From Opitutaceae bacterium EW11 (GTDB taxonomy: Bacteria > Verrucomicrobiota > Verrucomicrobiia > Opitutales > Opitutaceae): a DNA stretch of 64,000 bases. The first letter of the stretch is position 1. Each line of letters opens with the position of its first letter. The position numbers and the translations under genes are program-made. This document shows, piece by piece, positions 1-64,000 of this stretch. The DNA is taken from positions 124,001-188,000 of the forward strand of contig QAYY01000015.1 in assembly GCA_003054665.1 (NCBI GenBank). The letters are read 5' to 3'. The notes under the pieces are model-generated. The model was not told the DNA's origin. It worked only from the letters and a program-made list of their open reading frames with translations, and did not search any database.

Positions 1-912
1 GAACCACCGCGTGCTGAAGTCCCAACCGCTCTCACAGGCAGAACGGATCGCACGGTAAACCTCCGCCGGATCGCGGCCCGAACGCTTGGCAACGTCTTCG
101 TCGAGGGCAAACGCCTCGGCGCGCGGCGTTGCACCTTGGTCGTAGTAGCGGGAAAGCACGGCGCCGTCGGCAAGCGCGACGCGGTGTTTCGTCGGCGCGG
201 TCTCGTCGGACCAATACGCATACTCCGCCCGCAGTTCCGGCAGGTACTTCGCGTAGACGGACTCGCCGCCTTTCTCCGCCAGCAGGTCGAGCATGAGCGA
301 AAAAAACGGCGGCTGAGACCGGCTCAGGTAGTACGTCCGGTTGCCGTTGGGGATGTGCCCGTAGTTACGGATGAGATACGCGAAGTTGTCCATCATCGCC
401 TGGATCGCGGCCTCCTCTCCGCTCTCCCGCAGTCCGAGCATGGTGAAATAGGAGTCCCAATAGTAGATCTCGCGAAACCGGCCCCCGGGCACGATGTAGG
501 GGTGCGGCAGCGGGAGGAGCGACGAGCCGGACACCGGGCGGTCCGGCGCGCGTTCGAGGAGCCGCCAGAGTTCGTTGACGTGCTCCACGACGCCCCGCGC
601 CTTCGGCACGGCCAGGCTGCGGGTTTCGGGAACGAGGAAATTCGTCCCGACAAACGCCGCCAAATCCACAGGCTGCCCAGACCGCTTGGCCGCCGCGTAC
701 GAGGCGACAATCTCGTCCACGGGGCGCTTGGGAACCGCATCCGGGAACGTCTTTTGGTCGGGGAACACCCTGGCGCGCTGAACGTCGGCGAAAAGCCGGC
801 CGTAGAGTTCCTCCGGCGCTTTCGGCAAGGCCGATGCCGAGGCGACCACGGCCGTCGCGACCAGCGCGGCGGTCAGCGCGGGAGCGGCGGGTCGGAGTTT
901 CCGGGATTTCAC
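1..912 (-). CDS. treA: Periplasmic trehalase (GH37), N-terminal part, cut by window edge
   Basis: This gene encodes a secreted trehalase that hydrolyses alpha,alpha-trehalose to glucose. It is absent from simple ATG-based ORF calls because it starts with GTG (912-910) and leaves the window still open after 304 codons. An AGGAGG Shine-Dalgarno lies a few bases upstream, inside the end of the preceding gene. Residues 1-29 form a signal peptide ending ASALP. The GH37 signature PGGRFREIYYWDSYF is at about 142-156, preceded by the conserved LVPETRSL block and followed by GHIPNGNRTYYLSRSQPPFF, both typical of trehalases. The catalytic acid and base region would mostly be in the missing C-terminal half. 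It sits 10 bp after an esterase-like gene on the same strand, so the two are probably co-transcribed. The family assignment is secure. Confidence 0.93.
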   Translation of the reverse strand, partial: MKSRKLRPAAPALTAALVATAVVASASALPKAPEELYGRLFADVQRARVFPDQKTFPDAVPKRPVDEIVASYAAAKRSGQPVDLAAFVGTNFLVPETRSLAVPKARGVVEHVNELWRLLERAPDRPVSGSSLLPLPHPYIVPGGRFREIYYWDSYFTMLGLRESGEEAAIQAMMDNFAYLIRNYGHIPNGNRTYYLSRSQPPFFSLMLDLLAEKGGESVYAKYLPELRAEYAYWSDETAPTKHRVALADGAVLSRYYDQGATPRAEAFALDEDVAKRSGRDPAEVYRAIRSACESGWDFSTRWF

Positions 913-922
913 CGCGGCCTCC

Positions 923-1828
923 TCATCTCGAGGGTTTCAGCCAGCCCGAAGCGCGCATCCAGTCCGCCGCGCGATCCGGCCAGGTCGTCACCTCGTCGGC
1001 CGTCCGACGAAGCCCGTATCCGTGCCCTCCCTTTGGATACACGTGCAGCTCTGCCGGCACTTTGGCCCGGCAGAGCACGCCGTAGAAGAGCAAGGCGTTC
1101 TCCACGTGCACGGGATCGTCCTGCGTCTGCACGAGGAACATCGGAGGCGCGTCGTTCGGCTGAACCTCCGGCGGCGTGGCGAAGCCTTTTTCGGAGAGCG
1201 CGAGATAGCCCGGGTAGATCAGGAGCGCGAAGTCGGGCCGGCAGCTCGCCTGGTCCGCCGCATCGATTTCGGGATAGATCCGCTTCTGGTGCTGATTGCT
1301 CAGCACCGCCGCCAGGTGAGCGCCGGCGGAGAAGCCGAGCACACCGATCCGGTGCGGGTCGATCCCCAGTTGTCCAGCGCGGGAGCGGAGAACGCCCAGC
1401 GCGCGTTGCGCATCCTGGAGCGGCGGAACGTGCTGCGCGAGTCCGGCCCTGCGGGGTACCCGATACTTCACCAGCACGCCCGTGACACCGATGGAGTTGA
1501 GCCATTCGCAGACTTCCGTGCCCTCGAGATCGAGCGCCAGAATGCTGTAGCCGCCGCCGGGGAAAACGAGCACCGCGGTGCCGGTGTTTTTTGCCGGCTC
1601 CGGAGAGTAGATCGTGAGCGTCGGCATAGAAACGTTGCCGAGCCGGGTCACGTGCCGGCCCGCCACGAGGCGGTCCGACGGCGTCGTCATGTCGGCTTCG
1701 GGAGGGAGCGGAGCCGTTTCTCCAGGCGCCTTGCCGGGCCAGAGCGCCTCGGCCTTCGGTTCGGCAGCGAGCGCGATCGCGCTCGCGGACATCCACGCAC
1801 ACGTGAGCAAGCACAGCAGGGGTTTCAT
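923..1828 (-). CDS. Secreted alpha/beta hydrolase, acetyl-xylan-esterase-like
   Basis: The product is a predicted exported esterase of the BD-FAE / acetylxylan esterase-like alpha/beta hydrolase group. I start it at the ATG at 1828, because MKPLLCLLTCAWMSASAIALA forms a signal peptide; the frame stays open 15 codons upstream without looking protein-like. The oxyanion-hole region is VFPGGGY (about 88-94), the nucleophile elbow is GFSAGAH (Ser at about 167), and the acid and base are likely in TQDDPVH and GGHGYG near the C-terminus. The length (301 aa) is normal. It lies directly upstream of the trehalase gene, 10 bp apart, which suggests a small carbohydrate-degradation operon. The substrate is not determined; removal of acetyl or other acyl groups from plant glycans is inferred from the family. 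Confidence 0.85.
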   Translation of the reverse strand: MKPLLCLLTCAWMSASAIALAAEPKAEALWPGKAPGETAPLPPEADMTTPSDRLVAGRHVTRLGNVSMPTLTIYSPEPAKNTGTAVLVFPGGGYSILALDLEGTEVCEWLNSIGVTGVLVKYRVPRRAGLAQHVPPLQDAQRALGVLRSRAGQLGIDPHRIGVLGFSAGAHLAAVLSNQHQKRIYPEIDAADQASCRPDFALLIYPGYLALSEKGFATPPEVQPNDAPPMFLVQTQDDPVHVENALLFYGVLCRAKVPAELHVYPKGGHGYGLRRTADEVTTWPDRAADWMRASGWLKPSR

Positions 1829-2038
1829 GCTCGAAGAGTTTCGCCAATGTTGGCCCGAACCAGGCCGACGCAAGCGGCATTACTTGGCCGCCCGCCTGGA
1901 CGGTCTGTTCCCCTTCTCCGCATCCGGAGCCGGATCCGATCCGCTCTTCCGCGCACCGCAGCTCCCGGCTTCCCGCCACCAGACCGGCCGACTGCGCCAT
2001 CGGTCCGGTTTGCTCTGGAATCGGCGGAGGAGATTCAA

Positions 2039-2065
2039 ATGATCGCCCCATGCGTCGTATCCTAA
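2039..2065 (+). promoter_or_regulatory. Possible 8-codon leader ORF overlapping the start of the M49 peptidase gene
   Basis: The best Shine-Dalgarno in this region (GGAGGAG at about 2025-2031) is well placed for the ATG at 2039, which opens an 8-codon frame ending at TAA 2063-2065. The peptidase start at 2050 lies inside it in another frame and is too far from that Shine-Dalgarno for normal spacing. This could be translational coupling through a tiny leader peptide, or chance. Confidence 0.25.
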
Positions 2066-4101
2066 TCCTCTCGACCGCGTTGGGAGCGTTGCTCGCCTTG
2101 CCTCTCGCACGAGGCGAATCGGCGGCCCCGAACGGCGGTTTTAACTACAAGGCGGATCGGTTCGCCGACATCCAGGTGCTGCGGTATCAGGTACCGGGAT
2201 TCGAGAATCTCAGCCTGAGGCAAAAAACCCTCGCGTATTACCTGTACCAAGCCGGCCTCTCCGGCCGGGATATCTTCTGGGATCAGAAATATCGCCACAA
2301 CCTCACGGTCCGGAAAACCCTCGAGACCGTTCTTCAGACGTACGGCGGCCACCGCTCGGGAAGCGATTGGGACGCCTTTGTCGTGTACGCGAAACGTGTC
2401 TTTTTCGCCAACGGCATCCACCACCACTACGGAAGCGCGAAGATGCTGCCGACGTTTCCGAAAGATTACCTGCTCACGCTCCTCGCGAAGTCCGATCAGA
2501 AACAGCTGCCGCTCGGAGGGAAATCGGTGCAGGAATTCGCGGCGGCGCTGACGCCCATCCTCTTCGACCCCGCGATCGATGCGAAAACGGTCAATCTCGA
2601 CGCCGGCGTGGATAACGTGAAGGAGTCCGCCAACAACTTTTACCGTGGGGTGACCGCCGACGAAGTCGCCGCGTTTTATGCCCGGAAGGCGAAGGAGACC
2701 GGCAACCCGCGCCTTTCCTACGGACTGAATTCCCAGCTGGCCAAGATCGACGGCGTGATCGTCGAGCGGCCTTGGAAGGTCGGCGGCATGTACGGCCCGG
2801 CGATCGAGCAGATCGTCGGCTGGCTCGAAAAGGCCGTGCCGCTCGCCGAAAACGACGCGCAGAAAAAGACGCTGGAGCATCTGATCGCCTACTACCGCAC
2901 CGGCGACCTGGCCGAGTTCGACAAATCCTGCATCGCCTGGGTCTCCGACACGGAATCCAAGGTGGACGTCGTCAACGGCTTCATCGAAGTCTACGCCGAC
3001 GCCACCCAGAAACGCGGCTCCTACGAATCCGTCGTCTCCCTGAAGGACGAGGTGGCGACGAAACGAATCGCGGCGATCTCGGCTCAGGCGCAGTGGTTCG
3101 AGGACCACGCGCCGATCCTGGACGCGCACAAGAAGAAGAACGTCACCGGGATCTCGGCCAAGGTCATCACCGTGATCGGGGAAGTCGGCGACTCCGCCCC
3201 CTCCACTCCGATCGGGATCAATCTTCCCAACGCGGAATGGATCCGCGAGCAGTACGGTTCCAAGTCCGTTTCGCTCGGCAACATCGTCGAGTCGTACAAC
3301 GACGTCCAATCGAAGAGCCCGGCGAATGAAGAATTCGGATACGATCAGGCCGTCGTTCAGCGCCTGAAAAAATGGGGCCCGCTCGCCGCCGATCTCCACA
3401 CCGACATGCACGAGGTGATCGGCCACGCTTCCGGCGTGATCAACCCCGGCGTCGGTCCCACGGACCAGACGCTCAAGGCCTACGCGGGCACGCTCGAGGA
3501 AGCCCGCGCCGACCTCGTGGCGCTCTACTACATTCTCGATCCCAAGCTCATCGAGATCGGCGTCATGCCGACCCTCGACGTCGGCAAGGCCGCCTATGAC
3601 AAGTACCTCATGAACGGGCTCATGACCCAGCTGTTCCGGATCCAGCCGGGCCACCAGCTCGAGGAAGCGCACATGCGCAACCGGCAGCTGATCTCGGGCT
3701 GGGTCTTCGAGAAAGGGCAGCCGGAGAAAGTCGTCGAACGCGTCACGCGCGACGGGAAAACCTATTTCCGGATCAACGACTACGAAAAACTCCGCGGCCT
3801 TTTCGGACAGCTCCTGCGTGAAATCCAGCGCATCAAGTCCGAAGGCGACTACGAGGCCGGCAAAGCCCTGGTCGAGAACTACGGCGTGAAAGTCGACCAG
3901 CCGCTGCTGACGGAGGTCCACCGTCGTTACGCGCCGCTCGATATCGCGCCGTACATGGGTTTCATCCAGCCGCGTCTCGTTGCGGTGAAGCGTGGAGAGA
4001 AGATCACCGACGTGAAAGTCGAGTATCCGAAGGACTTCCTCGGTCAGATGCTCGAATACGGGAAAAACTACTCGTTCCTCACTTCCGAGGAGAAGCTGTA
4101 G
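2050..4101 (+). CDS. Dipeptidyl-peptidase III family zinc peptidase (M49)
   Basis: This is a 683-aa zinc exopeptidase of family M49, which releases dipeptides from peptide N-termini. The zinc motif HEVIGH (H454, E455, H459) and the third-ligand motif EEARAD (about 483-488) are both intact, with the short spacing seen in bacterial members. The surrounding HASGVINPGVG and LVALYYILDP segments are also typical. Unlike cytosolic animal DPP III, it begins with a clear signal peptide (MRRILILSTALGALLALPLARG), so it probably acts in the periplasm. The start at ATG 2050 is set by this signal peptide; Shine-Dalgarno spacing is poor, see the leader ORF at 2039. It ends just before a strong bidirectional terminator and seems to be a single-gene unit. 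An antisense frame of equal length is a codon-bias shadow. Confidence 0.92.
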   Translation: MRRILILSTALGALLALPLARGESAAPNGGFNYKADRFADIQVLRYQVPGFENLSLRQKTLAYYLYQAGLSGRDIFWDQKYRHNLTVRKTLETVLQTYGGHRSGSDWDAFVVYAKRVFFANGIHHHYGSAKMLPTFPKDYLLTLLAKSDQKQLPLGGKSVQEFAAALTPILFDPAIDAKTVNLDAGVDNVKESANNFYRGVTADEVAAFYARKAKETGNPRLSYGLNSQLAKIDGVIVERPWKVGGMYGPAIEQIVGWLEKAVPLAENDAQKKTLEHLIAYYRTGDLAEFDKSCIAWVSDTESKVDVVNGFIEVYADATQKRGSYESVVSLKDEVATKRIAAISAQAQWFEDHAPILDAHKKKNVTGISAKVITVIGEVGDSAPSTPIGINLPNAEWIREQYGSKSVSLGNIVESYNDVQSKSPANEEFGYDQAVVQRLKKWGPLAADLHTDMHEVIGHASGVINPGVGPTDQTLKAYAGTLEEARADLVALYYILDPKLIEIGVMPTLDVGKAAYDKYLMNGLMTQLFRIQPGHQLEEAHMRNRQLISGWVFEKGQPEKVVERVTRDGKTYFRINDYEKLRGLFGQLLREIQRIKSEGDYEAGKALVENYGVKVDQPLLTEVHRRYAPLDIAPYMGFIQPRLVAVKRGEKITDVKVEYPKDFLGQMLEYGKNYSFLTSEEKL

Positions 4102-4121
4102 CTCATCCCTCACTACAACAA

Positions 4122-4156
4122 AAAGGCGCCGACTCGTTGAGCCGGCGCCTTTGTTT
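4122..4156. terminator. Bidirectional intrinsic terminator between convergent genes
   Basis: A perfect 10-bp stem (AAAGGCGCCG, 4122-4131, with CGGCGCCTTT, 4143-4152) closes an 11-nt loop and is flanked by A-rich and T-rich tracts. It lies between the M49 peptidase and the convergent PEP-CTERM gene and can serve both. Confidence 0.85.
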
Positions 4157-4175
4157 GGGAAGACTAACGGGAAAC

Positions 4176-4829
4176 TCAGGCCTTCTTGCTCTTGAAGCGG
4201 CGGACGGCCACGAGGCCGAGCAGTGCGGCGGCGCCGATCAGGCCGTAGGTCGAGGGCTCCGGAACGGGGGAACCGTAGGTGACTTCCAGCGTGGCGGAGT
4301 GGAAGCGAAGCGCATCGGCGCCGACGGTGTCCTCGACGAGGAGGGTCCAGTCGCCGGGAGCCATCATCAGGCTGTTGAAGATCGCCAGCGAACCGGTCGG
4401 ACGGAAGGCACCGGCCTGGATGAGACTCTGGTTCACGTTCACCACCTGGGCGGCATCGTCATCGAACGTGATCGTGCCGGAGAAAAGCGCGCTGCCGGAG
4501 TTGAAGCTTCCCCCCGCGATCAGCGAGGTCGTGTTGCCCAGATAGCTCAGGGTCAGGTTCACCTCGTTGAGGTACGGGGTGCCACCGAGCAGATCCCAAC
4601 CTTCACCGTCCGCTTTGTCGAACGTGACGCTGATGTTCACGTCGGAGATGGCGCCACCTGCTCCGAGATCGGCGGAATTGAAGGTGAAAAGACGCGTGCC
4701 GGAGCTGTTGTCGAAAATGCCGGCTACCGAGTTCGTTTGGGTGACGGTGACCTGGGCTTGGGCCGTCAAAGCTGCGCCGGCGATCAGCGCCGTAGCTGCG
4801 AGGGTACGAAGAACGTTCGTGATTTGCAT
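4176..4829 (-). CDS. PEP-CTERM sorting-domain protein with a P-domain-like beta-sandwich
   Basis: This is a secreted 217-aa protein with a signal peptide (MQITNVLRTLAATALIAGAALTAQA) and a C-terminal PEP-CTERM signal: VPEPSTYGLIGAAALLG followed by VAVRRFKSKKA. Such tails are recognised by the exosortase/EpsH system, which links protein sorting to exopolysaccharide or biofilm production; no exosortase is in this window. The body (about 27-185) has features of the proprotein-convertase P-domain: an ISDVNISVTF strand, a FRPTGSLAIFN-like segment and a DWTLLVEDT segment near the end. That resemblance is from memory of the fold family and is only moderate. It is monocistronic, convergent with the M49 peptidase and divergent from the PL9-like gene. 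The molecular function is unknown; a surface or matrix role is inferred. Confidence 0.85.
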   Translation of the reverse strand: MQITNVLRTLAATALIAGAALTAQAQVTVTQTNSVAGIFDNSSGTRLFTFNSADLGAGGAISDVNISVTFDKADGEGWDLLGGTPYLNEVNLTLSYLGNTTSLIAGGSFNSGSALFSGTITFDDDAAQVVNVNQSLIQAGAFRPTGSLAIFNSLMMAPGDWTLLVEDTVGADALRFHSATLEVTYGSPVPEPSTYGLIGAAALLGLVAVRRFKSKKA

Positions 4830-4949
4830 AAGTTAAAGAGGCACACAAAGACTGGCTCCAGCGATTTGCGTATGGCGAACCTCCACCGTGCGAGGAACGG
4901 CTGGACGGTATATCCGGGAAAACCCGACAAACATTTGCTTCTACAATCG

Positions 4950-4968
4950 CCAGAATCCCTAATTCTGG
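4950..4968. promoter_or_regulatory. Perfect inverted repeat in a divergent intergenic region
   Basis: CCAGAAT (4950-4956) and ATTCTGG (4962-4968) form a perfect 7-bp inverted repeat with a 5-nt spacer, in the 200-bp gap between the divergently transcribed PEP-CTERM and PL9-like genes. Its size and place fit an operator for a dimeric regulator, but no cognate regulator is adjacent. Confidence 0.3.
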
Positions 4969-5030
4969 GGAGCTCGGCTCACGCAACCTGCTAATCTACA
5001 AGACGTCAGTTAGAAGGCCAACCCCTCCTA

Positions 5031-6377
5031 ATGACCCGCCTTCACCTCGTTCTTCGGACAGCAGGGCTGTTCTTCTGCTCGATCCCCGGTGCCGCGCTTG
5101 CCGCCACCTACTTCGTTTCACCCACGGGAAACGATACAAATCCCGGCACCGAAAACGCGCCGTTTGCCACCGTACAACGCGCTCAGCAAGCGGCTGAGCC
5201 CGACGACACCGTCTATCTGCGAGGCGGCACCTACACGCTGAGCGAGAACCAGATCGCGCGTCGCGAGGGCCTGTACGCCTGCGTCACGTTTCTCGACAAG
5301 AGCGGCGCTCCGCATCGTCCCATCCGCTATTGGGCCTACCCCGGAGAACGGCCGGTGTTCGACTTCTCCGCAGTGAAACCCGCGGGGCTCCGCGTGGCCG
5401 CGTTTCGCGTCACGGGTTCCTGGATACATCTGAAAGGTTTCGAAGCCACGGGCGTGCAGGTCACGATTCGCACCCACACCCAGTCCATCTGCTTCGACAA
5501 CCAAGGGAGCCACAACGTCTACGAGCGGCTGAGCGCACACGACGGCAAGGCGATCGGATTCTGGATCGGCCGGGGTTCCGACAACCTCGTGCTCAACTGC
5601 GACGCGTATCGGAACTACGACGACGTTTCGGAAAACAAGCGGGGCGGCAACGTCGACGGCTTCGGCCACCACGTCCCGAAGGGGAGCGCGAGAAACGTCT
5701 TCCGCGGTTGCCGCGCCTGGTTCAACAGCGACGACGGCTTCGACTTCATCAACTCCGCCGAGGCCGCGACCGCCGAGAACTGCTGGGCGTTCTACAACGG
5801 CTATTCGCCCGACTTCGCCGACCTCGGAGACGGCAACGGCTTCAAGGCCGGCGGCTACGGCAAGACACCCGCGGAGCAGCTGCCGAATCCCGTTCCGCGT
5901 CATGTCGTGCTCGGCTGCCTGGCAGTTCGCAACAAGGCCAACGGGGTCTATGCGAACCATCACGTGGGCGGCGTGGATTTTCTGAACAACACCGCCTGCC
6001 GAAACCGCATCGATTTCAATTTCCTCGGTCGGGAGAGCGACAACCGCACCGACATCCCCGGCCGCGGCCACCGCGCGAAAAACAACCTCGCATTCGGCGC
6101 GGGCCGAGCGGTCGCCGAGCTCGACCGTTCAGCCTCCGACGTCTCCCACAACTCCTTCGACCTTCCCCTCGCCCTGTCGGATTCCGACTTCCTCAGCCTC
6201 GACGAATCCGAACTCACGAAACCGCGCCAGGCGAACGGGGATTTGCCCATCATCGACCTGTTCCACCTCGCCCCGCAGAGCCAGGCCATCGACCGAGGGA
6301 TCGACGTCGGCCGGACCTTCTCCGGAAAAGCGCCGGACCTCGGCGCGTTCGAAAGCGGGGCCGGAGCCGGCCGCTAG
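5031..6377 (+). CDS. Secreted right-handed beta-helix protein, PL9 pectate-lyase-like
   Basis: This 448-aa exported protein is probably a polysaccharide lyase of PL9 type. A signal peptide (about 1-24, ending GAALA) is followed by the typical entry TYFVSPTGNDTNPGTENAPFATVQRA and by DDTVYLRGGTY. Its centre carries the PL9-like block VDGFGHH...NVFRGCRAWFNSDDGFDFINS and later GNGFKAGGYG, which in PL9 enzymes supply the calcium-binding aspartates. The catalytic lysine position cannot be fixed by eye, and GFGHH differs from the usual sequence there, so substrate and activity are uncertain. It ends with KAPDLGAFE, a common C-terminus of these beta-helix proteins. It is 19 bp from the convergent end of the next gene. 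Pectin or a related uronate polymer is the inferred target. Confidence 0.8.
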   Translation: MTRLHLVLRTAGLFFCSIPGAALAATYFVSPTGNDTNPGTENAPFATVQRAQQAAEPDDTVYLRGGTYTLSENQIARREGLYACVTFLDKSGAPHRPIRYWAYPGERPVFDFSAVKPAGLRVAAFRVTGSWIHLKGFEATGVQVTIRTHTQSICFDNQGSHNVYERLSAHDGKAIGFWIGRGSDNLVLNCDAYRNYDDVSENKRGGNVDGFGHHVPKGSARNVFRGCRAWFNSDDGFDFINSAEAATAENCWAFYNGYSPDFADLGDGNGFKAGGYGKTPAEQLPNPVPRHVVLGCLAVRNKANGVYANHHVGGVDFLNNTACRNRIDFNFLGRESDNRTDIPGRGHRAKNNLAFGAGRAVAELDRSASDVSHNSFDLPLALSDSDFLSLDESELTKPRQANGDLPIIDLFHLAPQSQAIDRGIDVGRTFSGKAPDLGAFESGAGAGR

Positions 6378-6396
6378 AGCTGCCGTCGCGCGTCGC

Positions 6397-7776
6397 TCAA
6401 TTCGAGCGTTGGGCAACGCCATCCAGCATCTCGGCCGACCAACTCGCGCTGAGCGTCTTTTCCACGTCTCCGTTGCGAAGGACAATTTCCATGCGCCTCT
6501 CCGGTGTCTTGTCGGCGGAGGTCGCGACGCGCTTCACGTAGCTGAACTCCCCCGGGACGCGCCACATGGGAACACCGTGATACTGCTTGTCCGAGGCGGT
6601 CTGAATCAGCCTCGCGTCGCCGGTCGCAAGCGTGAGCACCGCCACTTCGCCTTTCAGCCCGCCAAAGACCACCTGAGTGCCGTCAGGGCTGACCTCGAAA
6701 AACGAGAGCGACTGCGGGATCTCGGGCTCGGCTCGCCGGGGGACCAGCCGCGACAAAGTCGCCTGGCGGCTGGGATCCGCCACGAACAACTGCTCGCGCG
6801 GCTCGTTGTTGAAGTCCGCCGCTGCGAGCGGGAGGGAAACCTCCGCAGCGTTGAAGAGAATGCGCCCGTCCTTCAGGCACCGCACGTGCGTGAGCGGGTT
6901 GAACAACAGCCCTGCAAGTTCCTCCGGTTTCTCCGCGACGGCGATGCGACCGTCGCGATCGAGAACCTGACGCCGGGCGAGCACAGCCAGCTCCACCGCG
7001 TCCTTTGCGGTGCTCGGCTGGGCCTGGATGTAGGCCAGGGACAAACCATCGTACGTCCAATCTGGATACCCGCTCGTCTGGGACGCAACCGCGACAGGCG
7101 CGGCGGAACCCTTAAGCGCCAGCAGTCGGAGCGCCGTGGTCTTCGGAGTCACGTCTTCGGCGGTAAACGCCAGCGCCGCACCGTCCGGAGAGGGGCGCAG
7201 GTCGATCAAAGTGCCGGCTCCGACGTGCCGAGTGCGATCCGCGATCACCCGGTCGCCCTCGATGTGGGCGGTCAGGATCTCGTACAGGTCGACGGAATCC
7301 TGCTGAAGCTCCTTCCAATCGTCCGGCGTCAGCTTGCTTCTTAACTCCTCGCCGTGGCGCTCGAGCAGGCAAAGCGCCACGGCGTTTCCGCTTCCCTCCC
7401 CCTCCCTCTTCAACGTGTCCCACTTGGGATCCGCCTGGAACGCCGACCACAGGCGCTCCGCCTTCTGCTCCACCACCGGCTGGTCCGCTCCCAACGCCCC
7501 GGCCAGTTCCTGCCAGCGGCTCGTCTCACGCCTTTTCGCCAGCACCAGATGCTGCGAGTCGCCTGCCCACGCGGCCGCGCGGACGCCGGGCACCTGCAGC
7601 GCCGAGAGGTGCCCGTTGGCGTCGCACAAATACAGTCCGTCACCGCCGACGACGGCGGCCCTGGCGCCGTCCGGAGACCAGACGACGCGTTTTTCCAGGC
7701 AGCCCGCCGCGAAGAGCAGCGAGCCGACAATCGCGCACACGGCGAACCGCCGGGCAAAGGAACGAAATGAATTCAT
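6397..7776 (-). CDS. Lipoprotein with TolB/WD40-like beta-propeller repeats, third gene of an ECF operon
   Basis: The product is a 459-aa predicted outer- or inner-membrane lipoprotein: MNSFRSFARRFAVCAIVGSLLFAAGC ends in a lipobox with the Cys at about 26. The rest has repeated blade motifs of the PD40/TolB type (VWSPDGARAAVV, DLRPSPDGAALAFT, EVSPDGTQVVFGG), indicating a beta-propeller. The start at 7776 is chosen from a GGAGG Shine-Dalgarno (about 7783-7788) and the signal peptide; the open frame continues much further upstream but only as a shadow of the anti-sigma gene. The ATG overlaps the anti-sigma stop (ATGA), so the two are translationally coupled. A sensor or ligand-binding role for the ECF pair is inferred from this coupling alone. 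Confidence 0.8.
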   Translation of the reverse strand: MNSFRSFARRFAVCAIVGSLLFAAGCLEKRVVWSPDGARAAVVGGDGLYLCDANGHLSALQVPGVRAAAWAGDSQHLVLAKRRETSRWQELAGALGADQPVVEQKAERLWSAFQADPKWDTLKREGEGSGNAVALCLLERHGEELRSKLTPDDWKELQQDSVDLYEILTAHIEGDRVIADRTRHVGAGTLIDLRPSPDGAALAFTAEDVTPKTTALRLLALKGSAAPVAVASQTSGYPDWTYDGLSLAYIQAQPSTAKDAVELAVLARRQVLDRDGRIAVAEKPEELAGLLFNPLTHVRCLKDGRILFNAAEVSLPLAAADFNNEPREQLFVADPSRQATLSRLVPRRAEPEIPQSLSFFEVSPDGTQVVFGGLKGEVAVLTLATGDARLIQTASDKQYHGVPMWRVPGEFSYVKRVATSADKTPERRMEIVLRNGDVEKTLSASWSAEMLDGVAQRSN

Positions 7777-8294
7777 TGTTTTTCCTCCAAATGGGGCAGC
7801 TTCACCGGCGAGTCCCAGCGAAGCCGATAGGGTTGATCTGATGTGACGGGGTTCTGAACGCCGGCGCGCGACGGCTGCGGAACGGTCCACAATGCGGACG
7901 TGCCTTGCGTGGGCAGCCTGGCCAGTACGGAGGCCGACGACGCCAGATCCGGAGGCTGCGGCATCGGTGCAGAACCATTCTCCCTCGGCGCGGCAAACCG
8001 CCCCGCCAGAAACCCGACGGTGACGCTGGCGGCCAGCGGCAGCCAAAGCCGGCGTGCTGCTCCGTTGAATACAGAATCGGGCGCTTTCCATCGAGGCAGG
8101 GCCGAAGGAGTGCCGGAGGGTGCCGGAACACGCATCGCCGCCCGGGCGAGTCCGGTCGTTTTGCCGGTGCGCTCCGCCTGCGCGGCGAGGTCCGGATGAT
8201 TTTCAAGGTAGGCGTCGAGGAGTTCGCCGACGTCTGGAGGCAGCTCGCCAAGAGCTCGGTCGACGATGAGCGATTTCAAGGTTTCAGGCTTCAT
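7773..8294 (-). CDS. Putative single-pass membrane anti-sigma factor without a zinc motif
   Basis: This 173-aa protein lies between an ECF sigma factor and a lipoprotein, overlapping both (11 bp with the sigma gene, 4 bp with the lipoprotein gene). It has an N-terminal cytoplasmic region of about 80 residues beginning MKPETLKSLIVDRALGELPPDV, one predicted transmembrane segment (RRLWLPLAASVTVGFLAGRFAA) and a proline-rich outer tail. That layout is the usual one for an anti-sigma factor. It has no cysteine at all, so it is not a zinc-binding (ZAS) type, and a redox-sensing mechanism through Cys is excluded. The anti-sigma call rests on position and topology, not on a recognised domain. Confidence 0.7.
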   Translation of the reverse strand: MKPETLKSLIVDRALGELPPDVGELLDAYLENHPDLAAQAERTGKTTGLARAAMRVPAPSGTPSALPRWKAPDSVFNGAARRLWLPLAASVTVGFLAGRFAAPRENGSAPMPQPPDLASSASVLARLPTQGTSALWTVPQPSRAGVQNPVTSDQPYRLRWDSPVKLPHLEEKQ

Positions 8295-8802
8295 CGGTGA
8301 AAGACCGCCCGCAGGCGGCGGGGTTGGGATTCAAGAGAGCTTGGAGCCGCTCGATGGCGTAGTGCAGACGGGAGCGGACCGTTCCGACCGGCACGCCAAG
8401 CACGTCGGCGATTTCCGCGTACGAGAGTTCGTGTTGGAGCTTCAAAACAAGCGGTTCCCGTTGCGCTTCGGGCAGGGCGTCGATTGCCCGGCGCATCGCC
8501 AGAAGGCGCTCGTCCGGATCCGGCACCGACTCGCCGGCAACGTCGCGCCCGGGCTCCAGAGGTTCGACGGGCCGAAGCCGGCGCAACGCGTCGAGAGCGA
8601 CATGCCGGGCGATGCCGAAGAGGTAGGCCCTCGACGACACCGCGGCGGCGAAGCGCGCCCGCTCCCTCCAGGCGCGGAGAAAGGTTTCCTGCAACAAGTC
8701 ATCCGCCGCGGCCGCGAGCGGCCTCTGCCGCCGGAAGTAGGCGCGCAGCATCGGACCGAGTTCGAGGTAGTGCCGCTCCAGTTGCTGGGAGAATTCGCTC
8801 AT
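8284..8802 (-). CDS. ECF RNA polymerase sigma factor
   Basis: This 172-aa sigma-70 family protein has only regions 2 and 4. Region 2 includes LLQETFLRAWRERARF and the DNA-melting segment RAYLFGIARHVALDALRR. Region 4 is LPEAQREPLVLKLQHELSYAEIADVLGVPVGTVRSRLHYAIERLQ, with a normal helix-turn-helix. The start at 8802 (MSEFSQQLERHY) is chosen because it matches the normal ECF N-terminus; the frame is open 49 codons upstream but without protein-like sequence. It is the first gene of the sigma / anti-sigma / lipoprotein operon, whose genes overlap. Auto-regulation of the operon by this sigma is likely but no matching promoter could be confirmed by eye. Confidence 0.9.
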   Translation of the reverse strand: MSEFSQQLERHYLELGPMLRAYFRRQRPLAAAADDLLQETFLRAWRERARFAAAVSSRAYLFGIARHVALDALRRLRPVEPLEPGRDVAGESVPDPDERLLAMRRAIDALPEAQREPLVLKLQHELSYAEIADVLGVPVGTVRSRLHYAIERLQALLNPNPAACGRSFTDEA

Positions 8803-9018
8803 TCGATCGCCCACGCAGGTGGGCCCTTTTCCTACACGTCGTAGCGGACTGCGGAAAAGTTCATCCAAATGGCCCTGGACGCGAGCACCCTGTGGCTCGG
8901 CGGAGCCACCCGGCGGCCTACTGGCGGTTCGGACGCGGGAAACGGCCACCCCCGGCTAATGCGGCTCCATGCGGCGGCGCACACCGGACCGGCAATACAC
9001 CGGTCGCGGACTCCGGCG

Positions 9019-10437
9019 TCACGGCGCCGTCTTTTTCCAGTCGAGGCGGCCGTTGACCGCCTGGTCGCCGATCACGACATTCTCGAGCTTCAGTCCCTCG
9101 ACGTTTTCGAGCACGAAGGTCTTTTCCGCCTTCTGGATCGTGATGTTTCGGAGAGTGACGTCCTGGAGCGGCGCGATGGCCGGCGCGTGGGCGTCGAAAA
9201 CCGTTCCGGCGTGTTCCACGTTGAAGTTCTCGAAAACAATGTCGCGGTACGTTGCCGGATGCCCGCCGCCGAGGAGGCCGGGATAGTCGAGCTGAAACCA
9301 GAAGAGATTCTCGAACGATTCGACCGTCATGTTGCGCACCCGGACGTGCTCCACCGTGCCCCCGCGATCGAGGTTCGCCTTGAAGCGGATCGCGGAAACG
9401 CCTTTTCGGAGGACGTTGTCGGCAAAATAGACGTGGCGAATCCCGCCGGACATTTCGCTGCCGAGACCAAGTCCGTCTTCGCCGCCCATGTCGTTTTTCC
9501 GCACGACGACGTACTCGCTCGGACGACCGACCTCGCGACCGTCGCGATCGCGACCGGATTTGACGACCACCGAGTCGTCACCGGTGCGGAACCAGCAGTT
9601 CTCGATCAGCACATGGCTGCAGGAATCGACATCGACGCCATCGTTGTTGGTGAAATGGCTCTCCACCTTGATGCCGCTCACGGTCACGTGATCGGCGTAC
9701 ACAAGGTGATTCACCCAGAACGGCGAGTTGCGGAGCGAGTAGCCCTGCAGAAGCACGCGCTGGGCGCGGAAAAGCTGGATCAACGGGGGCCGCAAAAAGG
9801 TGCCTTGCCCGAAAACGCGTCTTACCGCCGGCGTGCCGTCGACGCCCATTTTGCGAAGGGCGAGTTGATCCTGCTCCTGTTTGTTCACCCACGAATGGAA
9901 GACGCTCGCCGCGTTCCCATCGATCACGCCCTTCCCGGTGATCGCCACGTCGTGCACTTCGAAGGCATAGATCAATGGCGAATAGCCGTAGAGCTCCGTT
10001 CCCTCCCAGCGTGTCAGCACGACGGGCAGATACTTCGCAGGATCGGGAGAAAAAAGAAGCGTCGCACCTTTCGAAACATGCAGCTCGAGATTGCTCACGA
10101 GGTGGAGCGGTCCGTCGCAAAACCAAGAACCGGCGGGGACAATGACGCGCCCCCCCCCCGCGGACTCCGCCTTTTTGATCGCCTCGAGAATTGCCGGACG
10201 CGCATCCGTCCTGCCGTCGGGTTTCGCGCCGAAGTCCGTGATCGTGAAATCGCGCGCCGGGATCGTCGGGAGCTGAATGCCACGCACGATTTCTTCTTCC
10301 TGCGCCGCGTAGGACGAAGCCGTTTCGGACGCGGCCAGGCCGTCGGACGCCGCGCCCGAAAGCATGAGCGCGGCGAAAGCCATGCGGGCTGACGCACGCC
10401 GTCTGTTCACAAGCCAGGCAACGAGGGGGGTAATCAT
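9019..10437 (-). CDS. Secreted glycoside hydrolase family 28 (polygalacturonase-like) protein
   Basis: The 472-aa product is an exported beta-helix enzyme of the GH28/pectin group. After a signal region (about 1-36) comes FTITDFGAKPDGRTDA, the standard N-terminus of the family, then AGGGRVIVPAGSWF, GATLLFSPDP and the core DNNGVD-like block (NNDGVDVDSCSHVLIENC) followed by RTGDDSVVVKSGRD, where catalytic aspartates of GH28 lie. The start at 10437 is backed by a GGAGG motif 5 bp upstream. Codons for the GGG of AGGGRV contain a run of ten G on the coding strand (window 10150-10159, C on the plus strand), a possible slippage site. It is probably monocistronic. The exact substrate (galacturonan, rhamnogalacturonan or xylogalacturonan) is not readable from sequence. 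Confidence 0.87.
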   Translation of the reverse strand: MITPLVAWLVNRRRASARMAFAALMLSGAASDGLAASETASSYAAQEEEIVRGIQLPTIPARDFTITDFGAKPDGRTDARPAILEAIKKAESAGGGRVIVPAGSWFCDGPLHLVSNLELHVSKGATLLFSPDPAKYLPVVLTRWEGTELYGYSPLIYAFEVHDVAITGKGVIDGNAASVFHSWVNKQEQDQLALRKMGVDGTPAVRRVFGQGTFLRPPLIQLFRAQRVLLQGYSLRNSPFWVNHLVYADHVTVSGIKVESHFTNNDGVDVDSCSHVLIENCWFRTGDDSVVVKSGRDRDGREVGRPSEYVVVRKNDMGGEDGLGLGSEMSGGIRHVYFADNVLRKGVSAIRFKANLDRGGTVEHVRVRNMTVESFENLFWFQLDYPGLLGGGHPATYRDIVFENFNVEHAGTVFDAHAPAIAPLQDVTLRNITIQKAEKTFVLENVEGLKLENVVIGDQAVNGRLDWKKTAP

Positions 10438-10476
10438 CGCCCCTCCGATGTAGCGAATTCCCGGCGTTCGTCAAAG

Positions 10477-10506
10477 ACACGTGACCGCATTTTCACGGTC
10501 ACGTGT
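10477..10506. repeat. Perfect 11-bp inverted repeat upstream of the GH28 gene
   Basis: ACACGTGACCG (10477-10487) and CGGTCACGTGT (10496-10506) are perfectly complementary around the 8-nt loop CATTTTCA. It lies downstream of the beta-gamma-crystallin gene and 40 bp upstream of the GH28 start, both on the minus strand. With no T-tract it is a weak terminator at best; an operator for the GH28 gene is equally possible. Confidence 0.5.
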
Positions 10507-10542
10507 TCGCTAAACCACAAAGCTCTAACGTTCAGCGGTTAA

Positions 10543-11493
10543 TCACCGCCCGTGGCCATGGGTCTTCCGGTATTCCTCGCTCGCCTTGAGGGCGTTGCGG
10601 ACCTGCTCCTCGGTCCAGCCTTCCTCGCGCACCATGCGGCAGTAGGTCGCGAGGCCGCTCGGGTCCGGGTCGCGCCCGAGTACGTCCCGGTAAGCGCGGC
10701 GCACGATTGTCTCGGCTGCAGGCCGATCCATCGGATGATCGTCGCCGCGCCGCACGACGATGGACGAGATGCTGTCGTTCCAGGAGCGCGAGCCGCCGCG
10801 CCCCTGCCGGTAGGCGAGATTGATGACGCTTTCGTTCAGCTGAAGCTCGGAACCGCGGTAGTCGCCATCCTCATACGCGGTCAGGCTCAGGTTTCCGACG
10901 ATCTTGATGGAGGAAATGCGATCGTTGGCCTCGGAATTGTCCTCAAAACCGACGTCAGCCAGATTGCGTATGCGATCACCCGCCGTAAGCACGATCCGGG
11001 ATCCCTGGTAACCAGCTTCAGAATACAACTCGACTCGCGGTCCGCGGACCTCCCCGTGGCCGGTGCCGCCCGGCCAGCGGTCGCGGCGCTCCCCGCGCAG
11101 GCTCACCACCGTCGCCGACGAAATCATGTCGTTCCAGTTGCCCCGGTGGTTCGGTCCCGGGACGTTCGAGAGATTCGACGCGCTCTCGGTCATCCGCAGC
11201 GAATCGCCGCGATACCGGCTGTCGGAGTAACCCACGAATTCCACCGCGCCCTCGATCAGGACGGACGAGATGCGGTCGTTGGCCGCTGCGCCGTCGTCGA
11301 AACTCCTTGTGGCGAAATCCTGGATACGGTCTCCGGGATAGAGGACGATCGAGCTGCCGTGGAAATCGGCCTCCGAATAGAGCACGACCCGGGCGCGTCG
11401 GCCGGGGCCGTGGTCCCGATCGCGCGGTTGCGCGTGGGCGATTGAGACGAAGCCAAGAAACAGGGCGAGACCAAGACGAAGCAACGAGTTCAT
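10543..11493 (-). CDS. Secreted protein with two beta/gamma-crystallin domains and a DUF4214-like tail
   Basis: This 316-aa exported protein (signal peptide MNSLLRLGLALFLGFVSIAHA) carries two beta/gamma-crystallin domains at about 35-128 and 150-247. Each has two Greek-key motifs starting with segments such as VVLYSEADFHG and VELYSEAGYQG, and each motif ends in the calcium-binding signature N-D-x-x-S-S (NDRISS, NDMISS, NDRISS, NDSISS), so all four sites look intact. The last 60 residues (VRRAYRDVLGRDPDPSGLATYCRMV) match the DUF4214-type helical module found in cell-surface proteins. The start at 11493 is set by the signal peptide. Calcium-dependent structural or surface function is inferred; no enzyme motif is visible. 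Confidence 0.83.
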   Translation of the reverse strand: MNSLLRLGLALFLGFVSIAHAQPRDRDHGPGRRARVVLYSEADFHGSSIVLYPGDRIQDFATRSFDDGAAANDRISSVLIEGAVEFVGYSDSRYRGDSLRMTESASNLSNVPGPNHRGNWNDMISSATVVSLRGERRDRWPGGTGHGEVRGPRVELYSEAGYQGSRIVLTAGDRIRNLADVGFEDNSEANDRISSIKIVGNLSLTAYEDGDYRGSELQLNESVINLAYRQGRGGSRSWNDSISSIVVRRGDDHPMDRPAAETIVRRAYRDVLGRDPDPSGLATYCRMVREEGWTEEQVRNALKASEEYRKTHGHGR

Positions 11494-11639
11494 GATACTG
11501 GGATTTTTCCGATGCAGGGTGAACCGGCCCAAACGGTTGGCAGGGCTTTCTCGGCAGCTCAAATCATCGTTGGGCAGAGGATGATTTCGGGGAACTTCGG
11601 CGGTCCGTCATGTCGCAGCGGACTGGTTACGGACCCGGT

Positions 11640-11882
11640 TTAGTTACGCTCGCAACAGCCTTCCTGTCCGCAGCAGCAACCGGTCTGTTGGCACTCGCGC
11701 ATGGGCTCGGCGCGCGCGGCGGGCATGAGCACACCGTAACCGCCGAGCATCACGCGCCGAACGGGTTTCCCCGACTTCGGATCATGCGTCAGAGGAGCGT
11801 CCTTCATGCTCTGCCGCACTTCGAAGCGCTCCGGCGATTCGCCGGGGGATTGGGGGATCGTTTCGTAAACGTAGGTGGTCAC
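11640..11882 (-). CDS. Small FmdB-like protein with a cysteine-rich C-terminus
   Basis: The 80-aa product begins [31 protein letters not shown], which is the layout of FmdB-family putative zinc-ribbon regulators (TYVYET...[12 protein letters not shown]...[11 protein letters not shown]). Those proteins normally have a CxxC pair near residue 10 and another further on; here both are missing, and cysteines appear only in the tail, where [14 protein letters not shown] holds seven Cys in 14 residues. The protein may therefore bind metal through its tail rather than through a ribbon. It is a single gene divergent from the aldo/keto reductase. The function of the family itself is poorly known. Confidence 0.75.
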
Positions 11883-12018
11883 GGCGAGACCTTGGCGGAT
11901 TCGCCGCGGGCTCGCAAGCGGCGCAAACTCGGTGGACGACGCAGGCGCAGCACAGCCGGCCGGAGGACATTCGTCGCGGCCGGTTGAGGTTCCTCACGCG
12001 AGCGCTTCATTGCCCACC

Positions 12019-13029
12019 ATGAGCACGCAAAGCACTCTTTCGACACGGCAACTCGGCTCCGCGGGTCTTCAGGTGAGTTCGATCGGACTCGGCTGCATGG
12101 GCATGAGCGAGTTCTATCAACCCTCCGCGATGAACGACGACGAATCGATTGCCGTCATCCACCGCTACCTCGATTCGGGCGGCAACTTTCTCGACACGGC
12201 GGACATGTACGGCGTCGGCCGAAACGAGCGGCTCGTCGGGCGTGCCGTCTCGGGGCGGCGCGACTCGGTGGTGATCGCAACGAAGTTCGGAAACGTCCGC
12301 GGTCCCAACGGCGAGTTTCTCGGAGTGCGCGGCGATCCCGAGTACGTCCGCGATTGCTGCGATGCGAGTCTTCACCGGCTCGGCGTCGACGTGATCGATC
12401 TGTATTACCAGCATCGGGTCGACCCAAAGGTGGCGATCGAGGAGACCGTCGGAGCGATGGCCGATCTGGTCCGGGCCGGCAAGGTCCGCTACCTCGGGCT
12501 TTCCGAGGCGGCGCCCAGCACGATCCGACGCGCGGCAAAGATCCACGCGATCAGCGCTCTGCAAACCGAGTACTCCCTCTGGAGCCGCGATCCGGAAGAG
12601 GATCTGTTGCCCACCATCCGCGAACTCGGAATCGGCTTCGTCGCCTACAGTCCGCTCGGACGCGGTTTTCTCACGGGTCGTTTCAAGAGCATCGACGACC
12701 TGCCGGCCGACGATTACCGGCGCAGCTCGCCGCGGTTCCAGGGCGGGAACTTCCAGAAGAATCTGGACCTCGTGGAAACGATCCGGGGCCTCGCGGAACG
12801 CAAAGGCTGCACGGCCAGCCAACTGGCTCTCGCCTGGGTGCTGGCCCAGGGCGATGACATCGTCCCCATCCCCGGAACGAAGCAGACCCGCTATCTCGAC
12901 GAAAATCTCGGCGCTTCCGCCGTGCACCTCACGGAGGACGAACTCCGCGGGATCGATGCGGTGCTTCCCCCCGGCAAAGCGAGCGGCACTCGCTACACCG
13001 AGCAGGGAATGAAAGGCGTGAACCGCTAG
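12019..13029 (+). CDS. Aldo/keto reductase
   Basis: This cytoplasmic NADPH-dependent oxidoreductase of 336 aa belongs to the AKR superfamily, close to the AKR13-type bacterial group. The catalytic tetrad is visible: D59 in [10 protein letters not shown]64, K89 in ATKFG and H132 in YYQHRVDP. The cofactor loop [13 protein letters not shown] follows near residue 290. The start at 12019 ([20 protein letters not shown]) fits the family N-terminus; the frame is open 48 codons further upstream but would overlap the promoter region of the divergent FmdB-like gene. It stands alone. The physiological aldehyde or ketone substrate cannot be told from the sequence. Confidence 0.9.
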
Positions 13030-13136
13030 CAGGCGCGCAGGAAGTTTTGGGGGGGGTGGCGATCGCCGGCTGCTGTCGGCGCGCCGCTCCACATCTCCGG
13101 CGCCCGCTGAAACAGCGCGGGTGTGTTTTCTATTTC

Positions 13137-13153
13137 AGGGTGCAACACACCCT
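13137..13153 (+). promoter_or_regulatory. Hairpin abutting the start codon of the HAF-repeat gene
   Basis: AGGGTG (13137-13142) pairs perfectly with CACCCT (13148-13153) around a CAACA loop, and the next base is the A of the ATG at 13154. The left arm includes the only purine-rich sequence available as a ribosome binding site, so the hairpin would mask it. Regulation of translation is possible. Confidence 0.35.
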
Positions 13154-14203
13154 ATGAAAACGTTCACCCGTCTTCTCTCCGCCGCCGTCGCGTCCTGCAT
13201 CGCCGCTTCCGCAGCGCACGCCTTCTACCTCTTCTCCACCCTGCCCGTCCTTCCCGATTACGACGTGCCGGCCGTGTATCAGATGAACGAGAACTCTGTC
13301 ATCATCGGCACGCTGAGCGGCTCGTTTGGGCCCGTCGGCGCCCGGTGGAAAGGCAGCACGCTGACGTCGTTCGCCGGACTCGGGCCCGGGTACGCACACT
13401 CCGCCTGGGCCTACGGAATGAACAACGCCGGCTTGGCCGTCGGAATGCTCGATGTCGACGGCAGCAGCCTCAAGGCCTACTACAACGCCCCGCTGCTCGG
13501 CAGCGCCTTGCTGCCCACGCCGGCCCCCGCGGGAGTCACAACGGAGTTGCGCGTGATCAACGACGCCGGGTACGCAGTCGGAAAATACACGTCGGCCGGA
13601 GTCACGACCGCCTTCTACACGCACCCCCTCGGCACCCATGCCAACCTGCCGAGCGCCAAGGTCGGCGCGAACTTCGTGCCGGTGGCGATCAACGAGGACT
13701 CCGACGTCCTCGGCAACAGTTCGCTCAAGGGCGTCGTCTACAATCTTCTGACCCAAACCGTCGAACTCGTCACGGCGCGGGTGCCCGACATGACCAGCGC
13801 CGCCGCGCTCAATAATCTCGGCGACGTCGCCGGCGTGAAGGTCGGCAACACGGCGTACATCCTGCCGAAGCCGGATGCCGCCCCGGCCATTCTCCTCGGC
13901 GCGGGGAACGTCAAGGCCGTCCATGCGATGAACGACGGACGCGAGCTGCTGGTGACCACGATGGACAACCGCCCCGCGATCCTGGCGCCCGCCGACGGCG
14001 TCCCCGGTGGTGTATTCACGTACCTCGATACGCTGGTTTCGGCGCCCTGGACGATCGACAAGCTCGCCGACATCAACAACGCGGGAAACATCTGCGGCGT
14101 CGTGAAACGCCCCGCCACGCCCGCCGACGGCGTCCCCTACTCGACGATCTACCGCCCGTTCCGCCTGACGAATTTCACGTTCTTCGTGCCGATCTTCCCC
14201 TGA
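13154..14203 (+). CDS. Secreted HAF-repeat (extracellular repeat) protein
   Basis: The 349-aa protein has a signal peptide (MKTFTRLLSAAVASCIAASAAHA) and a body made of short repeats of the HAF type, each around an I/L/M-N-x-x-G-x-x-x-G core: MNNAGLAVGML, INDAGYAVGKY, INEDSDVLGNS, LNNLGDVAGVK and INNAGNICGVV. Such repeats build a beta-propeller-like extracellular structure of unknown function. No PEP-CTERM, lipobox or transmembrane anchor is present, so it is probably released or periplasmic. The start at 13154 follows directly on a hairpin. It ends 30 bp before a strong terminator and is monocistronic. Confidence 0.8.
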   Translation: MKTFTRLLSAAVASCIAASAAHAFYLFSTLPVLPDYDVPAVYQMNENSVIIGTLSGSFGPVGARWKGSTLTSFAGLGPGYAHSAWAYGMNNAGLAVGMLDVDGSSLKAYYNAPLLGSALLPTPAPAGVTTELRVINDAGYAVGKYTSAGVTTAFYTHPLGTHANLPSAKVGANFVPVAINEDSDVLGNSSLKGVVYNLLTQTVELVTARVPDMTSAAALNNLGDVAGVKVGNTAYILPKPDAAPAILLGAGNVKAVHAMNDGRELLVTTMDNRPAILAPADGVPGGVFTYLDTLVSAPWTIDKLADINNAGNICGVVKRPATPADGVPYSTIYRPFRLTNFTFFVPIFP

Positions 14204-14233
14204 CGAAAGCGGTCGTTCTCGTCCGCCAATACG

Positions 14234-14267
14234 AAAGGCGCACCCGAACCGGGCGCGCCTTTTTTTT
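14234..14267 (+). terminator. Intrinsic terminator after the HAF-repeat gene
   Basis: A GC-rich stem (AAAGGCGCACC, 14234-14244, with GGCGCGCCTTT, 14252-14262, one A/C mismatch) is followed by an unbroken T run to 14267. It lies between convergent genes. Confidence 0.85.
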
Positions 14268-14305
14268 GCCCGCGCCGTTCCGCGCGCGAAGTCGCTCCCG
14301 GGCTG

Positions 14306-16045
14306 CTACAGCACCGGCGTCAACGGCGAACCGACAGCTTTGAAGAGGCGGGTCAGAATCTCTTTTTGGGAAAGCAACCCGTCCGTTCCGGGGAACGAAC
14401 CCACGTCCCGATAGCGGTCGTAGAAAGCCGGATCGTCCGGCGGGACCGGAGCCCTCCCCTCCAGCAGTTCGAAACTGCTGGTGTTCTGGATCGGCCAAAC
14501 GTCGAGCGGCGTGAGCGAGATGATTCCGTCGACCAAGCCGTTGACGGCCTCAAGGCCGAGGGGGAACTGTCGGCGGGCGATGACCCAGCTGTTTTCCGGG
14601 AGCATGTCCCGCTCGATCTCGGCCTTGAGTTCGCCGGCAAACGCGGGGTCGCGCACGAGCAGCCCGACCTCCGTATTCAGATTCTCGGAACGCGGGTCGA
14701 GGTTGTACGTGCCGACGAAGGCGATCGAGTCGTCGACCACCAGCGACTTCGCGTGAAGGGAAATGAAGACGGGCGGCGCCAGCCTCCCGTTCGCCCTGCG
14801 ATCCGCAAGCGCCTGCATCACCGGAAACCGGGGGAACAACTCGAGCAGCGAAGCGGGATGCGGCCTGAGTTCGTGGACTTCGAGCCTGAGATCCTCCACG
14901 TAGTTGTTTCGCAGACGGTAGTTGGCCGAGTAGGCAAAGAGGTTGTCGGTCGACGCGAAGCTGTTCGTCGAAATCCGTATCCGCAGAGCCGGGCGGGCCC
15001 TCTGCATTTCGCGGATGACGTTCCTCGCGGCCGGACTCAGCACCAGATACGGCGTCTGGATGAGCACGGACTCGTGCGCGCCCTCCAGCGTGTCGCGAAG
15101 CTCCCGCGTGGTCCGGGCGGCGTGCGACGCGGCGCGGCGCGACTTTCCCGGCTCGTCGTAGACAAATGTGGCGCTTTGCACCGCTCTGAGGCGCGACGCA
15201 AAACGCTCCTCGATCACAGCCGCGTCGTCGGCCTCTCTCACCAAGGCGTCAAAGTGAGGGCCGAAGTCGTAGTCCGTCCGCTTCAGATACCGCCTGTACT
15301 GGTTCTTCTCGATCGACGCGTGGACGTCCACCAGGTCTCTGCTCGCGACGGTGTGGCGGTAGTCCCAGAATTGCTCGAACTCCTTCGCCGCGGCACGCAC
15401 GACTGGGCCGACCGCGAGCACGTCGCGATCCCGGAAGTTCAGGCTGACGGAATGATCGTAATAGGTGTTCTCCACATTCCGACCGCCGGTGATGAGGATG
15501 GCGTCGTCGAACACCATCACCTTGCTGTGCATCCGCTGGTTCACGTCGTGGAACGAGCGAACCGTCGCGAGGGCCGTCCGCCAGAACGACGGTTTCATCC
15601 GCGAGGTTGCAGGCCGGTAGTGTTTCACCTGCAGGTTCGGATGCACCGTCGCGAGGAACGCGACGACGTCGGGATCCTGGTCGGAAAAGAGGTGATCCGC
15701 GATGATCCGGACCTTCACTCCCCGCCGGGCCGCCTCGATCAGTTCGAAGATGAGGAGCCGGCCGCACTCGTCGTTTGTCCAGATGAACGTCTGGATTTCG
15801 ATCGACGTTTTCGCCTGGCGGATCAGGTGGACGCGGAGGAGCAGGGCATCGTAGCCGCTGCTGACGAGTTCGAGCCTGTTTCCCGAAGACCCGTCCGATT
15901 CCCTGGCCGCCGCCTGGGTCTCGAGCACCGCTCTGCCGAAGGGCGAACTCTCAAACGGAGCGGCGGCCGCGGATCCCGCGGCCGCCAAGCCGATTGCCAG
16001 AATGCCGAGGTGTCGTATCCACCCGAACTCGCTCGTAAGCGTCAT
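14306..16045 (-). CDS. Phospholipase D-like / cardiolipin synthase-like protein
   Basis: The 579-aa product has two HKD motifs of the PLD superfamily: MHSKVMVFDD (with the following GGRN) in the first half and LHAKSLVVDD (followed by VGTYNLDPRSENLNTE) in the second. Conserved surrounding segments such as IEIQTFIWTNDECG and LIEAARRGVKVRIIADH are present. An N-terminal hydrophobic segment (HLGILAIGLAAAGSAAAA) looks like a signal peptide, which favours a periplasmic PLD-like phosphodiesterase over the membrane-anchored cardiolipin synthases. It is convergent with the HAF-repeat gene and 51 bp downstream of the SnoaL-like gene start region. Whether it makes cardiolipin or hydrolyses phospholipids is not decided by sequence. 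Confidence 0.87.
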   Translation of the reverse strand: MTLTSEFGWIRHLGILAIGLAAAGSAAAAPFESSPFGRAVLETQAAARESDGSSGNRLELVSSGYDALLLRVHLIRQAKTSIEIQTFIWTNDECGRLLIFELIEAARRGVKVRIIADHLFSDQDPDVVAFLATVHPNLQVKHYRPATSRMKPSFWRTALATVRSFHDVNQRMHSKVMVFDDAILITGGRNVENTYYDHSVSLNFRDRDVLAVGPVVRAAAKEFEQFWDYRHTVASRDLVDVHASIEKNQYRRYLKRTDYDFGPHFDALVREADDAAVIEERFASRLRAVQSATFVYDEPGKSRRAASHAARTTRELRDTLEGAHESVLIQTPYLVLSPAARNVIREMQRARPALRIRISTNSFASTDNLFAYSANYRLRNNYVEDLRLEVHELRPHPASLLELFPRFPVMQALADRRANGRLAPPVFISLHAKSLVVDDSIAFVGTYNLDPRSENLNTEVGLLVRDPAFAGELKAEIERDMLPENSWVIARRQFPLGLEAVNGLVDGIISLTPLDVWPIQNTSSFELLEGRAPVPPDDPAFYDRYRDVGSFPGTDGLLSQKEILTRLFKAVGSPLTPVL

Positions 16046-16096
16046 CGCGCGCCATCATCCGGTCCGGCGCAGCGGTGTCGAGCGAGCAGACGGCGC

Positions 16097-16456
16097 CTAG
16101 ACTCTGAACTCCTCTGAGACGATTTTCCCGTCCCTCACCTGGTAGACGCAGACTTCGGCCATGTTCATCCGCCCCTCCCCCTTCATCGTCACGTCCATCC
16201 GCATCATGCACGCGAAGGCGTTTCCGGCGACGAGCGGATCGGAGACTTCCAGGCTGTGCAAAGCTTCCACACCGGCGGAGAACTTCCGCCCCTTCTCGAC
16301 GATTTGCGCCAGTCCCTTCGTCTCTTTGTCGAATCCAGGCGTGGCATAGGGCTCGATGCTGATGGCGTCGTCCGCGTACAGCTCGCGCTGCGCGGTTTCC
16401 CATTTGGCGTCTCTGCAGAGAGCGACGAGGCGCTCGGCTATTTGTTGCGTAGTCAT
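16097..16456 (-). CDS. SnoaL-like (NTF2-fold) protein
   Basis: The product is a 119-aa cytoplasmic protein with a cystatin-like NTF2 fold. The recognisable parts are the N-terminal helix (IAERLVALCRDAKWETAQRELYADDAISIEP) and the final strands VCVYQVRDGKIVSEEF, which are typical of SnoaL-like domain proteins. The ATG at 16456 is supported by a GGAG sequence just upstream and by the cupin gene ending 17 bp before it, so these two are likely one transcription unit. Members of this family range from polyketide cyclases to non-catalytic proteins; no catalytic residue set is clear here. Confidence 0.78.
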   Translation of the reverse strand: MTTQQIAERLVALCRDAKWETAQRELYADDAISIEPYATPGFDKETKGLAQIVEKGRKFSAGVEALHSLEVSDPLVAGNAFACMMRMDVTMKGEGRMNMAEVCVYQVRDGKIVSEEFRV

Positions 16457-16473
16457 AGAAAATCGCTCCTCCC

Positions 16474-17094
16474 TCACGCCCGCGCCCACAACCGGGTCAG
16501 CGGCCCGCCCGCGCCGGCGACTGGATCGGAGTTCGGAAAACCGAGGCCGGCGATCCGCCGCTTCGTCTCCTGCGTCGGCGCTTCCCGGCAGATGTCCCAC
16601 GACTGCCCCGGCGGATAGGCGCCGACGACCAGAAAATCGGGACTGGCCTCGATCCGGCAGTGCCCCGTCCCGGCGGGCAGAACAGCCACATCTCCAGCCG
16701 AAACGGCTACTTCCCTCCCGCCCGGGCCTCCCAACACGAGCCGGGCCGAGCCTCCGGCGATTCCGAGCACTTCATGCGCCGTCGAATGATAGTGGTGATA
16801 TGAATACACGCCATTCCGCCACTGTGCAGGCCAGCCGTGGTGCTGAAAGAGGGCCTCGAACGCCGAGGCAGTTTCGTCCGGGCGCTTCGGCTGGACAGCG
16901 GCGCGATAGAGCAAAACCGGCAGGACCGGGTTGTTCGGCACCCAATCGTGGGCAGGCAGCGAAAAAGATTCCGGCATCATGGCAGTCTTGGGTGTGGATT
17001 CGAAACCCGGATCCTTCGGCTCCGCCCCCACCGCCCGCGTGGCGGCACCCGTGAGAAGCAGCTTCAGAAAAGTTCGGCGTGGAGTCCCGGCCAT
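16474..17094 (-). CDS. YjlB-like cupin protein with a twin-arginine-like leader
   Basis: This 206-aa protein resembles Bacillus YjlB cupins: [32 protein letters not shown], then [26 protein letters not shown] and [15 protein letters not shown]. The His residues of HHYHSTAHE and GH in the second motif form the likely metal site. Its N-terminus, [18 protein letters not shown], has an Arg-Arg pair before a hydrophobic stretch, so it may be exported by the Tat route, unusual for the cytoplasmic YjlB. The ATG at 17094 gives this leader; the frame is open far upstream but only as a shadow of the divergent TRAP T-component gene. No enzymatic activity is established for the family. Confidence 0.82.
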
Positions 17095-17361
17095 GGCAGA
17101 CGTCGTGGGTTCGGCGCGCACCGTAGCCAGAGTGCCCCGGGTTTCCAGCGGCCGAGGACGGATTTTGTCGGATACGCGAGCGCCGCGTCCGCAGCCGGCT
17201 TGCGACTTCCACCCTCGGCCGGCAGCCGCGGTGGAAAAGAAACCAGGAACGCGATCCGCACGCGAAAATGCGCTTTCCTTGCGCCGCGACAGGCCTAACC
17301 GTGTGGAGTCGCCCGTCTTCGCACGGCCTCCCTGCTTTCTTTCGGGACGATCGCAACACCC

Positions 17362-18297
17362 ATGGCCCGGCCTTCCAGCTTCCTCGCCTTTCTCGGCGTC
17401 GCTTCCGCCGCCGCGTTCCTTACGTCCGGCTGCACCTCGGTCAAAAAGATGGCCGTGAACCAGCTTGCGGATTCGCTTGCGAGCGGCGGCTCGACGTTCG
17501 CCTCCGACGACGATCCCGAACTGGTGCGGCAAGCGGTGCCGTTCAGCCTGAAACTGATGGAGAGCCTGCTGGCCGAGAACCCCCGGCACCCCAAACTGCT
17601 GCTCGCCGCGTGTAGCGGCTTCACTCAATACACCTACGCCTTCGTCCAGGAGGACGCGGACGAGCTGGAAGCGAACGATTTTGCCGCCGCGGAGGCACTG
17701 CGCGAGCGGACCCGGAAACTCTACAAGCGGGCGCGGGATTATGGATTGAGAGCGCTGGAAGTCGCTCATCCCGGCATCACTGCCCGGCTCGCGGCCGAGC
17801 CTCGGTCGGCGGCGCAGACCGCAACCGCGGCGGACGTGCCGGCCCTCTACTGGACCGCCGCGTCGTGGGGCGCCTACGTATCCGCCAGCAAAGACAATCC
17901 CGCCGCCATCGCCGAGATTGCGCAGGTCGAAGCGCTTGTGGACCGCGCCACCCAGCTCGACGAGGCCTGGGGCGACGGCGCCCTGCACGAGCTGTTGATC
18001 ACGCTCGAAATGACCCGGCCGGACGGCGCCGGCAAACCGGTCGAGCGAGCCCGCCGGCATTTCGAACGCGCCGTGGAGCTGTCGCACGGCACCCAGGCCG
18101 GACCGTATGTTTCCTACGCGGAGTCGGTCTGTGTCGAAACCCGGGACCCGGCGGGGTTCGACCGCATGCTCCAGATGGCTCTCGCCGTGGACCCGAACGC
18201 CCGCCCCGAACACCGCCTTGCCAACACGGTGATGCAGCGGCGCGCCCGCTGGCTTCTCGAGAAAAAAGACGATCTCTTCCTTTCGGTTTCCCAATGA
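17362..18297 (+). CDS. TRAP transporter T-component lipoprotein (TatT family)
   Basis: This 311-aa lipoprotein (lipobox LTSGC, Cys at about 23) belongs to the TatT family of helical, TPR-like proteins that associate with the solute receptor of some TRAP transporters, best known from Treponema pallidum Tp0956. Typical are [35 protein letters not shown] and the repeat-like [14 protein letters not shown]. It is the first of three genes with overlapping ends (T-component, receptor, fused permease), and its stop overlaps the receptor start (ATGA). In Treponema the T-component forms a trimer that cages the receptor protein. It probably faces the periplasm. The ligand of this system is unknown. Confidence 0.88.
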
Positions 18298-19328
18298 CAG
18301 TTCCGACCCTCCTCAAACTGAACGCCCGTCTCTGTATCCGGACTCTGGTTATCGTCGCCGTGTCGATCGCGGTAGGCCGCGCCGCCCCGCTGCCGATCAA
18401 GCTGGGCACGCTCGTGCCGAGCGGCACTTCGTACCACAAGGCCCTGATGGCCCTGGGAGAAACCTGGAGCAAGGATTCGAAAGGCGCAGTGACGCTGCGC
18501 GTGTACGCCGGGGGCAAGGCGGGCGGCGAAGCGGAGATGGTCGGCCTGATGATGGCCAACAATCTGCAAGCCGCGCTTCTGACCGGCGTCGGCCTGGCGG
18601 AGATCGATCGCGACGTGACAGGACTGCAGTACCTGCCGATGGCCTTTCGGAATCTCGACGAGCTCGACTACGTTTCCCAGCGCCTTCAGCCCGATCTCGA
18701 GGAGCGGCTGCGCAAGAAAGGCTTCATTGTCCTCTTCTGGACCGACGCGGGCTGGATCCGGTTCTTCTCCAAGAAACCCGTCGAACATCCTGCGGATCTC
18801 CAAAAGCTGAAGCTGTTTTCCTGGGCCGGCGACGCCGAGCAGGCCGAGCTCGCAAAGCTGGCGGGGTTCCATCCGGTGCTGATCGAAACGGCCGACATCG
18901 TTCCCAGCCTGCAAACCGGGCTGATCGAGGCGGTGCCGCTGCCGCCCTTCTACGCGCTCGCCAGTCAGGTGGACGTCCGCGCTCCCCACATGCTCGATCT
19001 CGACTGGACTCCGCTGGTCGGAGCGTGCGTCGTGCGGGCTGCAACCTGGGAAAAGCTGCCGGAAGAAATGCGCAAGCAACTGATGGAAGCGGCGCGGAAA
19101 ACGGGCGAGGAGGTCAGGTCGACCGCACGCCGCGAGAGTTCCGAATCCGTGGCGGCGATGCGCAAGCGGGGCCTCAAGGTCCTCGAAGTCACGCCCGAGC
19201 TGAAACAGGAGTGGCAGGAGGCGATGGAGAAGCTCTACCCCAGCATTCGCGGCCGGCTCGTTCCGGCCGAGATCTTCGACCGCACTTTGTCTTTGGTGGC
19301 TGAATACCGCGCCAAGAAGGCGCCGTGA
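18294..19328 (+). CDS. TRAP transporter substrate-binding protein (DctP family)
   Basis: The 344-aa periplasmic receptor of a TRAP secondary transporter has an N-terminal hydrophobic leader ([15 protein letters not shown]) and then the DctP pattern: [56 protein letters not shown] and [15 protein letters not shown]. The conserved Arg that binds carboxylate groups in DctP receptors (here possibly in WIRFFS or another Arg nearby) cannot be fixed without alignment. The gene is translationally coupled to the T-component gene (ATGA overlap) and to the permease gene (GTGA overlap). The substrate is probably an organic acid, inferred from the transporter class only. Confidence 0.9.
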
Positions 19329-21211
19329 CCATGGAGGACAAGCCCGCGACCGCCGACGCTGTCGCCAACGTCGGTTCCGCGCCAACGCTGCGGCATTCTC
19401 CTGCGGCCACGGTGGAAAACGCGCTGCTCGCGGCGCTCCTCGGGATGATGATGGTCCTGCCGGTGGCGGAGATCGTCCTGCGTTTTCTCATCCGCACCGG
19501 CGTGCCGGGTTCCGTCGTGATCGTGCAGCACCTGGTCATGGCGGTCGGCATGGTGGGCGGTGCGGTGGCAGCGCGGGAAAACCGACTGCTTTCGTTCTCG
19601 GCGGCGAGCCATCGGCTCAAAGGCGCGGGCGAAACGGCGGCACACATCGTCGCTCACGGGTTCGCCACCGCCGTCAGCGCCTATCTCTGCGGCGCCAGCT
19701 GGCTTTTTGTCGGGTCCCAGCGCTCCCTCGGCAAAATCCTCATCGCCGGCGTTCCGGTCTGGGCGGTGCAGTCGCTCCTCATCGTGGGCTTCGGACTGAT
19801 CGCGATCCGCCTTGTCCTCCGCTCCGGAAACGCTTGGCCGGCGCGGCTCGCCACCGCTGTACTCGCCGGGACTTTGATTGCCGCCGCCCTGCTGCTGCCG
19901 ATTGAGCCCGAGCACCTCCGCTGGCCCGCCATGCTGCTCCTGCTGATTTCGGTGATCCTCGGGGCGCCCATTTTCACCGCACTCGGCGGCGCGGCCATGA
20001 TCCTCCTCTGGACCGGCAGCGAACCCATCACGCCGGTGCCGCTGAAGTTCTATCAGCTCACGGTGAATCCCACGCTGCCGAGCATCCCGCTGTTCACGCT
20101 CGCCGGATTTTTCCTCGCCGAGAGCAAGGCCGCGCGCCGGCTCGTCGCCCTCTTTCATTCGCTCTTCGGCGGGCACCGCGGCGGCGCGGCGATCGTGGCC
20201 ACGCTGGCCTGCGCGTTTTTCACCTCGTTCACCGGCGCGTCCGGAGCGACGATCCTTGCGCTCGGCGGCGTGCTCATGCCGGTCCTGATCGCTGACGGCT
20301 ACAGCCAGCGCTCGTCGCTCGGCCTGCTTACCGGCGCAGGTTCGCTCGGGATGCTTTTTCCGCCCTGCCTCCCGCCGATCCTCTATTCCGTGATCGCCAG
20401 CAGCGGCGGCGAAGTGAGCGTGACGATCGAGCAGGTTTTCAAGGGCGGATTTCTGCCCGGCATGCTGCTCGTCATCCTTACCGCCTGGTGGGGCCGGCAC
20501 ATCGCCCCGCGCCCGACGACGTCGGCCGCACGCACGGCGACCGACTGGGAAGCGGTGGGTCGCGCCGCCTGGGAGGCCAAATGGGAGCTCATGGTTCCCG
20601 TCGTGGCGATCGGCACGTTGTTCAGCGGCTTCGCGACGCCGGTGGAATCCGCGGCCTTCACCGCGCTCTACACGTTTGTCGTCACGGTGGCGGTACACCG
20701 GGATCTCGGGTTGCGCCGGGATGTGCCGCGGGTCATGGCCGAGTGCGGGCTGCTGATGGGCGGCGTTCTTCTCATCCTCGGAGTCGCGCTCGGTTTCACG
20801 CACTATCTCGTCGACGCGCAGATTCCCGACCTCGCGGTGGAATGGGTCACGGGCACGATTCACTCGAAGTGGCTCTTCCTGGCGGCGCTCAATCTCGTGC
20901 TCCTGGTCATCGGCGGGCTGGTGGAAATCTACGCGGCGATCGTGGTGGTCGTGCCGCTCCTCGTCCCGCTGGGCACGGCCTTCGGCATCGATCCCGTCCA
21001 CCTGGGAATCATCTTCCTCGCAAACATGGAGCTGGGTTTTCTCGCCCCGCCGGTCGGACTGAACCTCCTGCTCGCGTCGTATCGGTTCAATCGCCCCGTC
21101 GGGGAAGTGATCTGGTCGTCGCTCCCGATGTTGGGCGTCATGCTCCTCGGCGTCCTGCTCATCACCTACGTGCCCTGGCTGACCACCTGGCTGCCGAGCG
21201 TCTGGCAATAA
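19325..21211 (+). CDS. TRAP transporter fused permease (DctQM)
   Basis: This 628-aa inner-membrane protein fuses the small (DctQ) and large (DctM) TRAP permease subunits. The first ~190 residues hold four hydrophobic segments with the Q-type feature IVLRFLIRTGVPGSVVIVQHLV. The rest is DctM: FYQLTVNPTLPSIPLFTLAGFFLAES, SFTGASGATILALGGVLMP, GLLTGAGSLGMLFPPCLPPILYS and ANMELGFLAPPVGLNLLLAS. It uses a sodium gradient to import the ligand delivered by the receptor. The GTG at 19325 overlaps the receptor stop; the ATG at 19331 is an equally plausible start. It ends the operon. Confidence 0.92.
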   Translation: MTMEDKPATADAVANVGSAPTLRHSPAATVENALLAALLGMMMVLPVAEIVLRFLIRTGVPGSVVIVQHLVMAVGMVGGAVAARENRLLSFSAASHRLKGAGETAAHIVAHGFATAVSAYLCGASWLFVGSQRSLGKILIAGVPVWAVQSLLIVGFGLIAIRLVLRSGNAWPARLATAVLAGTLIAAALLLPIEPEHLRWPAMLLLLISVILGAPIFTALGGAAMILLWTGSEPITPVPLKFYQLTVNPTLPSIPLFTLAGFFLAESKAARRLVALFHSLFGGHRGGAAIVATLACAFFTSFTGASGATILALGGVLMPVLIADGYSQRSSLGLLTGAGSLGMLFPPCLPPILYSVIASSGGEVSVTIEQVFKGGFLPGMLLVILTAWWGRHIAPRPTTSAARTATDWEAVGRAAWEAKWELMVPVVAIGTLFSGFATPVESAAFTALYTFVVTVAVHRDLGLRRDVPRVMAECGLLMGGVLLILGVALGFTHYLVDAQIPDLAVEWVTGTIHSKWLFLAALNLVLLVIGGLVEIYAAIVVVVPLLVPLGTAFGIDPVHLGIIFLANMELGFLAPPVGLNLLLASYRFNRPVGEVIWSSLPMLGVMLLGVLLITYVPWLTTWLPSVWQ

Positions 21212-21278
21212 CACCGCGACGGCCGCGTGCGCCCTCTGGCGACGCGCGGAAGCGCCCGGTCAAACCGGAGCTCCGGCT

Positions 21279-22094
21279 CTATTTCCGGGAAAAAACGGAC
21301 ATGCCGAAGCTCAGCCCCATCTGCAGCTTGCCCTTCCGCATACCAATTTGGAGATGGTCCTCGCGGCGGCCGTCGGGCGATCTGAAGTAGATCTTGTCAC
21401 CTTCGATCCGATACGTCGCCTTTTCGACCTTCTCGGCGCCGTCGGTCCCCTTGCTGCGGACTTCCACGCTGGCTCCCGGCCCGAAGATGTAGACGGGCGT
21501 TCCGACTTTCGCAGTCATCTCGTTTTTCAGCTTCTCGACCTCGGGGCCTTTCATCCCGGGCATCATCCAGTCGATCGTGGCGTCGCAATCGAACACCCAC
21601 GTGCCCCGGATCTCGGATTCCGACGGAGGAACCCCGGCCCGCTCGCGCTGGAGCTCCTCCCGGACCTGTTTCTCCGCCGCCGCGCTCGAGTTCCGGTTGT
21701 TGAGATCGTCGTAGTGCGTCCTGACCGTCGCCACCGTGGCGGAATCGCATTCACCGAGCGCCGCCTTCAGATCCTCTTCGGAGATCTCCCCGTCCTTGGC
21801 AGAGCGAATGCTCGAAGACACCTCTCCCAGGACCTCTTCGACCTGACCGTACTCCTCCTTCGACCAGCCGGAGTCCTTCCATGCCTTGGCCAGCTCCGCA
21901 TTCGCGACCACGAGCAAATCCGGGTTCTGTCGGGACCACGTCTTTCGTGCATTGAAGAGAGCCTGCGCGTATTCGAGTTTCACGTACTTCTGATAGTCGT
22001 TTTCCGTGACCTTGGTCGCAGCCCTGCACGGCGCAGCGCCGAGGGCGAAGAAGAGACAGCCTGCGAGCAGGCAGCACAATACGCGGGTGTTCAT
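21279..22094 (-). CDS. Hypothetical secreted protein
   Basis: I do not recognise this 271-aa protein. It has a signal peptide (MNTRVLCCLLAGCLFFALGAAPCRA). A helical, charged N-terminal half (about 27-165, rich in Glu and Lys, including KDSGWSKEEYGQVEEVLGEVSSS) is followed by a beta-strand-rich C-terminal domain. That domain begins at IRGTWVFDCDATIDWM and ends FGMSVFSRK, with the alternation TYRIEGDKIYFRSPDGR that resembles lipocalin-like or TIGR03067-type small beta-barrels. Three Cys remain in the mature part. The start at 22094 is set by the signal peptide; the open frame runs 34 codons further upstream. It is convergent with the TRAP permease and is probably monocistronic. Confidence 0.7.
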   Translation of the reverse strand: MNTRVLCCLLAGCLFFALGAAPCRAATKVTENDYQKYVKLEYAQALFNARKTWSRQNPDLLVVANAELAKAWKDSGWSKEEYGQVEEVLGEVSSSIRSAKDGEISEEDLKAALGECDSATVATVRTHYDDLNNRNSSAAAEKQVREELQRERAGVPPSESEIRGTWVFDCDATIDWMMPGMKGPEVEKLKNEMTAKVGTPVYIFGPGASVEVRSKGTDGAEKVEKATYRIEGDKIYFRSPDGRREDHLQIGMRKGKLQMGLSFGMSVFSRK

Positions 22095-22465
22095 GGGGAA
22101 GGAGGGGTAAACGCGGCTGGCCGACACACGGCGCGCCGGCGCCGCGGAATGATCCGTCGACGGCCTTGCCGGCACAATGCCAAAGCGGCCGGGCATAGTC
22201 CCTCGAACTGTCAGGGAAATACGTTCGACTGGCCGGTGAAGCCATCGAAACCACAGCCGGAGAGAACGTTGTCAGGAGCAATCTCCCCGCCTTTCGTAAG
22301 CCGCGGCCAAGCAGGCGGCAGTTCTGAGTCGACAACGGACAGCGGTATCTGCCGGAGTAGCACGACTGCCGTGCCACCTGCGTGTTCTCGGAGTCGGGAG
22401 GCGACAGAGCGCGTGCGGCAAACCCCAAGTCGGTCCCGCCTCCATCCACTTCAACCCAGCCTCCC
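22095..22465. other. Intergenic region between divergent genes
   Basis: About 370 bp separate the secreted hypothetical (minus strand) from the first GT2 gene (plus strand). I see no coding frame with protein-like composition, no tRNA and no strong inverted repeat. It must contain promoters for both directions, but none is convincing by eye. If the glycosyltransferase starts at GTG 22382 instead of GTG 22466, the region is 84 bp shorter. Confidence 0.4.
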
Positions 22466-23356
22466 GTGCGCCCCCGCACCTCCGTCCTGGTTTGCAACTA
22501 CAACAATGGCCCCTTCATCCACGAGTGTCTGGCCTCCGTGCTGGCCCAGTCGCCTTCGCCGGACGAGATCATCGTGGCCGACGACGGCAGCACCGACGAC
22601 AGCCTGGTGACGCTGAGCCGCTTCGAGCCGCGCGTGACAGTTCTCCGAATGGAGCACGGCTCGGGCACGAAGATCCAGAACCAAGCCCGGGTGCTTCAGG
22701 CGGCGTTCGAAAACTGCACCGGCGATATCGTTTTTCTTCTCGATGGAGACGACTCCTTCCTTCCGGGGAAGATCGAGGCATACGTGAAGGCGTTCGCCGC
22801 GAACCCTCGGGCGGTGATGGTGCAGGCGCCGATGGTCCTGATCGATGGCGACGGCCGAGGAATCGGCCTGGACATCGACGCGAAGCGCCATTGGCGGGAC
22901 CCGCTCGCGGAAATGTACCGCCGACAGGAAGTGAATATTCACTACGCCACCAGCGCCCTGGCCTTCCGCCGCACGTACCTGGAGCAACGTTTTCCCTGGG
23001 TCGACGATCTCCACGGCCTCGCGATCGACACCGCCCTGGCGATCGTGGCCCCGCTCCACGGCACCGTTTTCACCATGGACGAGCCCTTCTCGTCCTGGCG
23101 CCGCCACGACAACGCCGCCACCGTGATCGAACCGGTCCACTTCTTCGGCGAAACCGAAAAAAAACGGGACTACTTCAACCGTTACTGCCGAACCCACTCC
23201 TTCCGTCCGCTTCGCCGCTGGTCGAGTCCGCGGTATTGGGTCTTCTGGATGCGCAATCGGCTCCTCCCGAAAACGCTACCGCAGTGGGCCCGGCAGCTTC
23301 GCTGGTTTTTCCTTTCCGACGCCCAGCGACAGGCGCTGCTCCGCAAGCAGGAATGA
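22466..23356 (+). CDS. GT2 family glycosyltransferase, first of a tandem pair
   Basis: This GT-A fold enzyme (about 296 aa) transfers a sugar from a nucleotide donor. The N-terminus is TSVLVCNYNNGPFIHECLASVLAQ, followed by DEIIVADDGSTDDSL and the metal-binding DGDD in FLLDGDDSFLPGKI. No transmembrane segment is visible. The GTG at 22466 is chosen because the protein then starts exactly like its downstream paralogue (MQLRTSVLVCNYNNGPF); upstream in-frame codons to 22382 are low-complexity Pro/Ser. Neither start has a good Shine-Dalgarno. It aligns with the next GT2 gene along its whole length, marking a tandem duplication. The acceptor is likely a surface or matrix glycan, as nearby genes include a methyltransferase and another glycosyltransferase. 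Confidence 0.88.
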   Translation: MRPRTSVLVCNYNNGPFIHECLASVLAQSPSPDEIIVADDGSTDDSLVTLSRFEPRVTVLRMEHGSGTKIQNQARVLQAAFENCTGDIVFLLDGDDSFLPGKIEAYVKAFAANPRAVMVQAPMVLIDGDGRGIGLDIDAKRHWRDPLAEMYRRQEVNIHYATSALAFRRTYLEQRFPWVDDLHGLAIDTALAIVAPLHGTVFTMDEPFSSWRRHDNAATVIEPVHFFGETEKKRDYFNRYCRTHSFRPLRRWSSPRYWVFWMRNRLLPKTLPQWARQLRWFFLSDAQRQALLRKQE

Positions 23357-23411
23357 GCTGGCGGTCGCGACGGTCCAAATCCATCGCAGCTCCGCAGATC
23401 GCCTCTGAATA

Positions 23412-23431
23412 GTAGGCCGGTTCAGGCCTAC
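23412..23431. repeat. Perfect hairpin between the two GT2 genes
   Basis: GTAGGCC (23412-23418) and GGCCTAC (23425-23431) form a perfect 7-bp stem with a GGTTCA loop, 56 bp after the first GT2 gene. No T-tract follows, so it could be a weak terminator, an mRNA-stabilising structure or an operator for the second copy. Confidence 0.4.
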
Positions 23432-23654
23432 GCAGAGCTGCTGTCGTCCCTCGGCTGCCGGGCAAGCGTAGTCTAGAAACGCCCGCACGGTTCGTTGGCA
23501 TTTCTATGTAAGGCCGCGCTTATGCGGCACCCGCTCCGGATCAGTCTCTCTGAAACCGGCCGCCTCGGTTGGACTGACGTGTCTTTCTGGATACCGGAAT
23601 CTCTCCGTCGCGCGCCCGAAACCCACCCCAAACCGGCGGCACGGCGCCCCCCCC

Positions 23655-24542
23655 ATGCAGCTGCGCACGTCCGTCTTGGTCTGCAATTACAACAACGGGC
23701 CGTTTCTGCGCGAGTGCCTGGAGTCCGTCATGGCGCAGACGCGCGAGCCCGACGAAATCATCGTCGCCGACGACGGGAGCACCGACGAGAGTCTCGCCAT
23801 ACTGGACCGGATGCCGATGCGGATTTCCGTGCTCCGGCTTTCGCACGGAACCGAAACAAAACGTCTGAATCAGGCCCGCGCGTTTCAGGCGGCGTTCCAG
23901 CGCAGCAGCGGCGACATCGTTTTTCTGCTGGATGGAGACGACCTTTTCCTGCCGAAGAAGATCGCTGCGTATGCCGAAGCGTTCGAGGGCGACCCGCAGG
24001 TCGTGATGGTGCAGTGCCCGATGATTCTCGTCGACGGCACCGGGCAGCGCCTCGGGCTGGACATCGACGCGAAGCGACATTGGCGCGATCCGTTGCGCGA
24101 GATGCGCCGCCGTCAGGAGGTGAACATCCATTACGCGACGAGCGCGCTCGCCTTCCGCCGCACCTACCTCGAAGCGAGATTCCCCTGGGCGGATCGCACC
24201 CTGGGCCTGGCCACCGACACCGTGCTGTCGATCGTCGCCCCGCTGTTCGGGCGCGTTGCGACGTTGGACGAGCCCCTCTCGGTCTGGCGCCGCCATCAGA
24301 ACGCCAGCACCGTCCGGCACCCATTGGATTACTTCCGCGAGACGGAGAAAAAACGGACGTATTTCAACAGATACTGCCGGGCGCATGCTTTCCGTCCCCT
24401 CCGCCGTTGGTCGAGCCCGCGCTACTGCGCCTACTGGATGCGCAACCAGGTCCTTCCGTCGGCTCCGCCAGCCTGGTTCCGAACCCTGCGCTGGCATCTG
24501 CTCTCGGCCGAGCAGCGTCAGTCGCTGCTTCAGCGGAAATGA
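23655..24542 (+). CDS. GT2 family glycosyltransferase, second of a tandem pair
   Basis: This 295-aa paralogue of the preceding gene has the same elements in the same order: TSVLVCNYNNGPFLRECLESV, DEIIVADDGSTDESL, FLLDGDDLFLPKKI, LDIDAKRHWRDPL, NIHYATSALAFRRTYLE and FRPLRRWSSPRY. Both copies keep all recognisable GT2 residues, so both are probably active, perhaps with different donor or acceptor specificity (divergence is greatest in residues about 60-80 and near the C-terminus). The ATG at 23655 is preceded directly by eight C residues, leaving no Shine-Dalgarno, so initiation must be weak or use another mechanism. It is about 300 bp from the first copy and 178 bp upstream of a PEP-CTERM gene. 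Confidence 0.9.
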   Translation: MQLRTSVLVCNYNNGPFLRECLESVMAQTREPDEIIVADDGSTDESLAILDRMPMRISVLRLSHGTETKRLNQARAFQAAFQRSSGDIVFLLDGDDLFLPKKIAAYAEAFEGDPQVVMVQCPMILVDGTGQRLGLDIDAKRHWRDPLREMRRRQEVNIHYATSALAFRRTYLEARFPWADRTLGLATDTVLSIVAPLFGRVATLDEPLSVWRRHQNASTVRHPLDYFRETEKKRTYFNRYCRAHAFRPLRRWSSPRYCAYWMRNQVLPSAPPAWFRTLRWHLLSAEQRQSLLQRK

Positions 24543-24720
24543 CCGTCACAAGGACCCGCCGCCGGATGCGGGCGGCTGCTCGGGCAGCGGCGGTTCGTCG
24601 CCGGCCACGCCCCGGACTAGTCGAAAGGCGAATACCGGGTCGGCGCACAACGGGTACAGTACCGCCTCACGCTTCTCCGCGCGCAAGCATCACAGCGGCA
24701 GGGACGCGTTCGTTCGTACC

Positions 24721-25530
24721 ATGAAGAAAACCACAATCCTGTCTTTCGCCACGGCCCTTTGCGGGCTGCTGGCTTCCGTCGCATCCGCGCAGTTCTACTA
24801 CGGCGATTCCGTCACCGTGGGTTCCGGCTGGATGCGCACCTACGTGCAGTACAACTCCGGCGCGCCTTCGCGCATCGGCATCCAGATGAGCGAGGACGCG
24901 TTCAACGCATTCTCCTCGCTGCCCGGCAGCGCGAACATGCTCTCGCTCCCGACGCAGGCGCCAGCTCCGTTCAACCACGTCATGGTCGACTGGAATCCGG
25001 AGGGGCATCCCGGTCCCGGCTACAACGCGCCCCATTTCGACTTCCATTTCTACTTCAGCTCTCCCGAAGAGGTTGCGGCGATTCCCTTCGATCCCGCGCC
25101 GGCTCCGGTGGACCCGATGTGGGTCGCCTCCGACTACGCACCCGATGCGGTGGTCGTCCCGGCCATGGGCCAGCACTACCTCGACTTGCTCTCGCCCGAG
25201 TTCAACGGCGGGCCATTCACGAAGACCTTCATCTACGGCTACTATCAGGGACAGATGACGTTCCTCGAACCGATGATCACCTATGCGACACTGCAGTCCG
25301 GAGGAAGCGAGTCCGCCGCGATCCGGCAGCCGTCCGCCTTCCAGGCCAGCGGGTATTATCCCACTGAATACGGTTTCTCGCACGGCGACCGGGTCTATGA
25401 CGTCTACCTCGGCGGCTTGAACTTCGCGGCCTCGCCCGTTCCCGAGCCCTCGACCTACGGCCTCCTCGGGGCCGCAGCCCTCGGAGCGCTCGTGCTGATT
25501 CGCCGTCGCGCTCGCGCGATCAAGGCCTGA
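24721..25530 (+). CDS. PEP-CTERM protein with a TTHB210-like domain
   Basis: The 269-aa product is a secreted protein with a signal peptide (MKKTTILSFATALCGLLASVASA) and a C-terminal PEP-CTERM signal (SPVPEPSTYGLLGAAALGA followed by LVLIRRRARAIKA) almost identical to that of the protein at 4176-4829. The middle has the block EGHPGPGYNAPHFDFHFYF, which resembles the TTHB210-like (DUF5602) domain described from Thermus proteins; the His residues there could bind a metal. Residues about 45-80 (GIQMSEDAFNAFSSLPGS) also fit this family. It lies between the GT2 pair and a methyltransferase gene, consistent with the link between PEP-CTERM sorting and exopolysaccharide genes. Function unknown. Confidence 0.87.
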   Translation: MKKTTILSFATALCGLLASVASAQFYYGDSVTVGSGWMRTYVQYNSGAPSRIGIQMSEDAFNAFSSLPGSANMLSLPTQAPAPFNHVMVDWNPEGHPGPGYNAPHFDFHFYFSSPEEVAAIPFDPAPAPVDPMWVASDYAPDAVVVPAMGQHYLDLLSPEFNGGPFTKTFIYGYYQGQMTFLEPMITYATLQSGGSESAAIRQPSAFQASGYYPTEYGFSHGDRVYDVYLGGLNFAASPVPEPSTYGLLGAAALGALVLIRRRARAIKA

Positions 25531-25765
25531 CACCGGAAGAAAACCGGCTGGTCGATTCGGCGGCCGGGCAGGGAACGCAGGGCGAGCGCCCGACAACGAC
25601 GGCGCTCCCCTGCAACGTTCCAGGGCAAAGGTCTTTTCGCCGGCACGTGCATACCCGAAACCGCGAACCCAAACAGCCGGGGAAACCCGGGCATCGCGAC
25701 ACGGCCGGTTCCCGAGGCCACCGACAGGATCATGGAGGCCCTGCCGGTGTCTCGCGGCCGCTTCC

Positions 25766-26617
25766 ATGTCGTACGCGAACCTCGTCCGCCGCCTGACTCC
25801 GCCTCTCGTGTGGGATTTCGGCAAACGCCGCCTCCCTCACGTCGTTCGGGCGCTCGGCGGGCACTACACCCACATCCGCTTTTCCGGCGATTACCGGTCG
25901 TTCGCCGAGGCGCGACAGGCTTCCGCCGGCTACGACGCGCCGGCCATTCTCGAAAAAACACGCGAGGCGCTCCTCAAGGTGAAACGAGGACAGAGCCGCT
26001 GGGAGCGCGACGCGATGGTGTCCGACAGCGAAGATAGGCCTTGGGCACTGCTCGCATGCCTGAGTCGAATCGCGGCGGCAAAGCGGACCGCATCGATCCA
26101 CGTGCTCGATTTCGGCGGGTCGCTCGGCTCGGCGTATTTCTGGTGCCGGCCGTTCTTCGCGCCGGAGATTAGCGTGCGCTGGGACGTCGTCGAACAACCG
26201 GAACACGTCAAAGCCGGGCGGAAGGATTTCGAAACCGAAGAGCTCCGTTTCGCCTTCCGAGTGGAGGATGTTCTGGCGCAGCAACGACCCGACGTCCTGC
26301 TGCTCTCCGGAGTCCTGCATTACCTCGAAGAACCCGAGGCATTCCTCGAAACCGTGAAGTCCTGGCGGATTCCATACCTGCTCCTTGACCGAACTCCGCT
26401 TTGGAACCACGCGCGCCACCGGATCACCGTCCAGCAGGTCCCGGAGGAGATTTACGAAGCCTCCTACCCGGCCTGGTTTCTTTCTCGCGAACGAATCCTC
26501 TCGGGGCTCGAGACCGACTACCAGATTCTTTGCCGGGCGCCCGATGCCGAAGCCTGGGAGATCGACGGCGAGGTGGTGCAAAACACCCTGTATTTTTTCC
26601 AGCATGGCGGCGTCTGA
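25766..26617 (+). CDS. TIGR04325 family putative methyltransferase
   Basis: This 283-aa protein matches a family of SAM-dependent methyltransferases found in polysaccharide and O-antigen loci. The family N-terminus is recognisable (GHYTHIRFSGDYRSFAEARQASAGYDAPAILEKT). The SAM-binding motif I is HVLDFGGSLGSAYFWCRPFF, and later blocks are VVEQPEHVKAGRKDF, DVLLLSGVLHYLEEPEAFL and YLLLDRTPLWNHARHRITVQ. It probably O-methylates a sugar in a surface glycan. It lies 24 bp upstream of the GT8-like gene, so the two are likely co-transcribed and act on the same polymer. Confidence 0.85.
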   Translation: MSYANLVRRLTPPLVWDFGKRRLPHVVRALGGHYTHIRFSGDYRSFAEARQASAGYDAPAILEKTREALLKVKRGQSRWERDAMVSDSEDRPWALLACLSRIAAAKRTASIHVLDFGGSLGSAYFWCRPFFAPEISVRWDVVEQPEHVKAGRKDFETEELRFAFRVEDVLAQQRPDVLLLSGVLHYLEEPEAFLETVKSWRIPYLLLDRTPLWNHARHRITVQQVPEEIYEASYPAWFLSRERILSGLETDYQILCRAPDAEAWEIDGEVVQNTLYFFQHGGV

Positions 26618-26641
26618 GTCACGGCTCTGGATCGGGTTACC

Positions 26642-27877
26642 ATGAGCGACACACCGCACGGAACCGCTGGCGAGGCGCCAAGTCCGCCGGCCGGCCACAC
26701 CTACGTCGGCGACTCCTCAGGTCGCGGCGGCTTCGCGGCCCCTCCCGCCCCCGTGAACCATTTCTGCACCTACTTCGACCGCAATTTCCTCGTCCAGGGA
26801 ATGGCTTTGGCCGACTCGGTCCGTCGGAATGATCCCTCGAGCGTCCTCTGGGTTCTCTGTCTGGACGACTTCTCGCGCGACTACCTTGCGGAGCTGGGCG
26901 AGCCGCGGATCCGGCCTGTCGCCCTCGCCGAACTCGAGGCGCACGATCCCGAGCTGCGGTCCGCGAAATCCCGGCGCACGCGGGTCGAGTATTACTTCAC
27001 CCTTTCCCCCTGCTGGCCGCGCCATCTGCTGCGAACCGTGCCCGGTCTCAACCGTATTACGTATCTGGATGCGGATATGTACTGGTTCGCTTCTCCTTGC
27101 GAGGCGCTGGAGGAGATCGGCGACGGCAGCGTATTGATCACGGAGCACCGTCACCCGGACTTTCTCCGGCATCACCGGCGATTCGGACGATTCAACGTCG
27201 GCCTGCTGTCGTTCCGAAACGACGCCGTCGGCATCGCCTGCCTCGAGTGGTGGCGCAACCGCTGCCTCGAGTGGTGCGAAGACCGCGTGGACGGGAACAG
27301 GTATGCGGACCAGCGTTATCTCGACCAATGGCCGGCACGCTACGGCGCCGCTGTCCGGATCAGCCGACGCGCCGGGGTGAACCTGGCGCCGTGGAACTGG
27401 GCGGGCCACCACTACCACTGCGCCGCCCATCGCGTTTTCGTGGACGGACAGCCGCTGGAGCTCTTTCACTTCGCACGGTTCCGGCCGGAGCGCGGCACCT
27501 GGCTGTTTCAGTCGGGCCAGCTTGAATACGGCGTGATGCCCTGGACGCTGCGACAGCGGATCTACGGGAGGTATTGGGAGGCGCTCCGGGATGCACGGGC
27601 CCGGATACGCCGCTTGCGGCCGGGTTTCGATTTTCCCGCGCGTTCGTCCCGCGGCTGGCACCAGTTCTGGCGAGCGTTTCTTCCGCGCGCTGTTTTCGGC
27701 AGCGACTGGCTGCGCGTCGGATCGGTGTTCATCTCCGGTCGATTCGGTCTCGGGCAGCATTCCGGCCGCGTGCTCTCCACGCTGCGCGGTCTGCGCAGAC
27801 CCAAGGCCGACGCCGAGCGGGAAACCGCGGAGCAGCCGATGCCGCAGCCAAACGCCCTGCCGGAATCGCGAAGCTAG
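26642..27877 (+). CDS. GT8-like glycosyltransferase
   Basis: The 411-aa product has the start NHFCTYFDRNFLVQGMALADSVRRND and the donor-binding DxD in ITYLDADMYWF, with FGRFNVGLLSFRND and RYADQRYLDQWP downstream, all typical of GT8-type enzymes in bacterial glycan loci. There is no transmembrane helix, so it would act on the cytoplasmic side. The C-terminal ~100 residues are basic and low in complexity. It lies immediately downstream of the TIGR04325 methyltransferase and is convergent with the helicase gene, 19 bp apart. Donor and acceptor are unknown. Confidence 0.85.
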   Translation: MSDTPHGTAGEAPSPPAGHTYVGDSSGRGGFAAPPAPVNHFCTYFDRNFLVQGMALADSVRRNDPSSVLWVLCLDDFSRDYLAELGEPRIRPVALAELEAHDPELRSAKSRRTRVEYYFTLSPCWPRHLLRTVPGLNRITYLDADMYWFASPCEALEEIGDGSVLITEHRHPDFLRHHRRFGRFNVGLLSFRNDAVGIACLEWWRNRCLEWCEDRVDGNRYADQRYLDQWPARYGAAVRISRRAGVNLAPWNWAGHHYHCAAHRVFVDGQPLELFHFARFRPERGTWLFQSGQLEYGVMPWTLRQRIYGRYWEALRDARARIRRLRPGFDFPARSSRGWHQFWRAFLPRAVFGSDWLRVGSVFISGRFGLGQHSGRVLSTLRGLRRPKADAERETAEQPMPQPNALPESRS

Positions 27878-27896
27878 CGCGATCCGACGCCGCGGA

Positions 27897-29606
<1,710 letters not shown>

Positions 29607-29798
29607 GCGTCGAAGGTGCGACCGCCCCGGCCGAATGACAAGGAAGCGGCGGGAAATTCATCCTGAACAACCGATCCTAAGGAGACCCTGCGACAGGGCG
29701 GTCCCTCCAGATCCTCACACGTCTCCCTCTGGATTCCGTCCTTCGAGTTTGCCAACCTTTCCGCCCGCACGGTCATTGATGCCCGTTCAAGGTCCCCG

Positions 29799-30359
29799 AT
29801 GCCACCAGTTCAACCCTCGCACCGCCTCTTCGTCAGCCTGGCGCTTCCCGAGCCGTGCCGCGATGCCCTGGCCGCGTTGATGGACCCGATCGACGGAGTG
29901 CGTTGGACACGCCCCGAACAATTGCACCTGACGCTGCGTTTCCTCGGAGACACTCTGGAGCAGGACGCGCAGCTCATGATCGAGCGACTCTCCGCGATCC
30001 GGGTCGAGCCCTTCATTCTTCCCCTCGAGGCCACCGGCGTCTTTCCGCCCAAGAGCCCGCCGCGGATCCTCTGGGCTGGCCTCGGCACGGCTCACACACG
30101 GCTGTTTCAGCTCCGCCAGAAAGTCGACGACGCCCTGCTGGCGGCGGGGTGGCGGGGCGACGTGCGGTCGTTCGAACCTCACATCACGGTGGGCCGTGTG
30201 GTCAACGCGTCGTCGAAGGCGACCGCCGCCTGGCAGCAGCGCCACCGGGCATTCGCCGGACCGCCGTTTCGCGTGACTTCGTTTCAGTTGATGGAGAGCG
30301 AACTCCACTCAAATGGTCCCGCGCATCGCGTGTACGCGGATTTCAAGCTGGGCGATTGA
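29799..30359 (+). CDS. thpR: RNA 2',3'-cyclic phosphodiesterase
   Basis: This is a 186-aa cytoplasmic 2H phosphoesterase that opens 2',3'-cyclic phosphate ends of RNA. The two H-x-T/S-x motifs are intact: HLTL (H43) and HITV (H128), with the family context HRLFVSLALPE at the N-terminus and the conserved PPRILWAGLG before the second half. Length is normal. It may share a transcript with the downstream SMR exporter gene, 35 bp away. The biological RNA substrate in bacteria is not settled. Confidence 0.93.
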   Translation: MPPVQPSHRLFVSLALPEPCRDALAALMDPIDGVRWTRPEQLHLTLRFLGDTLEQDAQLMIERLSAIRVEPFILPLEATGVFPPKSPPRILWAGLGTAHTRLFQLRQKVDDALLAAGWRGDVRSFEPHITVGRVVNASSKATAAWQQRHRAFAGPPFRVTSFQLMESELHSNGPAHRVYADFKLGD

Positions 30360-30394
30360 CACTCGCGCCGGAGTGGGTGCGCTCCACGGGCCGC

Positions 30395-30715
30395 ATGAAT
30401 GCCTGGTTCACTTTGTTAGCCGCCGCCGTGTTCGAGATCGCTTGGGCCGTCGGGTTGAAATCGACGCAGGGATTCACCCGCCTACTGCCCTCGATCGGCG
30501 TGATCGCCGCGCTCATCGCGAGTTTCTACCTGCTGGCTCTCGCCACGCGGACCCTTCCGATCGGCACGGCATACGCAGTCTGGACCGGTATTGGCGCGGC
30601 GGGTACGGCGGTCCTCGGCATGGCGCTGCTGGGCGAGACGGCTTCGCTTTGGCGGATCGGCTGCGTGGCGTTGATCGTCCTGGGCGTGGTGGGACTTCGC
30701 GTCGGTCCATCCTGA
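30395..30715 (+). CDS. SMR family efflux protein, SugE/Gdx (guanidinium exporter) type
   Basis: This 106-aa inner-membrane protein has four predicted helices and works as a dual-topology dimer. The membrane Glu of helix 1 lies in AAAVFEIAWAVGLKSTQGFTR, and GTAYAVWTGIGAAGTAVLGM is the SMR signature. The AWAVGLK and TLPIGTAYAVW sequences place it with the SugE/Gdx subgroup, which exports guanidinium together with small quaternary ammonium compounds, rather than with EmrE. The gap to the upstream gene is only 35 bp and holds no guanidine riboswitch that I can see. Start at ATG 30395. Confidence 0.88.
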   Translation: MNAWFTLLAAAVFEIAWAVGLKSTQGFTRLLPSIGVIAALIASFYLLALATRTLPIGTAYAVWTGIGAAGTAVLGMALLGETASLWRIGCVALIVLGVVGLRVGPS

Positions 30716-30772
30716 TGCGCAAGCCTCCCCTTTCGCCTTCTCGCCTCCCGCTCAACTCCCAATCCTGTTCCC

Positions 30773-31390
30773 ATGCCGATTCGCGCCTGGTTTCCCACGT
30801 TTCTCTATTGCGAGCCGCTCCTGAAGAGCGGCCTTCGACGCTTGAACGACGAACTCGCGGCCGAGTGCCACCAGGTGCGGGACTACGACGAAGCCGGGCG
30901 GGCTTGGTCGGCCAAGAACTACCCCGGCGGCTACACGAGCTACGGGTCGATGGCCCAGATGCAGCACTTCTCGTCGAGCTTCGCGGATCTCGAAAAGAAA
31001 ATCGTTCGCCACGTGAAGGCGTTTGCCCGGGCGCTCGACATGGACCTCCGCGGGAAGGCGCTGCAGATGACCGATTGCTGGATCAACATCATGCCGGAAC
31101 AGGCGGCGCACTCCCTGCATCTGCATCCGCTTTCGGTGATCAGCGGGACGTATTACGTTCGCACACCGAATGGTTGCCCCGGCCTGAAATTCGAGGACCC
31201 GCGCTTGGGTTCACTCATGGCCGCGCCGCCGAAGGTGGCCAACGTCCGCGACGAGAATCGCACGTACGTCACCTACCCGGCCGAGGCGGGCAACGTGATC
31301 CTCTTCGAGAGCTGGCTCCGCCACGAAGTCCCGGCGAATCGCGTCGCGGAGGAGCGGATCAGCATCAGTTTCAATTACGCCCTCGCCTAA
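30773..31390 (+). CDS. TIGR02466 family 2-oxoglutarate/Fe(II) oxygenase-like protein
   Basis: The 205-aa protein matches a family annotated as putative 2OG-Fe(II) oxygenases. Typical sequence is WFPTFLYCEPL at the start, NYPGGYTSYGSM, then the cupin-like core HSLHLHPLSVISGTYYVRTP and VILFESWLRHEVPANR. The iron ligands are probably the first His of HLHPLS, a nearby acid, and the His of LRHEV. It follows the SMR gene by 57 bp on the same strand. The substrate is unknown in this family. Confidence 0.85.
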   Translation: MPIRAWFPTFLYCEPLLKSGLRRLNDELAAECHQVRDYDEAGRAWSAKNYPGGYTSYGSMAQMQHFSSSFADLEKKIVRHVKAFARALDMDLRGKALQMTDCWINIMPEQAAHSLHLHPLSVISGTYYVRTPNGCPGLKFEDPRLGSLMAAPPKVANVRDENRTYVTYPAEAGNVILFESWLRHEVPANRVAEERISISFNYALA

Positions 31391-31490
31391 CGTCCGCCGG
31401 AGTCCGCGCGAAGCGCAGCGCGGGAGCGAAGCAGGAAGGGGGCGCAAAATCCCGCATCCTTTTCTCGTTCCAGGCGTCACACCTGCTCGC

Positions 31491-32072
31491 ATGCAAACGC
31501 GACCCCTTCTGTTCACGTTTCTCCTCGCCCTGGCACTTTCCGGCTGCAGCGACGCTCCGCGCCGGGGCCCGCGCAGCGGACCGATGGGTTCTCCGCAGGC
31601 GACGCCGACGCTCACCGCGCAAGAATCCTTCTCGGACGGGCAGCTGATCGTGCAGGCAATCGTCTCGCCCGGCGACGAGGCTCGCATGGGCGGGCGCGGG
31701 CCCGGCGGTGGCGGCAGCAGACGTCGTCACATGGGGCCTCCGCCCGAAGGCGGCGAAGGTGAGGGCGAAGACATGCCGCAACGGAGCCATTTCAACGACA
31801 GCCCGATGCCCCCCGTGGTACTCAAGCTTCACGTGACAAACCAGGGATCGACGCCCCTCAACGTTGTTTTCGTCGAGTGCAATTCGGCGCTGGGCAACTT
31901 CGGCATCCGCCCCGAACGCGCCACGATCCAGCCGGGGCAGTCCGTCGATCCCGACCGCATGACCTCATTGCTCGGCGTCAGCGGCGAAGACCTGCCGGTC
32001 ACGGTCACTCTCAAGATCAACGGCAAGACCGAGAAGCGCACGCTGACGTTGCACGTCACGTCGGCCCCGTAA
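31491..32072 (+). CDS. Hypothetical lipoprotein with a Gly/Pro-rich linker
   Basis: I do not recognise the family of this 193-aa lipoprotein. Its lipobox is ALSGC (Cys about 19), so it is membrane-anchored. Residues about 60-95 are a low-complexity linker rich in Gly, Pro, Arg and Glu (GGRGPGGGGSRRRHMG). The C-terminal half (about 105-190) is a compact beta-domain with PVVLKLHVTNQGSTPLNVVFVECNS and VTVTLKINGKTEKRTLTLHV, suggesting an immunoglobulin-like fold. Its 3' end overlaps the convergent oxidoreductase gene by 17 bp, which is worth noting but not rare in compact genomes. Confidence 0.72.
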   Translation: MQTRPLLFTFLLALALSGCSDAPRRGPRSGPMGSPQATPTLTAQESFSDGQLIVQAIVSPGDEARMGGRGPGGGGSRRRHMGPPPEGGEGEGEDMPQRSHFNDSPMPPVVLKLHVTNQGSTPLNVVFVECNSALGNFGIRPERATIQPGQSVDPDRMTSLLGVSGEDLPVTVTLKINGKTEKRTLTLHVTSAP

Positions 32073-32718
32073 CGCGGGTCAGTTCGAGGATCGCCTCGCC
32101 TTCGTAGACGCATCGGCCGCGTGCTCCGCGCGCGGCCGCCGCCAGCATCGCCCCTGCGACCGCCGACGCCTGAACCGGACGATATCGGCGGAGAGACCCT
32201 CGCAGCAGGGGCGAGACTATCGGCGCCATCACCGCGCCGAGACGCTCGGCGAAACGAAACTGTCGACGGGGTCCAATCAGCAGGCTCGGCCGAAAGAGAT
32301 GAACGGCGGCGAAGGGCCACTGGAGAATCGCCCGTTCCATCTCGCCCTTCACCCGAAGGTAGAAGTTCGGAGAGGCCGGATCGGCGCCGACGGACGAGAC
32401 CACAAGAAACTGATTGGCGCCCGAGTGCACGGCCGCCTCTGCCAGCGAAACGACATAGCCGAAATCCACGCGCCGAAACGCTTCACGCGATCCGGCCTGG
32501 CGGATGGTCGTCCCGAGGCAGCAAAAGACGTCGTCCACCCCCGGCGAAGGGTCCAAGACCGCAAAATTGACCAGCGCCTGGGTGAGCTTGGGGTGCTGAA
32601 TCGGCAATTCCCGCCGCGCAACCGCCACCACGCGCGAGTACACGGGCGAATCCAGCAGGTGTTTCAGGCAGAAACTTCCAACCAACCCGGACGCACCTGC
32701 GATCCACGCGGTTTTCAT
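32056..32718 (-). CDS. NAD(P)-binding Rossmann oxidoreductase, TIP30/HTATIP2-like
   Basis: This 220-aa cytoplasmic protein starts with the dinucleotide-binding motif AGASGLVGSFCLKHLL (GxxGxxG) and has the atypical short-chain dehydrogenase layout: DDVFCCLGTTIRQAGSREAFRRVDF, QFLVVSSVGADPASPNFYLRVKGEMER, where the YxxxK pair holds the catalytic Tyr and Lys, and LFRPSLLIGPRRQFRFAE. That places it with the HTATIP2-like group of NAD(P)H-binding proteins. The gene overlaps the convergent lipoprotein gene by 17 bp. The substrate is unknown. Confidence 0.85.
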   Translation of the reverse strand: MKTAWIAGASGLVGSFCLKHLLDSPVYSRVVAVARRELPIQHPKLTQALVNFAVLDPSPGVDDVFCCLGTTIRQAGSREAFRRVDFGYVVSLAEAAVHSGANQFLVVSSVGADPASPNFYLRVKGEMERAILQWPFAAVHLFRPSLLIGPRRQFRFAERLGAVMAPIVSPLLRGSLRRYRPVQASAVAGAMLAAAARGARGRCVYEGEAILELTRVTGPT

Positions 32719-32816
32719 GGCGATGCTGCGGTGATATCCAAGCGTGCGCCCGGCGCGAGCGGGAATTCCCGACCTGCGGAGGTGGCACGGGCCGCAAAAC
32801 CCGCTTTATTTGCGGG

Positions 32817-33029
32817 GTGATCGTGATCCGCCGCTTTGTCGACCGCCGCCAGGCGTACACGGCCATCTTCCTGAAAGGTGAGCCGGCGAAGATATTCCCG
32901 ACGACGGACTACGAGCACGCCCGGATTCTCCAGATCTACAAACAGGACCGGCGGTACGAGGGTATTCACAACGACCATACGGACTTCGATCTCGGCGCGC
33001 CGTCGGACGGCAAACAGGAACCGAGGTAG
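32817..33029 (+). CDS. Small hypothetical protein
   Basis: A 70-aa frame with GTG starts at 32817 and 32823. The translation (IRRFVDRRQAYTAIFLKGEPAKIFPTTDYEHARILQIYKQDRRYEG, then IHNDHTDFDLG) has balanced composition with strands and a charged helix, unlike the Arg/Pro-rich shadows elsewhere, so I think it is expressed. No domain is recognised. It is divergent from the oxidoreductase gene, 99 bp away, and 141 bp upstream of dgkA on the same strand. It could be a small cytoplasmic regulator or a stray frame. Confidence 0.5.
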   Translation: MIVIRRFVDRRQAYTAIFLKGEPAKIFPTTDYEHARILQIYKQDRRYEGIHNDHTDFDLGAPSDGKQEPR

Positions 33030-33169
33030 CGGCCCCGCAGGGTCGACGATTTGCGGGGGCGGTGAACTCCGCCGCCTGAATACAGACGGGAACCGCTTCG
33101 GGGCGGCGGGTTCTGATTTCGCGCCCGCCGGAATTACGGCTTCCGTTATCTATCCGCGTCCGCTAACCC

Positions 33170-33607
33170 ATGCTTGTGACTCCCGGTCCCGTTCCAGAAG
33201 TCCGTGAAGAGCTGAAGCGGCGCAGCTTTAGAAACTTCATCGCGTCGGTCCGCTATTCGATCGAGGGCTTTCTTGCCGCGACGAAACACGAGCCGTCGTT
33301 TCGGGAGGATCTGCTGTTCGCCATCCTCCTCGTGCCGTTTGCGATCATTCTGCCGGTCAACGCCGTCTCGACCGCGCTCATGATCTCGTCGCTGTTTTTG
33401 ATCATCATCGTGGAGCTGCTGAACTCCGCGATCGAGTGGGTCATCGATTATCTGCGCCCCGAACGTCATCCCCTGGCCAAACGCATCAAGGACATGGCGA
33501 GCGCCGCCGTCTTCCTCAGCTACCTCAATTGCATCGCAATCTGGCTGATCATTCTTTGGCCGAGCAGCGGAGCTTGGCGTCGGATCGGCCAGTGGTTGAC
33601 CCAATAG
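33170..33607 (+). CDS. dgkA: Diacylglycerol kinase
   Basis: DgkA is a small trimeric inner-membrane enzyme that phosphorylates diacylglycerol, recycling it into phosphatidate. The 145-aa protein has three hydrophobic segments and the signature ELLNSAIEWVIDYL, followed by KDMASAAVFLSYLNC, which carry the conserved catalytic and metal-binding Glu, Asn and Lys-Asp residues. An N-terminal extension of about 20 residues precedes the core. The start is the ATG at 33170. It appears to be monocistronic. Confidence 0.92.
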   Translation: MLVTPGPVPEVREELKRRSFRNFIASVRYSIEGFLAATKHEPSFREDLLFAILLVPFAIILPVNAVSTALMISSLFLIIIVELLNSAIEWVIDYLRPERHPLAKRIKDMASAAVFLSYLNCIAIWLIILWPSSGAWRRIGQWLTQ

Positions 33608-33618
33608 GACCTATTCGG

Positions 33619-33724
33619 TCGCTCGTTTCCAAGGTCTGTGTTCCGCGAACGAGCGATACCGCGAATCAGCGGCGTTCAGAGAACCCCCTGACATTCACGT
33701 ATTTCTGACGCGTTACCGCGAATC
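33619..33724. repeat. Intergenic inverted repeat and short direct repeats
   Basis: Downstream of dgkA, TCGCTCGTT (33619-33627) and AACGAGCGA (33648-33656) form a perfect 9-bp inverted repeat with a 20-nt loop. TACCGCGAATC then occurs twice, at 33657-33667 and 33714-33724. No T-tract follows, so terminator activity is doubtful; the pattern could be a regulatory site for the lipoprotein gene at 33806. Confidence 0.4.
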
Positions 33725-33805
33725 TGCACTTTCCCTTCCCCGAGCGGTTGCGGCATGATTGCACCCACCGCTTAGGCGGACACCCCACTCCTTCTCGTTC
33801 CACCC

Positions 33806-34591
33806 ATGAGAACCTCCCTTGCTGCCGTCACCATCACAACCGTGCTGTTGATCGCGAGCGGATGTGCGACGTCGACCAAGCCCGCGCCGAAGGCAAAAGC
33901 TTCTGCGACCAAGCCCGCTGCGACTGCCGCTTCGAAGCCCGCTGCTCCGGCAGCGACCGCTCCGGTCGTATCCGTTCCGCAGATCACGGCTCCCGAACCG
34001 GCGAAGACCGCCGCTCCGGAGGCGCCCGTCGTGGCGCCGAAGCTCTCGCCCGAGGCGGCCGCTCTGATCGAGCGCCTGACCACGGCGTCGGCGCCCGGCA
34101 CGCTGCCGCACGAGATGTCGGAGTCCACGAGTTTCCCCGGAGCCATGGTTTCCCTCGAGCCCGGTGCGGCGGCGCCGAAAATCGAATCGGCCGAACCCGT
34201 GACCAATCAGCCGCCGGCCAAGGGCCTGACCGCCGACGGCAACACGACTCAGCTGGTGGAGCGCGACTGGACCGGCCTCGTCCTTGTCCCGATCAGCACG
34301 TCCCTCTCGAAGGCGTACACGTCCGACGTCCGATTGACGAAGGTCGAGGCGCACCCGCTCAACGACGGTCGTGTGCGCATCTGGACCCGCGTCCACAACG
34401 TCGGACCCACTCCGCTGCCTGCCGAGATCGCGTGCGAATTCCGCATGAAGGGCTCTCAAGCCAGCAGCCCCTACTTTTACCAGCTGGACGTCCCCGGCGA
34501 CGGCTATCGCGACGTGTTTTTCGTCTCCCCCGACGGCACGCTCAACGCCTACACCGTGCTCGTCCGTTCTTCTGAAGCCGTGCAGCGCTGA
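33806..34591 (+). CDS. Hypothetical lipoprotein with an Ala/Pro/Lys-rich spacer
   Basis: The 261-aa product is a predicted lipoprotein (lipobox LIASGC, Cys about 20). Residues 25-80 are an extended Ala, Pro, Lys and Thr spacer (STKPAPKAKASATKPAATAAS), long enough to reach across the periplasm or through peptidoglycan. The C-terminal domain (about 155-255) has YTSDVRLTKVEAHPLNDGRVRIWTRVHNVGPTPL and reads like a YcfL- or DUF1425-like beta-domain found in small envelope lipoproteins, but I am not sure of the match. It ends just before a strong terminator and seems to be transcribed alone. Confidence 0.75.
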   Translation: MRTSLAAVTITTVLLIASGCATSTKPAPKAKASATKPAATAASKPAAPAATAPVVSVPQITAPEPAKTAAPEAPVVAPKLSPEAAALIERLTTASAPGTLPHEMSESTSFPGAMVSLEPGAAAPKIESAEPVTNQPPAKGLTADGNTTQLVERDWTGLVLVPISTSLSKAYTSDVRLTKVEAHPLNDGRVRIWTRVHNVGPTPLPAEIACEFRMKGSQASSPYFYQLDVPGDGYRDVFFVSPDGTLNAYTVLVRSSEAVQR

Positions 34592-34619
34592 GACCGCTCA
34601 CAAACCCAATCTGGAATCC

Positions 34620-34651
34620 GGCGCCGCTCTTCGGAGCGGCGCCTTTGTTTT
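34620..34651 (+). terminator. Intrinsic terminator with a UUCG tetraloop
   Basis: GGCGCCGCTC (34620-34629), loop TTCG, and GAGCGGCGCC (34634-34643) form a perfect 10-bp stem capped by an extra-stable UUCG loop, followed by TTTGTTTT. It ends the lipoprotein transcript. Confidence 0.92.
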
Positions 34652-34750
34652 GCCACCTCGGCACCCAAGATCGGTCCCCCGCTTCTCACCGAACCTCCAC
34701 CGCTGGTCTCGTTTCGAAGAATTGGCCCGCCGGAAAACGCAACCGACCGC

Positions 34751-35863
34751 TCAGCGTCGCTGGAAAAACAGCCACGCTCCGAGGATCAGCACCGCGAAAT
34801 TCGGCACCCAGGCCGCCGTCATCGGGTCGAGCACGCCGCGCGTGCCCAGGACCGTGGCGAACTTGAGCACGATGAAATAGAGCAGGAAAAGGCCGATCGA
34901 TTTGGAGACGCCGACCGCCGGGTTCACCCTCACTCCCGTGACGGCGAACGGGATTCCCAACGCAATGATGATGAGCGGCGCCAGCGTGTCGGCGAGCAGG
35001 CCGTAGTAGCGGACCGCATACATCGTCACCTTCGGGTTCTCCTCCACGCGGAAATAGTCGATGATCCGCTGCAGTTCGAAGAACGAAAGGTTGCTCGGCT
35101 TCACGTCGAAGATGAGCATCAGATTCGGCTCCTCGGTGTAGTTGGGCTTCACGCGCTCGGTAAACGGCACCGTGCGCGTCACCTCGCCCGTTTCCGGATC
35201 GATCCAGGTTTCGCGGCCGTTCCAGAACACCCAGCAGTTTCGCTGCGGATCGAAACGGGCCTGATTGGCCAGCAGCCGGGTTTTTTCGCGGCGCTGCGTG
35301 TCGAGTTCCGAAACGCTCACGCCGTACGCGCGCTGGGTGTAGCGGCTGTACCGGTTGATCACCCACATCCGCCCCTGCCGCTGGTTGTCGAACGTCACGG
35401 CCCGGGTCACGCCGATCTGCGATTGCGAGGTGTTTTTCGCCTGGTATTCGAATTCGAGCTGATCCGAAAGCGAACGCGAAGCCTCCACCGACCACGGAAC
35501 GATGCTGGCGTTGAGAATCCACATCGCCGCGCAGAGCACCAGACCCGCGAGCCAGATCGACCGGGTGATGTGAAACAACCCCATTCCGGCGGCGCGCATC
35601 GCCACGATTTCGTTGTTTCGGTGCAGCTGGCCGAGCGCATAGAGCAGCGAAACCAGCAGGACGATCGGGAGAACGATGGTCAGAAAACTGGGCGTCTTGA
35701 TCGTCAGGTACAGCAGCGTGTCGCCAAGCGTCGCGCCGCGGTCGAGCAGGTCCCGCAGATCGTCGTAGAGCGTCTGCATCAGGATCAGCCCGAGCGTGGC
35801 GCCCATGGCCAGGCCGAAGATCTTCAGCCACTCTCGGAGGACATAACGGTCGAGCAGGGACAC
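34751..35863 (-). CDS. lptG: LptG/LptF-family permease of the lipopolysaccharide export complex
   Basis: The 370-aa protein has the YjgP/YjgQ layout: an N-terminal transmembrane pair (SLLDRYVLREWLKIFGLAMG), SPFL-like IKTPSFLTIVLPIVLLVSLLYALGQL, then HRNNEIVAMRAAGMG, a long periplasmic beta-jellyroll part (about 120-270) and two to three C-terminal helices (TLAPLIIIALGIPFAVTG). Such subunits form the LptB2FG transporter that extracts LPS from the inner membrane. Length and the single copy in the window do not tell LptF from LptG; LptG is the better fit. It is 11 bp downstream of nhaC on the same strand and probably in one transcript. Confidence 0.85.
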   Translation of the reverse strand: MSLLDRYVLREWLKIFGLAMGATLGLILMQTLYDDLRDLLDRGATLGDTLLYLTIKTPSFLTIVLPIVLLVSLLYALGQLHRNNEIVAMRAAGMGLFHITRSIWLAGLVLCAAMWILNASIVPWSVEASRSLSDQLEFEYQAKNTSQSQIGVTRAVTFDNQRQGRMWVINRYSRYTQRAYGVSVSELDTQRREKTRLLANQARFDPQRNCWVFWNGRETWIDPETGEVTRTVPFTERVKPNYTEEPNLMLIFDVKPSNLSFFELQRIIDYFRVEENPKVTMYAVRYYGLLADTLAPLIIIALGIPFAVTGVRVNPAVGVSKSIGLFLLYFIVLKFATVLGTRGVLDPMTAAWVPNFAVLILGAWLFFQRR

Positions 35864-35874
35864 GGGCGCGATGC

Positions 35875-37377
35875 TTACGGATTGTCACCCTCGGTCAACC
35901 CTTCCGGTTCCGCCGGAGCCATGGTCCATCCGGCGTATCCGTAGATCGCCGACACCACGGGATTGATGAGGTTGAGGAACGCGTACGGCAGATATGCCAG
36001 GGGAAAAACGCCCAGCGTGGCCGCCATGTAGGCGCCGCAGGAGTTCCAGGGAACGAGCGGCGAGGTCAGCGTGCCGGCGTCCTCCAGACACCGCGAAAGG
36101 TTCTTCGGATGCAGTTTGGCGCGCGCAAAGGCGCCGCGATACATGCGGCCCGGCACCACAATCGAGAGGTACTGGTCGGAGGCGACGATGTTCATTCCGA
36201 TGCACGTGCCGAGGGTGGCGGCAACCAGGCCGCCGCGTCCTCGGGCAAGGTGCAGCAGGCCGTCGGCGATGCGGGCCAGCATGCCGCTTTTCTCCATCAC
36301 GCCGCCAAAACACATGGCCGCCAGGATGATTCCCACGGTGTCGTACATGCCGGACATGCCGCCGCGGGTGAGAAGATCGTCGACCGCCTTCAAGCCGGAG
36401 TTCGAACTGTAGCCGCGGTAGGCATACAGGCAGACGTCTCCCAGCGAGGTTCCCTGCACGGCCATCGCGAAGACCCCGCCCGCCACGGTGCCCGCGAGCA
36501 GCGAGGGCAGCGCCGGGACTTTCGCCACGATCAGCCCGAGGACGAGGATCGGGGGCAGCCAGAGCCAGCCGCTCAGCTGAAACCGGGAGGAAACTGAGGC
36601 GATGATGGCGTCGACCGCTCCGGTATCGACGTGGCCGTGCGAGTAGCGCAGGCCGAGAATCCAGTACAGCAGGAGCGCGATCGCGAGGCTGGGACCGGTG
36701 GTCCAGCACATGTGCCGGACGTGGTCGAAGAGCTCGGAGCCGGCAATCGCCGGCGCGAGATTGGTCGTATCGGAGAGCGGCGACATTTTGTCCCCGAAAT
36801 AGGCGCCGGAAATGATCGCCCCCGCCGCGATCGGCAGCGGCACTCCGAGACCCCCGCCGACGCCGATCAGCGCGATGCCGACCGTCCCCGCTGTCGTCCA
36901 CGAACTGCCCGTCACGACCGAAACGACGCAGCAGATCCCGCAGGCCGCGACCAGAAACGCGCTCGGCGAAAGCAGCTGGAGGCCTTTCACGATCAGCAAC
37001 GGCACCACGCCGCTGGCGATCCATGTTCCAATCAGCATGCCGACGATGAGCAGGATCAGCACCGCACTCATCGAAAGATGAATGCCGTGCAGAAAGCTGT
37101 CGTGGATCTGCGTCCAGGTCAGGCCGAGCCGGAGCGCGACGACCGAGGCGACCGCCGTCGCCGCGATCAGCGGGATCTGAACGGGCACCGACACGTGCAG
37201 CAACGAGCCAAGAACGGGCAGCCGCGAAAGTCCTTCCAGCAGCGGCGTCACGCCGGCGATGGGGGGAAGCTCCTTCAGGTTGATGACCGAAAATGTCAGG
37301 AGCACCACCAGACAAACCACGGGCACAAGTGCCTCGGTCAACGTGGGAGGGCGCGGCGTCCGCGAAGAAGCGGTCAT
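35875..37377 (-). CDS. nhaC: Na+/H+ antiporter NhaC family
   Basis: The 500-aa inner-membrane protein has about 11 hydrophobic segments and NhaC hallmarks: IHDSFLHGIHLSMSAVLILLIVGMLIGTW, CCVVSVVTGSSWTTAGTVGIALIG and GAIISGAYFGDKMSPLSDTTNLAP, followed by GGMSGMYDTVGIILAAMCFGGVMEKSG. It exchanges protons and sodium or related cations. The ATG at 37377 gives a normal N-terminus; the frame is open 40 codons upstream. It is the first gene of a likely two-gene unit with lptG, and is divergent from an NSS sodium symporter, so sodium-linked transport dominates this 4-kb stretch. Confidence 0.9.
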   Translation of the reverse strand: MTASSRTPRPPTLTEALVPVVCLVVLLTFSVINLKELPPIAGVTPLLEGLSRLPVLGSLLHVSVPVQIPLIAATAVASVVALRLGLTWTQIHDSFLHGIHLSMSAVLILLIVGMLIGTWIASGVVPLLIVKGLQLLSPSAFLVAACGICCVVSVVTGSSWTTAGTVGIALIGVGGGLGVPLPIAAGAIISGAYFGDKMSPLSDTTNLAPAIAGSELFDHVRHMCWTTGPSLAIALLLYWILGLRYSHGHVDTGAVDAIIASVSSRFQLSGWLWLPPILVLGLIVAKVPALPSLLAGTVAGGVFAMAVQGTSLGDVCLYAYRGYSSNSGLKAVDDLLTRGGMSGMYDTVGIILAAMCFGGVMEKSGMLARIADGLLHLARGRGGLVAATLGTCIGMNIVASDQYLSIVVPGRMYRGAFARAKLHPKNLSRCLEDAGTLTSPLVPWNSCGAYMAATLGVFPLAYLPYAFLNLINPVVSAIYGYAGWTMAPAEPEGLTEGDNP

Positions 37378-37581
37378 GGCGGGGAGAATCGGAACCGCGG
37401 GACGCTCGGAAGACGCCGTCTGCTTGGCAAACTTTATAGTCGAACGAGACGACCCCGGGGGAGAAGGGCCGCCGACGGATTCCGCGCCCTCTCCCACCGG
37501 AAGCTCTCGCTACGACCCCGCAACCTGTCTCGGTCCAAGAACGCCGTTGCAGTTGCCTTTGCCGCTGATACCTCCGGTGCC

Positions 37582-39189
37582 ATGCCAAAACCCCAAGAAG
37601 CTTGGTCTTCCAAGCTCGGAGTTATCCTTGCCGTGGCAGGCAGCGCCGTCGGTTTGGGCAACTTCCTTCGGTTTCCCGGACTGGCCGCACAATACGGCGG
37701 CGGCGCGTTCATGATCGCCTATTTCGTATCGCTCCTGGTGATCGGATTCCCGATTGGCTGGTGCGAGTGGGGTCTTGGGCGCTATGGCGGACGTTACGGC
37801 TTTCACTCCACGCCCGGCATCTTCTACGCCCTGCTGAAAAACCGCTGGGCGAAATATCTCGGCGTCATCGGCTTCATCGTGCCGGTGATGATCTACATGT
37901 ACTACGTGTACGTCGAAGCGTGGTGCTTGGGCTACGCCCTCAACGCCGCGACCGGAAACCTCAGCAAACCGGGTATGAACTATTCCGAGTTCTTCTCCCG
38001 GTACACCGGGGCGGGCGTCGATGGCATCGCGCTGCACTTCGGGCTCTACGACGTGGGCATCTTCGTGGTGATCGTCTACGCGCTGAACTTCTATTTCATC
38101 TTCAAAGGCATCTCCAAAGGCATCGAGGCGGTCTGCAAATATGCGATGCCGGCCCTGATCGCCATCGCGCTGATTGTGCTCGTGCGTGTGTTGACACTCG
38201 GAACGCCGGACCCGGCGAAGCCAGCCCAAAGCGTTCTCAACGGCCTCGGATTCATGTGGAATCCCGGCGACGTCTGGACGGGTTTGAAGAACCCTCAGCT
38301 CTGGCTCGCTGCATCCGGACAGATCTTCTTCTCCCTCTCCGTCGGCTTTGGCGTGATCATCACCTATTCGAGCTACCTGACGAAAAAGGACGACGTCGTG
38401 CTGAGCGGGCTCACCGCATCCGCGGCTAACGAGTTCTGCGAGGTCGGCCTCGGCGGCCTCATCACGGTGCCCGCGGCGTTCGTCTTTCTCGGCGCCGCCG
38501 GCATCATCGGCCAGGGCACGTTTTCCCTGGGATTCAACGTCCTGCCCGAGGTGTTCGCGCGCATGCCCGGCGGGCAGCTCTTCGCCACGATCTTTTTCAT
38601 TCTCCTGTTTCTGGCGGCGATCACCAGCTCGCTCTCGATGCTCCAACCCGGCATCGCGTTTCTGGAAGAGGGACTGGGGATCAATCGCCGCGCGTCGGTC
38701 GCGCTCCTCGGCCTGATCACCGCCGTCGGCACGCTCTTCGTCTGGTATTTCTCCAAGAATCTGAAGGCGCTCGACACGATCGATTTCTGGGTGGGCACCC
38801 TGATGATTTTTATCCAGGCAACGATCCTCATCATCATTTTCGGGTGGCGCGTCGGGATCGACAAAGGCTGGGAGGAAATGCACCTCGGCGCGGACATTCG
38901 GGTGCCCAGCTTCTTCAAACCGGTGATCCGCTACCTCACGCCGGGATTCCTGCTCACGATCTTCGCCCTCTTCATCCTGAAAAACGTGTTCGGCTGGAAC
39001 TTCGCCTGGGGCGATGCCGCTCGTTTCGAGCCGACAGGTTACGTGAAGGATCTCGTCGGCCCTTCGCACGACCTCGTAGCCCGCCTGAGCGTTGCGCTCG
39101 TCGCAGTGATGACCATTTTCTCCGTGGTGCTGGTGCAGATCGCCGGTAAGAATTGGGAATCGAAACCGCTCAAGGAAGAGGACCGCTGA
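37582..39189 (+). CDS. NSS/SNF-family Na+-dependent transporter
   Basis: This 535-aa inner-membrane symporter of the neurotransmitter:sodium symporter family begins WSSKLGVILAVAGSAVGLGNFLRFPGLAAQYGGGAFM, where the Na1/Na2 and substrate sites of helix 1 lie. It continues with YVEAWCLGYALNAATGN, QIFFSLSVGFGVIITYSSYL (helix 6 unwound region) and LAAITSSLSMLQPGIAFLEEGLG. Twelve hydrophobic segments are visible. It is directly followed (2 bp) by a 52-aa membrane protein that fits the MetS-like small subunit of methionine/alanine NSS transporters. Amino-acid uptake is likely; the exact substrate is open. Start at ATG 37582; a long open frame upstream is the shadow of nhaC. Confidence 0.93.
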   Translation: MPKPQEAWSSKLGVILAVAGSAVGLGNFLRFPGLAAQYGGGAFMIAYFVSLLVIGFPIGWCEWGLGRYGGRYGFHSTPGIFYALLKNRWAKYLGVIGFIVPVMIYMYYVYVEAWCLGYALNAATGNLSKPGMNYSEFFSRYTGAGVDGIALHFGLYDVGIFVVIVYALNFYFIFKGISKGIEAVCKYAMPALIAIALIVLVRVLTLGTPDPAKPAQSVLNGLGFMWNPGDVWTGLKNPQLWLAASGQIFFSLSVGFGVIITYSSYLTKKDDVVLSGLTASAANEFCEVGLGGLITVPAAFVFLGAAGIIGQGTFSLGFNVLPEVFARMPGGQLFATIFFILLFLAAITSSLSMLQPGIAFLEEGLGINRRASVALLGLITAVGTLFVWYFSKNLKALDTIDFWVGTLMIFIQATILIIIFGWRVGIDKGWEEMHLGADIRVPSFFKPVIRYLTPGFLLTIFALFILKNVFGWNFAWGDAARFEPTGYVKDLVGPSHDLVARLSVALVAVMTIFSVVLVQIAGKNWESKPLKEEDR

Positions 39190-39191
39190 CC

Positions 39192-39350
39192 ATGACTTTC
39201 GGAGGCTGGATTAACCTCGTTCTCTCCGTGGGTTTTGTATCCACGTTGTTCATCTGGTGCATCTGGCGCGTGCTGCATGAACCGGAGCATCCCGGCCAGC
39301 AACTCGCCCATATCGAGCCGGTCGAGGACAAGCAGGCCGACGAGCGCTGA
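39192..39350 (+). CDS. MetS-like NSS transporter small subunit
   Basis: This is a 52-aa single-pass membrane protein (MTFGGWINLVLSVGFVSTLFIWCIWRVL, then a charged tail HEPEHPGQQLAHIEPVEDKQADER). Its gene starts 3 bp after the stop of the NSS symporter. Position, size, N-out helix and acidic tail match the small subunits of MetPS-type transporters (MetS of Corynebacterium glutamicum), needed there for methionine transport. It is easily missed because of its size. I am confident it is a real gene; the functional match is inference. Confidence 0.8.
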   Translation: MTFGGWINLVLSVGFVSTLFIWCIWRVLHEPEHPGQQLAHIEPVEDKQADER

Positions 39351-39363
39351 TTCCCCGTTCGCC

Positions 39364-41973
39364 ATGTCGCGCTTTTTTCCGCTTCGTTCAATCTTCGCCA
39401 TGCTCGGCGTGGCGGCTCTGACTCTGCTCTTCTCACCTCTGAGGGCCGCCGACTCAGACTGGCCAGCGGCCACGCGCGACCAGAAGCCCTGGACTCGCTG
39501 GTGGTGGCTGGGCAGCGCAGTCGACAAGGAAAACCTGACGCGCGAACTCGAGACCATCGCCGCCAACGGCTTTGGCGGGGTGGAGATCACCCCGATCTAC
39601 GGAGCGAAAGGCTACGAGAGCCGGTATCTCACGTTCCTTTCGCCGCAGTACAACGAGATGCTCGCCTACACCTGTTCGGAGGCACGCCGCCTCGGCCTGG
39701 GCGTCGACATGGCCACCGGCACCGGCTGGCCGTTCGGCGGACCGCAGGTGAAGCGCGACGACGCCGAACAGAAGGTCGAAATCAAGGACGGAGAGCTGAA
39801 GACCAAAGCCACGAAGTTTCGGGTAAAGCGCGCCGCGCCCGGAGGCGAAGGCTGGGTGCTCAATCCGTTTTCGCCCGCCGCAATGACCCGATACCTCGCC
39901 CCTTTCTCCGCCGCGATCGAAGGGCTGCCGGCCGGGGCATTGCGAGGTCAGTTTCACGACTCCTTCGAGTACACCGCCAACTGGTCCAACGAGGTCGAGG
40001 ACCGTTTCCTTCAGATGCATCGGTACCAGCTGAAGGACTACGTCGACGCTCTCAGCGGCAAGGGCGACCCGGAAGTCGGGGCGCGCGTCCGTTACGACTA
40101 CCGCGAGACGATGGCGCAGCTGCACCTCGATTACGTTCGCACCTGGGTGTCCTGGGCCCACAGCCACGGCGAAATCGCGCGGAATCAGGCCCACGGCGCG
40201 CCCGCCAACCTGCTCGATCTGTATGCGCTGGCAGACATCCCCGAAACGGAGGTTTTCGGCGCCAGCCCCTTCCCCATTCCGGGCTACCGCTACGACGCCG
40301 ACGAACTCTCTCCCAACCGGCCGCAGCCGCTGGTGAACCGCCTCGCCTCGTCCGCCGCCCACGTCGCAGGCCGGCGTCTGGCCTCGTCGGAAACGTTCAC
40401 CTGGCTCCGTGAGCATTTCCACGAAGCGCCCTCGGAGATGAAGCCCGAGTTGGACCAGCTTTTTCTCACCGGCATCAACGCTATCTTCTACCACGGCACG
40501 GCCTATTCGCCCGTCGACGTCTCCTGGCCCGGCTGGCTCTTCTACGCGTCGACCCAGGCGAATCCCCGGAACTCGCTCTGGCGCGACTTGGGAGACGTCA
40601 ACGCCTACATCGCCCGCTGCCAATCGCTCCTCCAGGCCGGACAGCCCGACAACGACTTCCTCGTGTATTGGCCGATCCACGACCTCTGGCAGACGAACGA
40701 GGGGTGGACGCGGACGTTCTCCATGCACGATCGCGATTGGCTGACGGAAACGCCGACCGGGGATGCTGCCCGCCAACTGCTCGCCGCCGGCTACAGTTTC
40801 GACTTCGTTTCCGACGATCAGATTCTGCACACGACGGTGCTCGAAAAGCTGCTCCAGGCCCCCGGAACCCGCTATCGGGCCTTGATCCTTCCACCAACCA
40901 AGCTGATTCCGCCGGAGACGCTCGAACGGCTCATCGCCCTCGCCCGGCAGGGAGCCACGATCCTCTGCATCGGCGAGCTTCCGTCAGATGTCCCTGGATA
41001 CGCCCGGCTGGAGGCGCGCCGTCAGGCGCTTCAGTCGCTCGAGCGCTCCCTGGTCTGGAAAGACCGCGATGGCATTCGCGAAGCGCATGTCGGCCGTGGA
41101 CGGTTGCTCTGCTCCGGCACGCTGCAAGCCCTGCTCCCGTCCGGCGGAGCGAAACCCGAGCCCGCCGTCGCCGCGGGTCTGGGCGTCCTGCGCCGGAGCT
41201 TCAACGGCGCCGCCGTCTACTTCCTCGCAAATCTCGGAGAGAAACCGATCGACCAGTGGGTCGGCTTTTCGCGCACCGGCAAAACGGCGCTGCTGCTCGA
41301 TCCCCGCACCGGCCAGACCGGACGACCCGCGAGCCGCACCACGGAAACCGGCACGGAAATCTATCTGCAGCTAAATCCGGGCGAATCGATTTTCGTCTCT
41401 CTGCGTCCGAACGCTCCGACAAAGGAACCGGCGGATTGGGCGTATCGCACGGTGGCCGGTTCGCCCGTTGCCCTCGGAGGCGACTGGCGCGTCTCGTTTG
41501 TATCCGGCGGACCGGACCTGCCATCGGGTTTCGTCACGAAAGAACTGCGTTCCTGGGCGCTTGAAGGCGCCGTCGCCGAACGTTTCGCCGGGACCGCGGC
41601 CTACGAAACCGAGTTCGAACTCCCAGAGGGAGCGAGCGCGCAAGATTGGCTGCTGGATCTCGGAGACGTGCGTGAGACCGCCCGTGTCTGGGTCAACGGC
41701 AAGGAGATCGACCACGTGTGGAGCCTCCCCTTCCGGGTGCGCATCGGGACCGCGCTCCTGCCCGGGAAAAACACGCTTCGATTGGAGGTCACGAATCTGT
41801 CCGCAAATCGTATTCGCGACCTGGATATCCGCGGGGTGCCGTGGAAGGCGTTCCATGAGATCAATTTCGTCAACGCGCACTACCGGCCACTCGATGCATC
41901 CAAATGGCCCGTCCAACCTTCGGGACTGCTCGGTCCTGTGCAGCTCATTCCGCTCAAGCCACTTGTCCCCTGA
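39364..41973 (+). CDS. Secreted glycoside hydrolase, GH106-like (alpha-L-rhamnosidase)
   Basis: The 869-aa exported protein (signal peptide SIFAMLGVAALTLLFSPLRA) starts its mature part with KPWTRWWWLGSAVDKENLTRELETIAANGFGGVEITPIYG, the hallmark of GH106-type enzymes, followed by DMATGTGWPFGGPQV. Middle blocks include GQFHDSFEYTANW, HGAPANLLDLYALADIPETE and ASSAAHVAGRRLASSETFTW. The last ~170 residues form a beta-sandwich carbohydrate-binding region (LGDVRETARVWVNGKEIDHVW, VNAHYRPLDASKWPVQPSGLLGPV). It is shorter than the usual ~1000 residues. Rhamnose release from plant polysaccharide such as rhamnogalacturonan would suit the PL9- and GH28-like genes nearby. It lies 13 bp after the MetS-like gene, so read-through from that operon is possible. 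Confidence 0.85.
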   Translation: MSRFFPLRSIFAMLGVAALTLLFSPLRAADSDWPAATRDQKPWTRWWWLGSAVDKENLTRELETIAANGFGGVEITPIYGAKGYESRYLTFLSPQYNEMLAYTCSEARRLGLGVDMATGTGWPFGGPQVKRDDAEQKVEIKDGELKTKATKFRVKRAAPGGEGWVLNPFSPAAMTRYLAPFSAAIEGLPAGALRGQFHDSFEYTANWSNEVEDRFLQMHRYQLKDYVDALSGKGDPEVGARVRYDYRETMAQLHLDYVRTWVSWAHSHGEIARNQAHGAPANLLDLYALADIPETEVFGASPFPIPGYRYDADELSPNRPQPLVNRLASSAAHVAGRRLASSETFTWLREHFHEAPSEMKPELDQLFLTGINAIFYHGTAYSPVDVSWPGWLFYASTQANPRNSLWRDLGDVNAYIARCQSLLQAGQPDNDFLVYWPIHDLWQTNEGWTRTFSMHDRDWLTETPTGDAARQLLAAGYSFDFVSDDQILHTTVLEKLLQAPGTRYRALILPPTKLIPPETLERLIALARQGATILCIGELPSDVPGYARLEARRQALQSLERSLVWKDRDGIREAHVGRGRLLCSGTLQALLPSGGAKPEPAVAAGLGVLRRSFNGAAVYFLANLGEKPIDQWVGFSRTGKTALLLDPRTGQTGRPASRTTETGTEIYLQLNPGESIFVSLRPNAPTKEPADWAYRTVAGSPVALGGDWRVSFVSGGPDLPSGFVTKELRSWALEGAVAERFAGTAAYETEFELPEGASAQDWLLDLGDVRETARVWVNGKEIDHVWSLPFRVRIGTALLPGKNTLRLEVTNLSANRIRDLDIRGVPWKAFHEINFVNAHYRPLDASKWPVQPSGLLGPVQLIPLKPLVP

Positions 41974-42099
41974 CGCCCCTGCCGCGCCTCCGTCGTCCTC
42001 TCCCGTAAGTAGATTGACATCAATTCTGTACTAAGACCGAGACCCGCCGCCTCCGAAATTTTCCGCACTCGAGACCGGGGCAACCCTCGGGGCCCGAGG

Positions 42100-43467
42100 A
42101 TGTCTCCGGAGAGCCTCATGAATCCGCTGCTTGAACGTCAGCTCGAAATGTTTCCGTCGCTTGCGTCGACCTCCGACGCGGACCTGAAGCAGTTTCTCGC
42201 TGCCGTATCCAAATCCTACGAAGAGCTTCAGGATCAGCAGGTGCGCCTCGGGAAAGCCGTTCAGTCTCTCCGGAAACTCGAGCGGGATCTGCGTCGGGCC
42301 AAGGAAGACGCCGAGACCGCGGATCGCGCGAAAAGCGAATTTCTGGCGGTGATGAGCCACGAAATCCGCACGCCTCTGAACGCGATTCTCGGCTTCGCGC
42401 AGCTGCTGCGCGACAGCAGGCTCGACGACGAACAGCTCTCCTGGCTGACGACGATCGTGGCCAGCGGCGAATCGCTGCGCGGATTGATCGAAGACATCCT
42501 CGACTTTTCGAAAATCGAAGCCGGGCATCTCGAGTTGCGAGAAGACCCGTTCGCCGTGGGGGAACTCGTGCATTCGGTCACCTCGATGTTCCGCCCGCGC
42601 ATTTCCGAGAAGGGACTCAAGCTCAGCGTCCGTGTGGATCCGGAGCTGCCGGAGGTGATCACGAGCGACGGCAACCGCTTGCGCCAGATCCTCGTTAATC
42701 TGCTCAACAACGCGGTGAAGTTCACCGACGAGGGAACGATCACCCTGGACGTCAAAGTCGATGGCCGACGGAAACGGCCCGGCGCGGCGGCCGATTGGAT
42801 TCTGCGCTTCGACATCTGCGACACCGGGATCGGTATCCGTCCAGAGGATCGCGACCGGCTCTTCAAGCCTTTCAGCCAGGCGGATTCGTCCAGCACGCGC
42901 GCCCACGGCGGGACCGGGCTGGGTCTGGCCATCTGCAAGCGCCTCAGCGAGGCGCTTGGCGGAGGCATCGACGTCCGCAGCCAGGCGGGCTCGGGCTCCT
43001 GTTTTTCTTTCACCATCCGCGCCCAGGACGCCGGTCCCCAACCACAACGCGAAGGCGTTTTCGCACCCGACTCCATCGCACGGCTGCCGAAGCTTCGGGT
43101 CCTGGTCGCCGAAGACCAGCCGACGAACCGCGTCCTCATGAAGCAAATTCTCCGCCGTTTCGGATACGAGCCGGATTTCGCCGAAAGCGGAGCCGAGGTC
43201 GTGGCCGCGGCGGACGCGAAGGATTACGACCTGATCGTGATGGACCTCCAGATGCCGGAAAAAGACGGCATCGAAGCGGCCCGCGATATCCGCGCCAATC
43301 TCGCCGGGAGGCCACAACCTCGGATCATCGCGCTCACCGCGAACACCCTTAAGGAACAGCATCAGCAGTGCCTCGAGATCGGGATGGACGCGGTCCTCAC
43401 GAAGCCGGTGCGGCTCGAGGCGCTCTTCGCGGAGCTTGCGCGCACCGCGCCGGTCGCGGCAAGGTGA
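42100..43467 (+). CDS. Cytoplasmic hybrid histidine kinase (HisKA-HATPase-REC)
   Basis: This 455-aa soluble sensor kinase has no transmembrane segment or recognised sensor domain. An N-terminal coiled coil (about 25-75, [24 protein letters not shown]) leads to the HisKA phospho-site H87 in [14 protein letters not shown]. The HATPase domain follows (N box [19 protein letters not shown]1 DTGIGI, G2 GGTGLGLAI). A C-terminal receiver (about 330-450) has the acceptor Asp in [13 protein letters not shown], the acidic pair in VAEDQPTN, and the Lys in [11 protein letters not shown]. As a stand-alone hybrid kinase without an output domain, it must pass its phosphate to a separate phosphotransfer protein or response regulator, none of which is nearby. 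Starts at ATG 42100 or ATG 42118. Confidence 0.9.
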
Positions 43468-43523
43468 GGGGTCTGCGGACTGCCGCCAGGGAAGGCGCGG
43501 CTCCCGCAGGTGATTCCTCCCGA

Positions 43524-45350
43524 ATGCCCGACCTGCTCCTCACGCTCAAAACCACCTTCGGCTACACCTCGTTCCGGCCGCTTCAACGCGAGATCATCGA
43601 AGCGGCGCTCTCGGGCAGCGACGTGTTCGCCCTGCTTCCCACCGGGGGAGGCAAATCGATGTGCTTCCAGCTCCCGGCGCTGACACAGCCGGGGCTGACC
43701 CTCGTGGTTTCCCCGCTGATCGCCCTGATGAAGGACCAGGTCGATGCGCTGCAAGCTTCGGGCGTATCCGCCACGTACATCAATTCCACGCTCGGCGCGG
43801 AGGAGGCGCGCTCGCGTTTTGCGGGCCTGCATCGCGGGGAGTGGCGCCTCCTCTACGTTTCGCCGGAGCGGCTGATGCTCGACGGCTGGGCGGAGAAGCT
43901 GAAGGCGTGGAACGTGTCCCTGATCGCAATCGACGAGGCGCACTGCGTCAGCGAGTGGGGCCACGATTTTCGTCCGGAATACCGTCAGTTGTCCAAGCTC
44001 CGTGAATACCTTCCCGACGTGCCGGTGATGGCGCTCACGGCCACCGCGACCGAACGCGTCCGCGAGGACATCGTGCGCCACCTGAAGCTGAGAGCCCCGA
44101 AGATCTTCGTCGCCAGCTTCAACCGGCCCAACCTCACCTATCGCGTCCTCCCGAAGGACCAGCCGCTCAAGCAGGTCATCGATTTCGTGCGCAAGCGGGA
44201 GCTCGAGAGCGGCATCGTTTATTGCGCGAGCCGGGCCGCCGCCGAACGCGTGGCGGAGTCGCTTGCCGGACGCGGCTTTCTCGCGCGCCCCTACCACGCG
44301 GGTCTCGCCGCGGAGGAGCGCAGCCGCAATCAGGAGCTGTTCCTGCGCGACGAGGTGCGGATCATCTGCGCGACGATCGCGTTCGGCATGGGGATCAACA
44401 AGCCGAACGTACGGTTCGTCATCCACTACGACCTCCCGAAAAACATCGAGGGCTATTACCAGGAGACGGGCCGCGCCGGACGAGACGGCCTGCCCGGCGA
44501 TTGTCTTCTTCTGTTCAACCCGGGGGACATCGCGAAACAGACCCATTTCATCGACGAAATCACCAGTCCGCAGGAGCAGCAGATCGCCCGGGCCCAGCTG
44601 CGGCAAATCGTCCATTATGCCGAGAGCGCCGGATGCCGGCGCGGGGAACTGCTGGCGTATTTCGGCGAAAGCTTCCCGCTGGCTCAGTGCGGCGCGTGCG
44701 ACAATTGCCTGGAGCCGCGGGCCAGCTACGACGGTACCATCGTGGCGCAGAAATTCCTCTCGTGCGTCTATCGCATCCGCCAGGCGAGCGGCTTCTCCGT
44801 CGGCATGAACCACGTCATCGAGGTGCTCACCGGGGCGGATACGGAGAAGATCCGCCGTTGGGGCCACGATCGGCTCACCACCTACGCTATCGGTGGTGAA
44901 TTGAGCCGCCCGCAGTGGTCAGCGGTGGGCCGGGAGCTCACCCGCCTCGGTTATCTCGCCGTGGCCGAAGGCGAATTCGCCACCCTCGATCTCACCGCCG
45001 AAGGCATCGAAGTCCTCCGCACGAGGCAGACGGTCACGCTGACCAAGCCGATGGATCTGCCGAAAGCGAGACGCGTCCAGCGCCGCGAAGGCGACATCGA
45101 GTGCGATGAGATCCTTTTCGCCCGCCTCCGCGGCCTGCGGAAAAAACTGGCCGATGAACGCGCTGTCCCCGCCTACATCGTCTTCGGCGACGCGACTCTC
45201 CGCGCGATGGCACGCGAGTATCCGACCACCCTTCGGGAAATGGAAGGGATCCCTGGCCTGGGCGAAAAGAAGCTCGCCGAATTCGGGGCAACCTTCGCCT
45301 CCGAGATTGCCGCGTATTTGGAAAACAATGCGCGGATGAGCTTCCCTTAG
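43524..45350 (+). CDS. recQ: ATP-dependent DNA helicase RecQ
   Basis: The 608-aa helicase unwinds 3'-tailed duplexes in recombination and repair. Core motifs are all there: motif 0 FGYTSFRPLQREIIEAAL, Walker A LPTGGGKSMCFQLPAL, IDEAHCVSEWGHDFRPEY, ALTATAT, and IAFGMGINKPNVRFVIHYDLPKNIEGYYQETGRAGRDG. The RQC zinc site is formed by C of AESAGCRRGEL and CGACDNC. A C-terminal HRDC domain (about 530-600, YPTTLREMEGIPGLGEKKLAEFG) is present, so architecture and length are complete. The start MPDLLLTLKTTFGY fits the family. It begins 57 bp after the hybrid kinase gene and may share its transcript. Confidence 0.95.
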   Translation: MPDLLLTLKTTFGYTSFRPLQREIIEAALSGSDVFALLPTGGGKSMCFQLPALTQPGLTLVVSPLIALMKDQVDALQASGVSATYINSTLGAEEARSRFAGLHRGEWRLLYVSPERLMLDGWAEKLKAWNVSLIAIDEAHCVSEWGHDFRPEYRQLSKLREYLPDVPVMALTATATERVREDIVRHLKLRAPKIFVASFNRPNLTYRVLPKDQPLKQVIDFVRKRELESGIVYCASRAAAERVAESLAGRGFLARPYHAGLAAEERSRNQELFLRDEVRIICATIAFGMGINKPNVRFVIHYDLPKNIEGYYQETGRAGRDGLPGDCLLLFNPGDIAKQTHFIDEITSPQEQQIARAQLRQIVHYAESAGCRRGELLAYFGESFPLAQCGACDNCLEPRASYDGTIVAQKFLSCVYRIRQASGFSVGMNHVIEVLTGADTEKIRRWGHDRLTTYAIGGELSRPQWSAVGRELTRLGYLAVAEGEFATLDLTAEGIEVLRTRQTVTLTKPMDLPKARRVQRREGDIECDEILFARLRGLRKKLADERAVPAYIVFGDATLRAMAREYPTTLREMEGIPGLGEKKLAEFGATFASEIAAYLENNARMSFP

Positions 45351-45374
45351 GCGCGGCCTACTGGCTGCGGAGAA

Positions 45375-45430
45375 GCTGCCGGCTGACGAATTCCCGGCAG
45401 CGTCCCAATGAGTGCGGGCATCTCGCCCGC
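45375..45430. terminator. Two hairpins between convergent recQ and hpf
   Basis: GCTGCCGG (45375-45382) pairs with CCGGCAGC (45394-45401), and GCGGGC (45414-45419) pairs with GCCCGC (45425-45430). Both stems are perfect but lack T-tracts. They fill most of the 85-bp gap between convergent genes, so they may slow or end transcription from either side. Confidence 0.35.
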
Positions 45431-45435
45431 CGGCC

Positions 45436-45816
45436 TCAATCCGTGTTTTCCTCGACGACGTGCTCGCGAATGTCGTCTTCCGTGCGTCCGCGGTGCATGG
45501 CCGTGTTCCGCTTGCGGAGCATCCGGTCAAGCCGGTCGATGAGCAGGTCGACGGACTTGTAAGCATCTTCCGTCGTCACGGAGGCAGCCAAGTCGGGTCC
45601 GTGAACCTCGATCAACCCTTTCGCGGCGAACTGCAGTTCTCCGCCTTTGTGCGGCACTTTTTCCACTTCAATCCGAATGCGCACGATGCGCGGCTCATGC
45701 CGCAGAAGGCGCTCCGCCTTCGTTTCGATCGCCGCCTTCATCGCCTCAGTCAGCCACAGGTGGATCCCACGAAGCAGAAGTTTCGGTTCAGCGGGATCCG
45801 GCGTCTTTTTGGTCAT
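45436..45816 (-). CDS. hpf: Ribosome hibernation promoting factor (HPF/YfiA family)
   Basis: This 126-aa cytoplasmic protein inactivates idle ribosomes, promoting 100S dimers or blocking the decoding site. The RaiA/HPF fold is visible in LLLRGIHLWLTEAMKAAIETKAERLLRHEPRIVRIRIEVEK, the basic, ribosome-facing helix, and DLAASVTTEDAYKSVDLLIDRLDRMLRKRNT, the conserved second helix with its Arg/Lys end. It lacks the C-terminal dimerisation domain of long HPF, so it is the short form. The ATG at 45816 (MTKKTPDPAEPKLLL) fits; the frame upstream is only a shadow. It is convergent with recQ. Confidence 0.92.
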   Translation of the reverse strand: MTKKTPDPAEPKLLLRGIHLWLTEAMKAAIETKAERLLRHEPRIVRIRIEVEKVPHKGGELQFAAKGLIEVHGPDLAASVTTEDAYKSVDLLIDRLDRMLRKRNTAMHRGRTEDDIREHVVEENTD

Positions 45817-45987
45817 GTTTTTTTTGGGATTTTCGGACTTTCCGTCGGGCGCACACACTATCGTCCCGCTCGACGGGATTGGCAATTCGGTGGCCCGGTT
45901 GAGCCCCGGACCATCGGACATGAAAGCAAGCCGACACAGTCGAAGCTGCCGCCGCTCCGACGGTCCTCCGGGCGCGGCAGAGGGCAA

Positions 45988-46716
45988 CTACCAGGTGACC
46001 GTCCCCTTGGTGTTGTCGAAATTCACCACCACGGTGGCCCGGGCATCCACCTTCTGGCCGTTTTTGGTCGGAGGCTGAAAACGCCAGCGCTGGATCGCGG
46101 TTGCGGCGGCCCAGCCAAAGTCATCCTGGGAGGCGTTCACGATACGGGGAAACATCGCATTCCCGTCGCGATCGACGATGAACTCGATCTCGGCGCGGCC
46201 GGAAATCCCGTCGCTCTGAAGCGCGTACGGATATGCCGGGGGGTCTTTGCGCGTTTGCGTCAGCGGCTTGTCCAGCTCCTTCGCCGACACCAGCGAAGCC
46301 GGCGCTTTTTTCAGTTCGTTGAGGACCCTCTTCTCCGCCGCATCCAGGGCGCCTTCGCCGTCGAAGTTGTACCGTTCACCCGTGAGCGTCAGCTGGGGTT
46401 GCCCGTTGATGCGCTCCGGCATGAATTCGTTGGACTCGATTTCGGCCAGGAGCGATTGGCCGAAGGCCTGGCTGGTGGCGCTGGAGACCGTGGTCATCAC
46501 GGCACGACCCGAATAATCGACCATGAAGCGCACCTCTGCGGAGCCCGTCTTGCCCTTCAGTAGTAGATCGAGTGGATACACGGGAGCGAGCTTCCGGACC
46601 GACGTGATTGGCTTGAGCGGAGGCAGTGCCGCGCCGGGTGTTTGAGAAAACAGGGGCACGGCAGCGGCCAGAGCCGCAGCAATGAAGAGTACCATTCCGC
46701 TACGCTTGGGAGTCAT
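45988..46716 (-). CDS. Secreted protein with two TonB C-terminal-like domains (copy 1)
   Basis: The 242-aa product has an N-terminal signal peptide (MVLFIAAALAAAVPLFSQ) and two TonB_C domains. The first (about 40-100) is RKLAPVYPLDLLLKGKTGSAEVRFMVDYSGRAV; the second (about 155-240) is DPPAYPYALQSDGISGRAEIEFIVDRDGNAMFPRIVNASQDDFG, ending AATAIQRWRFQPPTKNGQ. A classic TonB has one such domain after a proline-rich spacer and a membrane anchor; neither is present, nor are exbB and exbD nearby. It may therefore not transduce energy, but bind peptidoglycan or a receptor in the periplasm. It pairs with a similar gene upstream (46903-47679), a tandem duplication. Confidence 0.83.
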   Translation of the reverse strand: MTPKRSGMVLFIAAALAAAVPLFSQTPGAALPPLKPITSVRKLAPVYPLDLLLKGKTGSAEVRFMVDYSGRAVMTTVSSATSQAFGQSLLAEIESNEFMPERINGQPQLTLTGERYNFDGEGALDAAEKRVLNELKKAPASLVSAKELDKPLTQTRKDPPAYPYALQSDGISGRAEIEFIVDRDGNAMFPRIVNASQDDFGWAAATAIQRWRFQPPTKNGQKVDARATVVVNFDNTKGTVTW

Positions 46717-46837
46717 AGGATCGTTTCTTCAGCTGAGTTGAAACAGATGGGGTGTTATTCTGGTATCGGCCTGTGGGCGCAAAAGATAACCAATATCAAA
46801 TCTGCGGCGAGTGTCCGCGATGCGTGTGACAGAAGTC

Positions 46838-46865
46838 AAAAAAAAGAGCCGCCTGCGGCGGCTCT
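46838..46865 (-). terminator. Intrinsic terminator between the two TonB_C genes
   Basis: On the minus strand, AGAGCCGCC, a GCA loop and GGCGGCTCT form a perfect 9-bp stem (46845-46865) followed by a run of eight T (46838-46845). It ends the upstream paralogue's transcript 37 bp after its stop, so the downstream copy needs its own promoter. Confidence 0.9.
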
Positions 46866-46902
46866 GGATACCAGAGTTTACTGGAATTTATCCAGCCTTC
46901 AC

Positions 46903-47679
46903 TCAATCGGACGCGGCGAGTTTTCGAGAATCGAAGAGAATCGGAACGCTCATCCTCGCTTCGACCTTTTCACCGTTCCTCGTGGGCGGTTGAAAACGCC
47001 ATCGCGCGACGGCGGTCGCCGCCGCCCAGCCGAAATCCTCGTGCGTCGCGGATACAATCCGCGGAAAGAGCGCCCTGCCCTGCCGGTCGATCACAAATTC
47101 GATTTCCGCCTGGCCGGTGAGGCCGTCGTCCTTCAAGGCCCGTGGATACGCAGGCGAGTCCTGTCGCACTGCTCTGGGGCGCTCATCGAGTTGTGCCAAG
47201 GAGGGGATCTCGGCGCCGCCCGCACGGAGGAGGGAGAGAACCCGCCGAGCTTCGTCGTCCAGAGACTGCTCCGGCGAGAACTGGATCTTCTCTTCCGTCG
47301 GAGACATCACGATCCGCTTGTCGCGTTTCCCGGGCACATATTCGCTCGCCTCGACCATCGCCACGAGAGCCTTGGCAAAGGCCGGATCGCTCGCGTTTTT
47401 CGGGTTCGCGAAGAGCGGACGCCCAACATAGTCGATCACGAACGTGGCTTCCGCCCAGCCGGTCTTGCCCTGAATCAACAGATCGTAGGGATAAACAGGC
47501 GCGACCTTTCGCTTGGCTGAAGGGGCCACATCATATTTCACCACCGCAATCGCGGGAGTGGATTTCGGGGAGGTGACAGCAGTCTCCTCCGCCGCATCGG
47601 ATACTACCGGTGTACAATACCCGGCGACCGCTAATACGATCGCGCTCAGGCATCGGTAATCGCATCTCGTTGGTTTCAT
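46903..47679 (-). CDS. Secreted protein with two TonB C-terminal-like domains (copy 2)
   Basis: This 258-aa paralogue of the gene at 45988-46716 has the same order of elements: a signal region (SAIVLAVAGYCTPVVSDAA), a first TonB_C domain (RKVAPVYPYDLLIQGKTGWAEATFVIDYVGRPL) and a second one (DSPAYPRALKDDGLTGQAEIEFVIDRQGRALFPRIVSATHEDFG, ending AATAVARWRFQPPTRNGEK). The start at ATG 47679 gives the signal peptide. It ends at a strong terminator, separate from the other copy. No TonB-dependent receptor or ExbBD is nearby. Confidence 0.83.
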   Translation of the reverse strand: MKPTRCDYRCLSAIVLAVAGYCTPVVSDAAEETAVTSPKSTPAIAVVKYDVAPSAKRKVAPVYPYDLLIQGKTGWAEATFVIDYVGRPLFANPKNASDPAFAKALVAMVEASEYVPGKRDKRIVMSPTEEKIQFSPEQSLDDEARRVLSLLRAGGAEIPSLAQLDERPRAVRQDSPAYPRALKDDGLTGQAEIEFVIDRQGRALFPRIVSATHEDFGWAAATAVARWRFQPPTRNGEKVEARMSVPILFDSRKLAASD

Positions 47680-47786
47680 AATTTGACGGTGCCTATCCGG
47701 CCCGACGAACAAACGGATTCTGCTGCCGATGACGATTGCCGAAGTTACCTAAGCCACGCTTTGACAGAATTTTCCACTAAGGGAAA

Positions 47787-48791
47787 TCACCCAAGCGCCG
47801 ACCGCAAAGCGGATGCAGTAGAGGGGGCAACGGGTCTCAAGAACGGCAGGGCCTCCGCCAAAACGCGTTCAGGAGCAAGTCCCTGCATACATTGTATTTG
47901 GTTTGCACATCCACTTTGCCAGTGCAGCCGTGGATGTCGGTGGTGGCAGCCAAGACAAGCAACCTCGGCAGCAAGTCCGATTGCGTCCGCTCGCTGAGGC
48001 AGTCGAAAGCTCGCGGATGTCGGCCCGAAAACACCGATGGCTGGTACCCTCAGCGCCACCGCCGCGTGGATCATGCCGGAATCGATACCGATCAGCAACC
48101 GGCTGCGCGCAATGATCTGGAAGGTTTCGACGAGCGTGTAGCGATCGCGGCAGTCCACCGTACCGCGGACCGGTCGTTCCTTCCTTTCGCCCTCCCGGAA
48201 ATGGCGGCTGGCTCCAATGTGGAGGACGCGGCATCCCGTCCGCTCGCGCAGACGCTCGACCAGCGAATCCCACGCCGCGAGCGGCCACTCGCGCACGGCC
48301 CAAGTAGGACCTGTGTGAATACAAACGACGGGCTCGGATCCGGTCCCCAAGAGCGCAGCGACCTTCGGAGACAGCGCACCGAGATCGAGTTCAGGCCAGG
48401 GCAGCCCCGCCTGGAGCCCGAACGGCTCTGCGAACTCGTCGGCCAGGTATTTCGCCGATGCGCGCCCCGGGTCCTCGTCCGGGTAACGGAAACGATACAC
48501 CGTGTGCCTTCGCGACGAGGCTGCGACGAGGTCGTTCGCCTTTACTCCGATCACGCGGTCAACGCCTCCGATCAGCGACGGCAGACTGACGAAACCCGGG
48601 TTCGTGCAGTAGATCTTGTACGCGTCGCGGTGCCGGTCAGAAAGCGCAGCTACTGCCGGGAACGTGCAGAGGATGTCGCCGATGCCGCCGTCGCGGAAAA
48701 ACAGAACCAGCGGCCGGCCCTTTTTCACCCGGAGCAGATCGAAATACCGGCCGAGGCCGAACGCGTAGAGCTTTTGGACGAGAGGCGACAT
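47787..48791 (-). CDS. Glycosyltransferase family 9 (ADP-heptose:LPS heptosyltransferase-like)
   Basis: The 334-aa protein belongs to GT9, which adds heptose or similar sugars to the LPS core. Features are LVLFFRDGGIGDILCTFPAVAAL (the G-G-IGD motif of the family), PVVCIHTGPTWAVREWPLAAWDSLVERL and LLIGIDSGMIHAAVALRVPAIGVFGPTSASFR. There is no transmembrane segment, fitting a cytoplasmic side enzyme. The ATG at 48791 (MSPLVQKLYAFGLGRY) is chosen over the 55-codon longer frame, which is Arg/Pro-rich shadow sequence. A cysteine-rich tail (VACLGCHHRHPRL, ANQIQCMQGL) resembles that of heptosyltransferases related to WaaF and Verrucomicrobial homologues. The acceptor is not known. Confidence 0.85.
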   Translation of the reverse strand: MSPLVQKLYAFGLGRYFDLLRVKKGRPLVLFFRDGGIGDILCTFPAVAALSDRHRDAYKIYCTNPGFVSLPSLIGGVDRVIGVKANDLVAASSRRHTVYRFRYPDEDPGRASAKYLADEFAEPFGLQAGLPWPELDLGALSPKVAALLGTGSEPVVCIHTGPTWAVREWPLAAWDSLVERLRERTGCRVLHIGASRHFREGERKERPVRGTVDCRDRYTLVETFQIIARSRLLIGIDSGMIHAAVALRVPAIGVFGPTSASFRLPQRADAIGLAAEVACLGCHHRHPRLHWQSGCANQIQCMQGLAPERVLAEALPFLRPVAPSTASALRSALG

Positions 48792-48909
48792 AGAGCGGAC
48801 CACACGCCGTGAAGAACGCGAGGAATCGCCGAGTTCGGCGTTCCTCCATCTCGTTCGCACCGGAGCCTGTGGCGGCCGCCATGGATACGACGGCCGGCTG
48901 CCGGTTCCG

Positions 48910-49158
48910 CTACTTTCTCTTTCCGGATCCGCCCTCGGACTTCCCTGCGCTTCCACCGCCCGAGTTGAGCATCATGCCCGCGATCACGCCCGCTGCGAAC
49001 ATGGCGAAAAACAGCAGAGCGGCCGGCTGTGTGACTTTCTTCTCCAGGAGCACGGGGAAATAGAAGTCGATGCGGTGCGGATTCATCATGCCGATATACA
49101 GCACGACAAATGAAAGCAGGAGGAAGACGAAGGCCCGAAGGAACATCTTTGCGTTCAT
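48910..49158 (-). CDS. LapA domain (DUF1049) membrane protein
   Basis: The 82-aa inner-membrane protein has two transmembrane segments (FLRAFVFLLLSFVVLYIGMM and ALLFFAMFAAGVIAGMML) with a short linking loop, the YciS/LapA pattern, and a C-terminal tail rich in Ser, Gly and Lys. LapA helps to control LPS amounts in proteobacteria, where it works with LapB; no lapB-like gene is next to it here. Start ATG 49158 (MNAKMFLRAF); an ATG four codons later is possible. Confidence 0.75.
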   Translation of the reverse strand: MNAKMFLRAFVFLLLSFVVLYIGMMNPHRIDFYFPVLLEKKVTQPAALLFFAMFAAGVIAGMMLNSGGGSAGKSEGGSGKRK

Positions 49159-49347
49159 GCGCGAGTGTGCACCGGTACGAGGCCGCCCGGGCCGTCGCAA
49201 AACAAAAACGGGAGCGAGTAGCTCTCGCCCGCTGGAGGAAACCGCTGCGATGTTCCAAATACTATCCTCAGATTCCACCGAAACGCAGCTTGCGTTTCAC
49301 CTGAGCCGCTACCTTCTTGCCGGCCTTTTGGTCCCACTCCGCATATT

Positions 49348-50496
49348 GTGTCTCATCCGTCTCCTCACCCACTCCGCCGCGCGCTGACCGCGATTGTCCA
49401 ATGGATCGATGCCGACTACGCGCCCGGGGGCGCGACGGCGATGCGCAACGAGCCCGACAAGGTCGACCTCGTGCGCTGCATTCCCTTCATTTTCCTTCAT
49501 CTTGGCTGCCTCGGTGTCATCTGGGTCGGAGCAAGCCCCGTCGCGGTGGGGTCCGCGATCGCACTCTATTTCCTCCGGATGTTCGCGGTGACCGGGATCT
49601 ACCACCGCTATTTTTCCCACAAGACCTACAGCACGTCGCGGCTCGGCCAGTTTCTTCTGGCTCTCTGGGGCGGGACCACGGTCCAGCGCGGACCGCTCTG
49701 GTGGGCGTATCATCACCGCCACCACCACCAGCACTCCGACGAGCCGGAAGACGCTCACTCTCCGCACGTGCACGGCTTCTGGTGGTCGCACATCGGCTGG
49801 ATCACGAGTCGGCGCAATTTCCCCACCGACTACACCAAGGTGAAGGACCTCGCGAAGTTCCCGGAGCTCGTCTTTCTGAACCGCTTCGACGTAGTCGTGC
49901 CGATCGTTTTTGCGACCGCGGTGTTTTTCGTAGGAAGAGCCCTGGAGCATTTCGCCCCGCAACTCGGCACGAGCGGACCGCAGATGCTCGTGTGGGCGTT
50001 CTTCGTGAGCACGACGGCGCTGTTTCACGGCACCTCTTGCATCAACTCCATGGCGCACCTGATGGGCCGGCGTCGTTTCGCCACCTCCGACGATTCCCGG
50101 AACAGCTTTATCCTCGCGATCATCACCCTCGGCGAGGGCTGGCATAACAACCACCACCGCTACCAGAGTGCGACGCGCAACGGATTCTACTGGTGGGAAA
50201 TCGATCCCACCTACTACGGGCTGAAGCTTCTTTCGTGGACCGGATTCATTCGCGATCTCAAGCCGGTGCCCCAGTCCGTTCTCGACGAGGGCGCTCGCGC
50301 CGAGCACGCCGCTTCGGTTGCCGCCGCCCAAAAGGCTTCGGTCGTGCACCCCGAATATTCGGCCCTGAAAAAGGTCATGCCAGCTGCAGCCGCCATCGCG
50401 ATCGCAACGGTTCCCGTGGCGAATCATCACGCGGCTCCGCAGCCCCGGCCCGCCGTGCACCGCGACGCGACGGAAACCACGCAGGAACCGCAGTAG
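49348..50496 (+). CDS. Acyl-CoA (delta-9 type) fatty acid desaturase
   Basis: This 382-aa membrane enzyme introduces a double bond into acyl-CoA. The three His boxes of stearoyl-CoA desaturases are present: HRYFSH (86-91), HHRHHHQH (122-129) and GEGWHNNHHRYQ (about 260-275), together with four hydrophobic segments. The GTG at 49348 is used because the sequence before the first helix (WIDADYAPGGATAMRNEPDKVDLVRCIPF) is conserved in homologues; ATG 49441 would lose part of it. A C-terminal extension of about 90 residues is rich in Ala, Pro and His, longer than usual. It probably adjusts membrane fluidity. Confidence 0.92.
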   Translation: MSHPSPHPLRRALTAIVQWIDADYAPGGATAMRNEPDKVDLVRCIPFIFLHLGCLGVIWVGASPVAVGSAIALYFLRMFAVTGIYHRYFSHKTYSTSRLGQFLLALWGGTTVQRGPLWWAYHHRHHHQHSDEPEDAHSPHVHGFWWSHIGWITSRRNFPTDYTKVKDLAKFPELVFLNRFDVVVPIVFATAVFFVGRALEHFAPQLGTSGPQMLVWAFFVSTTALFHGTSCINSMAHLMGRRRFATSDDSRNSFILAIITLGEGWHNNHHRYQSATRNGFYWWEIDPTYYGLKLLSWTGFIRDLKPVPQSVLDEGARAEHAASVAAAQKASVVHPEYSALKKVMPAAAAIAIATVPVANHHAAPQPRPAVHRDATETTQEPQ

Positions 50497-50692
50497 GTTT
50501 TTCTGGCCGGTTGACGGTGGCGCGCAGTCAGGCGGAATCCTTCACGCTTGCACCGCCAGCCATCTGCGTCCCCATAGCAGAGAATGCAGTGCCTCTATGC
50601 TGGTCCGCTTACCGTTGCCCCGGTGCTCGTGAATCGATCACCGGTCTCGCGTTCCATCGCGGTTTGACGGATTCCCCGGGGCACTCGATTCC

Positions 50693-51211
50693 GTGACGAG
50701 GTTCGGCATCTTCTGGCGCCGCCGCATCGCTGGTCCGTTGATCGCGCTGCTGAAGCAAGGCATCTCGCCCGCCAAGCTCGCTCAGACTCTCGGCGCTGGA
50801 TTCATCTGCTCGATGTTTCCGATTCTCGGAACGACAAGCCTCCTGAATCTGGCTGTGGGCGTCCGGCTTCGGCTCAACCATCCAGTGATGCAGGCCATGA
50901 ACCAGCTGCTGGGGCCGCTTCACCTGATCATGATCGTCCTCTACGTCCGGGTGGGTGAACGCATCTGGCACATGCACGACGATCCGTTCACGGTGGCAGA
51001 GTTCGTCCATTGTTTCCGGCATGCCTCGTGGCATGAGTTCTTCTCCAGATTCGGTTGGGCAGCAGTTCACTCGATCTCCGCCTGGGCACTTACGGCGCCG
51101 CTGTTTTTCATCCTGATCTATTATCCGTTCCGGCATCTGTTTTTCGAAATCGCGCGCCGACGCCATCTCGCGAGCGGAACGCCTCGGGGTCTCGTCCCTG
51201 GCGGGAAGTAG
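50693..51211 (+). CDS. DUF2062 membrane protein
   Basis: This 172-aa inner-membrane protein matches DUF2062: RRIAGPLIALLKQGISPAKLAQTLGAGFICSMFPILGTTSLLNLAVGVRLRLNHPVMQAMNQLLGPL, followed by two more hydrophobic segments and a basic tail. Members sit in many envelope gene clusters; no function is assigned. The start is GTG at 50693. It converges with the GT61 gene, 8 bp apart, with no terminator visible. Confidence 0.82.
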   Translation: MTRFGIFWRRRIAGPLIALLKQGISPAKLAQTLGAGFICSMFPILGTTSLLNLAVGVRLRLNHPVMQAMNQLLGPLHLIMIVLYVRVGERIWHMHDDPFTVAEFVHCFRHASWHEFFSRFGWAAVHSISAWALTAPLFFILIYYPFRHLFFEIARRRHLASGTPRGLVPGGK

Positions 51212-51219
51212 AGCGCGGG

Positions 51220-52359
51220 TCAGCGCCTGGAGACGACGCGTTCCAGGGCGTGTTCGACAGCGCGACTGAGTGCGCCGGCGTCGACGCGATACGGCTCGTC
51301 CGAAGGCAGTCTCCGATACTCTTGCCCGGCGGGCGCCAGTGGAGTCGCCAACACCGCGGTATATCCAACGCCAGCCGCACAGGCCGCGCTATAGAAATAA
51401 GGGAAAGGACGATCGCCAGGGACGATCTCGATCAACCGGCAGTCCGGTGGAGAGAAGATGACGTTGGACAATCCGGCACCGTGCGGCCCCACAATCATTT
51501 CCGCTCGCGAAAACAAGCCGACGTTCTCCTCCCAGGTGCCTGGCTCCACTCGCAGGAAACCCCGCGGCTCGAGAGCCCGCCACACTTCGTCGTCGTTGGC
51601 CAAGCCGCGTTGAGAGCGCGCCACGTACAACCGGACGCGTGGCTCCGTCGGCCACCCAAGCGGTTCCAACAAACGTCGGCGGTAGAACTCCGCAACCCAC
51701 GGCGGCACGAAACTCTCCCGACCGGGAAAGGAAGGCTGGATGAGTTCGTCGAACCGGTACTGCACTCCCGGCGGAAGCCGGAGGAGCTTTCGTTCAGGCA
51801 AGCCCAGGGCCCGGAAAAAAGCCTCTCGCGACGCCCCGAGGAAATCCGGCACCAGCACCCAGTCCACCGCGTCGAGCGAGATTCCCGCGCGCAACGCAAG
51901 TTCGAGCCTCGGCAGCGCATCCAAGAGGAAATGGCAGTAGTTCTCCCGGGCGTAGCAACTGGCTAAGTTGAGCGCGCGACCTCCACGACTGCGGTCAATC
52001 CGACAACGCCCAGTGAGGTAGGCGGTGTATTCGGGTCGCTCGAGTCCCGTGGCGAGGTCGATGAGCAGGGTATCGTCTTCTCCGACAGGCCAGCCTTCCG
52101 CACCCAGCGCTCGCGCGCCGGGCAGAAATGCGACGCCCTGCTCCGGCCAGCCGGCGCGCCACAGGCGATCCGACAGAGCCGGCGCGGCTTCAGGTTTCGG
52201 ATACAAGCACGACGTGGCCGGCAAGACCTCGCGCCAGACACAGCGGTATCGCTGCCGATATTGCGAAAACGTTGCCCAGCGGCGGGGCGGGCCGAAATGC
52301 CGCGATGTTCCTGGCAGAATCCGGACCGCACCGCGTGGGATGATTCCCAACAACGACAT
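51220..52359 (-). CDS. GT61 family glycosyltransferase (DUF563)
   Basis: The 379-aa product matches the DUF563/GT61 group: RALNLASCYARENYCHFLLDALPRLELALRAGI, then VRLYVARSQRGLANDDEVWRAL and the C-terminal signature SRAEMIVGPHGAGLSNVIFSPPDCRLIEIVPG. The start is ATG 52359, because GGAGG lies 8 bp upstream; the frame is open 30 codons further. No transmembrane segment is visible. The gene is 162 bp downstream of the pseudouridine synthase on the same strand. Such enzymes modify surface polysaccharides; donor and acceptor are not known. Confidence 0.88.
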   Translation of the reverse strand: MSLLGIIPRGAVRILPGTSRHFGPPRRWATFSQYRQRYRCVWREVLPATSCLYPKPEAAPALSDRLWRAGWPEQGVAFLPGARALGAEGWPVGEDDTLLIDLATGLERPEYTAYLTGRCRIDRSRGGRALNLASCYARENYCHFLLDALPRLELALRAGISLDAVDWVLVPDFLGASREAFFRALGLPERKLLRLPPGVQYRFDELIQPSFPGRESFVPPWVAEFYRRRLLEPLGWPTEPRVRLYVARSQRGLANDDEVWRALEPRGFLRVEPGTWEENVGLFSRAEMIVGPHGAGLSNVIFSPPDCRLIEIVPGDRPFPYFYSAACAAGVGYTAVLATPLAPAGQEYRRLPSDEPYRVDAGALSRAVEHALERVVSRR

Positions 52360-52521
52360 GGTCTCTTGCCTCCGAGCGCGTCCCAGCCGGACTCGCCAAT
52401 GCACGGGAGAGGTTTGCCGCAGGGTTCGCATCGCGCCGAGCGACAGCACCTCGTCGATGCGGTTGCCGATGCAGGCTGCGACCGAACGCGGACGCGTGCC
52501 GGCGGCAGCTGGAGGATCCGG

Positions 52522-53262
52522 CTATCGCCTGGCTTTCGGCCCACTCGCGAATTTCCGCAAATACTTCAATCCGACTTCGAAGTCGTTGGGCAGCTCGGCC
52601 CGGATTGTCACGGGCTCCCGCGTCACCGGGTGCCTCACGGTGAGTTCGCTCGCGTGCAATGCCAGTCGGGCAATCAGCGGCTTCTCGTCTGTGCGCCCCT
52701 TGTACCCGCGTTTGAGATCGGAGAGGAGAAGCTTGGTGTCGCAATTGCCGTAAAACGGGTCGTTCAGGATAGGCCACCCGCTGGATGCGAGGTGCACGCG
52801 AATCTGATGGGTCCGTCCGGTCTGCGGGCGGCATTCCAGCCAGGTGAATCGGCCGAAACGTTCGAGAACCTGAAACTCCGTCACGCTCGGTTTGCCCACC
52901 TTCCGAACCGGACACATGCGCCCCGGCTTTCCTTCGTCCTCCTTGAGAGGCATGTCCACGGTGAAGCCGTCGAGAGGCGGCGAGCCCACCACCAGAGCCA
53001 GGTACTTCTTGGCGACGGTCTTGCTCTGAAACTGGCCACTCAAGAAATCGAGCGCGGACTTGGTTTTCGCGCAGAGCAGCACTCCACTGGTGTCTGCATC
53101 GAGCCGATGGACGTTCGCCACGTCATGGCCCATTTTTTCGTGCACCATCCCCATCAGGTTTTCTCGGGTCTTGTCCCAACGATCCGGAGCCACAAGTAGA
53201 CCGCTCGGTTTGTCGAATGCGATCATCGTGTCGTCTTCGAAGATGACGGGGGGAAAGGCCAC
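52522..53262 (-). CDS. RluA-family 23S rRNA or tRNA pseudouridine synthase
   Basis: This enzyme isomerises uridine to pseudouridine in RNA. The RluA hallmarks are FEDDTMIAFDKPSGLLVAP, the catalytic Asp in NVHRLDADTSGVLLCAKT, and the C-terminal RPQTGRTHQIRVHLASSGWPILNDPFYG. No S4 domain is present. I place the start at GTG 53262 (VAFPPVIFEDD), where conservation begins; the open frame runs to GTG 53427, but that would leave only 11 bp to the divergent hydrolase gene and adds low-conservation sequence. Neither start has a convincing Shine-Dalgarno, so this is a boundary to treat as uncertain. The subgroup is not fixed by sequence. Confidence 0.9.
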   Translation of the reverse strand: MAFPPVIFEDDTMIAFDKPSGLLVAPDRWDKTRENLMGMVHEKMGHDVANVHRLDADTSGVLLCAKTKSALDFLSGQFQSKTVAKKYLALVVGSPPLDGFTVDMPLKEDEGKPGRMCPVRKVGKPSVTEFQVLERFGRFTWLECRPQTGRTHQIRVHLASSGWPILNDPFYGNCDTKLLLSDLKRGYKGRTDEKPLIARLALHASELTVRHPVTREPVTIRAELPNDFEVGLKYLRKFASGPKARR

Positions 53263-53438
53263 GTCGGGAGCTTGGAAAGCGAGACTTGAACCGCAAATCG
53301 TTTCACCGACAGTCGAATGATGGGAGCCATCATTGAGGGAACCGCCAAACGGATGCGCTTTCGTAAAATTCGAGTGACGCGCCGCTTTTGACTTTGCTTG
53401 TGCGCGAGCGCACGCCCCACTAGACACCTCTCCATTCT

Positions 53439-54554
53439 ATGCCCGCGCTGAGTTTTGCTCCCGCGTTCTCATTCCTGACGGCATTTAGCCGGCATCCAGC
53501 GGCACATCCTATACGCACGCTGATCAGGACCACGGAATACAAACTCAGGCCGCCGCGGCCGTTGCCCTTTCAGCCGTCGGTTCGGACCCGACAAGACCTT
53601 ATTCTCGCAGCGGGAAAAGTGGCCGCGGAAAAGGGCGCCAGCATCTTGCGAGAGCGCCGGACAGGGCCCGTCCCGACGATCGTCCTCGGCGGATTCGTGC
53701 CGGATGCAACCGAACAGGTATTTCTGCTCCGCGGTTTTCTCCTCAAGCACGGCAGCGTCTACTATATCAACTACCCGCGCCAGGGGTTCTCGATCGACTT
53801 GGTGATCGCGCAGCTCGACGACCTCGTCGAAGAGCTGACCACGCTTCATGGCCAACGTCCGGTGATTTTCTCCGTGAGTTTCGGCGCAGGCATCGTGCTT
53901 GAATGGCTGAAGCGCGTTCGCCGCGAAGGCCGGCAACTGAATCTTCAGGGCACCGTCTTGATCAGTCCGGTGGCATGCGTGGAGGACCTGCTCGTCCCCG
54001 GAGAGCCCAAGCCCACCACCCTGCTCGGACGGGCGTTGAAGCCGTATCTGGAAACCGAGACCCACATCGAGCCGGGGGTCATCGACAAGTCGCGCGCCAT
54101 CTTCACCAAAATGTTCGAGGCCGGAGCACAGAATCGAGAATCGCTTCGGGTCCTCATGACCAACGGCGAGCTCAAGCAACTGCATGAGGCGGTCATCGGC
54201 ACGATCCGCTCGATCGATTTCTCCGGCGCATGTGAACGCGTCCAGGCGCTTCGGCAGTTCGAAGCTCCCTCGAATTACTTCAGCCAGGAACTCCTGCCGT
54301 TGTCCGACGCTCCCTCTCTGATTCTGTATTCAGAAAAGGAAAGCGCCGTGATTACCGAGCAGTCGCCGACGCGGTCCGCGCTCGAGTCGGCCCATCGCGT
54401 CTATTTTCCCCGCAGCCACTACCGCGTGATCTCGAATCACCGCGGAAGCCCGGTGCAGCACGCGTCGCTGATTTTCCACTGCTTCAACTTCCTCCCGCCG
54501 ATCTCAGCGTTCTACAAACACGTCCGAACGGGCAAGCTGCTCCAGCTGGCCTGA
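53439..54554 (+). CDS. Putative alpha/beta hydrolase paired with a GH3-family enzyme
   Basis: This 371-aa protein has an alpha/beta-hydrolase-like core: a strand IVLGGFVPDATEQVFLLRGF, then SVYYINYPRQGFS, and the nucleophile elbow FSVSFGAGIVL with Ser147 as the likely nucleophile (the first Gly of GxSxG is replaced by Ser). The acid and base are probably DAPSLILYSEKES and a C-terminal HASLIFH or SHYR region. No signal peptide or transmembrane helix is evident. It lies 4 bp upstream of the GH3-family gene, so the two are surely one operon. The substrate is unknown; hydrolysis of an acyl-amino-acid or thioester related to the GH3 product is an inference. Confidence 0.7.
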   Translation: MPALSFAPAFSFLTAFSRHPAAHPIRTLIRTTEYKLRPPRPLPFQPSVRTRQDLILAAGKVAAEKGASILRERRTGPVPTIVLGGFVPDATEQVFLLRGFLLKHGSVYYINYPRQGFSIDLVIAQLDDLVEELTTLHGQRPVIFSVSFGAGIVLEWLKRVRREGRQLNLQGTVLISPVACVEDLLVPGEPKPTTLLGRALKPYLETETHIEPGVIDKSRAIFTKMFEAGAQNRESLRVLMTNGELKQLHEAVIGTIRSIDFSGACERVQALRQFEAPSNYFSQELLPLSDAPSLILYSEKESAVITEQSPTRSALESAHRVYFPRSHYRVISNHRGSPVQHASLIFHCFNFLPPISAFYKHVRTGKLLQLA

Positions 54555-54558
54555 CGCC

Positions 54559-56142
54559 ATGGCCGCTTTCTCGAAGCAGGTTCTCGCTTTCGGGGCAAAA
54601 ATCATGGCCGCGCGGGCAATGCGGCGAATGCGCGAGCCCGCCGCCGCCGCGCAGCAGCGAGCGTTCCGGGAGCTGTTGCAGGCGATGAGCCGCTGCCAGT
54701 ACGGCAAGAAGCACGGGCTGTCTCCAACGATCGAGTACGACCGATTTCGCGCGGAAGCGCCGGCCCAGACGTACGAGCAGTTCGCTCCGCTGATCGAAAA
54801 AGCCAAACGCGGGGACGCCGACGTGCTTTGGCCGGGTACTTGCCGGTACTACGCCGTCTCTTCGGGCACCACCGCTGGGCGCACGAAATATCTGCCGATC
54901 ACCGACGCGATGATCGCGCACTTCCGTCAGACCGGTCTCGACTCCCTCTTTTTCTACGCTTCTCGCACCCGCCGGTCCGACATCTTCAAAGGCAAACATC
55001 TCTTCCTCGGCGGTTCGACGACCCTGACAGAGATCGAAGAATCGAAGCCCTTCGTCGCCTTCGCGGGCGACCTCAGCGGCATCACCGCCCTGAACCTGCC
55101 GGGCTGGGCGGAACGCCATCTCTACGAACCAGGCGCCGATATCGCCCAACTCGGAGATTGGCCGGCCAAGATCAAAGCGATCGCGGATCGCACGCTGGAC
55201 CGCGACATTCGGGTGGTCGCCGGAATCCCGAGCTGGCTTTTGATCCTGGCGGAAGCGCTTCGCTCGCGCTCGGCTGCCGCGGGAAAGACGGTTTCGCATC
55301 TCCAGCAACTCTGGCCCAACCTCGAGTGCCTGATTCACGGCGGCGTTCCGATCGGCCCCTACGTGGAGGAGTTGCGCACCGCGTACGGTCCGCAGATCCG
55401 TTTCCATGAAGTGTACCCGGCTTCCGAGGCGTTCATCGCCGCGCAGGACGCCGAGCCGCACGACGGACTCCGCCTGCTCGCGGATGCCGGAGTATTTTAC
55501 GAATTCATCCCCCTGGCGGACTTCGACGAAAGCCGACTCGAATACCTCGGCACCAAGGCCGTGCCGGTCGAGGGAGTGCAGGCCGGCGTCGATTACGTGC
55601 TTCTGCTGACGACGCCCGCCGGTCTGTGCCGGTACGTCATAGGAGACGTCGTCCGCTTTGTATCCACCAATCCCCCACGTCTGATCTACGTCGGCCGCAC
55701 TCGTCTGCAGTTGAGCGCTTTCGGAGAGCACGTCATCGAAAAGGAGCTCACCGACGCCCTGCTGGGCGTCAGCCAGCGACATGGCTGGAGCATCGTGCAT
55801 TTTCACGTGGCCCCGCTTTTCGTGAACTCACTCGTGGGACAGAAACGCGGCCGGCACGAGTGGTGGATCGAGCTGAAGCCTCATTCCGCGGAGACACCGA
55901 CCGGCCCGATCCTCGCGGGCGAGTTGGACCTGGAACTGATTCGTTTGAATGACGACTACGAGGCCAAGCGGAAAGGCGGCGGGCTCGAGCCTCCGATTGT
56001 CCGGCTCGTCATGCCGGGCGTATTTGAACAGTGGATGCGCCAGCGCGGGAAGTGGGGCGGCCAGAACAAGATGCCTCGCTGTCGGAGCGATCGCGAAATT
56101 GCGGACGAGCTGGCGAAGATAGCACGGTTCGCCGACTCCTGA
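54559..56142 (+). CDS. GH3 family acyl-adenylating protein
   Basis: The 527-aa protein belongs to the GH3 (auxin-responsive promoter) family of the ANL adenylating superfamily, which in plants links jasmonate, auxin or benzoates to amino acids. ATP-binding motif 1 is VSSGTTAGRTK (SSGTT at 101-105), motif 2 is YPASE (286-290), and motif 3 is CRYVIGDVVRF (about 358-367). The hinge and C-terminal domain follow, with LSAFGEHVIEKELTDAL. All catalytic motifs look intact, so it should form acyl-adenylates. Bacterial members have no firmly known product. It is co-transcribed with an alpha/beta hydrolase (4 bp spacing), and ends before a long intergenic gap. Confidence 0.87.
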   Translation: MAAFSKQVLAFGAKIMAARAMRRMREPAAAAQQRAFRELLQAMSRCQYGKKHGLSPTIEYDRFRAEAPAQTYEQFAPLIEKAKRGDADVLWPGTCRYYAVSSGTTAGRTKYLPITDAMIAHFRQTGLDSLFFYASRTRRSDIFKGKHLFLGGSTTLTEIEESKPFVAFAGDLSGITALNLPGWAERHLYEPGADIAQLGDWPAKIKAIADRTLDRDIRVVAGIPSWLLILAEALRSRSAAAGKTVSHLQQLWPNLECLIHGGVPIGPYVEELRTAYGPQIRFHEVYPASEAFIAAQDAEPHDGLRLLADAGVFYEFIPLADFDESRLEYLGTKAVPVEGVQAGVDYVLLLTTPAGLCRYVIGDVVRFVSTNPPRLIYVGRTRLQLSAFGEHVIEKELTDALLGVSQRHGWSIVHFHVAPLFVNSLVGQKRGRHEWWIELKPHSAETPTGPILAGELDLELIRLNDDYEAKRKGGGLEPPIVRLVMPGVFEQWMRQRGKWGGQNKMPRCRSDREIADELAKIARFADS

Positions 56143-56491
56143 CGCACCTGTCCGGGACTCACCCGACGTCGCGAGTACGGCCGCCGCACCAAAGTCAATT
56201 CCTGCTGTCGATTGCGCCACTGCGCTCTCGCAGCGGCAAGCGGGACGCACCCCCACTTGTTTCCTCTGCGTCGGTTCGTTCCCCATCTCCGAACCGCGGC
56301 GAAGGGATTGCAGTGCGAATTGCAATGAGCTCGAGAAGCAGCTCCTTCATTTTGCACGAGCTTCCTGCGTCTCGATTGCGTGACGAAAACTCTATTCGCT
56401 AATTGGTAGCCACTTACCGAGCCAAAGGCACAGCTGGCACGAGATGAGGTAGAGGGGACCGGTCTTCAAACCACAACCGGAACTCTGCCTT
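56143..56491. other. Intergenic region upstream of an ECF sigma gene
   Basis: This 349-bp gap holds no protein-like frame, tRNA or strong terminator. The part next to the sigma gene is AT-richer than its surroundings (56380-56420), with a loose -35/-10 arrangement TTGCGT (about 56378) and TAATTG, so a sigma-70 promoter there is possible. A TGGCACG sequence at about 56440 looks like a sigma-54 -24 element, but no -12 element follows. Self-regulation by the sigma factor cannot be judged by eye. Confidence 0.4.
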
Positions 56492-57259
56492 ATGATTCAA
56501 GCCAACAATACTGCCGTTGCCACCAGCCGAACCGACAGCGTTGTTCAGAGCCCCTCCAGCGAAACCGCGGAATTCGCGACCGATTCAGCCCGCGAAGCCG
56601 CGTACGACGCCGTCCTCATCCAGCGTTTCAACAGCGGCGATGAGGCTGCCTTCGTGGAGATCATGCAACGCTACCACGGTAAAATCTTCGGCCTTGCTCA
56701 CAATCTGCTGCGCAACGCGGCCGACGCCGAAGAGATTGCGCAGGATACCTTTATTCGAGCCCATCGCGGATTGGCCAATTTCCGCGGCGACTCGTCTTTG
56801 GCGACCTGGCTCTACCGCATCGCTCTGAACCTCTCCCGTAACCGTTATTGGTATTTCTTCCGCCGTCGCCGCCAGGATTCGGTCTCTCTCGAGCGGCCGC
56901 TCAGCGACGACTCGGATGCCACGTTCGCCGATTTCATCGCGGCCGAAGCGCAGAATCCGGTTCAAGAGACGGTCACAACGGAGTTCACCGATCTCATCGC
57001 CGCCTGCATGGAGAAATTGGATGCTCGCCACAGGGAAATCCTCACCATGCGCAACATCCTGAATCTTCCCTATGAGGAGATCGCCCGTGCGCTCCGCATC
57101 AACGTTGGCACGGTGAAGAGCCGCATTGCCCGGGCGCGCGAGAATCTCCGCAAGCTGCTCGCCGAAGCCGCTCCGGAATTCGATCCCGAGTCCGGCCCAA
57201 GCGATTTCTTCGTCAGCTCTCGCACGGCGTACGGCTGCCACGCGATCGCTTACGCCTGA
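56492..57259 (+). CDS. ECF-type RNA polymerase sigma factor without an adjacent anti-sigma gene
   Basis: The 255-aa protein has region 2 (ALIQRFN-like VLIQRFNSGDEAAFVEIMQRYHGKIFGLAHNLLRNAADAEEIAQDTFIRAHRGL, then LATWLYRIALNLSRNRYW) and region 4 (LDARHREILTMRNILNLPYEEIARALRINVGTVKSRIARARENLRKLL). It is longer than most ECF sigmas: an N-terminal stretch of about 38 residues and a C-terminal tail (about 225-255) flank the core. No anti-sigma factor follows, so control must be at another level or the tail may regulate it. The start at 56492 and a perfect-palindrome terminator after the gene show it is monocistronic. Confidence 0.92.
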   Translation: MIQANNTAVATSRTDSVVQSPSSETAEFATDSAREAAYDAVLIQRFNSGDEAAFVEIMQRYHGKIFGLAHNLLRNAADAEEIAQDTFIRAHRGLANFRGDSSLATWLYRIALNLSRNRYWYFFRRRRQDSVSLERPLSDDSDATFADFIAAEAQNPVQETVTTEFTDLIAACMEKLDARHREILTMRNILNLPYEEIARALRINVGTVKSRIARARENLRKLLAEAAPEFDPESGPSDFFVSSRTAYGCHAIAYA

Positions 57260-57296
57260 GCCTGCGCCGCCTTTACCCCTGCATTTGCACCACAGT

Positions 57297-57328
57297 CGAA
57301 AGCCGGACCCGATCGGGTCCGGCTTTCG
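57297..57328 (+). terminator. Perfect-palindrome terminator after the ECF sigma gene
   Basis: CGAAAGCCGGACCCGA (57297-57312) and TCGGGTCCGGCTTTCG (57313-57328) are perfectly complementary, giving a very stable hairpin 37 bp after the sigma stop. The T-rich run on its 3' side is short (CTTTCC), so termination strength is less certain than stem strength. Confidence 0.7.
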
Positions 57329-57454
57329 CGCTTTCCGAACCGGTCGCAGCCAGCGCGACTCGGCAGAGGCATAGCCATCGGACGGCCCCGATGCGGTCAT
57401 CGTCTTCAGAACTTGCATCGAATCGTATGTCCGACTTCGTGAAGCACCATCCAT

Positions 57455-58564
57455 GTGCACCACGCCAAGCCGCTGAAGCTCACCCGGGAGGTCGCGCGAC
57501 GGTTCGTTCGACGCGCCTTGTGGCTCGAAACTGCATCGAACGATGTGCCAAGCGCACTGAGTCACCTCGGGTACATCCAGCTCGATCCGCTGAACGTCTG
57601 CGGTCGCATGCAGGATCTCATCCTCCGCAACCGCGTTGCAGGCTATGCCGAGGGCGATCTGCTGCGCGCAGTCCACGGGGAACCCATTGCTGAATCTCCC
57701 ATGGTTCGCAGGGCAGGTTTTGAACACTACATCCCCGGCCAGGGGATTCTCTGCGCTTGGCCGAAGGAGTCTTTTCGATTCATTCGCGCTCACATTGAGC
57801 TGGCCCACGCCCGCGGCACCCATCGCGCGATGTCCCGGGAGGAGGCGCAACTCGGCGAATTCATCCTCAAAGAATTGGCCGAGCGCGGACCGCTGACTTC
57901 CGACGACATCGAGCACGAAGGCAGGAGCGTGACGGCGTGGGGGTCCAGCGGTCGCACGGTGAAACTCGTCCTCGAACGTCTCTTCGGGAGAGGGCAGGTC
58001 CTGATTTCCTCCCGACGCGGCTTCCGCCGCGTCTACGACCTCGCCGAGCGGGTGATGCCCGAAGCCGGACCGAACGCAGCGCCGACGGAGGAGGAACTCT
58101 CGCGATGGCGCGCACTCCTGCCGGTCCGGCAGCGACGGTTGGTGGCGCTGAAAAAACGCGAACTGGAACTCATCGCCGATCTTGTTCAGCCCGTGAGCAT
58201 CGAGGGCGAATTCACGCTGTATTGCCTGCGCACCGACACGCCCCTCCTCGAAGAACCCGCAGACGAGGAGGAGCCGTCGCGACTCCAGCTGCTCGCACCG
58301 CTCGATCCATTGATCTACGATCGCAGAGTCACGCGCAGGCTCTGGAATTTCGATTTCACGTGGGAAGTTTACACGCCAGCCGCGAAACGGAAACGCGGCT
58401 ACTACTCGCTTCCGGTCCTCGCCGGGAACCAGCTGGTGGGCGATGTCGAACCGCGAGCCAACTGGAAAACCGGCCGCCTATCAGTGGCCTCGCGGCGGAT
58501 CCGCCGCGGTTTTCAAACCGCTGCGGCCGTAGCGGAATTGGCGGGCTTCCTAAACCTGCGGTAG
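57455..58564 (+). CDS. YcaQ/AlkX-like DNA glycosylase (HTH_42 family)
   Basis: This 369-aa protein is of the winged-helix HTH_42 (DUF1006) family, which includes AlkZ and YcaQ, glycosylases that excise bulky or crosslinked alkylated bases. The catalytic element is in LGYIQLDPLNV: Q42-L43-D44, the QxD form typical of YcaQ (AlkX), in place of QxQ of AlkZ. Further family features are RVAGYAEGDLLRAVHG, HEGRSVTAWGSSGRTVKLVLERLFGRGQVLISSRRGFRRVYDLAERV and LLAPLDPLIYDRRVTRRLWNFDFTWEVYTPAAKRKRGYYSLPVL. The start is a GTG at 57455 (an overlapping ATG is in another frame). It stands alone and lies downstream of the sigma gene's terminator. Confidence 0.88.
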   Translation: MHHAKPLKLTREVARRFVRRALWLETASNDVPSALSHLGYIQLDPLNVCGRMQDLILRNRVAGYAEGDLLRAVHGEPIAESPMVRRAGFEHYIPGQGILCAWPKESFRFIRAHIELAHARGTHRAMSREEAQLGEFILKELAERGPLTSDDIEHEGRSVTAWGSSGRTVKLVLERLFGRGQVLISSRRGFRRVYDLAERVMPEAGPNAAPTEEELSRWRALLPVRQRRLVALKKRELELIADLVQPVSIEGEFTLYCLRTDTPLLEEPADEEEPSRLQLLAPLDPLIYDRRVTRRLWNFDFTWEVYTPAAKRKRGYYSLPVLAGNQLVGDVEPRANWKTGRLSVASRRIRRGFQTAAAVAELAGFLNLR

Positions 58565-58731
58565 CAAAACGAGTCGGAGGGCAAGGAGCCCGGCCCGCGC
58601 AGTTACCAGACACTGCATCGGCCGTCGCGCGCGGCGGCATCTGTCAGGGAAACTCGCGAAATTACTCCGATCCCCCGCCGGGTTTCCCAGGCGCCGCCGG
58701 TCCAGGTGTATTCAAAGGCCCGTGACCTCTC

Positions 58732-60744
58732 TCACGCCGGAACCTGCTCGCCCAACAATTCCTCCTCGACGGACTTTTTGTCCTTCGGTCGGTCCTGGGC
58801 GGGCCGCTCCCGGGCCGGGCTGGTTTCCCACTGGTGCGTGCTCGCCTCGCGCTCGGGAGCAATCCGCTTCAGCTCCGCGCGGGCGAGCCGAAACTCGATA
58901 AAGCCTGTCACACCGGTCTCGATACACGATTGAAGATAGTCGATGCCGCGCTTCTGGTCGCCCGACGCAAGCGAGACCTGGCCCAGGATGAAGTAGGCTT
59001 CACAGAGTTTCTGGGCGACTTCGAGGGTGTCTCCTTCCTGTGCCTCGCGGAGGAGGACGTCGTCGCTGCAAGCCCCAGCGAGGAAGCTGAGACACACCGC
59101 CGGCCAACTTCCGCTGGCGCTGTGTTTCCGCGCGCGCTCCACCAGGCGTTTTTCGGAACGCCCGACGCGCCGCGCCGCCAGCTCTGCCATGATCGCCGCG
59201 TAAGGTTCTTTGGCGTTCTCCGCCGCTTCCACCCGGAGACGAGCATGGGCGTCCTCGAACTGCCCCTGGCTAAAGCGAAGGATTCCGCGTTCGCGTTCGG
59301 CGAGCGGTTTTCCCTTCGGCATGCGGGACAATTCGTCGAGCAGCTTCTCCGCCTCGGCGTCCCGGTCGGACGAGCCGAAGACCACCGCTTCGTCCAACAA
59401 CATCGTGGGCTGACGGCCGACCAGCTTCATCGCCGCATGCAGGTCCGCCAGCGCAGACTCGTAAAGCCCGGCGCGACTGGCCAACACGCCCCGCTGACGG
59501 AGCGCCTGGGCCTGGGCCTCCGGCACCTCTCGCAGCATTTCAATCTGGAAAGTGAGGTCAGCCATTTCGCGCTGGGCCTGCTGCATCACCAAGGGATGGA
59601 TCGCGGGATCGCCCTTCCACTCGTCGACTCCGGGCAACTGGCCTTGGCTGAGTTCGATCACGTTGAGCTCACCGCGATCTGCCGTCGCCATCAGTTCGTT
59701 CGTCGCCTCGGAACCGATCAATTGAGGCAGGAGGCGCTTCCAAGCCACGCTATCGCTTGGGGCGGGAAAGCCGCGGACGACGACCTGCACTCGCTGAAGC
59801 ACCAGCGCCAACTCAACCGCGTGGGCGGCCTCGAGCGCCGCCTCGAGCTCGGCGATTTCCTTCAACCCAAGCACGGACTCTTCATCCGCCATGCGCGTCC
59901 AGAGCGCGCGAAGCTGCCGGCCCTGCTTCCGATCCGCGGAACTGCCGCGGTAAGCCGCGGCCATCATCGGATCGACTTGGAAGAGTCGCTCGATCTCCGC
60001 CGAGGCGTCACGCAGCCCCTGTTCGACCACTGACGCGAGCTGTTCGCGCGGCACTTTGCCCAATCCGCCGCTGCTCGCCGCTCGAGCCCGCACCCGGGCG
60101 TCGATCAACTCCGAGAGCGCGACGGCGTTCTTCGGCCAGGACGCGAGCGAACTCTCCAGCTGGCGAACCGCCTCCGCCGGCTCTCCGGCCAGTGTGCCCG
60201 TCGACCGCACGCTCAGCAGGACGAGGGAACCGATACCGTACGAATGGGCGAGATAGTAGGGACGCACGTTCGACGAAAGAGGAACAAGCTGCGTCGCCGC
60301 TGTGAGGATACGGTCGGCGCGCCAAAGCTCGCCCGCGCTGGCCAGCAGGCAGGCGTGAAGCAGCAACAGACTACCGTCCGTGGGCGCCACCTCGAAAGCC
60401 GCCCGCCAAAAGTCCGGATTCCGCGTCACGAGCCGGTCTCCATCGAGGCGGTCCAACTGGATGGACGCACCGCTTCCCACTTCCCGCTGTGCTTCGCGAA
60501 TATCGTGAACGAGCGCCGCGATGCCCGGGCAATGATCCGCGGGAACGTGCTCGTAGACCTCGGTGATTTCGAGGACGGTCTGCCAGGCGCGAAGACGCGC
60601 TTCCATCAACCGCGGAGCGAGAGCCGCCCGTGCGTCCTCGGCCGCTTTCTTCTCAGCCGGCCGAGAAACAACAGGGGCAGTCGAGCACCCGGCAAAAAGG
60701 ACGGCGGCAAAAATGAGAATCCGAGTCGCGAGTGTGTAGTTCAT
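58732..60744 (-). CDS. Large helical-repeat (TPR-like) lipoprotein
   Basis: The 670-aa product is a lipoprotein (MNYTLATRILIFAAVLFAGC, Cys20) whose body is nearly all alpha-helix. Repeats of helical pairs around LLLLHACLLASAGELWRADRIL, ALRQRGVLASRAGLYESALADLHAAMKL, ERGILRFSQGQFEDAHARLRVEAAENA and CEAYFILGQVSLASGDQKRGIDYLQSCIETG fit TPR or Sel1-like units. The C-terminal 50 residues are charged and low in complexity. It could act as an envelope scaffold. The start at ATG 60744 gives the lipobox; the frame is open 40 codons upstream. It is divergent from modA. Confidence 0.8.
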   Translation of the reverse strand: MNYTLATRILIFAAVLFAGCSTAPVVSRPAEKKAAEDARAALAPRLMEARLRAWQTVLEITEVYEHVPADHCPGIAALVHDIREAQREVGSGASIQLDRLDGDRLVTRNPDFWRAAFEVAPTDGSLLLLHACLLASAGELWRADRILTAATQLVPLSSNVRPYYLAHSYGIGSLVLLSVRSTGTLAGEPAEAVRQLESSLASWPKNAVALSELIDARVRARAASSGGLGKVPREQLASVVEQGLRDASAEIERLFQVDPMMAAAYRGSSADRKQGRQLRALWTRMADEESVLGLKEIAELEAALEAAHAVELALVLQRVQVVVRGFPAPSDSVAWKRLLPQLIGSEATNELMATADRGELNVIELSQGQLPGVDEWKGDPAIHPLVMQQAQREMADLTFQIEMLREVPEAQAQALRQRGVLASRAGLYESALADLHAAMKLVGRQPTMLLDEAVVFGSSDRDAEAEKLLDELSRMPKGKPLAERERGILRFSQGQFEDAHARLRVEAAENAKEPYAAIMAELAARRVGRSEKRLVERARKHSASGSWPAVCLSFLAGACSDDVLLREAQEGDTLEVAQKLCEAYFILGQVSLASGDQKRGIDYLQSCIETGVTGFIEFRLARAELKRIAPEREASTHQWETSPARERPAQDRPKDKKSVEEELLGEQVPA

Positions 60745-60862
60745 CAAGACGGCGGCAGCCCCAGTTGGTCGACCGCAACTCTGCAGTGTTCCGTGTCTTC
60801 CCAGCTTCGCACGCAGTTTTTGATTCGACAAGGAGGTGGCCGGCCGCGCACCACTCCGGCTC

Positions 60863-61624
60863 ATGAACGTGTCTCGACGTCACTTACTTGGGGTATTTTT
60901 CGCCCTTGTCTTGATCGTGAGGCTCGCCGCGGGAGTAACGGTCGGCGCCGCGGCCAATCTCACCTACGTGCTGGAGCCCTTGGCTGAGGCTTTCCGCAAA
61001 CAGCATCCCGATGTTCGTCTTGAAACTGTGCTCGGCGCTTCGGGCACGCTCTACGCACAAGTGACGCACGGAGCTCCCTACGACGTGTTCCTCTCGGCCG
61101 ACGTCGAATACCCAAGGCGTCTCGCCGAGGAGGGATTGGCCGAAAAAGCGAGCTATGTCGTTTTTGCCCGAGGACGGTTGGCGTTTTGGAGCGTGCGGCA
61201 CCCGCTGGCGGGAGCGGATCTCGAAAGACTGCTCCACGACGGGCGGTTTCAGCGGATCGCTCTGGCAAATCCAAACACTGCGCCCTACGGCCAGGCGGCG
61301 CGAGAGGTGCTGAAGCGCCTGAAACTCTGGGATGCCGGTTCGCCACAACACGTCATCGGAGAGAACATCGCCCAGACGGCGCAATTCGTGGAATCGGGCA
61401 ACGCCGATGCAGGTTTCGTTGCGCTGTCGCTGCTCCGTTCGCCCAAGCTGGCCAACAGGGGCGAATACGTGTCGGTGCCGGAAGACTGGCATGCTCCGCT
61501 CGATCACGCCGCGGTGCTGACGCGGCGGGGTGCCTCGAACGAGGAGGCCCGCGCTTTCCTGCAGTTCCTCGCGACACCGGAGGCAAAGAAAGTCCTCGAT
61601 GCCTACGGATACGCCTCCCGGTGA
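60863..61624 (+). CDS. modA: Molybdate-binding periplasmic protein ModA-like
   Basis: This 253-aa exported protein (leader with Ser-Arg-Arg, SRRHLLGVFFALVLIVRLAAG, possibly a Tat signal) is a type II solute-binding protein of the ModA family: VGAAANLTYVLEPLAEAFRKQHPDVRLETVLGASGTLYAQVTHGAPYDVFLSADVEYPRRLAEEGLA and later ALANPNTAPYGQAAREVLKRL. Residues binding molybdate or tungstate through Ser/Thr and Asn backbone contacts (AAAN, ASGT, NPNTAPYG) look intact. It is followed after 49 bp by a permease gene; there is no ATPase gene. Start ATG 60863. Confidence 0.88.
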   Translation: MNVSRRHLLGVFFALVLIVRLAAGVTVGAAANLTYVLEPLAEAFRKQHPDVRLETVLGASGTLYAQVTHGAPYDVFLSADVEYPRRLAEEGLAEKASYVVFARGRLAFWSVRHPLAGADLERLLHDGRFQRIALANPNTAPYGQAAREVLKRLKLWDAGSPQHVIGENIAQTAQFVESGNADAGFVALSLLRSPKLANRGEYVSVPEDWHAPLDHAAVLTRRGASNEEARAFLQFLATPEAKKVLDAYGYASR

Positions 61625-61673
61625 TCCTCGTCGAACTTGAGATGCCAGCCCTGCTCAGCCAGGTTTCGCGGGC

Positions 61674-62372
61674 GTGACTGACTTCGTAACCAGCACCGTG
61701 CTCCTCCCGGCGCCGCTGTGGCAGGCCTTGGCCCTGACCGTGCGGCTCGCGTTGGTCACGACGCTCGTGCTCGCCGCGATCGGGCTGCCGCTCGCGCGCT
61801 GGCTGAACGCCACACGCTGGAGTGGAGCGTACCTGATCGAGTCGCTGGTCACGCTCCCGATCGTACTGCCGCCCACCGTCATCGGCTTCTACCTGCTCGT
61901 GGCCTTTTCACCCGACCGTCCTCCGGGCAGCTGGTGGCTCGGGGTGTTCGGTTCGCCTCTGGCATTCAGTTTCACCGGGCTCGTGATGGCATCTGTCGTT
62001 TATTCCCTGCCCTTCGCCGTTCAGCCGTTCCAGAGCGCGCTGCGCTCCGTCCCCCAGGAGTTGCTCGACGCCAGCCGTGCCTGCGGCGCAACGCCATTCC
62101 GGACGTTTCTGCGTGTTCACCTGCCGTTGGCGAAGCACGGTATAGCAGCGGGAATGACGCTGGGATTCGCCCACACGCTGGGCGAATTCGGGGTGGTCTT
62201 GATGATTGGCGGGAGCATTCCCGGTCGGACGCGCGTGGCGAGCATCGCACTCTACGATGAAGTGCAGGCGCTCAACTATCCGCAGGCCCACGCTTTCGCA
62301 GCCGTGCTCCTGGGGCTCTCTTTCGCGCTCCTCCTTGCGATCAGTTGGCTGCAGCGGCGGCGCGCCTCTTGA
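61674..62372 (+). CDS. modB: Molybdate ABC transporter permease ModB-like
   Basis: The 232-aa inner-membrane protein has five or six helices and the EAA loop typical of ModB (ASRACGATPFRTFLRVHLPLAKHGIAAGMTLGFAHTLGEFGVVLMIGGSIPGRTRVASIALYDEVQ). The GTG at 61674 is the only in-frame start before the first helix. It forms the channel with ModA as receptor and should need an ATPase (ModC), which is not next to it: the following gene on this strand is htpG. Either modC is encoded elsewhere or another ATPase is shared. Confidence 0.9.
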   Translation: MTDFVTSTVLLPAPLWQALALTVRLALVTTLVLAAIGLPLARWLNATRWSGAYLIESLVTLPIVLPPTVIGFYLLVAFSPDRPPGSWWLGVFGSPLAFSFTGLVMASVVYSLPFAVQPFQSALRSVPQELLDASRACGATPFRTFLRVHLPLAKHGIAAGMTLGFAHTLGEFGVVLMIGGSIPGRTRVASIALYDEVQALNYPQAHAFAAVLLGLSFALLLAISWLQRRRAS

Positions 62373-62395
62373 TTTTCGCCCAGAGCCGCTAATAT
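62369..62395 (+). promoter_or_regulatory. Possible sigma-70 promoter upstream of htpG
   Basis: TTGATT (62369-62374) and TAATAT (62390-62395) are separated by 15 bp, with transcription expected to begin near 62402, 15 bp before the htpG ATG. The -35 box overlaps the modB stop codon. Spacing is slightly short and no Shine-Dalgarno follows, so confidence is modest. Confidence 0.35.
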
Positions 62396-62416
62396 AGCCG
62401 GTTTCCAATCGCATCT

Positions 62417-64000
62417 ATGTCCACCACCCAAAGTCCGCAGAAGTACGAGTTCCAAGCCGAGATCAAGCAGGTGCTCGATATCGTCATCCACTCGCTCTAC
62501 ACGGAAAAAGAGATTTTCGTCCGCGAGCTGGTGTCGAACGCCTCGGATGCCCTGGAAAAGCTCCGGCATCTCCAGCTGACGGAAAAGTCGATCTACGACG
62601 ACAAACTCGATCTCGAGATCAACATCACCACCGACGATAAAGCGAAGACGGTCACGATTCAGGACTTCGGCGTCGGCATGACGCGGGACGAACTGGTCGA
62701 GAATCTCGGCACGGTTGCCCACTCGGGCTCAAAAGCGTTTCTCAAGGCGTTGAGCGAGTCGGGCCAGAAGAACGCCAACCTGATCGGCCAGTTCGGCGTC
62801 GGCTTCTACTCCGCCTTCATGGTGGCCAAGTCGGTCAAGGTCTACACCCACTCCTGGAAGAACGACCAGCCGGGGCAGATCTGGACAAGCGACGGCTCCG
62901 GCAGCTACGAAATCGAAGAAGCCGATGGCCAGCGTCGCGGCGCCAAGATCGTCATCGAGCTGAAGGACGAGTGCGCCGAGTTCAGTCAGGACTGGCGGAT
63001 CAAGGAAACACTCGAGCGCTACAGCGCGTTCGTGTCGTTCCCCATCAACCTGAACGGCAAACGCATCAACACCGTCCAGGCGCTCTGGCTCCGCAATAAA
63101 AACGAGATCAAGGACGAGGAGTATACCGAGTTCTACAAGTTCCAGGCCCACGCCGGCGACGAGCCGCGCTATCGCCTCCATTTCAGCGCCGACGCTCCGC
63201 TCTCGATCAATGCGCTGCTCTTCGTTCCCAAGGAGAATCCGGAGAAGTTCGGCTTCGCGCGCTCGGAGCCGAGTGTGTCGCTCTACTGCCGCAAGGTGAT
63301 GATCGACGCAAAACCCAAGGACCTCCTGCCGGAATGGCTGCGTTTCCTCAAAGGCGTCGTCGATAGCGAGGATCTGCCGCTCAACATCTCGCGCGAGTCG
63401 ATGCAGGACAAGGCGCTGCTCGACAAGCTGGGCAAAGTCATCACGAAGCGTTTCCTAAAGTTCCTCGAAGAGGAGGCGAAGTCGCGCACGGATGGATACA
63501 ACGAATTCTTCTCGGAATTCGGCATTTACCTGAAGGAAGGCGCGGCCATCGACTTCGGCCACAAGGACCAAATCACGAAGCTTCTGCGCTACGAGTCGTC
63601 CCTCACCGAGAAGGGAAAGACCACCAGTCTCGCCGACTACGTCTCACGGATGCAGAGCGAGCAGAAGGAGATCTATTATCTGATCGGGTCGAATCGCGCC
63701 GCCATCGAAAGCGGCCCGTACCTCGAAGGTCTCAAGGCGCGGAATTTCGAGGTGCTGTTCTGCTACGAGTCGGTGGACGAGTACGTGATGAACAATGTCC
63801 GCGAGTTCGACGGCAAGAAGCTCGTCGCCGCCGACCATGCCGACGTGAAGCTGCCCGATGTCCCCCAGTCGAAAGAGGGAGCGCTCGGCGAAGCAGAAAC
63901 GAAAAGCCTGCTTGACTGGCTCAAGCAGACCCTGGGCGACCGGGTGGCTGAAGTGAAGGCCAGCGAACGCCTGGTCGACTCGCCGGCCGTGGCCCTCAAT
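62417..64000 (+). CDS. htpG: Chaperone protein HtpG (HSP90), N-terminal part, cut by window edge
   Basis: This is the first 528 codons of the bacterial HSP90 chaperone. The GHKL ATPase domain is complete: FVRELVSNASDALEKLRHL (catalytic Glu and Asn), TIQDFGVGMTRDELVENLGTVAHSGSKAFL, and GQFGVGFYSAFMVA. The middle domain follows with ALWLRNKNEIKDEEYTEFYKF, LLFVPKENPEKFGF, YCRKVMIDA, LPEWLRFLKGVVDSEDLPLNISRESMQ (catalytic Arg region), IYYLIGSNRAAIESGPYLEGL and NFEVLFCYESVDEYV. The dimerisation domain lies outside the window. The start is ATG 62417. It is separated from modB by 44 bp and is probably transcribed from its own promoter. Confidence 0.96.
   Translation, partial: MSTTQSPQKYEFQAEIKQVLDIVIHSLYTEKEIFVRELVSNASDALEKLRHLQLTEKSIYDDKLDLEINITTDDKAKTVTIQDFGVGMTRDELVENLGTVAHSGSKAFLKALSESGQKNANLIGQFGVGFYSAFMVAKSVKVYTHSWKNDQPGQIWTSDGSGSYEIEEADGQRRGAKIVIELKDECAEFSQDWRIKETLERYSAFVSFPINLNGKRINTVQALWLRNKNEIKDEEYTEFYKFQAHAGDEPRYRLHFSADAPLSINALLFVPKENPEKFGFARSEPSVSLYCRKVMIDAKPKDLLPEWLRFLKGVVDSEDLPLNISRESMQDKALLDKLGKVITKRFLKFLEEEAKSRTDGYNEFFSEFGIYLKEGAAIDFGHKDQITKLLRYESSLTEKGKTTSLADYVSRMQSEQKEIYYLIGSNRAAIESGPYLEGLKARNFEVLFCYESVDEYVMNNVREFDGKKLVAADHADVKLPDVPQSKEGALGEAETKSLLDWLKQTLGDRVAEVKASERLVDSPAVALN

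Follow-up and report, generated by a model that had tools for sequence, protein, structure and literature searches.

Organization of the locus

The window, by which we mean the whole stretch of 64,000 nucleotides that was analysed, contains a pair of adjacent genes on the forward strand, flanked upstream by a divergent neighbour:

52522 to 53427, minus strand: RluA-type pseudouridine synthase, divergent neighbour (Pfam and NCBIfam)
53439 to 54554, plus strand: HYD, 371 aa, a probable alpha/beta-hydrolase-superfamily protein belonging to an unnamed family (open reading frame, ATG start)
54552 to 54561, plus strand: junction comprising the HYD stop codon, 4 nt and the GH3 ATG (sequence)
54559 to 56142, plus strand: GH3, a 527-aa OlsH-like acyl-acid amido synthetase (open reading frame, ATG start; Pfam and NCBIfam)

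A previous, sequence-only reading of this DNA had placed the two genes 4 bp apart, and both open reading frames are indeed found where listed, with a stop-to-start gap of 4 nt. The GH3 gene product is the single match to PF03321 found in its own genome. Synteny reveals that the arrangement seen here, with RluA pointing away from an optional HYD gene followed by GH3, recurs in many relatives, both with and without HYD. The RluA gene is probably a marker of the locus, playing no functional part in the pair.

A GH3 enzyme related to OlsH

The GH3 protein exceeds the Pfam cut-offs for all three GH3 domains (GH3, 126.3 bits; GH3_M, 55.7 bits; GH3_C, 62.4 bits; cut-off 23.6 for each) and presents SSGTT at residue 101, YPASE at residue 286 and YVIGD at residue 359, upholding the earlier view of an intact enzyme with all three ATP-binding motifs. 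Plant GH3 enzymes join acyl acids to amino acids, and those of solved structure are distant relatives of the window protein, giving significant matches (e.g. 7dk8, E 3.2e-22). Its sole NCBIfam match, spanning residues 7-525, is to NF052613, 'lyso-ornithine lipid synthetase OlsH' (E 7.7e-112), with a score of 374.5 bits that lies under the curated equivalog cut-off of 620. The score obtained with the OlsH model is much above that with plant GH3s, though the two are on different scales.

A 2025 study of Singulisphaera acidiphila presents OlsH as an ATP-dependent N-acyl-ornithine synthetase that starts ornithine-lipid synthesis, using free fatty acid, ornithine and ATP as substrates and requiring neither ACP nor CoA (PMC12493201). 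OlsH loses its activity when S115 is mutated, and it forms no product when placed in E. coli, perhaps, its authors suggest, because free fatty acid is lacking there (PMC12493201). The operon partner of OlsH, named OlsI, is an O-acyltransferase of alpha/beta-hydrolase fold that acts on the OlsH product and is located outside the operon in the CFB group (PMC12493201). The portions of this paper that we consulted list one verrucomicrobial GH3, that of Nibricoccus aquaticus, and convey the authors' expectation that other bacterial GH3s will use other amino acids; a second partner family besides OlsI was not met in them (PMC12493201). The statement of the sequence-only reading that such systems are poorly described outside plants has hence been overtaken (PMC12493201). 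At the level of match listings, literature searches brought up no second paper dealing with OlsH or OlsI, one further match being due to a surname, and no report of ornithine lipids in the host group was found among the listings.

When both proteins are aligned, the essential motif-I serine of OlsH (S115) corresponds to S102 of the window GH3, and its motif-II serine (S293) to S289. From this sequence likeness we infer that the window GH3 would be an N-acyl amino acid (lyso-amino-lipid) synthetase and, since it falls far under the OlsH cut-off, that it may use some amino acid other than ornithine.

HYD, an unnamed family of the probable alpha/beta-hydrolase type

Taken alone, the window HYD stays under every Pfam cut-off (19.7 versus 26.3), with weak matches to Abhydrolase_6 and Hydrolase_4, and a planctomycete homologue (L215) reaches Abhydrolase_3 with 25.6 against a cut-off of 25. 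No NCBIfam model, that of OlsI included, matches the window HYD at E<=1. No PDB chain was recovered at E<=1 with a profile built from 11 HYDs. With 24 HYDs, 3llc matched (E 2.4e-4), but its match is confined to the elbow region, and the 13 further chains listed are weaker. The single-sequence structure model of the window HYD has a mean pLDDT of 34.3, too low to be relied on, and conservation of the putative triad takes the place of the structural check proposed by the sequence-only reading.

By alignment, the nucleophile, acid and histidine of HYD appear in the canonical order, and the putative triad, Ser147-Glu301-His341, is invariant across an alignment of 24 HYDs that covers both the host's family and planctomycetes, as are D89, G149 and D183. 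The S-x-S-x-G elbow pointed out by the sequence-only reading is present in the window HYD (SVSFG), but its description as non-standard was overstated. Two positions ahead of the nucleophile, 14 of the 24 family members have G, six have A, three have S and one has T, and this variation makes the elbow a local variant only, with no special meaning. Searches of viral contigs yielded 32 stretches matching a pattern, none of which encodes a relative; plasmid records gave no match to HYD, and GH3 relatives are present in 10 plasmid records.

The S. acidiphila locus (L080) was found with a pattern built from motifs printed in PMC12493201, and OlsI corresponds in it to open reading frame 7015-7965, which scores 469.9 bits with NF052614 (cut-off 385 bits). 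HYD was considered as an orthologue of OlsI and rejected as such: it has no match to NF052614, and hhalign gives a probability of 2.8 when 11 HYD rows are compared with one OlsI sequence, and of 45 with deeper profiles (20 HYD rows and five OlsIs). At E<=1e-30 the OlsI model matched 0 of 135 host-family genomes, but no control genome matched either, so OlsI may still be present there. In the profile alignment, S147, E301 and H341 of HYD pair with the elbow Ser, the Asp and the His of OlsI, so that the putative triad has Asp in OlsI and Glu in HYD; they also pair with the Ser, Asp and His of the OlsI-like set described below. As judged by these sequence comparisons, HYD is a separate, unnamed family, different from OlsI. 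Since the similarity is only remote, a reaction common to both proteins would be deduced from genomic position.

HYD as a partner of GH3 in the host's family

Among 288 genomes of the host's phylum, a single-sequence search found HYD in 11, all of them in the host's family, and HYD lies beside GH3 in each of the 11, the window's own genome included. A profile search over 387 genomes of the phylum gave 15 HYD matches, one of them weak, again in the host's family only. Within this family, 79 of 200 genomes have a HYD match and 146 a GH3 match, and every one of the 79 HYD genomes holds GH3; seven of these 79 have partial matches only, including two relics and one weak match. The sequence-only reading had proposed a neighbourhood survey as a check on its pairing of both genes, and the pairing withstands it: among the matches listed, which give GH3 places for 131 of the 146 genomes, a GH3 gene in the same orientation comes immediately after 70 of the 72 full-length HYDs, with 5 to 233 nt between matches. 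Two counter-examples are G308, where the 1.4 kb between HYD and the contig end contain no match to GH3 and the GH3 gene lies elsewhere, and G453, where GH3 precedes HYD at a distance of 771 nt.

HYD is a true partner of GH3, and the earlier proposal of a two-gene unit, with a hydrolase-type gene conserved beside GH3, finds support as a functional one. Many GH3s of the host's family occur without HYD, which is therefore dispensable for some GH3 products. Several genomes of the family combine one HYD-linked and one HYD-free GH3, and in G412 HYD is followed by two GH3s in tandem.

Loss of HYD and change in GH3 motifs

The GH3 gene is often found divergently beside the RluA gene in the host's family, and the space between both is mostly 1.1-1.5 kb with HYD and mostly 0.1-0.3 kb without it. 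In two genomes (G344 and G345) this space holds HYD relics consisting of the last 36-39 residues only. When the GH3 tree of the family is rooted with OlsH, HYD is present in all of its deepest rows, and six changes are required by the best tree; the tree leaves out L157, L160, L170, L188, L190 and L116-L145, and HYD-positive status was assigned by hand to L184, whose gene order is reversed, and to L189, whose HYD is truncated by a contig end. The pattern reads best as one old HYD-GH3 association that would have been followed by repeated losses of HYD.

Serines occupy both the motif-I and the motif-II places in the 20 HYD-linked GH3s of the family tree, in both relic genomes and in the five OlsHs, and motif I is kept in 19 of 19 further HYD-linked GH3s of the host's family. 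For HYD-free GH3s, a term that designates the absence of HYD beside that particular GH3, since some such genomes carry HYD with a second GH3, the motif-I serine is lost in 36 of 55 (30 A, 5 P and 1 T), and strict motif I is matched by 11 of the 55. By count, the association is strong, with the motif-I serine present in 20/20 HYD-linked versus 19/55 HYD-free GH3s. When the association between motif I and HYD is evaluated on the five to six phylogenetically independent pairs it is not significant (sign test, median p 0.5 for the motif-I serine and 0.25 for both serines), the trait going in the same direction in about two to three pairs and never in the reverse. The motif-II Glu and the motif-III Asp are kept in all 55 HYD-free GH3s, and their open reading frames persist. 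Some other adenylating enzymes (FadD) tolerate Ala or Gly at the place of the motif-I serine, and for this reason we do not claim that the serine-less GH3s are inactive.

The pair in Planctomycetota

A HYD-profile search of 246 planctomycete genomes gave 10 matches at E<=0.01, of which nine were retained (E 1e-42 to 1e-21) and one, G631, was left out as weak (E 0.008). All nine genomes also hold GH3. HYD directly follows GH3 in five of them (G650, G682, G712, G727 and G763), a gene order opposite to that of the host's family, whereas the two genes lie 5 kb apart on opposite strands in G666 and on different contigs in G562, G613 and G740. The strict motif pattern matches none of the nine GH3s linked to or co-occurring with HYD; TSGT with a longer loop is found in all eight that cover the region, the ninth being cut by a contig end.

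The GH3s of the nine genomes form one clade with support 100/100 in a tree that covers 26 of the 27 planctomycete GH3 genomes at E<1e-70 (G588 was left out). A branch with support 97/93 parts these and the host-family GH3s from the OlsI-linked OlsHs and the other planctomycete GH3s, the tree being rooted at its midpoint only. Three versions of an alpha/beta-hydrolase are found beside planctomycete GH3s: OlsI, an OlsI-like protein and HYD. OlsI accompanies GH3 in all five loci found by pattern (L080-L084), with phmmer scores of 397-726 bits to S. acidiphila OlsI. Of 25 further planctomycete GH3 genomes, S. acidiphila apart, four have an OlsI-like neighbour with weak likeness to OlsI (47-50 bits), five have HYD and 16 have neither. 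An alpha/beta-hydrolase beside an OlsH-type GH3 is therefore recurrent, but not universal.

Proposed function and alternative explanations

The reading that we favor, with a probability of about 0.58, is that the pair constitutes a variant of the OlsH-OlsI amino-lipid pathway, in which GH3 would make an N-acyl amino acid and HYD would O-acylate it. By homology, and as the firmer of the two steps, GH3 would activate a free fatty acid with ATP and join it through an amide bond to an amino acid, with ornithine as the first candidate, yielding a lyso-amino-lipid. HYD, as its operon position and probable superfamily suggest, would then use its putative Ser-Glu-His site in the manner of OlsI, attaching a second acyl chain to the hydroxyl group that the first one carries, and the end product would be a phosphorus-free acyloxyacyl membrane lipid. 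PF13444 (Acetyltransf_5), which we take to be the N-acyltransferase domain carried by OlsB and OlsF, has no match in the host genome (the control matched in 2 of 14 genomes), so that no route of the OlsB or OlsF type was found there.

HYD might instead be a thioesterase or lipase that feeds GH3 with free (hydroxy) fatty acid. Enzymes of the OlsH type draw on free fatty acids and make no use of ACP or CoA, so that GH3 may need a supplier, and the failure of OlsH to form product inside E. coli would fit such a dependence (PMC12493201). A feeding role would also explain the tight coupling of both genes and the intact GH3 motifs that go with HYD. Yet many GH3s occur without HYD, and the same operon slot beside planctomycete OlsH is filled by an O-acyltransferase, OlsI, with no feeder described there in the portions of the paper available, all of which makes this explanation unlikely. 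In plants, separate hydrolases reverse GH3 conjugation, and it was on such grounds that the sequence-only reading had suggested that the pair makes and breaks an acyl-amide or ester signal or storage molecule. HYD would then hydrolyse the amide or ester made by GH3, thereby tuning the levels of an N-acyl amino acid, and the hydrolase-type nature of HYD, with its putative Ser-Glu-His triad, would suit this role. The proposal now looks unlikely: the closest characterised analogue is biosynthetic, with OlsI acting as an O-acyltransferase (PMC12493201), and the tendency of HYD-free GH3s to lose motif I, together with the rarity of HYD away from GH3, is the opposite of what would be expected if HYD did no more than remove the product. 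Since HYD is hardly ever found away from GH3 and GH3s without it drift in motif I, HYD would appear to help make the product rather than remove it.

It could also be argued that GH3 acts on substrates other than a fatty acid and an amino acid, with HYD modifying the product, and that its likeness to OlsH extends to mechanism only. The low score with the OlsH equivalog model would be in line with this, as would the expectation of other amino acids voiced by the OlsH authors (PMC12493201), but the full-length similarity, the shared motifs and a two-gene design in common with OlsH and OlsI render it quite unlikely. Chance proximity of two genes without joint function, for which no supporting point was found, can, barring an artefact, be practically dismissed: adjacency is conserved in two phyla and in both gene orders, and GH3 is present in 79/79 and 9/9 HYD genomes.

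Building on the amino-lipid reading, we tentatively put forward a broader scenario, which we consider possible rather than probable. HYD would represent a new family of acyltransferases with alpha/beta-hydrolase fold, which would have come to occupy the OlsI slot, or remained in it, on its own. Two or more phyla would then possess another amino-lipid pathway that depends on GH3, possibly one based on an amino acid other than ornithine, while HYD-free GH3s would be leaving the usual adenylation chemistry. If this were true, the serine-less, HYD-free GH3s would be GH3s put to new use. The locus offers a means of testing whether alpha/beta-hydrolase folds have been recruited repeatedly as O-acyltransferases of membrane lipids, and it points to genes that may make a lipid free of phosphorus in a host whose genome gave no PF13444 match. 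Repeated absence of HYD together with GH3 motif change amounts, moreover, to a natural experiment on the purpose of GH3.

Comparison with known systems

With generic alpha/beta hydrolases (Abhydrolase_6, Hydrolase_4, PDB 3llc) HYD has in common the nucleophile elbow and the Ser-acid-His order, but no named family fits it, and in the host's family it has an N-terminal segment of its own. The plant GH3 amido synthetases (JAR1, GH3.12 and others) share their N, middle and C domains with the window GH3, from which they are nonetheless distant, the latter being a bacterial enzyme whose gene adjoins that of a hydrolase. The OlsBA and OlsF ornithine-lipid synthases would lead to the same kind of product inferred here, an acyloxyacyl amino-lipid, through enzymes that are unrelated to the window pair.

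The closest counterpart is the OlsH-OlsI system of S. acidiphila, in which a GH3-like synthetase and a protein of the alpha/beta-hydrolase superfamily also share an operon, although the gene for the OlsG methyltransferase lies between the two and has no equivalent in the window pair. The window GH3 has the GH3 domains and motifs of OlsH, including the essential serine, but is about 35% identical to it and stays below its equivalog cut-off. Amino-lipid synthesis by a bacterial GH3 with an alpha/beta-hydrolase partner was thus already known, in one planctomycete, from 2025 (PMC12493201). What our analysis adds is a second, unnamed hydrolase-type partner, together with the occurrence of the two-gene design in the host's family and in additional planctomycetes.

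HYD relics and the motifs of HYD-free GH3 enzymes

Remnants of HYD, the alpha/beta-hydrolase-type gene of the pair, were found in two genomes of the host's family, where the final 36-39 residues of the protein persist in the space between the pseudouridine synthase gene RluA and GH3:

L186, 3729-3836: HYD relic between RluA and GH3
L187, 3089-3205: HYD relic between RluA and GH3

At a further locus (L161, 1202-3032) the RluA-GH3 spacer spans about 1.8 kb, and no HYD match was found inside it. Among the 55 full-length GH3s that have no HYD beside them (from loci L053-L061, L077, L078 and L146-L199), the motif-I serine, essential in OlsH, is replaced by Ala, Pro or Thr in 36, and the motif-II Glu and the motif-III Asp are retained in all. 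At one locus beside RluA (L183, 2645-7902), HYD precedes a tandem of two distinct GH3s, an order that possibly represents the ancestral arrangement of both GH3 lines.

Other genes near the pair

The surroundings of the pair in the window include the following genes:

49348-50496: fatty acid desaturase, some 3 kb upstream of HYD and GH3
56492-57259: ECF-type sigma factor
57455-58564: AlkZ-like DNA glycosylase, downstream of the sigma factor gene

The desaturase gene, which is followed by a DUF2062 gene, had no match in the other 37 loci of the gene-neighbourhood comparison.

Partner genes in planctomycetes

Planctomycete GH3s at four loci (L255, L258, L259 and L260) adjoin a further type of alpha/beta-hydrolase, weakly similar to the O-acyltransferase OlsI, and this is a third version of the GH3 partner. 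Two MAG contigs labelled Candidatus Kuenenia stuttgartiensis (L081, L082) carry an array of OlsI, an ORF of about 200 aa and OlsH, which resembles that of Singulisphaera.
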